In this document: positions 1-51,071 of the stretch, one piece after another | How positions within the stretch are numbered: the stretch's first letter is position 1 | Layout: each line of letters starts with the position of its first letter | NCBI GenBank assembly: GCA_903893625.1 | Contig: CAITND010000272.1 | Span: 1-51,071 of the forward strand | From: an uncultured Oscillatoriales cyanobacterium | GTDB lineage: Bacteria; Cyanobacteriota; Cyanobacteriia; Cyanobacteriales; Microcoleaceae | Direction of reading: 5' to 3' | DNA: 51,071 nucleotides | The notes under the pieces: model-generated | Seen by the model: only the letters and a program-made list of their open reading frames with translations | The model's database searches: none | Told to the model about the DNA's origin: nothing | Position numbers and translations under genes: made by a program

Positions 1-126
1 AGTAACATTGCCAGTTAGCAGTGCCAAAATAATGATAGTCAACACTACCCATAATTCATGTCTTTTGCCACGATTTTTCCGAAAATCCTTGACTAACTTC
101 AGTTGTTCAATTATACTGTTTAACAT
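1..126 (-). CDS. ISAs1-family transposase, N-terminal 42 codons only
   Basis: Translation from the ATG at 126 reads MLNSIIEQLKLVKDFRKNRG, followed by KRHELWVVLTIIILALLTGN. This is the typical N-terminal (DDE_Tnp_1-associated) segment of ISAs1-family transposases, which open with a 'DxRxxxGxxHxLxxxLxxxxxAxxxG' pattern. The catalytic DDE residues would lie beyond the window edge, so activity cannot be judged. Reading is leftwards, out of the window. The family assignment comes from recognising this N-terminus only. Confidence 0.7.
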   Translation of the reverse strand, partial: MLNSIIEQLKLVKDFRKNRGKRHELWVVLTIIILALLTGNVT

Positions 127-136
127 AGTTTTAAAA

Positions 137-2704
137 TCAAAAAAAGTGATCTCTTTTTGATTTTATCAAGAAAAGATCACTATTATTTTCTTTTTTACCC
201 CCGACTTTGAAAACGCCCTGCTTAATAAGGGGGGCTGGGGGGGGTTCAAGGGGTAAAGCGTGGAGGGGGAATAAATGCAAGGCGCGATAGGGAACTAAGA
301 CTAATTGCTGACAATTGGGGGGAATTTGGGAGATGAGGTGATCGAGTTCTAGTATTTCCGCTAATCTTTGCAGGTACGAGGGTAACTCCTGCTGCCAATG
401 GTTGTTATCGTTGAGATAATCGGTTAAATACTCCTCTTTCAACTGTTCTAAGGCATCTACGGCACTGCTATCGGTAGAGACAACGATGGGCTGTTGTCCT
501 TGGTGGGTGACGATGAAGGCTTGGATGCCTTTAGAGGTAACATACCACTCGACAATGGCGGTTTGTTGATTGACTAATGCCTTAATTTCCCCGTAGCCAA
601 TGGGGTCTACTTTTTGCCCGAAGCGGAATTTCGGGTCGTGGGGGGTGATTTCGGTGGCGATGAAGTCGTCGATTTCTTTGCGTAACTGGGTGAGGGTACG
701 GGAAATTTCGATGCGGGTGTCATCATTGTTGAAACTGTTGCTAAAGGAGAAGTCGCTACTGTCGCGTCTTTGCTGGAGGTTCCACCACTGTTGATATAAA
801 TAGTCGTAGCGTTCCCAGATTTCAGAGGAAACGTCTTTCGGTTTGAGGCGGGTAGCGGCAAGGAGTTCAACTAAGTTTCTGGCTTTGCTGCGTTCGGCAT
901 ATTCCAAGGCGGCGGCGTATTTGTTCAATTCTAGGCAGACTTCGACCATTTCCCGATAGAGTTTCTGCCATTTTTCCGCTAATTTCTGTTTATCTGCCTC
1001 GCCACCTTCAATGATGCCACTGCGAATCTCTTCTATAGTGTCGATAGCTTTGGCAAAGGTATCGTCGGCATTTTGTAATTGGAAAGCTTCACGATAAGCA
1101 ACTCCTAAATTAAATAAGGTTTCGGCATGGTTTTGAGGAAAGGCAGCACGGGTATAGATTTCTAATACCGCTTGATGTGCAGAAATAGCCAGTTTTAGGT
1201 TATCCTCCGGCTTTCCTTTGATGCGGTTTTGGTAAGCAGCCCCCAAGTTAGTTTGAGTCATTGCCCATTTTTGGGGAAAGGCTTCACGAGTATAGATTTC
1301 TAATGCAGCTTTAAAAGCAGCGATCGCCTTTTCTATGTTGTCCGCCCGCACCCCTTTGATACGGTCTAAGTAGGTATTCCCCAAGTTATTTTGCGTATCT
1401 GCCCATTGTTCAGGAAAAGCAGTACGAGTATAGATTTTTAATGCAGCTTGACAGGCAGCAATTGCCTTTTCCATGTTATCTTCCCGGTTCCCTTCTATGG
1501 GGTTAAGATAGGCTTTTCCCAAGTTATTTTGAGTCATTGCCCATTTTTCGGGATATTTTTCACGAGTACGAACTGTCAAAGCAGCTTCGTAGAACTTGAT
1601 AGCATCTTCCAGATTTGTTGCTCGTTTCCCTCGGATGCGTTGTCTGTAGACTTCCCCCAAGTTATTTTGAGTCGTTGCCCATTCTTCAGGAAAGGCTTCA
1701 GGAGTATAAACTTCTAAGGCAGCTTGTAGGGCAACAATAGCTCGTTCTTGGTTGTCCGCCTGCTCTCCTTTGATGTGGTCTAAGTAGGTATTCCCCAAGT
1801 TATTTTGAGTCATTGCCCATTCTTTGGGAGATGATTCACGGGTATAGACCTCTAATGCGGCTTGAAAGGTAGCAATAGCTGTTTCTAGGTTGTCTGCTTG
1901 CTTTCCTTTGATGCGCTTGCTGTAAGCAGTTGCCAAGTTATTTTGAATCATTGCCCATTCTTGGGGAGAGGATTCACGGGTATAGACCTTTAATGCCTTT
2001 TGATAGGCAGAAATTGCTCGTTCTTTGTTGTCGGCTTGCTCTCCTTCGATGCGATTACGGTAGGCAACACCCAAGTTAATTTGAGCTATTGCCCACGTTC
2101 TGGGGTCTTTCTGTTGGGTAAAAGTGGAAATGATTTCGTAAGCAGCAATCACAATTTCGAGATTATGCGATCGACTTCCCAAGGGAAAGTCACTGATTAA
2201 TTTAGCCAAGCTGCCAATATCGGCAGCAGTATTTAACGCTTTTCTTTCATCAGATTTACTTAAGTCTCGACTTGCCAAAATACTCAATTTTTGACTAGCC
2301 CATGCTTGCAATGTCTTGGCAAATCTCAAATTCAATTTATCTAGGTTCTTTTGCAGCAAGGGATAAACTACCGAGGGATTCCCTTGACTCTTATCAGTCG
2401 CTTGCAACAATTCCATTAAAAAATTGAAATACTCTTCGTCTGTCGCATTACCTTGAGTTTCCCGACCTTCACCCCCAGAGGCGTTGAGATATTCCCCCAC
2501 CTGTTGCGCCAGATTTCGCAAAAAACCCGCCTGATTCTCTTCCCCGGCTTCCTGTAACTGTTGCGCCACCTGTTGGCACACCTGCACAAAACCCTCATCT
2601 ACCAAATCGAGAGATTGATTCAGGATTTGGGGTTCCTCGCCATTGGGACAGGTGAGGAGTTGTTGAATTAAAGTGAGATAAGCTTGGATGCGTTCTTCAT
2701 TCAT
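137..2704 (-). pseudogene. TPR-CHAT domain protein, truncated by an insertion sequence
   Basis: The reading frame has 855 codons. After a helical N-terminal region come about eight tetratricopeptide repeats (roughly residues 200-540, period near 50), each carrying variants of 'WAMTQNNLGxxYxxRIKG'. A helical linker follows, then the start of a CHAT (caspase-HetF-associated) peptidase domain. The domain reaches 'LVPYRALHLFPLHAL' and then stops matching. Residues 1-828 are native; 829-855 are encoded by the insertion sequence (Q829 is the CAG of the IS tip). The CHAT catalytic His and Cys lie downstream of this point in the family, so the product should lack peptidase activity. TPR-CHAT proteins act in caspase-like signalling and defence, for example as Craspase/TPR-CHAT. 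The missing 3' part may lie beyond the IS outside the window. Confidence 0.8.
145..181. repeat. Hairpin in the leader of the ISAs1-type transposase
   Basis: Arms AGTGATCT (145-152) and AGATCACT (174-181), extended inward by T/A pairs with one bulged base. It sits between the IS terminus and the transposase ATG. It may block transcription or translation entering the element from outside; that role is inferred. Confidence 0.55.
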
Positions 2705-2716
2705 GGCAACCTTTGG

Positions 2717-2761
2717 GAAACGGGGTTTCTGAGTTAAGTCTGGTTAGATTAGGTTAATTAT
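2717..2761. repeat. 45-bp direct repeat, left copy, flanking the toxin-antitoxin pair
   Basis: Begins GAAACGGGGTTTCTGAG and ends GGTTAGATTAGGTTAATTAT. It matches 3439-3483 over 45 bp with one mismatch, in the same orientation. The two copies bracket the mazF/antitoxin genes. Confidence 0.9.
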
Positions 2762-3105
2762 AAACCCAAACAATAGCGAACAGTTTCTTCAACTTCTAAC
2801 ATTTTTTCATCGGATAACCTGCCTGCTGGTTGGTCGGGAAATCGATAGTGGTCGAGGGAACGAATTTGAAAACAGAGAAATACGGTTTCTAAAGGAAGTC
2901 CACTTTCTTCAGGTAAAACTCTAACATTGGTTGGAAAATCTTGGCGAATATTCGTGCCTTTTGTCCCCACAACTACCGTCACAACTAGAGGCAATTGATT
3001 GAGGGCGTCTATGGACAAAACTAAAACGGGTCGGGTTCCAGCCTGTTCTTTTCCCTGAATTGGGTTGAGATTAACAAAATAAATTTCTCCCCTTTTAATC
3101 GTCAT
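2758..3105 (-). CDS. MazF/PemK-family endoribonuclease toxin
   Basis: 115 aa, normal length for the family. It opens with 'RGEIYFVNLNPIQGKEQAGTRPVLVLS', the conserved PemK-like barrel start with the G-x-E-Q-x-G-x-RPV loop. It ends with a helix after 'LPLETVFLCFQIRSLD', which contains the family's conserved T and the Q-x-R/S-x-D segment. MazF toxins cut mRNA at short sequences and are held inactive by the antitoxin. Its ATG shares one base with the upstream stop codon (3105), so the two genes are translationally coupled with the antitoxin first. The gene's 3' end overlaps the left 45-bp repeat by a few bases. Confidence 0.9.
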   Translation of the reverse strand: MTIKRGEIYFVNLNPIQGKEQAGTRPVLVLSIDALNQLPLVVTVVVGTKGTNIRQDFPTNVRVLPEESGLPLETVFLCFQIRSLDHYRFPDQPAGRLSDEKMLEVEETVRYCLGL

Positions 3106-3353
3106 CAGTTTTCTAATCCATCCATTTCAGTAATTTCAAATTCTTGATTAATTGCCATCACTTCTTTTTGAATTTCTGAATCTTGAGCGAGTTCTTGAAG
3201 TTTTTGTTCTAGGGAAGATGAATCTGAAAATTTACCCGTGTTTTGGGTTTGGCTTTGGATTCGTTTAGCTAAATTTTCCAAAAGCCACTGTTGTTCTGCT
3301 AAGGATAATTTGCGGACATCACGAGCGATTTCTAATAGTTTAGGTGAAATCAT
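3105..3353 (-). CDS. Putative antitoxin partner of the MazF-type toxin
   Basis: 82 aa, acidic and rich in Gln/Glu, with an N-terminal helical segment (ISPKLLEIARDVRKLSLAEQ) and a charged, probably disordered C-terminus. I do not recognise a specific DNA-binding fold. The antitoxin call rests on size, its position directly upstream, and the one-base overlap with the toxin start. The probable promoter lies in 3354-3438. Antitoxins of this kind usually bind the toxin and repress the operon. Confidence 0.7.
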   Translation of the reverse strand: MISPKLLEIARDVRKLSLAEQQWLLENLAKRIQSQTQNTGKFSDSSSLEQKLQELAQDSEIQKEVMAINQEFEITEMDGLEN

Positions 3354-3438
3354 TTTATTGTGTCTTAAATCAGTATTTTTAGCAAAGAATAGTTTCCATT
3401 ATAGATGAGTTATTCACAACTGTGCCGTCACCTGTTGC

Positions 3439-3483
3439 GAAACGGGGTTTCTGAGTTAACTCTGGTTAGATTAGGTTAATTAT
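3439..3483. repeat. 45-bp direct repeat, right copy, flanking the toxin-antitoxin pair
   Basis: Same orientation as the copy at 2717-2761, with a single difference (TTAAC here against TTAAG there). The distance between copies is 722 bp, almost exactly the toxin-antitoxin unit with its promoter. Confidence 0.9.
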
Positions 3484-3576
3484 GGCAGAAATCGGTTTTT
3501 TTGTCCTGGCGGTTGCGGGGTGTTGATTATGAGGTACAGCCGAAAGCCTTGAAATAAATTTCCGGCTCAAAGCTAA

Positions 3577-3661
3577 AACCCGTTAAAACGGGTTAAGAAA
3601 GATAAGTATTTAGTTATCTTTAGATAACTTTAGCTTTCAGCCCGAACTTTAGTTCAGGGCT
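3577..3661. repeat. Cluster of three adjacent hairpins
   Basis: Hairpin 1: AACCCGTT (3577-3584) with AACGGGTT (3587-3594). Hairpin 2: AGTTATCT (3612-3619) with AGATAACT (3622-3629). Hairpin 3: AGCCCGAACT (3639-3648) with AGTTCaGGGCT (3651-3661, one bulged A). Related 'AGCCCTGAAC' repeats occur widely in cyanobacterial intergenic DNA. The cluster lies downstream of the hydrolase gene and could also end its transcript. Confidence 0.6.
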
Positions 3662-3760
3662 AACTCCTGGCTGATATTGATATAGTAATCGGTGTAGGAT
3701 TTGTGAAAAAATTCTGTAGGGGTGATGTTCATCTAACATTAGTGTCAACATAGAAAGTCA

Positions 3761-4627
3761 TTAATTAAGTAACCAATTTTGAATTAACAAAATTTGATCT
3801 TCTGCCATCAAAGCGGGTGCATGACCGATATTAGGAAGATGAACGACTTCTAAATTAGAATGATCTTGCTGCATTTTTTCAATCGTTTCTGCTAGTAATA
3901 ATTCTGAATTTTCTCCATGAATTAATAGGGTCGGACAGGTGACTTTAGACCAAGTATCCCATAATTCAATATCTTTTGAAGTAATTCCATTTTGTTCAGC
4001 AAAGGGAGCCGCGAGTTGCGGATCATAATGCCAACGATATCCGGCATCAGAATCAGGAACAATTAAAATATTTAATAATTGTTTCCATTGTTCATCGGTG
4101 AGATCTCCAAAGGGAGCATAAATTGAACGCAGGTTATTTTCTGCGAGTTCTAAATTAGAAAACTCTTTTGGACAAAATAATAAATATTTGGCAATTTTTT
4201 CCAGGGATTTTTGAGATAGGAATGCTCCGACATCATTTAAAACTAATTTTTTAATTTGTTGAGGGAATTGAGCCGCCATAAACATTCCCATAATTCCCCC
4301 TAGGGATGTTCCCAACCAATCAACCTGATGCAAATTTAACTGTTGTAGAAAATACACCAAATCAGCGAAATACGTCGGCCACATATAATTCTTCGGTTCT
4401 GTTAACCAATCACTATTTCCTCGACCGACTAAATCAGGACAAATAACTCGATAATGGGAGGCTAAAACCGTTGCTAAATTCTCAAAACTTCTCCCATTTA
4501 AGGTTAAACCATGAACACAAATTAAAACCTCTCGATTATTGGGATCTCCCCATTCCCAGTAAGCCATGCGATGTTCTTCGGGAGTCGGACAATCTATAAA
4601 ATCATATCGGGCAGTAAATTCTAACAT
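3761..4627 (-). CDS. Alpha/beta-fold hydrolase
   Basis: 288 aa. The fold is shown by the oxyanion-hole segment 'ICVHGLTLNGRSFENL', the nucleophile elbow 'WLGTSLGG' (catalytic Ser in G-T-S-L-G), the acid-strand region 'CPTLLIHGENSELL', and the catalytic His in 'LPNIGHAPALM' near the C-terminus. No signal peptide is visible, so it is probably cytoplasmic. The substrate cannot be told from sequence; esterase or lactonase-like activity is likely for this group. It is transcribed away from the acyl-ACP synthetase gene at 4832. Heptanucleotide repeats (4638-4681) lie just upstream of its start. Confidence 0.85.
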   Translation of the reverse strand: MLEFTARYDFIDCPTPEEHRMAYWEWGDPNNREVLICVHGLTLNGRSFENLATVLASHYRVICPDLVGRGNSDWLTEPKNYMWPTYFADLVYFLQQLNLHQVDWLGTSLGGIMGMFMAAQFPQQIKKLVLNDVGAFLSQKSLEKIAKYLLFCPKEFSNLELAENNLRSIYAPFGDLTDEQWKQLLNILIVPDSDAGYRWHYDPQLAAPFAEQNGITSKDIELWDTWSKVTCPTLLIHGENSELLLAETIEKMQQDHSNLEVVHLPNIGHAPALMAEDQILLIQNWLLN

Positions 4628-4637
4628 AAACTATAAT

Positions 4638-4681
4638 TGTTAACGGTTGACTGTTGATGGTTGACGGTTGACTGTTAACCC
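4638..4681. repeat. Short tandem heptanucleotide repeats (TTGACTG/TTGACGG type)
   Basis: About six imperfect 7-bp units (GGTTGAC TGTTGAT GGTTGAC and so on) ending at TGTTAACCC. The same heptamer theme recurs at 7330, 11810, 42645 and 49650, which fits the STRR class of cyanobacterial repeats. Confidence 0.75.
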
Positions 4682-4831
4682 AAACCTTCATCCCCTAAAT
4701 CTGAGCCAGACAAAAATCTGTCCTCTATTTATCTTGAGAGTCCTAAGCAAGATAGGATAATAGTCACAGTATAGAATCATCCGATTGTGGATGTTCCGAC
4801 CAACGTTGTTGACTGACTAAAATTGTTTGCT

Positions 4832-6784
4832 ATGATTAATCTAACTGACTGGCGTTCCCTGTATTCTTCTCTACAATGTTTTCCTGAAATTTGGCCAATT
4901 TTGGACAAAAATATCGGTCAAGTTATTGCGCTACATGACCCTCATGGGAAACCAGAAGTGCGTCTGAGCTATTCTCAAGTGTGGCAGCAAATTCAACAAT
5001 TTGCCACGGGGTTACAAACTCTTGGAATAGAGCCCACAACGGATGGGCTACCGCCACGCATTGCCCTATTCTCCGATGATAGCCCCCGTTGGATGATTGC
5101 GGATCAAGGAATACTCAGCGCTGGAGCGGCGGATGTTGTACGCGGGGGAACAGCCGATCCTGCCGAATTAGCTTATATTCTTAAAGATAGCGGTAGTATC
5201 GGCTTAGTGGTGGAAAACTTTGCCCTGTTGAAAAAATTGCGTCCTGAAATTGAAGATTTACCGATTCAATTTGTGATTTTGCTATCGGATGAAACCCCCA
5301 ATTCTCGTGATTTACCCACTATTCCGGTTTTAAACTTTAGTCAACTGATGGAAAAAGGGAAAAATACCCCTTTTAAACCTGTTCAATACAGTCGAGAAAC
5401 CTTAGCCACACTCCTCTATACTTCAGGAACAACCGGAAAACCTAAAGGAGTGATGTTAACTCATGGGAATTTACTGCATCAAATTAATGCTATTCCCGAT
5501 GTCATTAACCCCGACCCCGGAGAAGTGTTTCTGAGTATTCTTCCGACTTGGCATACCTTTGGACGCACCGGGCAATATTTTTGTTTATCCCAAGGTTGCA
5601 CCGTTGTTTATACGAGTATTCGCTATTTTAAACAAGATTTAAAGCAATTTAAACCCCATTATATGATCAGTGTGCCTCGTATTTGGGAATCGATTTATGA
5701 AGGCGCACAAAAACAATTTCGAGAACAATCTTCTAATCAACAAAAAATTGTTAATTTCTTCCTTTCTATCAGTGAAAGATATATTTTAGCTCGTCGGGTT
5801 GTGCAAGGATTAACTTTAAATTTAGAACCTCCTTCCACCTCTGAAAAATTCCTCGCTCAGTTACAAACTTGGATATTAGCGCCTTTGCATCGTTTAGGCG
5901 ATCGCTTAGTGTATCAAAAAGTTCGAGAAGCCACAGGGGGACAACTGAAATTTGCCATTAGTGGCGGAGGTTCCCTCGCTATGCACCTGGAGAATTTCTA
6001 TGAAAGTGTGGGCGTTAATTTATTAGTAGGCTATGGGTTAACTGAAACCGCCCCGGTGTTAAGTGCTCGTCGAGAATGGCATAATTTACGCGGGTCATCG
6101 GGTAGACCCATCCCCGAAACTGAACTCTGTATTGTTGACCCCGAAACCCGCCAAATCTTGCCCTGTGGTGAAAAAGGGTTAATCTTAGCACGGGGGCCCC
6201 AGGTGATGACGGGCTATTTTGAAAATCCCCAAGCCACAGCTAAAGCCATTGATCAAGATGGATGGTTTGATACCGGAGATTTAGGTTGGTTATCCCCGCG
6301 AAATGACTTGGTATTAACAGGTCGGGCAAAAGATACAATTGTCTTAACCAATGGTGAAAATATTGAACCCCAAGCCATTGAAGATGCTTGTTTACGCAGT
6401 CCCTATATTGACCAAATTATGTTAGTGGGTCAGGATCAAAAAAGCTTAGGGGCGTTAATTGTTCCTAATTTAGAGGCTTTAAAACAATGGGCAACTCGGC
6501 AAAATCTCAACTTGAAACTGCCGGAAGAAGCCCTTAACTCAACTCAGGGAATCACCTTAGACAGTCCCAACATTCAAAACCTGTTCCGAGAGGAACTCAA
6601 CCGGGAAGTCAAAAACCGTCCCAGTTATCGGATTGATGATCGGATCGGCTCGTTTCAGCTACTTCGAGAACCTTTCTCGATTGAAAATGGAATGTTAACC
6701 CAAACTTTGAAGGTCAAGCGCCCGGTTGTAATGGAACGCTACCGCGATATGATTAACAAAATGTATGAAACCGTCACCCGTTAG
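4832..6784 (+). CDS. aas: Long-chain acyl-ACP/acyl-CoA synthetase (AMP-forming)
   Basis: About 650 aa, the usual length for AMP-forming long-chain fatty acid ligases. Core motifs are the P-loop 'LLYTSGTTGKPKGVMLTHGN', 'GYGLTETAPVLS' (A5), 'GWFDTGDLGWL' (A7) and 'LTGRAKDTIVLTNGENIEP' (A8). The length and overall pattern resemble cyanobacterial Slr1609-like enzymes, which recycle free fatty acids onto acyl carrier protein. That substrate preference is known for the family and inferred here. The frame is open from a TTG at 4823, but the ATG at 4832 (MINLTDW) is the likelier start. The C-terminal lysine region 'GMLTQTLKVKRPVV' fits the A10 motif that completes the adenylation site. Confidence 0.9.
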   Translation: MINLTDWRSLYSSLQCFPEIWPILDKNIGQVIALHDPHGKPEVRLSYSQVWQQIQQFATGLQTLGIEPTTDGLPPRIALFSDDSPRWMIADQGILSAGAADVVRGGTADPAELAYILKDSGSIGLVVENFALLKKLRPEIEDLPIQFVILLSDETPNSRDLPTIPVLNFSQLMEKGKNTPFKPVQYSRETLATLLYTSGTTGKPKGVMLTHGNLLHQINAIPDVINPDPGEVFLSILPTWHTFGRTGQYFCLSQGCTVVYTSIRYFKQDLKQFKPHYMISVPRIWESIYEGAQKQFREQSSNQQKIVNFFLSISERYILARRVVQGLTLNLEPPSTSEKFLAQLQTWILAPLHRLGDRLVYQKVREATGGQLKFAISGGGSLAMHLENFYESVGVNLLVGYGLTETAPVLSARREWHNLRGSSGRPIPETELCIVDPETRQILPCGEKGLILARGPQVMTGYFENPQATAKAIDQDGWFDTGDLGWLSPRNDLVLTGRAKDTIVLTNGENIEPQAIEDACLRSPYIDQIMLVGQDQKSLGALIVPNLEALKQWATRQNLNLKLPEEALNSTQGITLDSPNIQNLFREELNREVKNRPSYRIDDRIGSFQLLREPFSIENGMLTQTLKVKRPVVMERYRDMINKMYETVTR

Positions 6785-6803
6785 CAGTCTAAGGTTGTGT
6801 ACG

Positions 6804-6821
6804 GGCGACGTGCGCGTCGCC
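6804..6821. repeat. GC-rich hairpin between the acyl-ACP synthetase and YlqD-like genes
   Basis: Perfect 7-bp stem GGCGACG (6804-6810) and CGTCGCC (6815-6821) with loop TGCG. It is followed by CTTTACG, a poor T-tract. It could weakly terminate the upstream transcript or be a dispersed repeat. Confidence 0.5.
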
Positions 6822-6872
6822 TTTACGTTGCACGGGTGACGGAGGACTGACAACGGACAGGCATAACAACTT

Positions 6873-7319
6873 ATGGACAATCTCAGACAATTACTGTTAA
6901 AACGACCGATCAACGTGAAAGCGGTGGTCACACCCCGTTGGAAGGAAGAAGCTCAACAGCAACTTCAAGTCCAAATTAATCAAATTGATAGTGAGTTGCA
7001 ACAGTTAGAAATGAACGGACAACGGATGGTGGCAGAAATTAAACGCCAAAGTCTGCATCCCCTTGGCCCCGACGCATTGCAACAAGTAGAAAATATACAA
7101 GTTCAGGTTAATGAACGCAAAAGTCAACTCTTAGATCAGAAAAATCAAAACTTGCAACAACTTCAACAAGTTCAAACCTTAGAACTTGAACAAGAAGTCA
7201 GTCAGGGACAAATTGAAAGTATCTTTACCGTTGTAGAAGGTGACAATTTGATCACTAAAATGCAAGTGGAAGTTCTTTTACGAGATGGTGTCATTGAAGA
7301 AATTCGCGGAGACATTTAA
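6873..7319 (+). CDS. YlqD-like conserved protein with a coiled coil
   Basis: 148 aa. It starts with 'LLLKRPINVKAVVTPRWKEEAQQQLQ', continues as a long Gln/Glu-rich helix (roughly residues 25-105) that should form a coiled coil, and ends with a small beta segment 'VEVLLRDGVIEEIRGDI'. This pattern matches the YlqD family, conserved in cyanobacteria and Firmicutes without a known function. No signal peptide or membrane segment is seen. It lies 88 bp after the acyl-ACP synthetase on the same strand, so co-transcription is possible. Confidence 0.7.
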   Translation: MDNLRQLLLKRPINVKAVVTPRWKEEAQQQLQVQINQIDSELQQLEMNGQRMVAEIKRQSLHPLGPDALQQVENIQVQVNERKSQLLDQKNQNLQQLQQVQTLELEQEVSQGQIESIFTVVEGDNLITKMQVEVLLRDGVIEEIRGDI

Positions 7320-7323
7320 AGAT

Positions 7324-7420
7324 TGTTGTCGGTTATCGGTTGACGGTTAATTGGGAATCGGGAATGGGCATTCTCGCAACACCTCAACAGTCGTAGGGGC
7401 GGGGTTCCCCCGCCCGGACA
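7324..7420. repeat. Heptanucleotide repeats plus a GC-rich hairpin upstream of pdhC
   Basis: TTGTCGGTTATCGGTTGACGG (7325-7345 region) is of the heptamer type. It is followed by a strong hairpin with GGGCGGGG (7397-7404) and CCCCGCCC (7408-7415) preceded by GTAG, a form common in cyanobacterial intergenic DNA. No regulatory site is evident. Confidence 0.6.
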
Positions 7421-7473
7421 TAGTAAACAATCAACACTGATTTCACGTTTGAACTCTATTTCTGATCACGCTT

Positions 7474-8754
7474 ATGGCAATTCATGAAGTTTTTATGCCC
7501 GCCCTGAGTTCCACGATGACCGAGGGTAAAATTGTTTCTTGGCAAAAGTCCCCCGGCGATAAAGTTGAAAAAGGGGAAACCGTTCTGATCGTTGAGTCAG
7601 ATAAAGCCGATATGGATGTAGAATCCTTCTATGAAGGCTATTTGGCAACGATTATTGTTCCGGCCGGAGAAGCCGCCCCTGTGGGCAATACCATTGCGTT
7701 AATCGCAGAAACCCAGGAGGAAATTGAACAGGCGAAACAGAAAGCCTCCTCTGCGAGTGCTTCAGTTTCGGCCCCAGCGACCGTAGCTCAACCCGTTGCA
7801 GCCAGTCCCGTTGTGGCGACGGCTGTTATGGAAGCGACCCCCGTAACTTCTCGGAATGGCCGAATTGTGGCTTCTCCGCGCGCCCGCAAATTAGCGAAAG
7901 AACTGAATTTAGATTTAGCGACATTAACCGGAAGTGGGCCTTATGGTCGCATCGTCGCAGAGGACGTGGAAACAGCCTCTGGACGTCCGGCTGCACCCCA
8001 GACTCAACCTCAGATCGTAGCCCCCGCCGTTAGTCAGCCTGTGGCTTCGGCTCCGGCTCCGGTGGCTGTAGCTGTTCCTCTGGGTCAAGTCGCACCCATG
8101 AACACCCTGCAAAATGCCGTTGTCAGAAATATGATGGCGAGTTTGTCCATTCCCGTGTTCCGGGTGGGATATACGATTACAACGGATGCTTTGGATCAGC
8201 TTTATAAACAACTGAAATCCAAAGGTGTAACCATGACGGCACTGTTAGCAAAAGCAGTGGCAGTAACGTTACAAAAACATCCGATTGTGAATGCCAGTTA
8301 TGTCGAAAATGGGACTCAATATCATGCTGGTATTAATATTGCGATCGCTGTAGCAATGCCCGATGGCGGTTTAATTACTCCGGTGTTAAAAAATGCCGAT
8401 CAAATTGATATTTATTCCCTGTCTCGAACTTGGCAAGATTTAGTCGAACGGTCTAGGGCTAAACAGTTACAACCTGATGAGTACAACAGTGGAACATTTA
8501 CCCTATCAAATTTGGGAATGTTTGGAGTGGATCGGTTTGATGCGATTTTACCTCCCGGCCAAGGTTCAATTTTGGCTGTAGGTGCGTCTCGTCCTCAATT
8601 AGTGGTTTCCCCCGATGGTTCAATGGCTGTTAAACGCCAAATGCAAGTGAATATTACTTGCGATCATCGAATTATTTATGGCGCTGATGCAGCCGCATTC
8701 CTGCAAAGTTTGGCAAAATTAATTGAAACCAACGTACAATCGTTAACGATGTAA
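7474..8754 (+). CDS. pdhC: Pyruvate dehydrogenase complex E2, dihydrolipoamide acetyltransferase
   Basis: 426 aa. An N-terminal lipoyl domain carries the lipoate-accepting lysine K44 in 'VESDKADMDVES'. An Ala/Pro/Val-rich hinge follows, then an E3/E1-binding domain ('ASPRARKLAKELNLDLATL', 'GPYGRIVAEDVE') near residues 130-165. A second Ala/Pro hinge leads to the C-terminal catalytic acyltransferase domain (about 205-426). The active-site segment reads 'CDHRIIYGADAAAFL', matching the HxxxD motif with Tyr in a position often held by Asp. The protein transfers the acetyl group to CoA in the pyruvate dehydrogenase complex, which links glycolysis to fatty-acid synthesis and the TCA pathway. It has a single lipoyl domain, as in cyanobacteria and plastids. 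Confidence 0.93.
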   Translation: MAIHEVFMPALSSTMTEGKIVSWQKSPGDKVEKGETVLIVESDKADMDVESFYEGYLATIIVPAGEAAPVGNTIALIAETQEEIEQAKQKASSASASVSAPATVAQPVAASPVVATAVMEATPVTSRNGRIVASPRARKLAKELNLDLATLTGSGPYGRIVAEDVETASGRPAAPQTQPQIVAPAVSQPVASAPAPVAVAVPLGQVAPMNTLQNAVVRNMMASLSIPVFRVGYTITTDALDQLYKQLKSKGVTMTALLAKAVAVTLQKHPIVNASYVENGTQYHAGINIAIAVAMPDGGLITPVLKNADQIDIYSLSRTWQDLVERSRAKQLQPDEYNSGTFTLSNLGMFGVDRFDAILPPGQGSILAVGASRPQLVVSPDGSMAVKRQMQVNITCDHRIIYGADAAAFLQSLAKLIETNVQSLTM

Positions 8755-8815
8755 ACGGTGTTTAAGGTGATTTATTTTCGCCTGATTCAACTATCTTTGT
8801 ACAACATAAACTTGT

Positions 8816-8832
8816 GGTGGGCATAGCCCACC
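8816..8832. repeat. GTGGGC/GCCCAC hairpin upstream of the oxidoreductase
   Basis: Stem GGTGGGC (8816-8822), loop ATA, GCCCACC (8826-8832), ending ten bases before the ATG at 8843. This is a common cyanobacterial dispersed repeat. Here it sits where a ribosome-binding site would be expected, so it may affect translation of the next gene. Confidence 0.6.
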
Positions 8833-8842
8833 CTACTTGTCT

Positions 8843-9844
8843 ATGAAAGCAGTTATTATGACAGAAGTTGGGGAACCCGATGTTCTGCAACTTCAAGACG
8901 TACCTGATCCTAAAATTCAATCCCCTACTGAAATTTTAGTCCGTTTAAAAGCGGCGGGAATTAATCCTATTGATGCTAAATTACGCAGTCGAGGTACGTT
9001 TTATCCTGATCAAATGCCCGCTATTTTAGGTTGTGATGGGGCGGGAATTGTGGAAGCCGTCGGTTCAGAAGTCGAAAAATTTCAAGTTGGGGATGCGGTA
9101 TATTTCTGTAATGGGGGACTGGGTGGAGAGTATGGAAATTATGCAGAATTGACCGTTATTGATGAAAAATTTGCTACTCTGAAACCCCAAAGTTTGAGTT
9201 TTATTGAAGCGGCGGCATCACCATTAGTATTAATTACGGCTTGGGAAGCGTTGTATGATCGGGGACGATTACAACCGGGACAAAAGGTGTTAATTCATGG
9301 GGGTGCAGGTGGCGTGGGTCATGTTGCAATTCAGTTAGCAAAATTACAAGGAGCAGAAGTTGCCACAACCATTGGTTCCTCGGATATGACTGCTTTGGTG
9401 CAGGAATTAGGGGCAGATTTTGTAATTAATTACAAAGAAACGGATTTTGTGGAGAAAGTTTTAGAATGGACGCAGGGAGAAGGGGTTGATTTAGCCTTCG
9501 ATACCGTTGGTAAAGAAGTGTTTTATCAAACGGTTTTAGCGGTTAAAAATTATGGGGATTTAGTGAGTATTTTAGAACCTGATCCCAAGTTAGGAACGTT
9601 AAAAGAAGCTCGGTTGCGAAATTTACGCATTAGTTTGGAATTAATGTTAACGCCAATGTTACAAGCCCGGATTAATGATCAAGTAGATCAAACTAAAATT
9701 CTACAACAATGCGGTCGGTTAATGGATGAAGGAAAATTAAAAATATTAGTTAATCAAACCTTTCCCTTAGCAGCAGCTTCCGTTGCTCACAAAGTATTAG
9801 AAGCCGGAGGCATGAGAGGTAAATTAGTATTAACAATGGAATAA
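8843..9844 (+). CDS. NADP-dependent quinone oxidoreductase/alcohol dehydrogenase-like (MDR superfamily)
   Basis: 334 aa from the ATG at 8843; a TTG six bases earlier keeps the same frame. The N-terminal GroES-like part has 'KAAGINPIDAKLRSRG' and 'PAILGCDGAGIVEAVGSEVEKFQVGDAVYF'. The Rossmann part has the nucleotide motif 'VLIHGGAGGVGHVAIQLAK' (A-x-G-G-V-G), typical of zeta-crystallin-like quinone reductases. The GHE metal-ligand motif of zinc alcohol dehydrogenases is absent (GCDGAG instead), so the enzyme is probably zinc-independent. The substrate is unknown; reduction of quinones or reactive carbonyls is typical. Confidence 0.88.
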   Translation: MKAVIMTEVGEPDVLQLQDVPDPKIQSPTEILVRLKAAGINPIDAKLRSRGTFYPDQMPAILGCDGAGIVEAVGSEVEKFQVGDAVYFCNGGLGGEYGNYAELTVIDEKFATLKPQSLSFIEAAASPLVLITAWEALYDRGRLQPGQKVLIHGGAGGVGHVAIQLAKLQGAEVATTIGSSDMTALVQELGADFVINYKETDFVEKVLEWTQGEGVDLAFDTVGKEVFYQTVLAVKNYGDLVSILEPDPKLGTLKEARLRNLRISLELMLTPMLQARINDQVDQTKILQQCGRLMDEGKLKILVNQTFPLAAASVAHKVLEAGGMRGKLVLTME

Positions 9845-9849
9845 AAAAT

Positions 9850-9913
9850 AGGGGGACAAGAAACAAGGAACAAGGAAAAAACCATCTCATTTCTTAGTTT
9901 TTGCCTTGTTCCC
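9850..9913. terminator. Imperfect inverted repeat between convergent genes
   Basis: GGAACAAGGaAAAA on the left (about 9868-9881) pairs with TTTTTgCCTTGTTCC on the right (9896-9912). It lies between the 3' ends of the oxidoreductase (+) and the PBP2 gene (-), which suits a bidirectional terminator. The loop is about 15 bp and the call is tentative. Confidence 0.4.
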
Positions 9914-9914
9914 C

Positions 9915-9981
9915 ATTCGTAATTCGTAATTCGTAATTCGTAATTCGTAATTCGTAATTCGTAATTCGTAATTCGTAATTC
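9915..9981. repeat. Tandem heptanucleotide array (ATTCGTA) with about 9.5 copies
   Basis: An almost perfect run of the 7-bp unit ATTCGTA over 67 bp, ending three bases before the PBP2 stop codon region (9983). Shorter runs of the same unit occur at 12951-13006 in both orientations. This matches short tandemly repeated repetitive (STRR) arrays of filamentous cyanobacteria. Copy number may vary by slippage. Confidence 0.92.
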
Positions 9982-9982
9982 T

Positions 9983-11779
9983 CTATTCCCCATTTCCCTT
10001 AGAAAAATAAGTTTGAAACATGGCTTTAGCAATGGGGGCGGCAGATTTAGCGCCATAACCGCCATTTTCCACCACAACGGCGATCGCAATTTCTGGATTA
10101 TTAGCAGGCCCAAAAGTCACATACAGGGAATGAGAGGTTTGTCCCAACACTTCCGAAGTCCCGGTTTTACCCCCAGTTAAAGGAATGGAACCATCATTCA
10201 TCCCTTGACCTGTCCCATACTCAACCACAGCAATCAGCCCTTCTTTGATTACCTGAACCGCTTCCGGTTTCAGTCCAGTCGGTTCCGGTTTCGTTTCTGC
10301 TGTTTTGGTTAAATCAGCCAATAGATGGGGTTTAACCCGATAACCGCCATTAGCAATAGCCGAAACCATCACCGCCAACTCTAACGGCGTGGCTAACACA
10401 GCCCCTTGACCAATAGACATTGTAACCGTATCCCCCAAATACCAGGGTTCCCCATAGGTTTTTTCCTTATCTTCAGGGGTAGGGATAAATCCTTCTGATC
10501 CTTCCTGTAATCCTAAAATTTTTAAACTGGTGTTCCCAATTCCCAAACGTTTACCCCATTCGGCAATCGCTTCCGGGCCAACGGCCATTCCCAATTGATA
10601 ATAAAACGTATTGCTACTGAAAGCGAGGGCATCTCGAAAGCCAATTACCCCATAACCCCCACTATGTTCGTTAAAGGTAATGCCACCTACGGTAATGGAA
10701 GCATAGGTACCCAGCACGGAATCTGGACTAAATTTACCCGATCCCATAGCTGCCGCCGAGGACACAATTTTGAAGGTGCTACCCGGTGGATATCCTTGCA
10801 GCGCTCGGTTTAAAAAGGGATCATCTTCGCTTTGCAGTTCTTCCCATTGTTTTTGACTAATGGGTTTAGTAAAAATATTCGGATCAAACCGAGGACTACT
10901 GGCCATCGCCAAAATTTCTCCGGTTTTAGGATTTAGTGCCACAGCCGCCCCCCGACGATCTCCTAGGGCTGTTTCTGCGGTTTTTTGTAAATCCAAATCG
11001 AGGGTTAATTTAACATTTTTTCCCCCTTGAGAGGGGCGTTCACCCAGTTCTCGTAATTCTTGGTTCATGCTATTGACTTCAATTAAGCGAGAACCCCATA
11101 CCCCCGACAGTTGTTGATTTGCCATGGCTTCAATTCCCAACTGTCCCACAACCATGCCCATCGGCCATTGCGGGTGTTTTTTCATATCCTCGGCAGTGGC
11201 TTCACCAATATAGCCCAAGACCTGTGAGGCGACGTTCCCCTGGGGATAATAACGGCTGGATTCGGTTCTGACTTCCAAACCGGGTAACTCGGCGGATTTT
11301 TCTCCCAACCAAACAAATGCCTCTGGTGTCAAAAACTGACTAATTCTCACGGAGGTTGCTGATTGATACCCCACTTTTTCAATTGCAGCTAAAACCTGTT
11401 CGGGAGCAATGTTCAGAACCGGACTCAGCATTGTGGCAATTTTTGCCCATTGTTCTGGCGTTTGTTCCTTGGGCCAAATGTATAAGGCACGGGTTAAATG
11501 ATTTGCGGCTAAGGGTTTATTATGGCGATCTAAAATATAACCCCGATTGGACGGGATAGGAATCAGGCGAATCCGATTTTCCTCAGCACGTTCTCGGTTT
11601 TTCTCGCCTTCGACAAATTGCAGTTGTACTAGACGAAACGAATGTAAACCCATCGCCAGAGTTGCCAAGAACATCAATAACACCGCACGATGCAGAGGAC
11701 GGATATCTCGTTTTTGAGGCGATCGCAAAGGAATTTCAGTCTGACGAAGATTCGTACCCCAAGAATAATTGCTCTCCAT
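9983..11779 (-). CDS. mrdA: Penicillin-binding protein 2 (peptidoglycan transpeptidase)
   Basis: 598 aa class B PBP. One N-terminal membrane anchor (about residues 30-50, VLLMFLATLAMGLHSF) is followed by the PBP dimerisation domain with 'NRIRLIPIPSNRGYILDRHNKPLAAN'. The transpeptidase domain carries S334 in 'PPGSTFKIV' (SxxK), S388-S389-N390 (SxN) and K538 in 'GGKTGTSE' (KTG). It cross-links peptidoglycan in the periplasm and belongs to the elongation (Rod/MreBCD-RodA) machinery. A small membrane protein gene lies 69 bp upstream on the same strand. No mreB, mreC or mreD is present in the window. The closing residues are next to the heptamer array. Confidence 0.93.
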   Translation of the reverse strand: MESNYSWGTNLRQTEIPLRSPQKRDIRPLHRAVLLMFLATLAMGLHSFRLVQLQFVEGEKNRERAEENRIRLIPIPSNRGYILDRHNKPLAANHLTRALYIWPKEQTPEQWAKIATMLSPVLNIAPEQVLAAIEKVGYQSATSVRISQFLTPEAFVWLGEKSAELPGLEVRTESSRYYPQGNVASQVLGYIGEATAEDMKKHPQWPMGMVVGQLGIEAMANQQLSGVWGSRLIEVNSMNQELRELGERPSQGGKNVKLTLDLDLQKTAETALGDRRGAAVALNPKTGEILAMASSPRFDPNIFTKPISQKQWEELQSEDDPFLNRALQGYPPGSTFKIVSSAAAMGSGKFSPDSVLGTYASITVGGITFNEHSGGYGVIGFRDALAFSSNTFYYQLGMAVGPEAIAEWGKRLGIGNTSLKILGLQEGSEGFIPTPEDKEKTYGEPWYLGDTVTMSIGQGAVLATPLELAVMVSAIANGGYRVKPHLLADLTKTAETKPEPTGLKPEAVQVIKEGLIAVVEYGTGQGMNDGSIPLTGGKTGTSEVLGQTSHSLYVTFGPANNPEIAIAVVVENGGYGAKSAAPIAKAMFQTYFSKGNGE

Positions 11780-11807
11780 ATTCCCTATATTTAGAATTTT
11801 AGATTTA

Positions 11808-11840
11808 TAGATGTTGACTGTTGACTGTTAACCCTCAACC
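11808..11840. repeat. Short heptanucleotide repeats (TTGACTG type)
   Basis: GATGTTGACTGTTGACTGTT repeats between the small membrane protein gene and PBP2, ending in CCCTCAACC. Same type as at 4638-4681. Confidence 0.65.
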
Positions 11841-11848
11841 AAAACCCT

Positions 11849-12031
11849 TTATTCACCAAAACACCAAGATAGTACGACTAATAATACGACTAAACTTATC
11901 GAATTGGGCAAATGTAGACCTGCGATCGCATCAGTGGGGAGTAAAATCGCCACCTGAGTAACCAACATAGATCCAAATATAATCAGGCTTAGGAGTAATA
12001 ACAACATCAATTTTAAAATAACGATTCCCAA
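11849..12031 (-). CDS. Small hydrophobic membrane protein, unrecognised
   Basis: About 60 aa with two membrane helices: ILKLMLLLLLSLIIFGSMLV and NSISLVVLLVVLSWC, joined by a short loop 'LLPTDAIAGLHLP'. Such a composition is unlikely by chance. The start is uncertain: a TTG at 12031 gives MGIVILK, an ATG lies at 12007, and the frame stays open further upstream with sensible residues (KDQGIWIT) but no ATG. It sits 69 bp before the PBP2 gene on the same strand and is divergent from cysE, so it may be co-transcribed with PBP2. The position invites comparison with MreD, but it is far too short for that. Confidence 0.5.
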   Translation of the reverse strand: MGIVILKLMLLLLLSLIIFGSMLVTQVAILLPTDAIAGLHLPNSISLVVLLVVLSWCFGE

Positions 12032-12096
12032 CGTGATCCAGATGCCTTGATCCTTTAAAATGAGAAGAGTGGTCTGTAAACAATAATTGGCTATTA

Positions 12097-12915
12097 ATGG
12101 TACTCAAGACCCTTCGAGATGACTTCCGCATTATCTTTGAGCGTGACCCTGCGGCTCGCAACTGGTTAGAAGTCCTGTTCTGCTACCCCGGTCTTCAGGC
12201 TTTGTTATTTCACCGCCTAGCACACGGGTTATATGCCTTGGGACTTCCGTTTATTCCTCGTCTGATTTCCCATATCGCTCGCTTTTTGACAGGCATTGAG
12301 ATTCATCCAGGGGCCGTAATTGGCAAAGGTGTATTCATTGATCATGGCATGGGCGTTGTGATTGGTGAGACAGCTATTTTAGGAGATTTCTGCCTGATTT
12401 ATCAAGGCGTGACCTTGGGAGGAACGGGGAAAGAAAGTGGGAAGCGTCACCCAACCCTCGGAGAAAATGTTGTTGTTGGAGCCGGAGCGAAAGTTTTAGG
12501 CAACATCCAACTGGGTGATAATGTCCGTATTGGGGCGGGATCGGTTGTACTGCGGGATGTTCCGACTGATTGTACTGTTGTTGGTGTTCCCGGTCGCATT
12601 GTCTATCGTTCTGGGGTTCGGATCGATCCCCTTGAACATGGCAGTCTTCCTGACTCAGAAGCGCAAGTGATTCGGATGTTGGTGGATCGGATTGAATTGT
12701 TGGAACAGCAGGTACAAACGCTGCAACAACAATCCTCCGTTGCTCAAAATCAACTTGAAGCTGCTCTGAAATTGGAATATTGCCCTGATCAAGATAGGCT
12801 AACCTTCCCAGAACAAACCAGAGATTCTGATCAAGAATACTCGGTTTTGACTGCGACCCATTGCCGTCTCAAAGATCGTACCATTCAAGAGTTTTTAGAT
12901 GGTGCGGGAATTTAA
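12097..12915 (+). CDS. cysE: Serine O-acetyltransferase
   Basis: 272 aa. It makes O-acetylserine from serine and acetyl-CoA, the carbon skeleton for cysteine synthesis. The N-terminal helical domain has '[21 protein letters not shown]'. It is followed by a left-handed beta-helix of hexapeptide repeats from '[28 protein letters not shown]' to '[24 protein letters not shown]'. The catalytic His lies in 'IDHGMG' and the substrate-binding '[12 protein letters not shown]' loop is intact. After the hexapeptide domain a coiled coil ([14 protein letters not shown]) and a 60-residue acidic tail extend the protein beyond the usual 240-250 residues. The ATG at 12097 is the first in frame. Confidence 0.93.
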
Positions 12916-12950
12916 GAATTTCATGAAGAGGGGTGTCAATAGTCAACTAA

Positions 12951-13006
12951 TAATTACGAATTACGAATTACGAATGATTAATTCAATTAATTCGTAATTC
13001 GTAATT
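12951..13006. repeat. Inverted heptanucleotide repeats forming a hairpin between convergent genes
   Basis: Runs of ATTACGA on the left (about 12951-12975) face ATTCGTA units on the right (12988-13004), giving a 16-bp stem around GATTAATTCAATTA. It lies between the 3' ends of cysE (+) and the histidine kinase gene (-), and could serve as a terminator in both directions. Confidence 0.7.
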
Positions 13007-13007
13007 T

Positions 13008-16000
13008 CTAATTTTTAATTCTTAATTCTTCTTGTAAGGCAATTTTAACTTGCTCAAATTCCGTTTGAATTTGGGTGTAGATTGTTTCACTTTCGGCTAG
13101 AGATAAAGGGTTTTGAGTTTGATTACAATGATGAGCTAGAGTTTCTAATTTTTGACATTGTTCTGACAAACTGAAAGCACCCAGGGTGCCACTAATTGAT
13201 TTCAGAGAATGGGCGGCGGGTTGTAATTCCTTAGCATCAATATTAGCGATCGCAATTGCAATGGCTTCTAAGAGTTCCGGGGCGGTATCAAAGTAAATTT
13301 CAATCACTTCTTCCAGGGCTTCTATCTCTCGTAATCCCTGTAAAACTTTAGCATCCAAAATAGTTGGATTTGAAGTTATTATTGTTAAAGGTAATTGTTG
13401 ATTTAAAGTAACATTTAAGGGTTTATAGTTCGTTGTTTCGGAATCTAAAGTAACGGGAATATCTTGAAGGGGCTGACATTTACTCAGAACTTGGATTAAT
13501 TGTTCCATGCGGATCGGTTTACTAATATAATCATCCATTCCGGCCTTCATACATTCATTGCGATCGCTTTCCATTGCATTCGCTGTCACCGCAATAATTC
13601 GAGGTCGTAGTAGAGACGTGCCATGGCACGTCTCTACAGATTTCTGAGGATTTCCATATAATTTTTGAATCTGACGCGACGCTTCTAACCCATCCATTTC
13701 GGGCATTTGCATATCCATTAAAATCACATCATATCGTTGACGACGCAACGCTTCTAAGACTTCAAAACCATTCCCTGCTACATCCGCCCGATATCCCATC
13801 CGTTGTAAAATTTGTAACGCCACTTTTTGATTAACTAGATGATCTTCTGCTAATAAAATTCGCAGGGGTAATTTTTCCGCTAATAACGGAATATCCTGCG
13901 ATGATCGCAAAGTTCCCCGATTTCTACTGTGTAAATAGGTTTGACTTTGAACATGAACCTCTAAAGGTTCGCCTCCCAAAATATTAATTAAAACGTTATA
14001 AAGTTGGGATTGTTTAATCGGTTTATTTAAACAAGCCGCGATTTCAATAGATTTAGATTTACCTAAAAAATTCCCCCCTACCGATGTTAATAAAATTAAG
14101 GGTAAATTTTGACAGGATGGCAATTGATGAATTTGTTTAGCTAATGTTAACCCATCCATTGCTGCCATTTGCATTTCAATAATTGCAATATCAAATTGTT
14201 TGCGCTGTAACCATTCCAACGCTCTTACCCCATTTTTAACCGTTTGGCTGGACATTCCCCAAGCTTGGGTTTGCAGCTTTAACATTTGTCGGCTGCTGAC
14301 ATTATCATCCACAATTAATAACCGTTTTCCCGCTAATTCATGCAGCGTTGACCATTCAGGAGATAAATTAGAACAGGACTGAGCAACAACAGTAAAATAG
14401 AAGGTTGAACCTTGGCGAGTCTCGGTAATTTTTTCGGTTTTATTCTCATCTTCGTCTGTTCCTTCACCCTCTAATATACAAAAGGAATCTAAGGATTGTT
14501 CGAGTTTAAAATTCGCCGGAGGATCTCCCGCCATTGCGCCTCGACTTTCCACCCACATTTGACCCCCCATGAGTTCAGCTAATCGTTTACTAATGGCTAA
14601 TCCTAAACCGGTTCCGCCATATTGACGATTAATTGAAGAATCCACCTGACTAAAAGACTGAAATAGCCGATCCATTCCATTCAGGGAAATTCCAATTCCC
14701 GTATCTTGAACGGCTACTTTAATTTCATATAAAGAACAGGATATAGAAGGATTAATAGAACTGTCTTTGTCCTTATATTTTTCTAAGCTTTGACTTTGAT
14801 CGTTACTCGGATCATCCAGTTTTTCTGCGGTTACGGAAACAACCACTTCTCCAGTATCAGTAAATTTCACTGCATTACTGAGCAGATTAACTAAAATTTG
14901 GCGTAATCTTGCCATATCCCCAATAATTTGATTGGGGGTACAAGGATCAATTAAATAGGCTAAATCCAGATTTTTACTGGCTGCTTTAGTAACTAATAAA
15001 TCTAAGGATTCTTCAATACAAGTTCTTAAATTAAAGGGATGATTTTCTAAATCTAATTTTCCTGATTCAATTTTAGAAAAATCTAAAATATCATTAATTA
15101 AACATAATAACGCATCACTACTACTACGAATGGTTTCTACAAAATCCTGCTGCATGGGGGTTAAGGTGGTATCTAATAGTAACCCCGTCATCCCAATCAC
15201 CGCATTCATAGGCGTGCGAATTTCATGACTCATTGTTGCTAAAAATTCACTTTTTGCCCGGGTTGCTGCTAACGCTTGATCCCGTGCTTTTGCTAAAGCA
15301 CTAGCGGTTTCTTGACGTTCAATTTCACCCCCGATCCATTGTGCCATTAATTTTAATAAATCTCGATCCACCGCTTGAAACGGCTCAGATAAAGCTTGAG
15401 AACTCCAAAAACACAGGGTTCCATAGACATCTCCCCCCACAATCACCGGAGTCCCCATATAAGCTTCAATGGGGAGGATTTTATGAGCCGGACAAAAGGA
15501 TAAACCCGAAAATTTAATCGATTCAAAATAAAGAGGTTGTTTAGCTTGAATTGTGATTTTACAAAAGGTATCTTCTAACTTATAAATTTGTCCGGCTTGA
15601 ATGGATTGATTAGGGGCAAATACGGCTATAATTTGATAGGTAGAATTCAATTCTTGACCATCTTCTGAGGGGAGAATATTAATTTTAACATGGGATAAAA
15701 TACCATATTCTAAACCGAATTTAGCACAGCCTAATTCTAAAATTTGTTGCAGTCGAGTTTCAAACGTAAACTCCTGACAAGAGGTAATTTGATAGAGCGC
15801 TCTAATAGAAGATTCGCTGTCTTGAAGTTGTTGTTCTCGTTGTTTGCGTTCGGTAATATCCCGTGATACCCCAATAATTTCCTGAACACTTCCGGTTGTG
15901 ATATCCCGAATGGCACTACTGGTGGTTTCAAACCAAATATAATCGCCGTTTTTGTGACTAATACGATATTCAATGGTGTAGATAACATTTTGTTGTAAAA

Positions 16001-17294
16001 TAATGCGATAGGCTTTAACAATCACATCTAAATCATCAGCATGGATGAAACATGGTAACTGATTTCCGATTAATTCTTCGGGTTCATATCCTAATAACGT
16101 GCGACAAGCCGGAGACGCATATAAAAATACTCCTTCTGGAGAATGGCGGGTAATCATATCTGTTGAATTTTCCGCCATTAATCGATAGCGTTGTTCACTT
16201 TCCTGACCTTGAAATTGGGCATCGGCTAAGGCTTGTAACATTCCATTAATGGCTTCTGCCAAACTCGATAATTCATCCTTTCCTGCTACGGAAATTCTCA
16301 AGGCTAAATTTCCACTTTCCCCGATTTCGTTAACTGAACTATTCAAAGCAGTCAGTCGAGAAAGCACTAATTTTTCTAATAATAAGAGGGTAATTCCTCC
16401 GAAAATTAACCCCACGACTAATAAAAATAAACTGAAATAGCCTAAAGTGGTTTGACCTTGTTGATAAATTGGACGATCAACTTGAACTTGTAAAGATAAT
16501 TTTGGTTCCCCATTCAAATCTGCGATCGTGGCTGATGCGATCGCGATTTCTGCATTTAGGGGGTGCAACCGAATGGCTTGAGAATTGATAATTGCTTCCG
16601 TATATGGTTGAATTTGAGGAGATAATAGAAAGGGATTACTAGCCATTCCCTCAGAAATGGGCTCAAGAGTCAAGGACAGTTGGGTAATTTCAGCTAATCG
16701 TTGCAGTTCCGGGGCGTCGAGATAACGTCCTAAAATCAATAATCCTCGACTTGGCCCCGATGCGGTACTGGTTAAAATCGGTCGGGAAACCACTAACAAA
16801 GGACTTTCGGGTAAAACAATAATTCCTTGAATGGGAGAGGGAATTAAATTCAGTTGTTTGAGACTCGCTAAAAGTGGACTATTTAAGGTAAGATGCGAAG
16901 ATAGACTGGGGGGAATCGGTGTTTCCTGACGGCGTTGCGAATCAAACCCCTTACTAAAAACAATTTCACCCTTGGGGTTCATCAGAATAAATAGGTTCAG
17001 CCGTAAATCGGCGAAGGTGGTATCAACTAAGTTAGAAACCACATATTGGCGGTTTTGAGCATCAATAAACCGATAGGTATCATCCCATTTAGCCTGATCC
17101 TGGGCGATCAAATCCAAACTATCTAAGTCATCATTAATCGCATTTAAGGCCCGCACAATATCTTGACGGACATACTGGTTTTCTAGTTGGCGAAAATCAT
17201 GCACCAGCAGCATCGAGGCGGTAATATACATCGCCACGATTAACCCAATCAGGGCTGCACCAATAATCAGCAGTGTTTTCTTTCGCAATTTCAT
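13008..17294 (-). CDS. Hybrid sensor histidine kinase with two receivers and an HPt domain
   Basis: 1428 aa. Order: membrane helix (about 7-30), CHASE4 sensor (about 32-280, with QDQAKWDDTYRF), second membrane helix (about 285-307), HAMP, PAS (about 370-490), GAF (about 500-670), HisKA with the phosphorylated His H690 in 'MSHEIRTP', HATPase_c ('VNLLSNAVKF', 'DTGIGI', 'GGTGLGLAISKRL'), REC1, REC2 with acceptor D1194 ('ILMDMQMPEMDG'), and a C-terminal HPt with His near 1362 ('AAHSLKSISGTLG'). It is an unorthodox phosphorelay kinase in the inner membrane; the stimulus is unknown. In REC1 the acceptor position is Glu (E1040 in 'IIEMQM'), so this receiver is probably not phosphorylated. REC2 contains about ten extra residues at 1220-1229 encoded by a 28-bp palindromic repeat. 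No dedicated response regulator is adjacent. Confidence 0.92.
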   Translation of the reverse strand: MKLRKKTLLIIGAALIGLIVAMYITASMLLVHDFRQLENQYVRQDIVRALNAINDDLDSLDLIAQDQAKWDDTYRFIDAQNRQYVVSNLVDTTFADLRLNLFILMNPKGEIVFSKGFDSQRRQETPIPPSLSSHLTLNSPLLASLKQLNLIPSPIQGIIVLPESPLLVVSRPILTSTASGPSRGLLILGRYLDAPELQRLAEITQLSLTLEPISEGMASNPFLLSPQIQPYTEAIINSQAIRLHPLNAEIAIASATIADLNGEPKLSLQVQVDRPIYQQGQTTLGYFSLFLLVVGLIFGGITLLLLEKLVLSRLTALNSSVNEIGESGNLALRISVAGKDELSSLAEAINGMLQALADAQFQGQESEQRYRLMAENSTDMITRHSPEGVFLYASPACRTLLGYEPEELIGNQLPCFIHADDLDVIVKAYRIILQQNVIYTIEYRISHKNGDYIWFETTSSAIRDITTGSVQEIIGVSRDITERKQREQQLQDSESSIRALYQITSCQEFTFETRLQQILELGCAKFGLEYGILSHVKINILPSEDGQELNSTYQIIAVFAPNQSIQAGQIYKLEDTFCKITIQAKQPLYFESIKFSGLSFCPAHKILPIEAYMGTPVIVGGDVYGTLCFWSSQALSEPFQAVDRDLLKLMAQWIGGEIERQETASALAKARDQALAATRAKSEFLATMSHEIRTPMNAVIGMTGLLLDTTLTPMQQDFVETIRSSSDALLCLINDILDFSKIESGKLDLENHPFNLRTCIEESLDLLVTKAASKNLDLAYLIDPCTPNQIIGDMARLRQILVNLLSNAVKFTDTGEVVVSVTAEKLDDPSNDQSQSLEKYKDKDSSINPSISCSLYEIKVAVQDTGIGISLNGMDRLFQSFSQVDSSINRQYGGTGLGLAISKRLAELMGGQMWVESRGAMAGDPPANFKLEQSLDSFCILEGEGTDEDENKTEKITETRQGSTFYFTVVAQSCSNLSPEWSTLHELAGKRLLIVDDNVSSRQMLKLQTQAWGMSSQTVKNGVRALEWLQRKQFDIAIIEMQMAAMDGLTLAKQIHQLPSCQNLPLILLTSVGGNFLGKSKSIEIAACLNKPIKQSQLYNVLINILGGEPLEVHVQSQTYLHSRNRGTLRSSQDIPLLAEKLPLRILLAEDHLVNQKVALQILQRMGYRADVAGNGFEVLEALRRQRYDVILMDMQMPEMDGLEASRQIQKLYGNPQKSVETCHGTSLLRPRIIAVTANAMESDRNECMKAGMDDYISKPIRMEQLIQVLSKCQPLQDIPVTLDSETTNYKPLNVTLNQQLPLTIITSNPTILDAKVLQGLREIEALEEVIEIYFDTAPELLEAIAIAIANIDAKELQPAAHSLKSISGTLGAFSLSEQCQKLETLAHHCNQTQNPLSLAESETIYTQIQTEFEQVKIALQEELRIKN
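13610..13637. repeat. 28-bp perfect palindrome inserted in frame in the kinase gene
   Basis: Half-site GTAGAGACGTGCCA; the sequence equals its own reverse complement over all 28 bases. A degenerate relative lies at 48256-48282 between genes. In the kinase it encodes part of VETCHGTSLLRP (residues about 1220-1229) in the loop before the REC2 'IIAVTANAM' strand. Confidence 0.95.
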
Positions 17295-17649
17295 GGCGGT
17301 GTTACCTTAAGGCTTGCTGTTTGGCAATGAACGAGGTTGTATTTGCACCCATCCTCTAAAGACAACGATTCTGCATAAGCGTAGATGCGAAAATTAACAG
17401 TTACACGGGTTTCAATCGCTGAACCGTATTTCCACTGAAATCAATTCCTATCCTCATTGTATCTTGGCTTTTGGAGTCCGTAGAGATGTCGGTTGGGGCC
17501 TTTCGGCATCGCTTTGTTTAGAGGGGTCTAAACAGGAGTTAAGCGTTAAGGTTAAAAGTTAATATTTTATTTTTCCTCAGATTTATTTTTATTGATAATT
17601 ATTAATTGAGTTCAATTAATAATTATCAAGTTTAGAATAGAGTTGGGAC
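17295..17649. other. Gene-free region upstream of the kinase with a long perfect hairpin
   Basis: About 355 bp between the kinase start and the DUF4079 stop. It should contain the kinase promoter, but no clear -10/-35 pair stands out. The only structure seen is the 18-bp-stem hairpin at 17592-17629. The rest shows no coding frame. Confidence 0.6.
17592..17629. repeat. Perfect 18-bp inverted repeat with a 2-base spacer
   Basis: Arms TTGATAATTATTAATTGA (17592-17609) and its exact complement (17612-17629), separated by GT. It lies 20 bp beyond the DUF4079 stop. There is no T-tract in the minus direction, so it is not a classical terminator. It may be a protein-binding palindrome, a repeat, or an mRNA-stabilising hairpin. 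Confidence 0.85.
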
Positions 17650-18087
17650 TTAAGGTAAATATTTCTGTACGATCACCCACCCGGATAAAGACACCGCAGT
17701 AAAAGCAAAAAATAAACCCATATTTAGGCTAATATGGAGCGATCGCGCCCAAGGATTTTTAGGATTAATTTGGGTTGCACTCCAAGCCGATCCTAACACT
17801 AAACTCACCACAATTAATCCGGCGGCTAGATGAATCGAATGTCCTAAACTTCCATAATACCCAAGAGTTCCCACTAAACCAATGGCGAGTAAAGCCAAGA
17901 CTAAACAAACCATCCCCCCCCCGACAAAATAATGGAGAGTTCTCAGTTGTTTAGGTCGAGGTTGTTGATTTTTGCGAGAATACAGCATCCATCCCCCCGT
18001 TATCGCTAATATCAGGTAAGCGAAGACAGAACATCCCATTGACCAAGCTGCAATTTTCCACAACCACAAAAACGAAGGTAAATTCAT
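17650..18087 (-). CDS. DUF4079 family membrane protein (complete copy)
   Basis: 145 aa with four predicted membrane helices (about 8-30, 48-70, 80-100, 115-140), including 'HYFVGGGMVCLVLALLAIGLV' and 'HISLNMGLFFAFTAVSLSGWVI'. This matches the cyanobacterial DUF4079 family, whose function is not established; the conserved histidines recall small haem-binding membrane proteins. Its first 255 bp (17833-18087) are repeated at 26980-27234 on the far side of the drm-like operon, with 12 mismatches in my alignment. The upstream sequences of the two copies differ from the base after the ATG outward. This copy begins 129 bp after the drmB-like gene ends, on the same strand. Confidence 0.85.
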   Translation of the reverse strand: MNLPSFLWLWKIAAWSMGCSVFAYLILAITGGWMLYSRKNQQPRPKQLRTLHYFVGGGMVCLVLALLAIGLVGTLGYYGSLGHSIHLAAGLIVVSLVLGSAWSATQINPKNPWARSLHISLNMGLFFAFTAVSLSGWVIVQKYLP

Positions 18088-18216
18088 AAGAGGGATTTAA
18101 ACGAATTAAATAGATTTTATAGAAGGTTGTCTGTTTTTACTTTTGCCGATAAAGGTTATTTGATTTGCAGAAAGTTTCTATCATTGATAAAGAGGGTAGC
18201 TAACCTATATTTAATG

Positions 18217-20274
18217 TTAATCCAAATTGCCATCCCATAAACCAATAAAATCCTTTGTTCCAATTAAATCCGATAAATTAGGGTTTTTCCAGAGTGTTTT
18301 CGTGACTCCAGCATCTTCTGTTTCAGCACTAATATCTCCGCCATAAAGCAATATCCGGCTGAGAGCATTATTAAACAGGCGACAGACAACTTCTGGTAAA
18401 TGCAAACATCCATTACAAGCTCCACCTAAACTCTCCTCGCAATACGGATCAAACATACAGTCTCCACGCTCTTCTAAGAGACTCTTAAATGCCTGATCTA
18501 AACGCTGTTCAAAGAAAGTTTTTAGTCCCCCCAGGGAAAACTCTTGCAGACGATTTACAAAAATTATAGTTTGGTTGAGACTAAACAGCAAATGCTCAGA
18601 AAGAGCGGTTTCACCGAAGCTACTTTGATCAGCGATCGCTTTAATTAAAAGATGATTAGCACTATGGATTGCTGAACTGACTAACCAAGGAATCCGAAAA
18701 TCTGGAGACAAATTATCATCAAAAGCTGGCCCACAACGGCTCGTAATTCGACTGTGACGCTCCAAAAGCCAAAGCGTCGGTTCTTTGATAGTTTTTGGAT
18801 CGGGAGCTAAATTATTGGCGTGGAGCCATTTGACAATCCGTTGAGCATCAAACTGGAATAAAAGTGCCTCTGTTGCTAGTTTATAAACAGGCATAGGAAT
18901 CCAGTTTCCCTTGGGTTCGTCACCCGCTAAATCAAAGTTTTTCCGGTCAAATGCCCACAAAACAGACGCTTCTGGTTGGTGAGAGAGGCGAGTATATCCA
19001 TAAGCTAGATGCAAAACGGGTAAGTCTTGAATAATTGTAACTTGACTAATTCCTAAGCTCTTCCGCATTAAATTCCCTGCGGCTTGTAAATTAGTGCAGA
19101 AAGAAGAGTTAATTCTGCCTAAATCTTTGACCGTATCATCAAGAGTTTTACGGTCTAAATCCATGATCACGGCATAGTCACTCAGTTGTTCTCGAAGAGT
19201 ACGAGCATTTTCCTGGGCTGTTGTTAAGTTTTCTCTGCGATCGCGCGTTTCTCTTTCTGCTTTAGCATCTCCTAACAGTTGTTTTGTGCTAGGAGAAAGT
19301 TGATTTAGTGCTTTTCTTAAATTCGCAACAATTGGGCCACCTGCATCACTCTCCTGAACTTGTTTTCTATTTGCTAAAATATTGTTAATTGTTGCTTCAT
19401 CTAACCCGCTCATTTCCAGGGTTTTAATTAATTGCTCTAACTCCTTTTGGTCTGCCTGTGTTCCTTGACCCAGAACTCGAATTATTTCAGTGATTTCAGA
19501 AATATTTTTACCTTGGCTATTAAAATAAATTAAATGGATTGCTAAAAGAGTAGAAAGTGATTCTTCATAAGCTAAAAACTTTTCAACATTGGGAGTAGGA
19601 TTAATTCGAGAAATAGAATGAACAACCTGAAGTTTTTTGTCAGAAACATTAGTTAATGTCATCATTGGACTTGGTGGTTTCCCCGTTTTTTCCTCTATAG
19701 AATTAGCTACATCAGGGCGCTTCATAATCGATTGGTTTGCTAGAGAACGGGATATTGTTTCTGCATGATTACAGCCCTCCACCTTACACCGCCAACGTTT
19801 TTGATAACCTCTTTCTAAGACTAAATATTCTAAATTATGATCGGGACAAACCCTGGGGATTAATTGAACCATTGTGCCATCAGCATGAGCAAAAACAAAC
19901 GGTATTTCATTCAGGGTAGAATGACCGCACCGATGGCAAGGAGCATCGGGATCTGATCTCCATTGCTTCATGTAACGAATTGCTCCACATTTAGCACATT
20001 CACGGACTTCTAATTTTTTTCCCTTCACTAATTGAGTTGTCACAAAAACACATTCTGCTGTGGATTTTCGGAAAGCCTCCATCTGAGCATCTAAATGCTT
20101 CCATCGGGTTAATTCTTGCCTAACAGTATCCTGTAAATTCCTACCCAAATCATTAACTTTGCGTGCATAATGTTTAATAATTTCAAGGGTTCCGATTGGA
20201 ATTGTTGCAACACTTCCTGGTTCAAATCGGTGTAAAACTTGCCCTTTAGATCGGGTATAAGCTTGTTGATTCAT
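18217..20274 (-). CDS. drmB: DrmB-like DUF1998 protein (DISARM-type)
   Basis: 685 aa. The N-terminal part has a zinc-ribbon pair 'CAKCGAIRYMKQW' and 'PCHRCGHSTL' (about residues 98-130), further Cys/His sites ('VCPDHN', 'CKVEGCNH'), a long helical middle region, and a C-terminal DUF1998 module with the cysteine cluster 'CMFDPYCEESLGGACNGC'. This architecture is that of DrmB, partner of the DrmA helicase in DISARM, and of related MrfB-type proteins. In DISARM, DrmA and DrmB form a complex that binds and acts on incoming phage DNA. It is the last gene of the operon, 25 bp after the helicase gene, with a GGAGAGAG ribosome-binding site before the ATG at 20274. The expected drmC (phospholipase D-like) gene does not follow. 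Confidence 0.8.
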   Translation of the reverse strand: MNQQAYTRSKGQVLHRFEPGSVATIPIGTLEIIKHYARKVNDLGRNLQDTVRQELTRWKHLDAQMEAFRKSTAECVFVTTQLVKGKKLEVRECAKCGAIRYMKQWRSDPDAPCHRCGHSTLNEIPFVFAHADGTMVQLIPRVCPDHNLEYLVLERGYQKRWRCKVEGCNHAETISRSLANQSIMKRPDVANSIEEKTGKPPSPMMTLTNVSDKKLQVVHSISRINPTPNVEKFLAYEESLSTLLAIHLIYFNSQGKNISEITEIIRVLGQGTQADQKELEQLIKTLEMSGLDEATINNILANRKQVQESDAGGPIVANLRKALNQLSPSTKQLLGDAKAERETRDRRENLTTAQENARTLREQLSDYAVIMDLDRKTLDDTVKDLGRINSSFCTNLQAAGNLMRKSLGISQVTIIQDLPVLHLAYGYTRLSHQPEASVLWAFDRKNFDLAGDEPKGNWIPMPVYKLATEALLFQFDAQRIVKWLHANNLAPDPKTIKEPTLWLLERHSRITSRCGPAFDDNLSPDFRIPWLVSSAIHSANHLLIKAIADQSSFGETALSEHLLFSLNQTIIFVNRLQEFSLGGLKTFFEQRLDQAFKSLLEERGDCMFDPYCEESLGGACNGCLHLPEVVCRLFNNALSRILLYGGDISAETEDAGVTKTLWKNPNLSDLIGTKDFIGLWDGNLD

Positions 20275-20299
20275 AAACTCTCTCTCCGATAAAAATTAA

Positions 20300-23200
20300 T
20301 TAGTAACCCGTAATTTGAATCCCTGCATCAACATCCCGCAAAGATAACAGTAAGCGAAACTCATTAGACCTATCATCTTGTGTGAGAGCGCTTGTTACTT
20401 GTTTAGATTCGTTAGGATTTTGTACGATGCGATCAATTTGAGATATAAAAGCATTTTCTACCTTGCTTAAGGGTATTTGAAAAACCTCGCCTTCTGGCAA
20501 GCAATCTGGATTAAGAGTAGCATTAATTTTGTTAATTACCGCACTAATATTAATCGCTGAACGTCCTTTCCCAATACCATGAATTAGCTCTCGTAGTTTA
20601 TCAATTTTATCTAATTCTGCTAAATCGATTTCCTGATTTCCTGATCGCGCCGTAGGGCCATCAATGTGTAATAAACGCCCAAGTAACAACCCAAAAGCTG
20701 TTCGATACAGTGCATTGTGAGCAAAGCGGTCAATGGGAACAGTTTCCACCATTTGATCTAAATATTCATGGGCTTTTGCAAAATAATCGAAAATTGATCT
20801 TTCACGATTGCGTTGCGGTCTGAATAAAATAAACACTAAACCAGGAACAGTTCGTCCAGCCCGACTTGATGCTTGGATATATTCAGCCGTTGTATTAGGC
20901 CATCCATAGAATAACATTAAATTCAGTCGGTCAATATCCACACCATGAGAAATTAAACTGGTTGCGACGACATCCGATAATTTTTCTGGGTCATCCGGTT
21001 GTAAATTTCTCTGGGGTGTTTCCATACGTTTGAGAACAGCTTTCACAACATCAATGCCATCATCTCCAGAAAGCGTGATGGCTTCTGGAAGCATCGTATT
21101 TGCTTGATTTTCTCCAAATTGTTCCCTCAATACGCCTTTTACTTGTTCATTAATAGAACGGCGAATATCAGACCCATCATTTTTTGAGTTCACATAAGTA
21201 CAGCAAAGATTATGCTCATCAACTAACTGCAAAAATTCATCATCCGTTAAAGAATTGAGTCCATACTCAATCTTATATTTGGTCGGTTCATGACGAATGA
21301 TTTCTAACTCGGTTCGCAACGCTAAAAGTAGAGCCATTGACGCATCAAGAGCATTTGCCGCTGTTGGGCGTAGTCCCACAAAACCTCTAGTTACATAACG
21401 GCTATGTTCATTGGCATAAAAACTCCGCCCCTGAGCAGGCCCTCTGACGGGAAATTGAGAGAGTTCTCGCCAGTAAAGATGCCGGATTTGTTGTTCTGCT
21501 CCCTCAATGGTAGCGGTTGCAGCTAAGATTTTAGGGCGGTTAGCTCCTCGTTCTTGGTGAATCGCATCAATGAGAGCTTCATAATGACCATCAAACGTCC
21601 CTAATTCTTCGCGTAGAAGGTGTAGTTCATCCTGAAAAATCAGGGGGATACCAGGGTCAACAGGTGGTGTGGAGAGAGGTTTTAAATCTCGACGAGTACA
21701 TCCCCCCACAGAATTTTGTTTGTGACAAGTACAGTTAGCGACAAAACCATGTACTGAGCAAATATGTGATACTGCACCGAATAAAGTTCGACTCGCAGGA
21801 CGGAAGGTAATATTAGCAATTTTATCGAGAGTTCCGACTAACAAAGTCGGTAATCGGCTATAAATATCTTCATCAACAATATAAAGGGGAATTTCACGAC
21901 CGCAAGCTCCTTTAGGTAAAGGTTCATTGAGAGAACCACAGCGATGCCGAAGTTCTTTAGTTTTTGGATCGATAAAAGTATGAACATTTTCTGATCCGCA
22001 ATAAGGGCAACGCATCACCATACAATATTGCTGGATAGAGTTAGGAACATAATAGCCAACATCCGCTAATGTTAAATATTTAGGCGGTGTTATACCCGCA
22101 GCCTGCATTTGCTTTCTAGCTTGTCCTATGTACTTTTCAGCTTCGCTAGGAACAGATTTAAGAGAATTAGGGCTATTATCTCGACCGCCATAATAACCTA
22201 CTGTAAATTCGGGGGTTTTAGCTAAATCTGGCTGGTTTTTTCTGATTTCATCAGCAACAACTAAAGTATCTAAAAAGCGTTGTAATTGTTGATAAGTTAA
22301 TAAGCGCAAAGGATACCGTAACCAAGCCACAATACCCCAATCTCGACCTCGCAAGCGGTCAAAAAAGGCTTGAGTTAGAATAATGCCCATTACCGCTTCA
22401 GATTTACCACCGCCTGTTGGGAAATGAACCACAGCAGCATGGTCAACCTGTGCTAATGGATTGTTATCAAAATCTCCAGTCCATTCTCGTGCTGCTAAAG
22501 ATGCTAGGTTAGAAACAATATAAACAATCTGAAAAGGTCGCCAGTTTTCATAAGCTGATTTCTGACGCTGTTTGCGTTTCTCGTCAATTTCAGCGAACGT
22601 TTGGTTCATTAAATTAAAAGCTCGCCTCAACTGTGCATATTTAGGATTGGATAAAACCTCAATTCCAAGTTGAAAACGGCTAATCTCCTGTTTAAAATTA
22701 TCTAAATCTGCTTGAGCTTCAGCACTATGTTTAGTCCCTCCTGTTTGTGGATGTTTTTGGTTAATTAATGCTTGCCAATTATCTCGATATTCTTGCATCT
22801 TTTGCCAGATTGCTCGAAGTACCTGAAGGTCAGCATCTCCATCAGTTTTTGCTAAATTATTAAAAGGTGCTTGAATGCCAGCAGTATAAAGTCTTTTTTG
22901 CCAATAAATCGGTAAAAATTCAGTCCAGATTTGAACTATATCGGGAGTCTTCTCATCAAATTGTGGTGTACAGTTAATTCCTTGAGCGGGAACAGTAGAA
23001 TCAACTTGATAAGAAATCTGAAATCGAGATAATTCTATAGGTTGCCAAATGGGTTTAGGTAATTTAATTTTTAGGCAAGCTCCAAATAAACCTGTATCTC
23101 TTGGATCTACAAAATCTTTAATGGGTTCGCTTTTATTTCTCAAAAATAAACGGAGTCTCGTCTGACCTCCTAAATTTCGCTTTTGCACTTCTACGGTAAC

Positions 23201-24274
23201 TTTAAAGTTAACAGGAGCAACTTGCCCTGGCTGAATCTCATTGTCAATAGACGGACTATCGCTCTTGTTGTTATTCTTTTTATTCCCTATTCGCTTACGG
23301 AGTTCAGCTTGTAATTTTTTATTGTTTTCTTTGGCAAAGGTAACTTCTTCCTCTGTCAAATCATCAATTGTTGGCTTGAGTTTAAATAGCCAAGTTAGTG
23401 CATCAGTCTGATGTGCTTCAGTTATGTTTTTGAGTTTTTCTGTAATATCTTGATTCAGTTTGGTAACAGTAGGAGAATTATCAATTAATAAATCTTGAAT
23501 AGTAGAAGTGATATTAGCACTGATATCAAAACGCTGCCACATTGGACGGAGTGACTTTTCATCCACTTTACTTAAATCGAGCTTAGGGAGGAAAACACTA
23601 AAACGAATTTTTAACTCGATAGGTAACTGCTGTTTATCCCAGTCTGGTGCTAAGTTAATTGCTAAACCACAGTCACTTGGACGAAAATTATTTTGCTGAT
23701 CACTGCTGACTGTTGAAGTGGCAGGTAGCGGCGATAGGTAGCCAGTTGGCATCAATCTTCGAGGTTCCGTTGAACCTCTGATCACGCTTCGATGGTCAGA
23801 TGTTCCTGTGATATGACCCCGGATGCGCTGATAAAAACTTTTAACAAACTGTAGGTGTTTTTCTTGTCTGTTAGAATCAGAGACATTTAACCCTTCATCA
23901 GTCAGAATTGATTCAGGATTAGTGGATAAAGAGGGATGGGAATAATTATTAATCATGTCTGAGGGTTTGAAAGGTTTTTGTAAAGCTAATGCTTGTTCTA
24001 CAGTGCCAAAATCTCCAACTTCTTGAGGTAGATTAACGCGATCGCCCTGATAAACGTGGCGAACTAGGTTCATGACTTCAGCAACAATATGTTGGTTAAA
24101 TTTAAAAGTTTCTCCAAAATCATCCTCATAGCTGATAATTTGTAGCTGACGATTGCCAATTTGATCAACTTTTCGAGAAAATGTAAACTCTTGTTGATCA
24201 TCTCCAATCAACATCCAGACTTTGAGGAAATCGTTGTTAGGTACAGACTCAATGTTCAAAACGTGAGCTTTCAT
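20300..24274 (-). CDS. drmA: DrmA-like superfamily 2 helicase (DISARM-type, YprA-related)
   Basis: 1324 aa, within the usual size of DrmA. Motif I is 'FPTGGGKSEAV' with K624; motif II is 'FQDELHLLREELG' with D882 (DELH rather than DEAH); motif III is 'AATATIEGA'; motif VI is 'QASSRAGRTVPGLVFILF' near residue 1140. Between motifs I and II lies a cysteine-rich insert ('CPYCGSENV', 'HRCGSLNEPLPKGACG', 'CTCHKQNSVGGC') that should bind zinc. The approximately 550-residue N-terminal region resembles no domain I can name. The ATG overlaps the stop of the upstream peptidase gene by four bases (ATGA), so the two are translationally coupled; AGGAAAG precedes the start. In DISARM this helicase with DrmB blocks phage DNA. 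Other YprA-family systems (Druantia, Dpd) are less likely because of the DrmB partner. Confidence 0.82.
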   Translation of the reverse strand: MKAHVLNIESVPNNDFLKVWMLIGDDQQEFTFSRKVDQIGNRQLQIISYEDDFGETFKFNQHIVAEVMNLVRHVYQGDRVNLPQEVGDFGTVEQALALQKPFKPSDMINNYSHPSLSTNPESILTDEGLNVSDSNRQEKHLQFVKSFYQRIRGHITGTSDHRSVIRGSTEPRRLMPTGYLSPLPATSTVSSDQQNNFRPSDCGLAINLAPDWDKQQLPIELKIRFSVFLPKLDLSKVDEKSLRPMWQRFDISANITSTIQDLLIDNSPTVTKLNQDITEKLKNITEAHQTDALTWLFKLKPTIDDLTEEEVTFAKENNKKLQAELRKRIGNKKNNNKSDSPSIDNEIQPGQVAPVNFKVTVEVQKRNLGGQTRLRLFLRNKSEPIKDFVDPRDTGLFGACLKIKLPKPIWQPIELSRFQISYQVDSTVPAQGINCTPQFDEKTPDIVQIWTEFLPIYWQKRLYTAGIQAPFNNLAKTDGDADLQVLRAIWQKMQEYRDNWQALINQKHPQTGGTKHSAEAQADLDNFKQEISRFQLGIEVLSNPKYAQLRRAFNLMNQTFAEIDEKRKQRQKSAYENWRPFQIVYIVSNLASLAAREWTGDFDNNPLAQVDHAAVVHFPTGGGKSEAVMGIILTQAFFDRLRGRDWGIVAWLRYPLRLLTYQQLQRFLDTLVVADEIRKNQPDLAKTPEFTVGYYGGRDNSPNSLKSVPSEAEKYIGQARKQMQAAGITPPKYLTLADVGYYVPNSIQQYCMVMRCPYCGSENVHTFIDPKTKELRHRCGSLNEPLPKGACGREIPLYIVDEDIYSRLPTLLVGTLDKIANITFRPASRTLFGAVSHICSVHGFVANCTCHKQNSVGGCTRRDLKPLSTPPVDPGIPLIFQDELHLLREELGTFDGHYEALIDAIHQERGANRPKILAATATIEGAEQQIRHLYWRELSQFPVRGPAQGRSFYANEHSRYVTRGFVGLRPTAANALDASMALLLALRTELEIIRHEPTKYKIEYGLNSLTDDEFLQLVDEHNLCCTYVNSKNDGSDIRRSINEQVKGVLREQFGENQANTMLPEAITLSGDDGIDVVKAVLKRMETPQRNLQPDDPEKLSDVVATSLISHGVDIDRLNLMLFYGWPNTTAEYIQASSRAGRTVPGLVFILFRPQRNRERSIFDYFAKAHEYLDQMVETVPIDRFAHNALYRTAFGLLLGRLLHIDGPTARSGNQEIDLAELDKIDKLRELIHGIGKGRSAINISAVINKINATLNPDCLPEGEVFQIPLSKVENAFISQIDRIVQNPNESKQVTSALTQDDRSNEFRLLLSLRDVDAGIQITGY

Positions 24275-24783
24275 AGTTCTTTCCTGTAAATTCCTTGCAT
24301 CGTCCAGAACTGTAAAAATTCCTCTTTATCCATTGTATACCTAACGCCATCCCAAGGGTCTTTGATGAGGATTTTCCAAAGACTATCCAAACCATCAATA
24401 ACGACTAAGTGACCCAGGCGCGCTTCTGGTTCTCGAAGTTCTGCTATCCAAGATCCTTCGCCAATTAATAGCTCTAACACATCCCCAGAATTGGCTCCTG
24501 GGATCTCCAAGTATCCCCCAACCCACTGTCGTGAATCACTTGGATCTAGTTGATTCAGGGTCTCTGCTAACCCAGAAACATTTACAGGCGTTTCCCCAAT
24601 ACTAGCAATATTCTCCTGATTGATGTGACTGATTCCCTGTTCTCTCAGTAGCATCTCACCACAGGCTGGGCCACAAGAGAGGCAATCTTGCTGTTTGATC
24701 ACCGTTGGGTCATCGACTTCATCAATAACTTGCCAATTCCCACCTGCACCAGAAAGTTCAAGGGTTAAGTCGTCAGTATTCAA
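24271..24783 (-). CDS. Papain/C39-like cysteine peptidase in the DISARM-like operon
   Basis: 170 aa. The catalytic pattern is that of C39-like papain-fold peptidases: oxyanion Gln (Q31/Q32) and C37 in 'QQDCLSCGPACGEMLLREQG', H125 in 'LGHLVVIDGLD' and D142 in 'IKDPWDG'. The fold fills the whole protein, with no signal peptide or membrane segment, so it should act in the cytoplasm. The start is a TTG at 24783, chosen because AGGAG lies four bases upstream and no ATG fits. The gene overlaps drmA by ATGA. Peptidases are not among the core DISARM genes I know, so this may be an effector or a maturation/regulatory protease; the target is unknown. An inactive toxin-like or ubiquitin-like-processing role cannot be excluded. 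Confidence 0.7.
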   Translation of the reverse strand: MNTDDLTLELSGAGGNWQVIDEVDDPTVIKQQDCLSCGPACGEMLLREQGISHINQENIASIGETPVNVSGLAETLNQLDPSDSRQWVGGYLEIPGANSGDVLELLIGEGSWIAELREPEARLGHLVVIDGLDSLWKILIKDPWDGVRYTMDKEEFLQFWTMQGIYRKEL

Positions 24784-24972
24784 TCGTCTCCTAAGCGTAG
24801 CTAATCAGTAAAATAGTTAATGCGTCCAAGTGGTATCTAAAGTACAGTTATAGATATTTTTAGTACAAAAATACCCTATTTTTGATTAAATCACTGGTTG
24901 AGCTTACAGGTCAAGGAACTTAGATATCACTCTATCATTGAGAAGCTCAGACAATAGTATTAGTTAAATTAA
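24784..24972. other. Intergenic gap inside the defence operon
   Basis: 189 bp between the 112-aa gene and the peptidase gene, the only large gap in the operon. It is AT-rich, with no coding frame and no clear T-tract hairpin. It could hold a second promoter for the peptidase-drmA-drmB part, which would allow separate control of the two halves. Confidence 0.45.
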
Positions 24973-25311
24973 CTAATCTGCTGATTTTCTAAAAAGACGA
25001 TTAAAGGGAAATTCAGGGGGATGAGAAATTAGTTTAGGTGGACACTGAACTTTGAGGATCTGCATTGCTTCTTGTAATTCACCAACGGTGATAAAAACTT
25101 GCTGATATTGAAAGACAATTTCATCAGGTTTTCTATTTTTCCATCCTTCTTGAGCGCAAGTAGAGATAACTTGACCGAGTTGTCTTCGTGTAATTCGGAG
25201 TTCATTCACTTTTTGCCAGAAGTCTTCAAAACCTGAACGAGCTAATGGCAGTATAAACCAAAAGAAATGTTCCCTTTCACAAGGTAAACTTAAAAGGTTA
25301 TCACCACTCAT
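24973..25311 (-). CDS. Unrecognised 112-aa protein, second gene of the defence operon
   Basis: 112 aa, no family recognised. It is mostly helical, with 'CEREHFFWFILPLARSGFEDFWQKVNELRITRRQLGQVI' followed by 'DEIVFQYQQVFITVGELQEAMQIL', and a basic, Pro-rich tail. There is no signal peptide, membrane segment or obvious catalytic motif. Its ATG overlaps the stop of the 508-aa gene by four bases, so the two are translationally coupled and probably work as a pair. A small adaptor or regulator is possible but not shown. Confidence 0.75.
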   Translation of the reverse strand: MSGDNLLSLPCEREHFFWFILPLARSGFEDFWQKVNELRITRRQLGQVISTCAQEGWKNRKPDEIVFQYQQVFITVGELQEAMQILKVQCPPKLISHPPEFPFNRLFRKSAD

Positions 25312-26834
25312 CCAGTTATACTGAATTGTTTTTTCACTAATGGGTAGACCTGTATCACTAAAAATATCGATAAATTGCTATTACTTCCCATTAAAAATTG
25401 CTCTAAGGCATTAGCTATTTCCGCATTTTCTACAGCTACAGTAGTTGCTAAATTTTCTATTTTAATAATTTCTAGGAAAGGATTAGATTTAAGTTTATAT
25501 AACCTCATAGCTAAGGAATTTAAGCTATTAAATAAAATTAATGCTTTTGATTCTTTACATTTATTAGAAGCCAATTGCAAACGCTTAAATGAGCTTTCAA
25601 GAAATTTACCCCAGAGATGATGAAAAGGTAATACTGGTGCTGAAAGATGTCGCCAAATTTCCCATCCGGTAGCCCAAACATTTCTCAAATTAGGCTGGTG
25701 CGCTAAATCAAGCAGTAAATCCGAAGTTTCTATAAAAAGTTCAGCAATTGTTTCTTCATCGTCTGTCTCAAAGCTAAAAGTTTTAATAATCACCTCTGCT
25801 TCTTTTAGAGTAGCTCGTTTTTTTTGCAGAATTAAATAACTTTCGTCTATGGGATGATGAGCTACATGATTGCTAAAAAGACTAGGTTCTTTTGGATAGG
25901 AGCAGAGCGCAAAAAAGTCAATAGGCCAAAGTTTAATTCCTAAAAATTTTTGGTTCTCATGGTACTCAATATCTTTCATACTCCAAGGGGGAACTATACC
26001 CACCATCGGAATTTGTTTTTGTTGACAAATAGCTCCTAACTCAAAAGCTTTTTTTCCCAAGATAGATGGGGATGGATCAGTAGATCCAGATGGGTCATCA
26101 AGTACAACTAAAGAACAATAATTAGATTGCTTCAAAAATTCAATAGCTTCTGAGAGAGAGCGTACCATAAAAACTCTCCGTTGTTCCCGATAATAGGGTT
26201 CTGATATTTTGTAGGAAGGTAGACAAGTAATTTTTTGTCTTAGATCAAAATGAGTGTCTTCTTTGTCCACTAGATTAAAGGCGTTCGTTGTCCTCAAACG
26301 AAGAATTTGACCATTATCTTTTGGGCGAACCCAAATAATAAAAGCCTTTGAAAAGAAGGAGTTAGCGATATGAGCAAAATAAACAACTGTCAAACTTCCT
26401 AATGAAACAGGAGAAATAGGAAAGCTAATAAAAATTTGAGACCGCTTCTCAATACTCATAGCAATCAAATAAAGTAAGTCTTTTTCTAACTGATGAATTG
26501 CTATTGAGTGCTTGTTCATTTTTAAACACCCCAATATTGGATCTAATACTGATAGTGTCTTTTCCCAAGGAAAAGCCGAGCGAAGAACGTCTCCCCATGC
26601 CTTTATTTCCACAATTTTAGGTGTCTTTATCGACTCAGAGGGGGTTATATATTTTGAGGCTGAAATTTCACCCACGCATTCTGATGATTGCTCTGCTGAT
26701 GGTTTTTGGGGTACTGTTCTCGGCTCTAAATTTTTTGGAAAAGTATCTTTCCATGACGGATCTGCTGCTACTAGCTTTGAGTAGTTTATCCCAAACCTTA
26801 TTTTGAAAATTTCTTCTGGCGATAGATCTGACAT
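25308..26834 (-). CDS. Unrecognised 508-aa protein, first gene of the defence operon (DrmE-like position)
   Basis: 508 aa with no signal peptide. The N-terminal 90 residues are variable and Ser/Pro-rich. The middle looks like an alpha/beta domain: 'LEKDLLYLIAMSIEKRSQIFISFPIS', 'SKAFIIWVRPKDN', 'CSLVVLDDPSGSTDPS' (a strand ending in DDPSG, reminiscent of a Walker B strand but without a visible Walker A), and 'QIPMVGIVPPWS'. The C-terminal 180 residues are helical. I do not recognise a family. Class 2 DISARM loci encode drmE, a large protein of uncertain fold, so a divergent DrmE is possible. The ATG at 26834 has only a weak ribosome-binding site. The operon promoter should lie in 26835-26979, where TATAAA at about 26860 (minus strand) is a candidate -10. 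Confidence 0.7.
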   Translation of the reverse strand: MSDLSPEEIFKIRFGINYSKLVAADPSWKDTFPKNLEPRTVPQKPSAEQSSECVGEISASKYITPSESIKTPKIVEIKAWGDVLRSAFPWEKTLSVLDPILGCLKMNKHSIAIHQLEKDLLYLIAMSIEKRSQIFISFPISPVSLGSLTVVYFAHIANSFFSKAFIIWVRPKDNGQILRLRTTNAFNLVDKEDTHFDLRQKITCLPSYKISEPYYREQRRVFMVRSLSEAIEFLKQSNYCSLVVLDDPSGSTDPSPSILGKKAFELGAICQQKQIPMVGIVPPWSMKDIEYHENQKFLGIKLWPIDFFALCSYPKEPSLFSNHVAHHPIDESYLILQKKRATLKEAEVIIKTFSFETDDEETIAELFIETSDLLLDLAHQPNLRNVWATGWEIWRHLSAPVLPFHHLWGKFLESSFKRLQLASNKCKESKALILFNSLNSLAMRLYKLKSNPFLEIIKIENLATTVAVENAEIANALEQFLMGSNSNLSIFLVIQVYPLVKKQFSITG

Positions 26835-26979
26835 TGATCTTATTTTTTTACCCTTTATTCTTTTTTATACCTTGTCATTAGCTCTAGTATACCAATGTCA
26901 GAACAGCTTAACTGGGAACAGTAAGCCGTGATGAGTTTCAGGATTTAGAAGTGTCCTAACTGTAATGCGTAGTGCTATA

Positions 26980-27234
26980 AATCGAATGTCCTAAACTGCC
27001 ATAATATCCCAAGGTTCCGACTAAACCAATGGCGAGTAAAGCCAAAACTAAACAAACCATCCCCCCCCCGACAAAATAATGGAGGGTTCTCAGTCCTTTG
27101 GGTCGAGGTTGTTGATTTTTGCGAGAATATAGCATCCATCCCCCCGTTATCGCTAATATCAGGTAAGCGAAGACAGAACATCCCATTGACCAAGCTGCAA
27201 TTTTCCACAACCACAAAAACGAAGGTAAATTCAT
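26980..27234 (-). pseudogene. Truncated DUF4079 gene fragment (5' 255 bp), right repeat of the island
   Basis: Encodes the first 85 residues of the DUF4079 protein (MNLPSFLWLW... to YYGSLGHSI), then runs into unrelated codons and stops near 26956. The third and fourth membrane helices are missing. Compared with 17833-18087 there are 12 substitutions and no gaps, several of them silent. The fragment keeps an ATG but has a different upstream sequence. It is best read as the stranded start of the gene into which the island was inserted, or as the remainder of a duplication. Confidence 0.85.
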
Positions 27235-27340
27235 TCTCCCCCAGTAGGATGTCTAAGCACGGCGTACACACCTCTTAATTATCTCAAAATTTTCCTAAAC
27301 TTCAGCTAACTAACTGTAGTTTACCGAAAATTCTGGGTTT

Positions 27341-28684
27341 AAAGCCCCGTCCTTTAGCGAAGCGGAGGACGGCTTTTTATTTTAAATTAATGTATAATAG
27401 AATAAATTAAATCAACAAAAACATGAAAGCCAGATATCGTTTCAGATGCTACCCAAGACCCTCCCAAAAATTGGCATTAGCCAAATTATTTGGGTGTGTG
27501 CGTGTAGTGTGGAACGATGCTCTGGCTTTCTGTGTTTCCGAATACAAAGGAGGTAAAAAGAAACCGAAGAACGCCGAACTACAAAAACAATTCATCACTC
27601 AAGCTAAAAAATTAGAAGAACGGGAGTGGTTATCGGAGGTATCAGCAGTTCCACTTCAACAAAGCTTAAATGATTTAGAGCAAGCTTACTCAAACTTTTT
27701 CGCATCCTGCAAAGGAAATCGGAAAGGTCAAAGAGTTAAACCACCGAAATTTAAGAAGCGGAAATCTAAGCAATCTGCTCGATTTGTAAAGACTGGGTTT
27801 TCCATCAAAGGAGAGAAGGTTTATCTCGCCAAAATCGGTAAAATTAAAGTGGTTTGGTCAAGAGAACTTCCTTCTGAACCCAGTTCAGTCACAGTCATCA
27901 AAGACAGTGCTGACCGCTATTTCCTGAGTTTTGTTGTAGAAATTCAACCCGAAATCTTGCCTCAATCTGAAAACTCAGTGGGGATTGATTTAGGGATTAA
28001 AACTTTTGCAACATTAAGTAATGGACAAAAAATAGAAGCTCCTAAACCGCTTAAAAAACAGATTCAGAAGCTTCGTAAATTCTCTCAACAATTATCTCGG
28101 AAAACCAAAGTGTCAAAACGTCGTGAAAAAGCTAGAAAAAGATTAGCTAGACTTCACGCTAAGTTATCAGATATCCGAACTGATTTTCTGCATAAATTAT
28201 CAACTCAGATCATTCGTGAGAACCAAACAATTGTTCTGGAAGACTTAAATGTGTCAGGAATGGTTAAAAACCGGAAATTATCAAGAGCTATTTCAGATTT
28301 AGGATGGAGAACATTTAGAACATTCCTCGAAGCTAAATCTGAAAAGTATGGTAGAGATTTCCGAGTTATCAATCGATGGGAACCAACATCAAAAAAATGT
28401 TCCTGTTGCGGGTTTAAAGTCGCTAAATTAGACCTTTCAATCCGAGAATGGATTTGTTTGAATTGTGGCGAATCTCGTGATAGAGATATTAACGCTGCAA
28501 TTAATATTAAGGTCGCCGGAGGGCTTTCGGAGACTGTAAACGGACGTGGAGGCAAGCGTCAGACTACAGCTATTTGTAGCAGCAGCCAGCGAAGCGTCAA
28601 CCCACCAGCATTTCAACAATTGTCAATATTTGATTTGTTGAAATAGATGGAATCCCCCTCGTTCTACGCGGGGGCGGATGTCAA
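27341..28684 (+). mobile_element. Solo-tnpB insertion sequence (IS200/IS605 superfamily, IS1341-type)
   Basis: The left end carries the hairpin GCCCCGTCCTTTA/GGAGGACGGC (27344-27373). The right end carries CCCCCTCG...CGGGGG and closes with GGATGTCAA (28651-28684), a form typical of this superfamily in cyanobacteria. Only tnpB lies inside; tnpA is absent, so movement would need a transposase from another copy. It lies 106 bp from the DUF4079 fragment. Exact ends are approximate. Confidence 0.8.
27423..28646 (+). CDS. tnpB: TnpB RNA-guided endonuclease
   Basis: 407 aa, normal for TnpB. An N-terminal helix-turn-helix segment (YRFRCYPRPSQKLALAKLFGCVRVVWN) is followed by the RuvC domain: D189 in 'GIDLGIKTFA', E273 in 'IVLEDLNVSGM' and D355 in 'RDRDINAAINI'. 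The zinc-finger pair 'CSCCG' and 'CLNCG' lies between the last two. All three catalytic acids are present, so the nuclease should be active. TnpB proteins use a guide (reRNA/omega RNA) transcribed across the element's right end and cut donor or target DNA, which keeps the element in place. The C-terminal tail after 'KVAGGLSETVNG' is likely to overlap the omega RNA sequence. Confidence 0.92.
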   Translation: MKARYRFRCYPRPSQKLALAKLFGCVRVVWNDALAFCVSEYKGGKKKPKNAELQKQFITQAKKLEEREWLSEVSAVPLQQSLNDLEQAYSNFFASCKGNRKGQRVKPPKFKKRKSKQSARFVKTGFSIKGEKVYLAKIGKIKVVWSRELPSEPSSVTVIKDSADRYFLSFVVEIQPEILPQSENSVGIDLGIKTFATLSNGQKIEAPKPLKKQIQKLRKFSQQLSRKTKVSKRREKARKRLARLHAKLSDIRTDFLHKLSTQIIRENQTIVLEDLNVSGMVKNRKLSRAISDLGWRTFRTFLEAKSEKYGRDFRVINRWEPTSKKCSCCGFKVAKLDLSIREWICLNCGESRDRDINAAINIKVAGGLSETVNGRGGKRQTTAICSSSQRSVNPPAFQQLSIFDLLK

Positions 28685-28705
28685 GAGATTGAAAATCGCT
28701 ATAAG
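28560..28705 (+). ncRNA. Probable omega RNA (reRNA) at the tnpB 3' end
   Basis: By analogy with IS200/IS605 elements, the guide RNA scaffold covers the end of tnpB and the right-end hairpin (CCCCC 28654-28658 with GGGGG 28670-28674), with a guide of about 16-20 nt starting after GGATGTCAA, that is GAGATTGAAAATCGC at about 28685. The hairpin is visible; the transcript itself and its limits are inferred. Confidence 0.4.
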
Positions 28706-28787
28706 TTAAAATTAGATCAAGGGTTCGGTTCCTGATTGAATCTGCTCCTCCTATAAAATCATGGTGCCTGCGCTTTGCTTACTCACC

Positions 28788-29711
28788 CTAATGTTGTTTC
28801 CCCAATGCAATCATCATTGAACCTGCTACGACAAAAAATGCTCCTGTTATCGCAAAAATAGTTAAATTTTCGGGTTTAATTAATCGGGGAAATAATACCG
28901 CAATGATATCAACAGAAATTAAGGTGATAATTGGGGCTAAGGCTAAAACTGCACTGACTCTTGACGCTTCCAAATGTTCTAAAGATTCCGCAAAACAACC
29001 GTAAGCAATTAATGTATTTAACCCACAAAAAAGCAAAATTAATAGTTGAAAGGGAGTGAGGGTAAAAATAGCTGTTGGTGTTGCTATAGGTAAATATAAA
29101 ATTGTGCAGCTTCCATAAATAAAAGCCATAACCTGAGAAGAGGAAAGCTGTTGTAAAAGTTGTTTTTGAACTAAGGCATAAATCGCCCAACAAATAGCAG
29201 CAACTCCCAAAATAAAGCTGCCTAATAAATATTGATTGGAAGCGGTGACTAAACTCCGTAATTGTTCATGGAAAAACAAACTAAATCCTAATGTGAGAAC
29301 CCCTAAACCCAACCATTGCAATCGTGTATAATGTTCTTTAAAGATGACTAACGCCCCTAACCCCATTAAAACGGGAGACAGTTGAATTAAAACTTCGGCA
29401 TTTGTGGGGGAAGTTAAGGCTAATCCTTGTAAAAATAGCACATAGTTAGCGGCTAAAAATATTGTGGCAATTCCTAATAACCCCCAAGGCATTAAACGCC
29501 ACTTTTGAACATTAGGGAGTTGTTGACGAGTTGTTAAATATCCTCCTAACAGGACAAAGGCAATTAAAAATCGATACCAGGTAACGGTATAAACATCTAA
29601 ACCTTGTAAAATAATTGCTAATCCTAATGGTAAAATTCCCCATAAAAATGTTGTTAATAGCGCTAACCCTAACCCTAACCGCCATCGCCCTGAAGTTGAA
29701 TGAAGTGGCAT
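28788..29711 (-). CDS. EamA/DMT-family membrane transporter
   Basis: 307 aa, with about ten membrane helices arranged as two EamA repeats (about residues 12-145 and 160-300). Typical first-repeat features are 'ALLTTFLWGILPLGLAIILQGLDVYTVTWYRFLIAFVLL' and 'ALTSPTNAEVLIQLSPVLMGLGALVIFKEHYT'. The family exports metabolites, amino acids or drugs across the inner membrane; the substrate cannot be predicted. It is a single gene divergent from nothing obvious, between the tnpB element and ligA, with 'GSMMIALGK' at the cytoplasmic C-terminus. Confidence 0.88.
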   Translation of the reverse strand: MPLHSTSGRWRLGLGLALLTTFLWGILPLGLAIILQGLDVYTVTWYRFLIAFVLLGGYLTTRQQLPNVQKWRLMPWGLLGIATIFLAANYVLFLQGLALTSPTNAEVLIQLSPVLMGLGALVIFKEHYTRLQWLGLGVLTLGFSLFFHEQLRSLVTASNQYLLGSFILGVAAICWAIYALVQKQLLQQLSSSQVMAFIYGSCTILYLPIATPTAIFTLTPFQLLILLFCGLNTLIAYGCFAESLEHLEASRVSAVLALAPIITLISVDIIAVLFPRLIKPENLTIFAITGAFFVVAGSMMIALGKQH

Positions 29712-29842
29712 TGTATAAATTTTAAATAAGCCATTACAATTATAGTATAAATTAGAATAAAATTACTCTCTCTTTAGATATAAATTAACCCTTAATTATT
29801 GTAGTCAATTGTAAGCTGATATGTGCAAGTTAATGGAGTATC

Positions 29843-31888
<2,046 letters not shown>

Positions 31889-31993
31889 TTATTCCTCAAT
31901 TTTTTTGAAATAATAGAGATAATAAGGAAGGTCAATTGATTAACCTCCCTTTCTCAATTAGAAATTATCCTTTTTCCATTCCATGCTAAATTT

Positions 31994-32956
31994 CTACAAA
32001 TTTAAATTCGTTAGTTCACTAAAGACTAACTGTTTTTGCTCATTGAGAGTGCCATCTTTATTTTGATCGGTTCGGCTTCCACCATTGAGTTCAGTGGGAA
32101 ATTGATTAATTCCTTGTAAAATTCGAGATTCATTTTCCACTTGAAATACATTGGCGTAGAGGTTAGCAACAACCTGCTTTCCTTCTTGGGTCAGTTCCAA
32201 ATATTTAAGAGCCGCCGGAATATAAGGAAATACACCATTCCAGTAAAATTTAGCGTAATTTCGGCGTAAATCTCCAGGGGTTTTATACCCTAAAACTTTG
32301 TTTGTTCCCACTTCTTCAAACTCATAAAATAAGGAACTAATCTTTTTCAAATAGCGAGGATCACTGAGTTGACCAATCAAATCAGCGGCTCTTGCTAGTC
32401 CTGAATAATTATGTCGATCTTGGTGGGTTTCATCGGCGGGAACGGGGAAACGAGTTAATTCAATATTGCGTTTAATCTGTTCCGCATCGATTAAATTATG
32501 ACCCCCAAATCGTTCATCAATAACTAATTGTCCCCGATCAACATGATAAGGAGTTAAACTAGCTGAAGTCGCTCCAACAGAAATCGAAACAATGCCATCT
32601 CCAATTCCGGTTGCATATAAACCCATAGCTTCTTGATCCTGACGACAAACCCCTTTAACATAGCCAATATCATGACACAGTAAGGAAATAATAAAATGTA
32701 ACCAATCTTGAGGGGTAACGCCGCCTTCGCGAATATGTTTTCCGCGTAAAATTTCCTGCCCCACTAACGTCACTAACATGGTATGCTCAACGTTATGGTA
32801 AAGAGCATCACAATTGGCAATATTTTCTAGGGCCATTGTTCCAGCCCAAGCTATAATTTCAGGGTAGTCGGGTTTAAAACCCCCATAGGTGCGGCGATAT
32901 CCCGCTTGTAATTGTTGAACAAAGGCATCAATTAGAATGGCTGTGGCATTAAACAT
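31994..32956 (-). CDS. HD-domain metalloprotein (Npun_R2479-type)
   Basis: 320 aa. The HD metal-binding pattern is present: H in 'YHNVEHTMLV' and HD in 'ISLLCHDIGYVKG', with later conserved 'GHNLIDAEQ' and 'YSGLARAADLIGQLSDPRYL'. It matches a cyanobacterial family annotated as HD-domain metalloprotein after Npun_R2479. Members are probably phosphohydrolases, but the substrate is unknown. The C-terminal segment 'RTDQNKDGTLNEQKQL' resembles a single EF-hand loop, so calcium may bind there; this is weak. Upstream is a 360-bp region shared with the divergent RTX-like gene. Confidence 0.82.
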   Translation of the reverse strand: MFNATAILIDAFVQQLQAGYRRTYGGFKPDYPEIIAWAGTMALENIANCDALYHNVEHTMLVTLVGQEILRGKHIREGGVTPQDWLHFIISLLCHDIGYVKGVCRQDQEAMGLYATGIGDGIVSISVGATSASLTPYHVDRGQLVIDERFGGHNLIDAEQIKRNIELTRFPVPADETHQDRHNYSGLARAADLIGQLSDPRYLKKISSLFYEFEEVGTNKVLGYKTPGDLRRNYAKFYWNGVFPYIPAALKYLELTQEGKQVVANLYANVFQVENESRILQGINQFPTELNGGSRTDQNKDGTLNEQKQLVFSELTNLNL

Positions 32957-33317
32957 AATTATCCGTTGGATAAAGAATTAGAGATGTTAATTCGGGTGCA
33001 AGAGAGCGAAAGATTGGGGGTAGTTATTGGCAAGCCCAGAGTTTTGCAGTAAATTTTATTTAGAGTCTCAAGGTTGATCCTATTATATTCGACTTATCCC
33101 TGATCTTGGCATCAGTGAGTTTACGGAATTAGAGTGCTGAGTGCTGTTCAATTTCGCCATCTCAAAGGTTCGGAGTCAGGGGAAGATATCGGCTGAATTT
33201 TAATCTAATTTAGCGATTCACAGTGCAAAAATTTAAAAAACTAACCGTTGAGTCCTCGTTAGGCCACTGCATAAATTGGTAAAATTTTAGACAAACCCAA
33301 TTCATTGTTAACTAATT
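32957..33317. other. Divergent intergenic region between the HD protein and RTX-like genes
   Basis: About 360 bp. It must hold promoters for both genes, but no -10/-35 pair stands out. There are no long inverted repeats, tandem repeats or coding frames that I can support. Confidence 0.5.
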
Positions 33318-34175
33318 ATGACATCCGCATTTGATCCCAACTTAATTTTCCTATTATACGACCAAACCCTTCCTGGGGACACCTTAACCAATGATACAAC
33401 CGGGGGTAGCAGCACTGTTACAGGTGGCACTGGCGGAACCAGCACCGTGACCGGAAACGAAATTCCCCGGGTCAGTGATACCTTGGGAGATAGTTTGACT
33501 GGAACTGCTGCTGCTGATATCATCCGAGGCAATATAGGGGATGATAGTTTGTATGGTGGGGGTGGAGGCGACACCATTTATGGTGATGATGGAGAAGATT
33601 TGATTGATGGAGAAACAGAAAATGATTATATTAATGGGAATCAAAGTCGGGATTCAATTCTCGGTAGTCAAGGAAATGATACCCTGTTTGGAGGGAAGGA
33701 TAGTGATACCTTATATGGAGGTAATGGACAAGATTTTTTATCAGGAAATAATGATAATGACCTCTTAATAGCGGGTAGTGATTTGACAGGAACTGATGAT
33801 AATAATAACACCCTGTATGGCGGGGCGGGTGATGATTGTATCGTCGGCGGAAATAAAGATGATTTGTTATCGGGAGATCGAGGTCAAGATATTTTAGTCG
33901 GGGGTGAAGGACAAGATGGATTTTTTATTTCTGTTAATTCGGGTAGCACTAATAAGAATTTTGTTGATGTGATTTTCGATTATAATGAAAATGATGATTT
34001 CTTTTTTATCCCGTCAGACTTAACTTATAGTCAATTAGTGATTGAAACGGGAACTGTTGATAGTGTTAGTGGTTTATTGATTCGCACAGATGATGTCAAT
34101 AATCCCACTTATTTAGCATTTATTCCCAGTTTTACAGGAAATTTAACAGCCGGAGATTTTAAATCTCTAACTTAG
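33318..34175 (+). CDS. RTX-like calcium-binding repeat protein
   Basis: 285 aa, acidic. From about residue 65 to 200 it carries hemolysin-type nonapeptide repeats (GGxGxDxLx), for example 'GNIGDDSLYGGGGGDTIYGD' and 'GGAGDDCIVGGNKDDLLSGD'. These form a calcium-bound parallel beta-roll. There is no Sec signal, as usual for type I secreted proteins. The C-terminal part ('FVDVIFDYNENDDFFFIPSDL') resembles the region that follows RTX repeats in cyanobacterial secreted or surface proteins. A Thr/Gly-rich stretch (TGGSSTVTGGTGGTSTVTGN) precedes the repeats. The role is unknown; surface layer or adhesion is possible. Confidence 0.82.
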   Translation: MTSAFDPNLIFLLYDQTLPGDTLTNDTTGGSSTVTGGTGGTSTVTGNEIPRVSDTLGDSLTGTAAADIIRGNIGDDSLYGGGGGDTIYGDDGEDLIDGETENDYINGNQSRDSILGSQGNDTLFGGKDSDTLYGGNGQDFLSGNNDNDLLIAGSDLTGTDDNNNTLYGGAGDDCIVGGNKDDLLSGDRGQDILVGGEGQDGFFISVNSGSTNKNFVDVIFDYNENDDFFFIPSDLTYSQLVIETGTVDSVSGLLIRTDDVNNPTYLAFIPSFTGNLTAGDFKSLT

Positions 34176-34222
34176 TGAATAATAGGATAGAATAACGATT
34201 TAAGCCAGGAAATTAAATACTA

Positions 34223-35116
34223 ATGTACGGGTTTCTCAACCTTAATAAATCTGCGGGTTTAACCTCCCATGACTGTGTGGCGCGAGTGCGTCGAATCTTA
34301 CGATTAAAACGAGTCGGACACGCTGGAACCCTTGACCCAGCCGCAACGGGAGTATTACCCCTTGCCTTGGGAAAAGCCACTCGTTTATTACAATTTCTCC
34401 CGCCTAATAAAGCCTATCATGCTAAAATTAGATTCGGTGTCACCACCACAACCGATGACTTAGAAGGGGAAATATTAACGAGTCAATCTGTACCCCATTT
34501 ACAGCTAGAACAGATTCAAGAAATTCTTCCTCAATTTAGGGGTAAAATTGAACAGATTCCTCCGCTTTATAGTGCCATTCATGTTCAGGGAAAACGATTA
34601 TATGAGTTAGCCAGAAAAGGAGAAAATATTGAAGTTCCAAGTCGGACAGTAGAAATTTTTGATCTGAAAATTTTAAACTGGTATCCGGGGAAATTTCCTG
34701 AGTTAGAAATTGCGATCGCCTGCGGTTCAGGAACCTATATTCGGTCTATTGCTAGAGATTTAGGAGCTAGACTGAATTACGGTGGAACTTTAGCTCATCT
34801 CATCCGCACAGAAAGCAGTGGTTTTACTTTAGAAAATAGTCTAACCTTAGAAACCCTAGAAACCCAAGTTCAGCAGCAAACATTTTTTCCCCTATCTCCT
34901 GCCCTAGCTCTCAATCATTTAACAACAATTACGCTTACATCTGAATTAGCAAAATGTTGGTCTCAAGGACAATCAATTGCCATAGATTCTGAAACAATAG
35001 AACCTCATCCTGTAAGTGTTTATGATCAAGAAAACCAACTTTTAGGAATAGGAAAATTTACCAAAACTCCCGATCAAATTCTCCTCACACCTCAAGTTGT
35101 ACTCACGGAAAATTAA
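34223..35116 (+). CDS. truB: tRNA pseudouridine-55 synthase
   Basis: 297 aa. It makes pseudouridine 55 in the T-arm of tRNAs. The N-terminus '[22 protein letters not shown]' and the catalytic D38 in '[22 protein letters not shown]' are diagnostic. Further TruB motifs are '[21 protein letters not shown]' and '[15 protein letters not shown]'. The C-terminal domain is short, as in other cyanobacteria. The ATG at 34223 is the first in frame and lies 47 bp after the RTX-like gene. It is followed closely by yidD on the same strand. Confidence 0.95.
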
Positions 35117-35129
35117 CCAACTTTATGAT

Positions 35130-35354
35130 ATGAAAATTCTATTAATTGCCCTAATTCGAGGCTACAGATTCTTAATTTCTCCCCTGTTTCCTCCGGTTTG
35201 TCGCTTTCATCCCACCTGTTCCCAATATGCCATTGAAGCCATCGAACGATTTGGTATTATTCAAGGGAGTTGGTTAGCGGTGCAACGTATTTTACGCTGC
35301 CATCCCTATCATCCAGGAGGGTATGATCCCGTTCCTCCCAAACCCGAAGATTAA
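35130..35354 (+). CDS. yidD: YidD membrane protein insertion efficiency factor
   Basis: 74 aa from the ATG at 35130; the frame is open from a TTG at 35097, which would overlap truB. Diagnostic residues are '[35 protein letters not shown]' and '[17 protein letters not shown]', with the conserved cysteines and the amphipathic N-terminal helix. YidD assists YidC-dependent insertion of membrane proteins at the inner membrane. It starts 13 bp after truB and is probably co-transcribed with it. Confidence 0.95.
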
Positions 35355-35366
35355 GCCGTTACTACC

Positions 35367-35394
35367 AAAAAAAACGGGGTAGACTAGCTACCCC
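35367..35394 (-). terminator. Rho-independent terminator of the second RTX-like gene
   Basis: On the minus strand GGGGTA (35394-35389), loop GCTAGTC, TACCCC (35381-35376), then G and eight Ts (35374-35367). It sits 28 bp after the stop of the RTX-like gene. It could also act weakly on yidD transcripts from the other side. Confidence 0.85.
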
Positions 35395-35421
35395 TAGAAC
35401 TAAATTACAGCAAGTTCAGAC

Positions 35422-36360
35422 TTAGAATAGTTCAAAGTCGCTGGCTGTCAGAGTGGGCTTATTGACAAATGTAGCTACTTCTTGTGCGGCACCACCAGTG
35501 ACGAAGTATAACTTGCCATTTACAGAGTCATAAATCAGTCCAGTAGTAGTACCGACATTACCAGTATTGAAGTTAGCAATCGTTTGGAATTCAGTATTTT
35601 CTACACTGACACCGAGAGATCCGAACGCGGTAGAATCTAAGGCAATCTTGTCAGTGTTCGGTGTGAAATCAACTACTACGTCAGCATTAGCACTGCCAAC
35701 TTGGTTGAAGGCAAATGTGTCATTGCCGGCATTACCAGATAAGTTATCATTGCCTTTGTCTCCAGTAATGAAGTCATTACCCTCTCCACCAGCAATAATA
35801 TCGTCTCCTTGACCCCCAAAAATGTTGTCGTCTCCGGCTCCACCATACAGGCTGTCATTGCCTTTTTGACCCCAGATGATGTCTTTGCCATCGCCACCAT
35901 CAATGAAGTCATTTCCTCCGGGTAGGGTTGAGTCACCACCATCACCCGCAAGCTGGTCATCACCAGCGCCACCGTACAGCTTATCATCTCCTTGATCACC
36001 AAAGACGGAATCATTTCCCTGGTTACCGTACAGCAGGTCATTGTCAGCACCCCCGGCAATCACGTCATTTCCACCTAGACCATTGATGATGTCAATTCCC
36101 TGGTTACCGTACAGTTGATCGTTGCCACTGCTACCTACGATGTCATCAGCACCCCCCAAACCTTGAATGATAAGATTGTTTCCTGCACCAGCTGCACCAG
36201 CCCAGAGAGGGCCGCCTTGCTCGTTACCCTTAATCAGTACGGTATTAGCTGTTCCTGTTATGTTGTTTTCTCCATCTTTTGCGGCAACTAGAGTAACTAG
36301 CCCGTTAGATCCAGTCTGTACATCCACTGTTGATGGATTGGTTCCTGCTATCTGAGACAT
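35422..36360 (-). CDS. RTX-like calcium-binding repeat protein
   Basis: 312 aa, very acidic. About 15 hemolysin-type repeats run from residue 60 to 215 (for example 'GGAGDDNIFGGQGDDIIAGG' and 'GNQGNDSVFGDQGDDKLYGG'), which should form a calcium-bound beta-roll. The C-terminal region 'DTFAFNQVGSANADVVVDFTPNTDKIALD' is the usual RTX tail and a candidate type I secretion signal region. No Sec signal peptide. The start has a good ribosome-binding site (AGGAGAAC, eight bases before the ATG), partly inside a palindrome at 36371-36380. Function is not known; it is probably secreted or at the cell surface. Its own terminator is visible. Confidence 0.87.
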   Translation of the reverse strand: MSQIAGTNPSTVDVQTGSNGLVTLVAAKDGENNITGTANTVLIKGNEQGGPLWAGAAGAGNNLIIQGLGGADDIVGSSGNDQLYGNQGIDIINGLGGNDVIAGGADNDLLYGNQGNDSVFGDQGDDKLYGGAGDDQLAGDGGDSTLPGGNDFIDGGDGKDIIWGQKGNDSLYGGAGDDNIFGGQGDDIIAGGEGNDFITGDKGNDNLSGNAGNDTFAFNQVGSANADVVVDFTPNTDKIALDSTAFGSLGVSVENTEFQTIANFNTGNVGTTTGLIYDSVNGKLYFVTGGAAQEVATFVNKPTLTASDFELF

Positions 36361-37128
36361 TCAAGTTCTCCTCACGTGAGTTTAATAATGTTAGCGTTTT
36401 GAATTTTCTGGGATTCTACAATAGGAACTTCGTTACTGGTAGTCTTAGAGATGATTAAACTTCAACTGACCAGTGATTCCAGTTGGGTCATGAACACCAA
36501 GTTTAGTTTATCCTAAAAGGCATAAACAATCCAGTGCATTCTAACCGAAAAAAGGACATCGCTGGTAATAGGGCAAACTCCATCTCTGTAGATACAAAAA
36601 ACGATTGAGCATCACCCACTGGAAACCCTTGTAGTGAAGCCAACCTCTCGTCAGTAATGAGTAAAAAAATATCGTATCAGCTTAACAGAAGTGTCAAGAA
36701 AATAGCAAGCGATTGAGAAATTTTTGTCTGGGCGTTAAATGGACAGAAAAGAACTATAACATCATCTCACATCTTTTGCTTAGTCTGTTTTAGGGAATAA
36801 ACCCCTAAAAAATTAACGCTCGCTTGATGTGAAAACCACCGACCTATCGCCAGAGGGTAGAAAATGAGTCCTGGATGCTGGTGATCCCTGACGCACCCTC
36901 GTTTAGAACGTTCTTCTTGACACTGACCCCAAACTAGAGCCGAAACGAACGCGAGAACAATCTAACTATCATTGACTTACCCTACTACTGAGAAGTTCCC
37001 AGAAAATTATCTTTAAATAGGTTGTAATATTTTAGGGTAGGGGTGGCGTCCCTCCCAACCCTCTTGGCGTCTGGGTTAGGAGACCCAACCCCTACAGGTT
37101 TTGATCACAAATCATTTAGACTTGCTAT
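36361..37128. other. Long intergenic region between the RTX-like and DUF1565 genes
   Basis: About 770 bp without a convincing gene. It holds the leader of the RTX-like gene, with palindrome CTCACGTGAG (36371-36380) overlapping its ribosome-binding site. At 37037-37095 is a larger inverted repeat (GTAGGGGT ... ACCCCTAC) with an inner hairpin around GGGTTAGGAGACCC, of a type dispersed in cyanobacteria. The middle part (36450-37020) shows no structure I can name; a small RNA cannot be excluded. Confidence 0.55.
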
Positions 37129-38208
37129 ATGTGTAATCAACAGAATCCGATGCCACGATTGACTTCACCCTCTCAAGACAACCCCAAACTGGGGCGTAGT
37201 CCCCATCTGTTCTATCGGGGAATGGGTTGGATGACAACAATTGTGGGACTGGGACTAATATCAGGAATGGGAACTCCGGTTTGGGCAAATATCCAGACGA
37301 TTCGCCCTGATCCCCTCTCTATTTCCCAAAATTTGGCTCAAGCTGCCGTTATCTATGTTGATCCCAGTGCTGGAATTGATAGTGCGGCTTCCACAGGGAG
37401 TCAAGCTGGCCCCTATCGTTCGATTTCCTATGCCCTCCAAAAAGCCGAACCGGGTACAGTGATTCAACTCAACCCCGGCACCTATAGCCCAGAAACCGGA
37501 GAAGTGTTTCCCATCTTGCTCAAAGATGGAGTAACCTTGCAAGGGGATACGGCTACAAATGGGCAAAATACAGTGATTGTGGGAGGGGGGAATTTTGTCA
37601 GTCCTACATTTGCTCGACAAACGGCCACAATTAGAAGTGAAGGAAACAGTCAAATTCTCGGTGTCACTCTGACGAATCCTAATACTAGGGGAACTGGGTT
37701 ATGGATAGAATCTTCTAATCCTACGGTGAGTAACTGTACTTTTATTAATAGTAAGCGAGAGGGGATTTTTATTACTGCGGAAGGGAATCCTAAAATTATC
37801 AGTAATATCTTTACTCAAAACACGGGAAATGGGATTTCGATTGCGCGTTCAGGACAGGGAGAAATTCGCAATAATCTTTTCCAAAATACAGGATTTGGCA
37901 TCTCGATTAATGACGAAGCATCACCTATGATTATCGAAAATAAAATTATCGAAAATCGAGATGGAATTGTGATTTCTCACCAAGCTAAACCGATACTGCG
38001 AAACAATTTAATTGAAAACAATGAACAAGATGGAGTGGTTGCTATCTCCCAAGCTCAACCAGATTTAGGAACAGCCACCAATCCGGGTCAAAATATTATT
38101 CGGAGTAATGGTCGCTATGATGTGTATAATGCGACACGCGGTTATACCCTCACGGTCGTTGGGAATGAAATTGATCAAACTCGAATTTCCGGTGCAGTGG
38201 AATTTTGA
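37129..38208 (+). CDS. DUF1565 right-handed beta-helix protein, exported
   Basis: 359 aa. After about 30 residues a hydrophobic stretch 'GMGWMTTIVGLGLISGMGTPVWA' looks like a signal peptide with a cleavage site after VWA. The mature part starts with 'IYVDPSAGIDSAASTGSQAGPYRSISYALQKAEPGTVIQLNPGTYS', the DUF1565 signature. Then come repeated parallel beta-helix coils such as 'NPTVSNCTFINSKREGIFITAEGNPKIISNIFTQN' (NosD/PbH1 type). These proteins are extracytoplasmic; carbohydrate binding or modification is common for the fold, but no catalytic residues can be assigned. The ATG at 37129 is followed by another at 37150 in the same frame, which would suit a shorter signal peptide. Confidence 0.82.
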   Translation: MCNQQNPMPRLTSPSQDNPKLGRSPHLFYRGMGWMTTIVGLGLISGMGTPVWANIQTIRPDPLSISQNLAQAAVIYVDPSAGIDSAASTGSQAGPYRSISYALQKAEPGTVIQLNPGTYSPETGEVFPILLKDGVTLQGDTATNGQNTVIVGGGNFVSPTFARQTATIRSEGNSQILGVTLTNPNTRGTGLWIESSNPTVSNCTFINSKREGIFITAEGNPKIISNIFTQNTGNGISIARSGQGEIRNNLFQNTGFGISINDEASPMIIENKIIENRDGIVISHQAKPILRNNLIENNEQDGVVAISQAQPDLGTATNPGQNIIRSNGRYDVYNATRGYTLTVVGNEIDQTRISGAVEF

Positions 38209-38219
38209 CATTAGAAAGC

Positions 38220-38260
38220 CAGCTTCCGCAAGTGGGAAGCTGACCTTCTGATTTTTATCA
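38220..38260 (+). terminator. Hairpin terminator after the DUF1565 gene
   Basis: Stem CAGCTTCC (38220-38227) with GGAAGCTG (38235-38242), followed by ACCTTCTGATTTTTATC. The T-tract starts ten bases after the stem, so efficiency is uncertain. Confidence 0.55.
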
Positions 38261-38366
38261 GAAATGGGAGCAAAAAGACCCGCACCATAAGGAACAAGGT
38301 AAAGCCATTAGTAATCAATCTGTCTATTCAGAGGTACGCGCCCGTAACCTCTATTGCTTACTTATA

Positions 38367-41222
38367 TTAAAGCATTTTTACACAATCGTCTGTGATAAAA
38401 TCCTGGTAATTTGTCACAAATGGAGGTAATCCAGGTGGTACAACAGATTCTCCCGACGCTTCTCTATTTGCCACTTCTAAATTAAGTTCAAACAAAAATC
38501 CCAGAGAATCTTCATCTGGATTCATCCCATAACTTAAACGTACTGCTAGATCAAGATTAGCATGAGCTTTATGTAAAGGTGTATCTCCTGGTTGATCTAA
38601 TGTTTGATATAATTCTCGTAAACTCCAATTATTTTTTGTCATTATTTTGCGACGGACTTCTCTTAATTTTATCGCCGCATCTGCAATACTTCTAACTTGA
38701 GATATTGTCGGATTTTGAGGCCAAGGAAAAGTATTAAATACTGATTCAGAAGTATACCGTAAATCTCTTTTTAAACTTGAACACTTTTCAGTAAACCAAA
38801 GCCAATGAATACCAGATTGTAAAATCCCAAAAGAATAATCATCAGCTAAACTAAAAACTTGCAGAGCATCATTAGGACGGATATCAAAACTGACAAATTC
38901 AAATATTGATCTTTTCGTGACTCGACTACAAACAATATAACGAGGTAAAGATTCAATTTTTTCAATCATTTCAGGACGATATCTCCAATATTTCCACCAA
39001 CGACGGAAATGTGTTTGGCGAGGGCCAGTTTCTTTACCAGTTTTCTTTTTTTCATCTTCAGCATTAGCCTGTATTGTAGGCATAACATACTTTTTTACAT
39101 GAGCAAATGCTTGACTATATTTCATTGCTAAAAATCGATCAGCACATTTATTTAAGTCAATGGCATAACGAGAAGGGAGACTTTGGGGATGGCTTAAGAT
39201 ATCATCACCAGTTAAATAAGGGTAAATGACTGGTTTGGATTTATGATCTTGTAAAAATACAGCAGCTTCTTCTGGCGATAGCAAAAAACCTTCATGTCCA
39301 TGAGTTTGTCCCTGATAACAAGTTTCTGAATTAGCATTTGCCATAATTTTTTTAGCTTGAGTAACATCAAATCCCGTAGAGAGTGCCGAATTAATAGAAT
39401 CCAATTCTACAACTTGCCAAGGACTATCTAACGAGTCTCCCAACTGAGTGTAAAGTTTCTTTTTGCCCTGATGTTCACCTTTTACCCAATTAACAATGGA
39501 AACATGAACGACAGCATCACCCGACCAAACTTGACTGGATACAGCTTCAGTAATAGTGCCACTATTAGTAACAATATAGTCTAAACCACCTTCGCGGGAA
39601 TAATTTTGACGAATTGTATTAGTACCAACTAAACCCGCACGACCGCCTGTTGTTAATTGATCATGGGTTTTGCGAAACCAATAAACACAGTAATCAGCAC
39701 GTCCAGGTATATCTGGATATTTTTCTCTGAGTTTTCTCACATAATCATTGCCAAATTCTTGCTGCATTTTATTCTTGGATTGAAAAGGAGGGTTGCCAAT
39801 AATTGCATCAGCTTTAACCCAATCTTCAAATAAAGCATCTTTACAAACGATATTTTTATCTAGTGTATCTAAAGGAAGTGGGTTTTCATGTAACCCTAAT
39901 TTATCAATAGCCACTTTCCGAGCAATTATTAATGTTACCCGTGCTAACTCTATAGCAAAAGGATTATTATCAATTCCATAGAATTGTTCTGGAGTAACAA
40001 ATCCTATACTTAACTGATGAGTGTCTGATTTTTCAGCTATTTTATCGAGTAATAACTGTTCGGATTGTTTGAGTTCCTGGTAAGCCATATACAAAAAATT
40101 ACCCGATCCACAAGCCGGATCTAATACCCGATAGTTTTGTATTTCTAGGCGCAAAGAGTTTAATTCTTCAATTGTATTGGCTTTCTCAATTTTATCCTCC
40201 CAATATTTACTAATTGTAGGTCGGACAATTTTCATAATATCGTTTTCTGAGGTGTAATGAATACCACCGCCATGACGACTTTCGACCGTAACTGTACTTT
40301 CAAATATGCTACCAAAAATAGCTGGACGGATCTTACTCCAATCTTCAGAAGCAGATGCGGCTAAAAATTCTAATTCTTCCCTATGTAAATCAAGCGGAGG
40401 AATGGTCGAAAATAATCCGCCATTAAAATAATCCACGTCTTGATAACGACCATAAGGTGTAATTCCTTGGGTATTCATTTCCCTAAATAAACCATTATAT
40501 AAAATATCGTATGTACTTTCTCCTTCTAAACATCGTTGAATACAGTTAGTAAAAAGGTTCGGGGGTAACATCCTCCGATACTGAGCAAACATTGCAATTA
40601 CACATTGAAGCACAAATCTTTGAGCATCTAAATCTGTAAAATTATTTCTCTTATTTCTCTGACTTCTAGCCTTAAGTCTTTGAAATAACTCACCCATTCT
40701 TTGAGCCGCTCTTTTTGTTACTTCTATGATTTGCTGATTCCGAAAATTAGGGCGCTGAGTGCTAAACTCCATAAAAGTAAAAGCGTCTAATCGTTCTGGT
40801 AATTCTACTAAACGAATAATATCAACTGGAGTATCAATAATTTTTTCAAAATCATAAATCCAAAACTCATCAAAATTACATAAAATTACATATCTTGGTC
40901 TGGGTGTTAAATTTCTGGAATATTCCCAGGCTTGACCATAATGTTGATTCAGTTTTTTTTCTTTCTTTGATTTCATTTCAATTAATACAGAATCTAAGCG
41001 TTCACGTCGCCAAAAAAGATCTGCGAATCCTGTATTACCTTTCCTGCTGCCATCAGGAACAACTTCCTCACATATTGCTCCAGCATCTCTTAAACCTTCT
41101 TTATAGCCAAATGCTTGAAAGAATCGATCTAGAAATATTTGTGCTTCTCCTCTTTCTCTACCCGTAATATATTGCTGGCAATAATTAAGGAACTGATGAA
41201 TATTTTCAGGTATTATTGACAT
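38367..41222 (-). CDS. Type IIL (MmeI-like) fused restriction endonuclease-adenine methyltransferase
   Basis: About 951 aa from the ATG at 41222; the frame is open from a TTG at 41246. The N-terminal nuclease has a PD-(D/E)xK pattern: D68 in 'GFADLFW' and E82-M-K84 in 'VLIEMKSKK'. A helical spacer follows. The methyltransferase domain has motif I 'LDPACGSGNFLYMAYQEL' and motif IV 'IGNPPFQSKN' (N near 477), the N6-adenine type. The C-terminal part should hold the target-recognition domain, with 'WFTEKCSSLKRDLRYTSESVFNTFPWPQ'. Such single-chain enzymes methylate one strand of their site and cut at a distance. The gene is single, without a separate specificity or methylase gene. It lies between a DUF1565 gene and a tRNA-Val preceded by transposon-end-like repeats. 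Confidence 0.88.
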   Translation of the reverse strand: MSIIPENIHQFLNYCQQYITGRERGEAQIFLDRFFQAFGYKEGLRDAGAICEEVVPDGSRKGNTGFADLFWRRERLDSVLIEMKSKKEKKLNQHYGQAWEYSRNLTPRPRYVILCNFDEFWIYDFEKIIDTPVDIIRLVELPERLDAFTFMEFSTQRPNFRNQQIIEVTKRAAQRMGELFQRLKARSQRNKRNNFTDLDAQRFVLQCVIAMFAQYRRMLPPNLFTNCIQRCLEGESTYDILYNGLFREMNTQGITPYGRYQDVDYFNGGLFSTIPPLDLHREELEFLAASASEDWSKIRPAIFGSIFESTVTVESRHGGGIHYTSENDIMKIVRPTISKYWEDKIEKANTIEELNSLRLEIQNYRVLDPACGSGNFLYMAYQELKQSEQLLLDKIAEKSDTHQLSIGFVTPEQFYGIDNNPFAIELARVTLIIARKVAIDKLGLHENPLPLDTLDKNIVCKDALFEDWVKADAIIGNPPFQSKNKMQQEFGNDYVRKLREKYPDIPGRADYCVYWFRKTHDQLTTGGRAGLVGTNTIRQNYSREGGLDYIVTNSGTITEAVSSQVWSGDAVVHVSIVNWVKGEHQGKKKLYTQLGDSLDSPWQVVELDSINSALSTGFDVTQAKKIMANANSETCYQGQTHGHEGFLLSPEEAAVFLQDHKSKPVIYPYLTGDDILSHPQSLPSRYAIDLNKCADRFLAMKYSQAFAHVKKYVMPTIQANAEDEKKKTGKETGPRQTHFRRWWKYWRYRPEMIEKIESLPRYIVCSRVTKRSIFEFVSFDIRPNDALQVFSLADDYSFGILQSGIHWLWFTEKCSSLKRDLRYTSESVFNTFPWPQNPTISQVRSIADAAIKLREVRRKIMTKNNWSLRELYQTLDQPGDTPLHKAHANLDLAVRLSYGMNPDEDSLGFLFELNLEVANREASGESVVPPGLPPFVTNYQDFITDDCVKML

Positions 41223-41251
41223 ATAATTAACTTTTTGCTGTATCAACTCCC

Positions 41252-41315
41252 GGACAATAATTTGTCAATGTGGACAACAATCTGTCATCGAGGACAAATA
41301 ATCTGGCAATCGACA
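41252..41315 (-). mobile_element. Tn7-like/type V-K CAST transposon end (putative) next to tRNA-Val
   Basis: Three direct repeats lie at 20-bp spacing on the minus strand: TTGCCAGATTATTTGTCC (41309-41292), ATGACAGATTGTTGTCC (41288-41272) and TTGACAAATTATTGTCC (41268-41252). The outermost part starts 5'-TGTCGATTG at 41315. Tn7-family ends begin with TGT and contain several such TnsB-binding repeats, and cyanobacterial V-K CAST ends use very similar TGTC...TGACA units. The end sits nine bases beyond the tRNA-Val 3' end, where such elements often insert. No tnsB, tnsC, tniQ or cas12k is in the window, and no second end was found. Confidence 0.5.
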
Positions 41316-41324
41316 AAATTTTAA

Positions 41325-41396
<72 letters not shown>

Positions 41397-41406
41397 GCAC
41401 AATTTA

Positions 41407-42633
41407 TTAATATAACACAGCTTTTCTGTCTTGGCAACTCCCTTGAAATAATTGGATCAGTTTTTCAGCCTCAATATTAATATTGTGATGTTCCGCCACC
41501 TTAGCCGCACCGAGTTTTCCCATCGCTGTTAACTCGTCGATAGGAGTAGTTAAGGCGGTTTTCATGGCAATGGTTAAATCTTCCAAAGACCCCGCCGGAA
41601 CTAACCAACCATTTTTTCCGGGTTCAACTAATTCAGGAATTCCAGCAATATAGGTACTAATCACGGGACGAGATAAGGCTAAGGCTTCCATCAGAACAAC
41701 GGGCAACCCTTCGGCAAAACTGGGTAATACAAAGACTTGTGAGGATAAAATGTATTGTTGGACTTGGGTATTGGTTGCCCAACCTGTGATTTCAATATAA
41801 TTTTTTAACTCTAGGGTATTAATTAACTGTTCAATCTCGTTGCGGAGTGGGCCATCACCGACAAATACTAATTTAAACTCAAACCCTGCCGCCACAAGTT
41901 GACTGACGGCTTCAACTAACATTAAATGACCTTTTTGTTCACTTAAACGACCGACACAAACAAAGCGACGTTCTGAAGGTAGAGGAACGAAGGGATGATC
42001 CAAAAACATCGGATCAACACCACAATGAACAATATGAATTTTTGACCAATCTTGATAATTACACCAGCGAAATAGCTGACTTTTCCCAAAGGAACTAATT
42101 GCTATTACAAATTTAGCCCGTTTGATTTTTTCGGGTAATGCGATCGCAACGGGTTTATCAAATTCCTCTGGCCCATGTACCGTAAAACTATAGGGTGGGC
42201 CCCCTAAAGCCTGACACAATAAGGCAACGGTGGCGGAATTGGTGCCAAAATGAACATGAAGATGTTCAATCTCAGCTTGAGATAACCAATGTAATAACAC
42301 ACAAGCTTCAGCGAGATAGATACCGTGAAGGATAACACCCCGTTCTGAACCCCAACCCAATTTTAAGGCTAACCATCCCGACTGCCATAAACGCCAGGGA
42401 TGAGTAAATTCCACCTGTAATAAATTCCAGAGTAAACCCCAAATTCCTACCCGGAGAATAAACCGAGTTTTTGCATATTCCTGTTGATCAGCCGTATCCA
42501 CTAATTCTGATTCCAGAGACCGAATCGAGAAACGACTAACCTCAATTCCCTGAGCTTCCACAGCTAAAATTTCACGACGAATAAAACTGTGACTGACTTT
42601 GGGATATTGATTAATTAGATAAGCGACTTTCAT
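41407..42633 (-). CDS. Glycosyltransferase family 4 (GT-B), exopolysaccharide type
   Basis: 408 aa. The N-terminal Rossmann half has 'AYLINQYPKVSHSFIRREILAVEAQGIEV', typical of colanic-acid WcaL-like enzymes. The C-terminal half has the GT4 features 'RRFVCVGRLSEQKGHLMLVEAV', 'LVFVGDGPLRNEIEQL' and the donor-binding E-x7-E motif in 'SFAEGLPVVLMEALALSRPVIST'. It transfers a sugar from a nucleotide donor at the cytoplasmic side of the membrane; the donor is unknown. It lies 93 bp downstream of the GT2 gene and is probably co-transcribed with it as part of the exopolysaccharide locus. Confidence 0.9.
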   Translation of the reverse strand: MKVAYLINQYPKVSHSFIRREILAVEAQGIEVSRFSIRSLESELVDTADQQEYAKTRFILRVGIWGLLWNLLQVEFTHPWRLWQSGWLALKLGWGSERGVILHGIYLAEACVLLHWLSQAEIEHLHVHFGTNSATVALLCQALGGPPYSFTVHGPEEFDKPVAIALPEKIKRAKFVIAISSFGKSQLFRWCNYQDWSKIHIVHCGVDPMFLDHPFVPLPSERRFVCVGRLSEQKGHLMLVEAVSQLVAAGFEFKLVFVGDGPLRNEIEQLINTLELKNYIEITGWATNTQVQQYILSSQVFVLPSFAEGLPVVLMEALALSRPVISTYIAGIPELVEPGKNGWLVPAGSLEDLTIAMKTALTTPIDELTAMGKLGAAKVAEHHNINIEAEKLIQLFQGSCQDRKAVLY

Positions 42634-42639
42634 GCCGTT

Positions 42640-42685
42640 AAACGGGATTGTTAGTTGACAGTTGTTAGTTGACCGTTAACAGCCT
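42640..42685. repeat. Short heptanucleotide repeats between the two glycosyltransferase genes
   Basis: Units of TTGTTAG/TTGACAG/TTGACCG type over about 40 bp. Same class as at 4638-4681. Confidence 0.6.
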
Positions 42686-42726
42686 ATATGCCCATCTGCC
42701 CATAGCCAAAACTTGATAGAAAGAAC

Positions 42727-43938
42727 TTAACGCTCTAAAGATACCAGGCTATCCCGTTGAGTTCTGACCCATTCCTGTTGCGGTTTTTTAAAGAAGCTAA
42801 AGTACATTGGTAATTTCCACAGAATATAAAAGGGAATACTCAACAGGGTTTTCAGGGATAGGATAGAACGACCAAAGTTAGCCCAGGTGATTAGGATAGC
42901 TGTTAATAACAGTGTTCCTTCAAATATTAAGCATTGCAAGGGCAAGGCGGAGAGATTGTAGACTGCTATCAACAAACTGGGAACCAAAGCCGCCACCCAC
43001 AACATCACTAAAAATGCTAAGGGAGGAACACAGAGGTCTAAAGCAAGGGCAAGTAAATCCAGGCGTTTTTGACGAATAGAGGCGGAAATCAGGCGAGGAA
43101 CCTGGGTGTATAAGGTTTTTAAGTGTCCATGTTCCCAACGGGTTCTTTGGGTTTTCGCTGCTTTTTCTTGGGCGGGCAAAACCCCAATGATTTTAGCGTC
43201 TTCACAAAACATCGGGGACGCTCCCGATAACGCTAAATCAACACCAAGCTGCATATCTTCGACGAGATTTGAACTCGCTAGGGATACTTGACAAATCACT
43301 GACCAAGGAAACGCCATTCCAGTTCCAGTCAGAACACAGGGGCATCCTAATCGAGCTAATCCTTGGGGACGAATGGAATTTTTAACTAAAAACGCAAAGG
43401 CAGAAATGGAATCTTTAGGAGTCAGTTTTTTAGGAGTTTCCATTAGATAGGTTGATTGCACAGGTCGCCGTTTGAGCATTGCCTGTTGAGCAATCTTAGC
43501 GATAGTACCTGGTTCAACGTGACAATCAGCATCAATCATCACCACCACATCCGGTGGATCTTGGGCTAAAAAGTTTAAACCATAGTCTAAGGCATAGCCT
43601 TTGCCCCGGTGTTCTAAATCATGACGTTCTAAAACTGTGATTCCAAATTGACGGGCAATGGTGGCAGTTTCGTCGGTGCAGTTATCTGCAATGACTACAA
43701 TTGTTTTTTTAGAATCAACTTGAGGTAAAATAGTATTTAACGTAGCTTCAATTTCCGATGCTTCATTGTGTGCGGGAATCAGAATAGAAACTTTAGGGGT
43801 AACAGCCCCAAAGTGTTTATTAGGTGAGTGCTTCTGAATCAACGCAGCCAGACATTCAATAAAAAACACCGAAACCGGGATGGCTAAAGCTACAGCAATC
43901 AATGTTAATCCAATAATGAGTTGGGTTGCTAGGGTCAT
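42727..43938 (-). CDS. Membrane glycosyltransferase family 2
   Basis: 403 aa. One N-terminal membrane helix (about 5-35) is followed by a GT-A domain: 'VSILIPAHNEASEIEATLNTILPQ', 'VVIADNCTDETATIARQFG', and the metal-binding 'VVMIDADCHVEPGTI'. An acceptor/product motif is seen near 'TQRTRWEHGHLKTL' (the R-W of Q/RxxRW processive enzymes). Several C-terminal membrane helices follow (about 285-385). This is the form of membrane polysaccharide or lipid-linked glycan synthases. It is divergent from the SLBB export gene across a 388-bp region. Confidence 0.88.
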   Translation of the reverse strand: MTLATQLIIGLTLIAVALAIPVSVFFIECLAALIQKHSPNKHFGAVTPKVSILIPAHNEASEIEATLNTILPQVDSKKTIVVIADNCTDETATIARQFGITVLERHDLEHRGKGYALDYGLNFLAQDPPDVVVMIDADCHVEPGTIAKIAQQAMLKRRPVQSTYLMETPKKLTPKDSISAFAFLVKNSIRPQGLARLGCPCVLTGTGMAFPWSVICQVSLASSNLVEDMQLGVDLALSGASPMFCEDAKIIGVLPAQEKAAKTQRTRWEHGHLKTLYTQVPRLISASIRQKRLDLLALALDLCVPPLAFLVMLWVAALVPSLLIAVYNLSALPLQCLIFEGTLLLTAILITWANFGRSILSLKTLLSIPFYILWKLPMYFSFFKKPQQEWVRTQRDSLVSLER

Positions 43939-44344
43939 AGGTAAAAGTAATGCACAGTGGCTAAGGCATTATCATATCTTTTCCTTCCTGGAGGCAAAGA
44001 TAGTAAATCTCTCATCTTTGGAAAAAATTTACAGAAGTTTTACAGTTTTTACGATTAAGAAGGGTTATTTTGATTTCTGGACATCTTAATGTGTAGATAT
44101 ATTCAGTTGACAAGCAAGTAAAATTTCCTGTCATACGCTTCAGCCCTTATAGCCAAACTATTCAGGGTGCATTGTAGCTATTGTTTTGGACAGGGCTAGA
44201 TAACACCTGACTCCAGCCAGGGTTGTCTTTTGATTTATAGGATAAGCTATTATCAGAGATCAAAAAACCCTGAAGTTATAAATGGGGAGATGCCAGATCA
44301 CTCCATTTGATCGGTTTATGTTTTAGTTGGCGTCTGATAATTTT
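43939..44344. other. Divergent regulatory region of the exopolysaccharide locus
   Basis: About 400 bp between the GT2 gene (-) and the Wza-like gene (+). It presumably contains both promoters. It is AT-rich, has no long inverted or tandem repeats, and no clear -10/-35 box. No gene is supported here. Confidence 0.5.
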
Positions 44345-45814
44345 ATGCTGGTTCGATGTGTTGGTTGTTCTTTAACGCACTTAATTTTAAGCCTAGGAGT
44401 TCCCTTGATCTCCACCTTAGCTGTTCAGGCTCAAACCCCTGCCCCTAGAAATCCTGCTCCGCTACAACGTCAACAGGGACGGAGTGAAAATCCGGTTCAG
44501 GATTTTCCTTATCTTTTAGGAGTGGGCGATCGCATTCGAGTGGATGTGTTCGGTGTGGACAAATACACAAGTGAGCAACTGGTGCTTACGGATGGAACCA
44601 TTAATTTGCAGGGGATTGGGCCCGTATCCATTGCGGGTTTAACGCTTCCACAAACCCAAACATTGATTGCTCAACGATATTCTAGTTTACTCCGACAACC
44701 GATTATCACCATTACTTTAATCGCACCCCGTCCTGTACAGGTTGCGATTGCAGGGGAAGTTGTTCGTCCCGGTTCCTATAATTTATCTACCAACTCCCAA
44801 CAATTTTCTCGACTCAGCCAAGCGATTTTAACGGCTGGAGGGATTACCCAATCGGCAGATTTAGCGTTAGTCCAACTGCGACGCAATGATCCTCGCCAAC
44901 CCGTTGTTACTTTAAATTTAGATAAATTACTAGATACAGGGGATTTAAACCAAGATCCAATTCTACGCGATGGAGATAGTATTTTCATTCCCACTCTCAC
45001 CACCTTTGATCCATCTCAAGTGCGTGAAATGGCATCTTCGAGTTTAGCCGCGCCGCCAAACCAATCGATTCAAGTTGCGGTGGTGGGAGAAGTATTTCGT
45101 CCGGGTGCTTATTCCCTGAATCAAGATGGAGGTCTTACCGATGCAGGCAATGGAGGAAGTGGGCTAAGAATCGTAAAAACGAATTTACCAACGGTCACCC
45201 GTGCGCTGCAAACGGCAGGAGGGATTACAAATACAGCCGATATTCGCAATATTGAAGTCCAAAGACTAACAAACACGGGGATAAAAACCGCAAAAGTTAA
45301 TCTTTGGGAACTGTTGCAATCAGGAGATATCAACCAAGATATGTTTTTACAACAGGGAGATACGATTATTATTCCTAAAGCGACAGCTATTGATCCGACT
45401 GAGTTGGAACAGCTAGGCTCGGCTAGTTTTTCACCTGCAACCATTGCCGTTAATATAGTCGGAGAAGTCACTCAACCGGGTTTAGTTCAAGTCCCCCCTA
45501 ATACCCCGCTCAATCAAGCCTTATTAGCTGCTGGGGGTTTCACGACTGCCCGTGCTAATAAGACTTCCGTTGAACTGATTCGTCTGAATTCCAATGGTTC
45601 CGTTACTCGCAGAAGAATTCCAGTGAATTTTGAGTTAGGAAATGCCAAAGAAAATAATCCCATATTACATAATAGAGATGTAATTGTTGTGCATCGGTCT
45701 TTTGTAACGAGAGTGGCAGATCAGAGTACAGAATTGTTACGACCTGTCTCCGATTTCTTTAGGTTTTATGATTTCGTTAACAGGTTAATTCCCAAGAATA
45801 ACAGCAATAATTAA
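44345..45814 (+). CDS. Wza-like polysaccharide export protein (Poly_export and SLBB domains)
   Basis: About 489 aa from the ATG at 44345; an in-frame TTG lies at 44327. The N-terminus has a signal peptide (about residues 1-29, ending VQAQ). Then comes the polysaccharide export motif 'YLLGVGDRIRVDVFGVDKYTSEQLVLTDGTINLQGIGPVSIAGLT'. At least three SLBB segments follow: 'VQVAIAGEVVRPGSYNLS', 'IQVAVVGEVFRPGAYSLN' and 'IAVNIVGEVTQPGLVQVP'. The protein should form a periplasmic/outer-membrane conduit for capsule or exopolysaccharide. The Wzc-like copolymerase gene follows on the same strand, with a 120-bp gap. Confidence 0.9.
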   Translation: MLVRCVGCSLTHLILSLGVPLISTLAVQAQTPAPRNPAPLQRQQGRSENPVQDFPYLLGVGDRIRVDVFGVDKYTSEQLVLTDGTINLQGIGPVSIAGLTLPQTQTLIAQRYSSLLRQPIITITLIAPRPVQVAIAGEVVRPGSYNLSTNSQQFSRLSQAILTAGGITQSADLALVQLRRNDPRQPVVTLNLDKLLDTGDLNQDPILRDGDSIFIPTLTTFDPSQVREMASSSLAAPPNQSIQVAVVGEVFRPGAYSLNQDGGLTDAGNGGSGLRIVKTNLPTVTRALQTAGGITNTADIRNIEVQRLTNTGIKTAKVNLWELLQSGDINQDMFLQQGDTIIIPKATAIDPTELEQLGSASFSPATIAVNIVGEVTQPGLVQVPPNTPLNQALLAAGGFTTARANKTSVELIRLNSNGSVTRRRIPVNFELGNAKENNPILHNRDVIVVHRSFVTRVADQSTELLRPVSDFFRFYDFVNRLIPKNNSNN

Positions 45815-45934
45815 TAGTAACAACTAGCGTTCATCAAGGGAGAGTCTGAGAAATGGGAGGGTGAGAAAATTACAGGGGGGATACAGAGGGACAAGAAGAG
45901 CAAAGGGTTCAAACAACAGTAACAGGGATATTGA

Positions 45935-48250
45935 ATGACTATGCAACAAGAAATACAAAGTATTGATAACCCACAAGAGGGAATTGCCAAAAAAAGCAGT
46001 CCCGGTATCCGTCCAATTTTGCGGACGTTAAAAAGAAACATTGCTCTGATTATTGGAATTGCAGGAATAACAACTATATCGGCTTCACCCTTTATCGGTG
46101 AAGCGGTACCTCCCGTTTATCAAGGGAGTTTTCAATTGTTAGTTGAACCTGTGACGACGGAACAGCAATTAGCCGATCCTTTGACCTTTACTCGTACTGA
46201 TGGACAACCCAGCGATAAATTCTTCACCCTAGATTACCCGACCCAAATCCGAATTTTAACCAGTCCTGCAATTTTAAATAGCATTTTTGAACAAATTCAA
46301 ACTCGCTATCCTGCATTTAAAATTGTTAATTTATCAGATAAATTAAAATTAAAGCGAATTTCTGATAGTTCAAGTCGCAACGATCAAACCAAAATCATAG
46401 AAATTTCTTATAGTGGGGCAGACCGGGAGGAAATCTTATTTGTATTACAAAAAACTGCCGAAAAATATTTAAAATATAGCTTAGATGAACGAAAAACTCG
46501 AATTAGTCAAGGTGTAAAATTCATTGATGAGCAGTTACCCCTGTTACAAAAACGAGTCAATGAAGATCGAGGAAGAGTCCAAGAAATTCAACAGCAGTAT
46601 GAGTTACTTGACCCAATGGCAGGAGGACAAGCATTATATGACCAAGTTCGTGCTTTGGATACTCAGAGTCAAGATACAAGCAGACAACTTCAAGAATTGA
46701 AAGCTTCATATCAATATCTGCAAACGCAATTATCATTCACTCCTGAAGAAGCATTGGCAGCCTCAGCCTTAAGCGAAAGCCCATTTCGTCAAAAACTCTT
46801 AAATGATTTAATGGCGGTTGAAACGCAAATTGCTATTCAGTCTGCTACATACAATTCTAATAGCCCAGAACTGCAACAATTAAAGGAACAGCAAGCTAAT
46901 TTATTGAGTTTATTACAACAAGAAAATGCCAAAATTATGGGAGAGAAGTTATCACAACTCCAAAATAATTCTTCCGTCATGTCTTTTCAAACCTCTATTC
47001 GTCAAAAACTAATTTCACAACTTGTAGATACAGATATTCAAATTGAATCTTTAGAAGTTCGCTTGCAAGGATTAAATCAGGCACTCAATACCTTAACCCA
47101 ACAAGCGAAACGTTTCCCTGGTGTTGTGCGTGAATATAATAAAATTCAACAACAGCTTGACTTAACAAATAAACGATTTAATTTATTTTTAGATGAACGA
47201 GAAAAATTAAGAATTGAATCTGCCCAAAATAACATTCCCTGGGAAGTCATTTCTAAACCTCATATTGTTTTAAATCCTCAAGGAGAGCCGATTGCTATAT
47301 ATTCTGAAAGCCCAAAGAAAACAATGCTCATGATATTCGGTGCAGGAATAGTAGTGGGATCTCTATTATCTATCCTATTGGAACGAATTCGCAATATCTT
47401 TTTTACTAGCTCTGATATAACCGATCTGATTCAAGTTCCTCTTTTAGGAGAAATTCCTCGCCATAATAATTTTTCACCTGCTTCTAATCTACTAGGAGAG
47501 AAGACTTTAGAAACATCGGAGTTAACAAAATCTCACCGTCGAGCGTTAGAAAAAATGGCTCAATTCTTGAGTGCTTTCGATACCGTTTATGCAAATATTC
47601 GATTTTTATATGCCGATTCTTTAATTCGCTCTATTGGGATTTATTCGGCGGAATCTAAGGATGGGAAATCAACAATTGCCTTACACTTAGCGCAGACAAT
47701 TGCTAACATGGGACAGCGTGTATTGTTAGTAGATGCAAATTTACGTTATCCCCAACTTCATGCAGTTTTAGGAGTGTCTAATCAAAAAGGACTTAGCGAT
47801 TTATTAACAAAAAAAGCCACTCCCAATTCAGTTATTCAAAGAACTCCTCTATCGGAAAATCTATTTATTTTAACCGCAGGAGTGACCTATGCGAATACCT
47901 TTAAGTTACTGGCTTCGGAACAAATGCAACAAATTGTTGAGTCTCTGCAATCAGCTTATGATTTAGTAATTTATGATACGCCAGAATTGCATCAATATAA
48001 CGATGGTACGTTCTTAGCAGAATATTTAGATGGTCTGGTTTTAGTAGCTACTGTTAATAAAACTCATAAAACAGTTTTCCAAAAAACCCTAACTCAACTC
48101 AATACCTATGGGATGCCTTGTATTGGTGTCATTGTCAATCATCTGCAACTGAATTCTTCGATCACTTATCCTTTTTATCTAACACAATCTCGGAATCCCA
48201 CCGAGACTGTTACTGTCAGTAATCAGTCATCAGTAATCAGTAATCAGTAA
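45935..48250 (+). CDS. Wzc-like polysaccharide copolymerase with tyrosine-kinase-type ATPase
   Basis: 771 aa. The Wzz domain starts with a membrane helix (about 34-50). A long periplasmic coiled coil (about 185-420, 'EQLPLLQKRVNEDRGRVQEIQQQYELL') follows, then a second helix (about 464-488, 'TMLMIFGAGIVVGSLLSILL'). The cytoplasmic BY-kinase domain has Walker A 'SAESKDGKSTIALHLA' with K578, Walker A' 'VLLVDANLRYPQLH' and Walker B 'YDLVIYDTPE'. It controls chain length and export of exopolysaccharide with the Wza-like protein. The C-terminal tail lacks the usual run of tyrosines. Its last residues (TVSNQSSVISNQ) are encoded by heptanucleotide repeats (48216-48254) that continue past the stop, so the original C-terminus may have been altered. 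Confidence 0.9.
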   Translation: MTMQQEIQSIDNPQEGIAKKSSPGIRPILRTLKRNIALIIGIAGITTISASPFIGEAVPPVYQGSFQLLVEPVTTEQQLADPLTFTRTDGQPSDKFFTLDYPTQIRILTSPAILNSIFEQIQTRYPAFKIVNLSDKLKLKRISDSSSRNDQTKIIEISYSGADREEILFVLQKTAEKYLKYSLDERKTRISQGVKFIDEQLPLLQKRVNEDRGRVQEIQQQYELLDPMAGGQALYDQVRALDTQSQDTSRQLQELKASYQYLQTQLSFTPEEALAASALSESPFRQKLLNDLMAVETQIAIQSATYNSNSPELQQLKEQQANLLSLLQQENAKIMGEKLSQLQNNSSVMSFQTSIRQKLISQLVDTDIQIESLEVRLQGLNQALNTLTQQAKRFPGVVREYNKIQQQLDLTNKRFNLFLDEREKLRIESAQNNIPWEVISKPHIVLNPQGEPIAIYSESPKKTMLMIFGAGIVVGSLLSILLERIRNIFFTSSDITDLIQVPLLGEIPRHNNFSPASNLLGEKTLETSELTKSHRRALEKMAQFLSAFDTVYANIRFLYADSLIRSIGIYSAESKDGKSTIALHLAQTIANMGQRVLLVDANLRYPQLHAVLGVSNQKGLSDLLTKKATPNSVIQRTPLSENLFILTAGVTYANTFKLLASEQMQQIVESLQSAYDLVIYDTPELHQYNDGTFLAEYLDGLVLVATVNKTHKTVFQKTLTQLNTYGMPCIGVIVNHLQLNSSITYPFYLTQSRNPTETVTVSNQSSVISNQ

Positions 48251-48348
48251 TCAGTGTAGAGACCTGCATGGCGCGTCTCTACGAGTTAAGAGTTCATCAA
48301 CTGTTCACTTTTTCTACTGATGACTGATAACTGATTACTGATGACTGA
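48216..48348. repeat. Inverted arrays of the AGTAATC/CAGTCAT heptamer with a nested palindrome
   Basis: Direct units on the left (48216-48254) face complementary units on the right (48320-48345, ACTGATGACTGATAACTGATT). In the middle, 48256-48282 is an imperfect palindrome (GTAGAGAC ... GTCTCTAC) related to the 28-bp perfect one at 13610. The structure lies between the convergent Wzc-like and argJ genes and may end both transcripts. Confidence 0.8.
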
Positions 48349-48349
48349 T

Positions 48350-49591
48350 TTAAGTTGTATATTCGGCGTTAATTTTCACATAGTCATAACTTAAATCGCA
48401 TCCCCAGGCTTTGCCTGTACCAGAGCCATCGCCAATTTTGACAGAAATTAAAACAGTATCTTCTTTAAGATATTCTCCGGTTGGTGCTTTCTTTAAATAT
48501 TCGTTAGCTGCATTGCGATCAAACGCTAAAGGTTGACCCTGCTGCATTAACAGAAAATCCCCTAATTTGATTTCTAAATTATTCTGGTCAAAATGGACTC
48601 CCGCCCGTCCAGCCGCCCCCGCAATCCTTCCCCAGTTAGGATCACGGCCAAAAATTGCCGACTTCACCAAAGAAGAACCCACAATAGTTTTAGCAACTTT
48701 ACTCGCAGATGCTTCATCCTCGGCACCGGAAACTTGAACTTCAATTAAACAGGTGGCCCCTTCTCCATCCCGTGCGATCGCTTTTGCCAAATATTCACAA
48801 ACCGCCGTTAACATCGCTTCTAATTTTTCGGCTTCTGGCCCCATTGCAGTGATAGCAGGAGTCCGAGACGCACCATTAGCTAAAGCAATTAAAGAATCGT
48901 TGGTACTCGTATCTCCATCAACAGTAACTTGGTTAAAACTGCGGTTGGCTGCACGGGTTAACATTTCTTGCCAGAGGGAAGAAGAAACCACCGCATCGCA
49001 GGTGACAAAGGCTAACATGGTAGCCATATTCGGGTGAATCATCCCAGACCCTTTACAAATTCCCCCCACTCTCACGGGACGATCCCCAAACATTGTTTCT
49101 AAAGCAATAGTTTTCGGTACTAAGTCTGTTGTCATGATGGCTTTGGATGCGGCTGCGTTACCGTTTTCTGACAATTCTGCCACTAATTGAGGAATTCCCG
49201 CTTTCAGTATATCCATTTTGATCCGTTGACCGATCACTCCGGTGGAAGCGAGTAAAATTGATTCCGGTGCAATATTTAGGACATTAGCTAAGGCTTGGGC
49301 TGATTCTACCGCATCCGTCCAACCTGCTGCTCCTGTGGCGGCATTCGCTTGTCCTGAATTACATAAAATTGCTTTAGCGCTGGGTTTGGTTTGCAGTTGT
49401 TGACGGCAATAGTCTACACAAGCTGCTCTGACTTGACTTGTGGTAAATACCCCCGCCGCGATCGCATCCACATCAGACACAATTAAGGCTAAATCGGGTA
49501 ATCCTGACGGCTTTAATCCGGCGGTAATTCCTGATGCTCGATATCCTCTAGGTGCGGTAATTCCACCCTCAATAACTGTCCAATCTGACAT
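48350..49591 (-). CDS. argJ: Bifunctional ornithine acetyltransferase/N-acetylglutamate synthase
   Basis: 413 aa from the ATG at 49591; an in-frame TTG at 49612 is less likely. ArgJ moves the acetyl group from N-acetylornithine to glutamate and, in bifunctional forms, also uses acetyl-CoA, which gives a cyclic arginine pathway. The autocleavage site is 'NMATMLAFVTCDA' with nucleophile T191. The N-terminus 'GGITAPRGYRASGITAGLK' and 'FGRDPNWGRIAGAAGRAGV' are diagnostic. The closing segment 'CDLSYDYVKINAEYTT' is the conserved ArgJ C-terminus. No other arg genes are nearby. Confidence 0.95.
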   Translation of the reverse strand: MSDWTVIEGGITAPRGYRASGITAGLKPSGLPDLALIVSDVDAIAAGVFTTSQVRAACVDYCRQQLQTKPSAKAILCNSGQANAATGAAGWTDAVESAQALANVLNIAPESILLASTGVIGQRIKMDILKAGIPQLVAELSENGNAAASKAIMTTDLVPKTIALETMFGDRPVRVGGICKGSGMIHPNMATMLAFVTCDAVVSSSLWQEMLTRAANRSFNQVTVDGDTSTNDSLIALANGASRTPAITAMGPEAEKLEAMLTAVCEYLAKAIARDGEGATCLIEVQVSGAEDEASASKVAKTIVGSSLVKSAIFGRDPNWGRIAGAAGRAGVHFDQNNLEIKLGDFLLMQQGQPLAFDRNAANEYLKKAPTGEYLKEDTVLISVKIGDGSGTGKAWGCDLSYDYVKINAEYTT

Positions 49592-49644
49592 GATTTCCCC
49601 TTCTACTTCCAATCTTATAAGGGGGATTATATCAAGAAGTTAGG

Positions 49645-49682
49645 AATCAACAGCCAACAGTCAACACCTCAACCGTCAACCC
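49645..49682. repeat. Short heptanucleotide repeats upstream of argJ
   Basis: AACAGCCAACAGTCAACACC-type units (complement of TTGACTG) over about 38 bp. Confidence 0.6.
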
Positions 49683-49683
49683 T

Positions 49684-49719
49684 AAAAAAATATCCCCACT
49701 TGCTAAAGCAAAGCGGGGG
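49684..49719 (-). terminator. Rho-independent terminator after the three tandem 63-aa genes
   Basis: On the minus strand CCCCCGCTTTGC (49719-49708) pairs with GCAAGTGGGG (49703-49694), followed by ATATTTTTTT (49693-49684). It lies 46 bp after the last of the tandem genes and shields argJ from their transcription. Confidence 0.85.
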
Positions 49720-49764
49720 CATTGATACATTCATAGTAAATTTAGTTATCTAACAACAACTCAA

Positions 49765-49956
49765 TTAACTCATGGATGATCCACTGCGATCATAGTTGGT
49801 CACACTTGCTGTGGATTTACCTTGAATTGTTGTCCGATAATCTCCAGGTTCAATGCCAACTTCATCCGCAACCCGATTGAGTAAAGATTGTTGACGGTTT
49901 TTGATTAATTGATGGTGGCGCATCATCAAAGAGCGAGCTTGATCTTGAGTATTCAT
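49765..49956 (-). CDS. Small unrecognised protein, tandem paralogue 3
   Basis: 63 aa. N-terminal helix 'MNTQDQARSLMMRHHQLIKN', then 'RQQSLLNRVADEVGIEPGD', and a C-terminal 'NYDRSGSSMS'. It is about 65-70% identical to the two upstream paralogues. There is no signal peptide, membrane segment or cysteine. AAAGGAAAA lies ahead of the ATG. I do not recognise the family. Conservation is strongest in the first 35 residues and the last ten, with a variable Ser/Thr/Gly linker between. It is the last of the three genes and is followed by a terminator. Confidence 0.8.
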   Translation of the reverse strand: MNTQDQARSLMMRHHQLIKNRQQSLLNRVADEVGIEPGDYRTTIQGKSTASVTNYDRSGSSMS

Positions 49957-50020
49957 AGTTTGATTTTCCTTTGTTTAAAATTGAATGTTTTATTGAGTTG
50001 AAAAGCAGTCAGGTTTCGAC

Positions 50021-50212
50021 TTAGCTCATCGTCGCATTGCTACGTTCATAATTATTGGTAGCATTGGAATTAGGTTTGCCTTGAACCATTGTGCAATCAC
50101 AAGGTTCCGTACCGACTTCATCCGCAACCCGATTCAACATGGATTGTTGACGATTTTTAATCAGTTTGTGGTGACGCATCATTAAAGCACGAGCTTGATC
50201 TTGAGTATCCAT
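50021..50212 (-). CDS. Small unrecognised protein, tandem paralogue 2
   Basis: 63 aa, paralogue of the neighbours: 'MDTQDQARALMMRHHKLIKN', 'RQQSMLNRVADEVGTEPCD', C-terminal 'NNYERSNATMS'. It differs in carrying a cysteine (EPCDC region, two Cys) and in having Y-E-R-S instead of Y-D-R-S. A CAGGAGAAG ribosome-binding site precedes the ATG. Spacing to the third gene is 64 bp and to the first 82 bp, with no terminator between, so the three probably form one operon. Confidence 0.8.
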   Translation of the reverse strand: MDTQDQARALMMRHHKLIKNRQQSMLNRVADEVGTEPCDCTMVQGKPNSNATNNYERSNATMS

Positions 50213-50294
50213 AATTTGCTTCTCCTGTTGTTTGTTTTACGAGTTAAAGTCAGTTAAAGGGAAATATTAAGAAAGATTAAAATTCTTAACCCGA

Positions 50295-50486
50295 CTAGCT
50301 CATTGTGGCGTTGCTGCGATCATAGTTGCTCGCAGAATGAGAACTAGGTTTACCTTGAATTGTTGTTCCATCACCGGGTTCTACTCCCACTTCATCTGAA
50401 ACTCGGTTCAGCAAGGACTGTTGACGATTTTTGATCGTGTGGTGATGACGCATCATTAAAGCGCGAGCTTGATCTTGAGTACCCAT
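50295..50486 (-). CDS. Small unrecognised protein, tandem paralogue 1
   Basis: 63 aa, first of the three: 'MGTQDQARALMMRHHHTIKN', 'RQQSLLNRVSDEVGVEPGD', C-terminal 'NYDRSNATMS'. A strong AGGAGGAC ribosome-binding site lies seven bases before the ATG, the best in the set, so this copy may be made most. A hairpin (AGCCT/AGGCT around an A-run at 50505-50523) lies in the leader. The His-rich 'RHHHTIKNRQQ' segment is conserved in all three. A nucleic-acid or phycobilisome-related role cannot be inferred from sequence. Confidence 0.8.
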   Translation of the reverse strand: MGTQDQARALMMRHHHTIKNRQQSLLNRVSDEVGVEPGDGTTIQGKPSSHSASNYDRSNATMS

Positions 50487-50504
50487 GAGTTTGTCCTCCT
50501 AAGT

Positions 50505-50523
50505 GACTAGCCTCAAAAAAAAA
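50505..50523. promoter_or_regulatory. Leader hairpin upstream of the tandem small-protein operon
   Basis: AGCCT and AGGCT separated by CAAAAAAAA on the plus strand. On the transcript it is AGCCU-(U-rich loop)-AGGCU, about 20 bases before the AGGAGGAC ribosome-binding site. It may affect translation or early termination; the role is inferred. Confidence 0.4.
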
Positions 50524-50659
50524 GGCTGTTTTGGTCTTCAACTTTTAATATATCAGAAGATTCTGTATTCTATTTTACAAAATGCTCTAAATTAACAAAA
50601 ATTTACATTATTCTTATAATTCACAAATATATATCAGTAGCGCATTCCCATTACTCGGC

Positions 50660-50902
50660 GTTTGAGTAGCAACTGTACAGAAAGTGCCGTTAAGCCTAAA
50701 ACTCTTTCAGTGTAAGTATTTGAGATTTTAACTTTTCTTAATAATTCTTAGTTATTTCTCTGTACCAGTTAAACTAAGCTTTATTTGGTACAGAGAAATA
50801 GAACGAGATTTCAAGGGTTTGAGGGGTTTAATTCAAAGAGGGTTCAATTGGTACAGAGAAATAAACTCTTAGCGTCACTTTTCTCTCAATTGCTACTCAA
50901 AC
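50660..50902. mobile_element. 243-bp MITE-like element with 35-bp terminal inverted repeats
   Basis: The ends share GTTTGAGTAGCAA (50660-50672 and complement 50890-50902) and remain alignable over 35 bp with about eight mismatches (second block AAAGTGcCGtTAAG against AAAGTGaCGcTAAG). Inside are three copies of TGGTACAGAGAAATA: complement at 50753-50767, direct at 50786-50800 and 50849-50863. There is no coding frame. Flanks CTCGGC and CTCAGC are near-matching and could be a worn target duplication. Confidence 0.55.
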
Positions 50903-51071
50903 CTCAGCTTTATCAGAAAAGTCTGGGAGCTTGAAAACTCAGTGTCTTCAGACCTGAGATGAAAAGCGACCCAAGGGAATTTATTCCCCGTGAATATTTC
51001 TCCAATCCATGTTAATATATCCAGTAACAGGAAAGGTAAACAACCTGTATAAAAACCTAGTCGCCTAACGG

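Follow-up and report, generated by a model that had tools for sequence, protein, structure and literature searches.

A DISARM helicase that may stand guard over a self-poison in a few cyanobacteria

DISARM is described as a DNA-targeting defense, made up of a helicase complex, a methylase and a nuclease. So what could a cysteine peptidase be doing between the drmE and drmA genes of such a system? The question is raised by an operon within a 51,071-nucleotide stretch from an uncultured Oscillatoriales cyanobacterium (the window, that is, the entire stretch of DNA that was analyzed). In a sequence-only reading, this operon was tentatively taken for a new DISARM-related subtype with two novel proteins, of 508 and 112 aa, and a proteolytic effector; the observation behind that reading is partly confirmed and the interpretation partly supported. 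The features are as follows, with related loci denoted by L numbers.

18217-26834, minus strand: five ORFs (ORF listing)
26977..27234, minus strand: outer direct repeat of the island (258 nt), an incomplete duplicate of the 5' part of the DUF4079 gene
25308..26834, minus strand: 5' part of drmE, 508-aa ORF (alignment to L006 DrmE)
25364..25366, minus strand: deletion junction within drmE (blastn blocks against L114)
24973..25311, minus strand: 3' part of drmE, 112-aa ORF (identity to L114 and L006 DrmE)
24271..24783, minus strand: homologue of the Cpe1/CdiA-CT-type papain-like (C39) protease toxins, 170 aa, TTG start
23966..24274, minus strand: DrmA ORF, residues 1-103, an immunity-like domain of Cpi1/CdiI fold
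20300..23965, minus strand: DrmA helicase core, preceded by a linker, residues 104-119 (PADLOC DrmA)
18217..20274, minus strand: DrmB, 685 aa (PADLOC DrmB)
17650..18087, minus strand: DUF4079 gene with the repeat copy 17830-18087 (Pfam DUF4079, 1.3e-34)

The five ORFs indeed lie on the minus strand, with 4-nt ATGA overlaps at 25308/25311 (508/112) and 24271/24274 (peptidase/DrmA), and Pfam, PADLOC and NCBIfam detect neither drmC nor a methylase among them. The drmA-drmB pair also stands, with PADLOC matches of 1.8e-112 for DrmA, the translation of which includes the helicase motifs GGGKS, DELH and QASSRAGR, and 4e-23 for DrmB; the proposed DUF1998 assignment of DrmB finds no Pfam match up to E 1. 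The NCBIfam matches fall below the respective cut-offs (DrmAS, 5e-118, 396 bits against a curated 950; DrmB, 2.7e-15). The DrmA core is 85-88% identical to those of L006, L114 and L115, DrmA as such is 77% identical to that of L004, and dN/dS relative to L006 is 0.10 for DrmA and 0.09 for DrmB.

The two putative novel proteins are pieces of one broken gene. The 508-aa and 112-aa ORFs align, respectively, to residues 33-454 and 680-807 of a single 811-aa protein of one relative; the former is 57% identical to residues 33-454 of L006 DrmE, and the latter is 88% identical to the C-terminus of L114 DrmE and 74% identical to that of L006. In blastn comparisons, window positions 26549-25366 correspond to L114 5300-6513 and positions 25364-24901 to L114 7218-7681, so that a single nucleotide stands in place of the 704 nt of L114 6514-7217: about 700 bp are gone from the window drmE, and the frame is lost. 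The 508-aa ORF follows the DrmE frame for about 480-490 codons before running into an out-of-frame tail, the start ATG of the 112-aa ORF encodes a Met in the interior of DrmE, and a search of the whole genome with L006 DrmE as the query did not find the middle part of the protein. Because both ORFs belong to one DrmE, the ATGA overlap between them, previously offered as evidence of a functional unit, is a by-product of the deletion rather than a matter of operon design. By contrast, drmE is a single open frame in L004, L005, L006, L114 and L115. Among these full-length relatives, DrmE of L005 (6e-15), L004 (2e-9) and L114 (4e-10) matches NCBIfam DrmE_fam, in each case below the 80-bit cut-off; L006 DrmE has no NCBIfam match, and none of the L004-L006 proteins has a PADLOC match.

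What kind of DISARM was this before the deletion? Class 2, that is, PADLOC 'type II', has the order drmC-drmMII-drmE-drmA-drmB, and complete five-gene sets close to the window drmA and drmB are found in L004, on the Allocoleopsis plasmid pMIC7113.01 (DrmC, C5-methylase, DrmE, DrmA and DrmB), and in L155 (tblastn). L006, L114 and L115 encompass the methylase, drmE, drmA and drmB, and L005 retains a methylase remnant. The window encodes DrmA and DrmB, without an intact DrmE, DrmMII or DrmC: there is no DrmMII in the operon and no trace of it in the stretch upstream, and methylases elsewhere in the genome are distant only (28-41%). The lack of a methylase as a subtype feature is not supported, given that L006, L114 and L115 carry one. 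DrmC is not found in the operon, with no match to L004 DrmC in a genome search run without a positive control, nor in L006 (which begins at the methylase), L114 and L115.

The peptidase, for its part, does belong to the unit, as three further DISARM loci have it in the corresponding position. It belongs to Pfam Peptidase_C39 (8.3e-6), and phmmer matches it to 9l5u (1e-23), which we take from its title to be the Cpe1-Cpi1 pair, and to the CdiA chains 12aj (1.7e-22) and 8ssm (3.3e-22). The triad C37-H125-D142 is intact in 37 of the 39 aligned homologues and in all four DISARM copies, and the start context of the gene, GGAGACGATTG, is conserved in all four DISARM loci. Cpe1 of E. coli cleaves GyrB/ParE at LHAGGKF (PMC12136450); in the genome of the window, this motif occurs once, in an ORF resembling GyrB by eye. 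The exosite residues M426 and W428 of Cpe1 correspond to E115 and R117 in an alignment read by hand, in which one offset places all six exosite letters named in PMC12136450, so the window peptidase lacks the hydrophobic exosite for substrate and Cpi1; the exosite Trp is kept in 19 of the 39 homologues. The window enzyme is a stand-alone 170-aa ORF with no T6SS or CDI delivery domain or carrier, and in the cyanobacterial locus L132, an RHS-repeat protein bears the C39 toxin domain at its extreme C-terminus. The earlier suggestion of a proteolytic effector comes close to our preferred reading, in which the peptidase is a putative toxin.

A small partner gene is present at all 40 C39 places (31 of these found with the C39 profile), and the distances in the C39 and partner trees are correlated (r = 0.77 for 39 pairs; none of 2000 permutations as high). 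In the DISARM loci with the peptidase gene, the partner is fused to DrmA as its N-terminus (residues 1-103 in the window), and its predicted fold comes closest to those of the 9l5u and 8ssm immunity chains; thus, the peptidase does have an adjacent Cpi1-like protein, in the form of a DrmA domain. The sequence-only reading did not include this fused domain. Fusion and toxin gene are conserved in L006, L114 and L115 and absent from L004, L005, L154 and L155. In the tree, the partner domains from DISARM loci group together in a single clade (support 0.84), so that DISARM probably acquired the pair once.

We consider it likely that the window contains a decayed class 2 DISARM in which a Cpe1-type toxin-immunity pair was acquired between drmE and drmA and its immunity part was then fused to DrmA as a guard. 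Under this scenario, a cyanobacterial DISARM lineage would have gained the protease toxin together with its immunity protein, which later turned into the N-terminal domain of DrmA. The peptidase would act as a poison by cutting a protein that the cell cannot do without, as Cpe1 does, and the DrmA domain would bind and hold it, so that control of the toxin would depend on whether the helicase is there and in what state. Should DrmA be lost, degraded or occupied, the toxin would be freed and growth would stop; the hold would protect the operon, and where relatives are intact it may provide DISARM with a further arm that arrests growth. The window itself, with drmE broken and drmC and drmMII not found next to intact genes for the toxin, the immunity-DrmA and DrmB, is what one would expect if drmA cannot be lost safely. 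The sequences show the homologies, the fusion, the synteny and the deletion, whereas toxicity, its neutralization by DrmA and the release of the toxin are inferred.

Compared to class 2 DISARM, the fused loci have acquired a toxin gene, located between drmE and drmA, and an immunity-like domain on DrmA, and no drmC is detected in them; the window differs, in addition, in its broken drmE and missing methylase. The Cpe1-Cpi1 systems of T6SS and CDI (PMC12136450; PDB 9l5u, 8ssm, 12aj, 8ssk) have a toxin domain homologous to that of the window, with an identical triad and a small adjacent partner of similar predicted fold, and an RHS-borne copy exists in a cyanobacterium (L132), whereas the window toxin lacks a delivery domain, has its partner on a defense helicase and has changed exosite residues; the words 'phage' and 'defense' do not occur in PMC12136450. 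Tox-PL-C39, a polymorphic-toxin peptidase, is likewise a toxin domain with a papain fold and is related to C39/ComA peptidases; the accessible part of PMC3482391 places it among polymorphic and secreted toxin domains rather than in an operon for antiviral defense. A YprA/DrmA-family helicase also forms the core of ARMADA, BRIGADE and the other YprA-helicase systems (PMC12458937), but the genes they have in common with DISARM are other ones, and 'peptidase', 'protease', 'C39' and 'DrmE' are absent from the accessible text of that paper.

Could the pair be a passenger? A selfish toxin-antitoxin-like module that, through an accidental fusion, blocks the loss of drmA without any role in phage defense has, in our estimate, somewhat less than an even chance. 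The pairs are scattered over cyanobacterial genomes (C39 in 36 of 388), 14 of the 56 C39 places cover fewer than 130 of the 165 profile positions (some perhaps cut by contig ends), PADLOC detects no enrichment among the genes next to stand-alone pairs, and the window retains toxin and immunity-DrmA despite the broken DISARM. Against this, no fewer than three lineages, including two in which DrmE and methylase are intact, retain the fusion and the gene order, and McrBC-type genes lie beside the pair in L126 and L129 or beside the partner alone in L051. It is possible, if doubtful, that the protease is instead a triggered effector, released when DrmAB binds phage DNA or a phage protein hits DrmA; growth would then stop, and such a DISARM would have an abortive arm. 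As far as the accessible part of PMC9142583 goes, DrmA binds DNA and the DrmAB complex changes shape on activation, so that the immunity domain would sit on the DNA-binding subunit, and three loci with intact drmE have the same arrangement; but release is conjectural, the change reported for the Serratia complex centers on the DrmA C-terminus and DrmB rather than the DrmA N-terminus, and in the window the mechanism would have to work without DrmE. A processing peptidase that matures a DISARM protein or peptide, as the C39 domains of bacteriocin exporters do, shares the fold family but is very improbable, considering that in profile searches CDI/T6SS-type toxin chains (1.5e-35 to 3e-35) are far closer than ABC-transporter C39 domains (0.012 and worse), that C39 always comes with a partner, and that none of the five operon ORFs encodes a transporter. 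Finally, the new subtype with two additional proteins, suggested by two open, overlapping frames, is refuted by the alignments of both to the ends of a single DrmE (the very identity that its proponent had named as fatal to it), unless they continue to function together as the halves of a split protein.

If DrmA does guard a self-poison, an interbacterial protease toxin gene adjoining a helicase gene, with the antidote on the helicase, would bring together two arsenals that mostly have been studied separately, and this arrangement offers a simple two-protein test. A poison-antidote core kept while the rest of a defense locus decays is also relevant to the interpretation of DISARM loci that look 'incomplete'. 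More tentatively, DISARM might include a suicide switch, with the antidote on the chain of the DNA-sensing helicase, in which a phage that activates, inhibits or destroys DrmA would free a protease that halts DNA replication; if true, interbacterial toxins and DNA-targeting immunity would be linked in general, the McrBC-linked copies being a second case.

As for the borders of the island, the repeat at 26977..27234 is 95% identical over 258 nt to 17830-18087, and the DUF4079 gene is single-copy in eight of nine relatives from the genus, the genome G004 having three.

The operon comprises five ORFs on the minus strand, from 18217 to 26834 of the window:
18217 to 20274, minus strand: DrmB
minus strand, starting within the end of the peptidase ORF: DrmA, residues 1-103 forming a Cpi1/CdiI-fold, immunity-like domain (partner domain)
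24271 to 24783, minus strand: 170-aa papain-like peptidase (C39)
24973 to 25311, minus strand: 112-aa ORF
25308 to 26834, minus strand: 508-aa ORF

The DISARM assignment and the proteolytic element of a sequence-only reading are both borne out: PADLOC recognizes DrmA (1.8e-112) and DrmB (4e-23), with NCBIfam matches below the curated cut-offs, and the peptidase (Pfam C39, 8.3e-6) is, judging from profile comparisons, a toxin homologue. The parent system of the operon is class 2 DISARM, as found in relatives.

DISARM loci in relatives
L004, Allocoleopsis franciscana plasmid pMIC7113.01: drmC, C5-methylase, drmE, drmA, drmB in order
L155, genome G764: the same five in order; one stop in the DrmA match
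L005, Symploca MAG: methylase reduced to its C-terminal end
L154, genome G755: contig end cuts the locus inside drmE
L006, Calothrix MAG: methylase, drmE, drmA, drmB; no detectable drmC
L114 and L115, genomes G507 and G518 of the same genus: methylase, drmE, drmA, drmB; no detectable drmC

The closest DISARM loci found are L004, L005, L006, L114 and L115. By NCBIfam score, the methylases of L004, L006 and L114 are DNA cytosine-5 methylases, and in PADLOC generic type II models outscore DrmMII for those of L004 and L006. In the window's genome, DrmC yielded no match (in a search without a positive control), no trace of a methylase is found upstream of drmE, and the methylases elsewhere are only distant ones (28-41% identity). 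Because type II DISARM in PADLOC needs DrmA, B, C, E and MII (passage in PMC9252829), the window is not callable as complete, and we file the locus as a decayed derivative of DISARM rather than a working one. An incomplete set of DISARM genes is mentioned for an Antarctic cyanobacterium in part of PMC9716671; sections of PMC9142583 cover DrmAB structure and activation.

The 508-aa and 112-aa ORFs, for which neither Pfam nor PADLOC nor NCBIfam gives a match with E of 1 or less, had been taken for two new genes; we reject this view, since both align to a single DrmE whose middle is absent genome-wide. At this position L004, L005, L006, L114 and L115 encode one protein of 811-830 aa, whose N-terminal region aligns with the 508-aa ORF and whose final ~110 residues align with the 112-aa ORF. 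Among the proteins of L004, L005, L006 and L114, NCBIfam DrmE_fam matches L005 (6e-15), L004 (2e-9) and L114 (4e-10), all under the 80-bit cut-off, and does not match L006; PADLOC matches none of L004, L005 and L006. Like L006, the protein of L115 is homologous to those with a family match (64-98% identity). Against the whole genome of the window (5.83 Mb, 99.8% complete), the DrmE of L006 aligns only with its residues 33-454 and 680-807, both inside the window. Since 704 nt of L114 correspond to 1 nt in the window, the drmE frame is lost, and the overlap of the two ORFs is thus a product of this deletion.

In a search with a profile of nine cyanobacterial homologues of the peptidase, four chains of known structure score between 1.5e-35 and 3e-35, namely 12aj and 8ssm (both deposited as contact-dependent inhibitor A), 9l5u (whose title names a toxin/immunity pair with a papain-like cysteine protease) and 8ssk (entered as fimbrial usher StbD, with the same toxin sequence as its last portion), whereas the C39 domains of exporters do no better than 0.012; the window peptidase alone matches 9l5u at 1e-23. 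The cysteine of 9l5u aligned by hand to Cys37 is taken as C362 of Cpe1, an offset with which all six exosite letters named in PMC12136450 fit. Of 39 aligned homologues, 37 retain the triad of Cys37, His125 and Asp142, all four DISARM copies among them (the exceptions are L129 and L135). According to passages of the same source, E. coli Cpe1 cuts GyrB and ParE after LHAGG, Cpi1 neutralizes it by binding at a hydrophobic exosite, and Cyanobacteriota are among the phyla listed with T6SS-associated homologues (for peptidase toxins generally, see sections of PMC3482391). Locus L132 encodes an RHS-repeat protein (PF05593, 1e-102) that ends in the toxin domain, as is usual for delivered toxins. At the exosite the window peptidase has E115 and R117 where Cpe1 has M426 and W428, so its target may not be GyrB; LHAGGKF is present in a GyrB-like ORF of the window's genome. 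At L148 (G000:C68), the GyrB-like ORF has an insert after EGDSAGG that resembles the beginning of an intein.

The peptidase recurs beside drmA-drmB elsewhere: in L006, L114 and L115, between intact drmE and drmB, a C39 of 170-172 aa lies immediately upstream of DrmA with a 4-nt overlap, and DrmA (1315-1323 aa) starts with the partner domain. L114 and L115 are nearly identical save for DrmB (79% identical), which seems to have been swapped through recombination; counted as a single lineage, they make three with the window and L006. In the partner tree, the domains of the four DISARM loci group together as a single clade (support 0.84); the C39 tree shows this less clearly, as stand-alone copies fall between the DISARM-linked ones. 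Between lineages the partner domain is 61-76% identical, compared with 85-88% for the DrmA core, and all four loci share the peptidase's TTG start together with its GGAGACGATTG context. The searches, whose genome sets overlap, covered 388 genomes of the order for C39 (36 with a match), 388 of the class for the DrmA of L114 (5 at 1e-100) and 386 of the phylum for that of L004 (27 at 1e-30), as well as ten genomes of the G507 family (2 with a match), one scan of genome contigs (2 loci) and one plasmid tblastn (86 records, one close).

On our reading, the immunity domain of DrmA probably keeps the C39 toxin in check. Two purposes of such a hold come into question. Addiction without a defence role is quite possible, if short of probable: the toxin and DrmA persist after the loss of DrmE, and stand-alone C39-partner pairs, scattered among cyanobacterial genomes with PADLOC families no richer nearby than in arbitrary stretches, look like toxin-antitoxin modules. 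Release of the toxin upon infection, compatible with the conservation of the arrangement in lineages whose DrmE is intact, is doubtful given this scatter and lack of enrichment, the altered exosite, the change of the catalytic His to Ser in the McrBC-linked L129, and a drmE break that is known from one genome and whose remnant shows no clear extra relaxation. Among the papers listed in literature searches, none joins the Cpe1-type toxin family with DISARM; in the portions consulted, a YprA/ARMADA preprint (PMC12458937) has no mention of protease, peptidase or C39, and a McrBC/CoCoNuT census (PMC11090510) none of C39, protease or papain.

Also counting against release upon infection, 14 of the 56 places with C39 match fewer than 130 of 165 positions, some possibly because a contig ends there, and another three copies of almost full length are interrupted by a stop. 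Three copies adjoin McrBC-type genes: L129, a pair beside AAA_5 and McrC-type genes; L126, a pair near AAA_5 only within the stretch examined, with another ORF between; and L051, the partner alone with AAA_5 and McrC-type genes. A second pair in the window's genome (L048, G000:C62:25910-26709) lies on the opposite strand; its neighbours are a VMAP-C gene on one side and, on the other, an AAA (MoxR-like) gene and then a GUN4-vWA gene. On G202:C224, a DrmA homologue (16797-18989) and a pair (26222-27012) lie ~7 kb apart, unfused.

The whole operon is enclosed by 258-bp direct repeats, 95% identical, at 17830-18087 and 26977-27234, which consist of the 5' portion of a DUF4079 gene that is single in 8 of 9 genus relatives and present in three copies in G004; recombination between the two repeats may have brought the island in, or may be able to release it. 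Beyond the outer repeat, which an IS605-type TnpB gene adjoins (27423-28646; Pfam OrfB_IS605, 1.4e-33), the window is unmatched in stretches from five relatives. A ~60-bp intergenic stretch at 26919-26979, with a match near the histidine kinase gene of a relative (L043, 84% over 63 bp), is perhaps a small mobile repeat.
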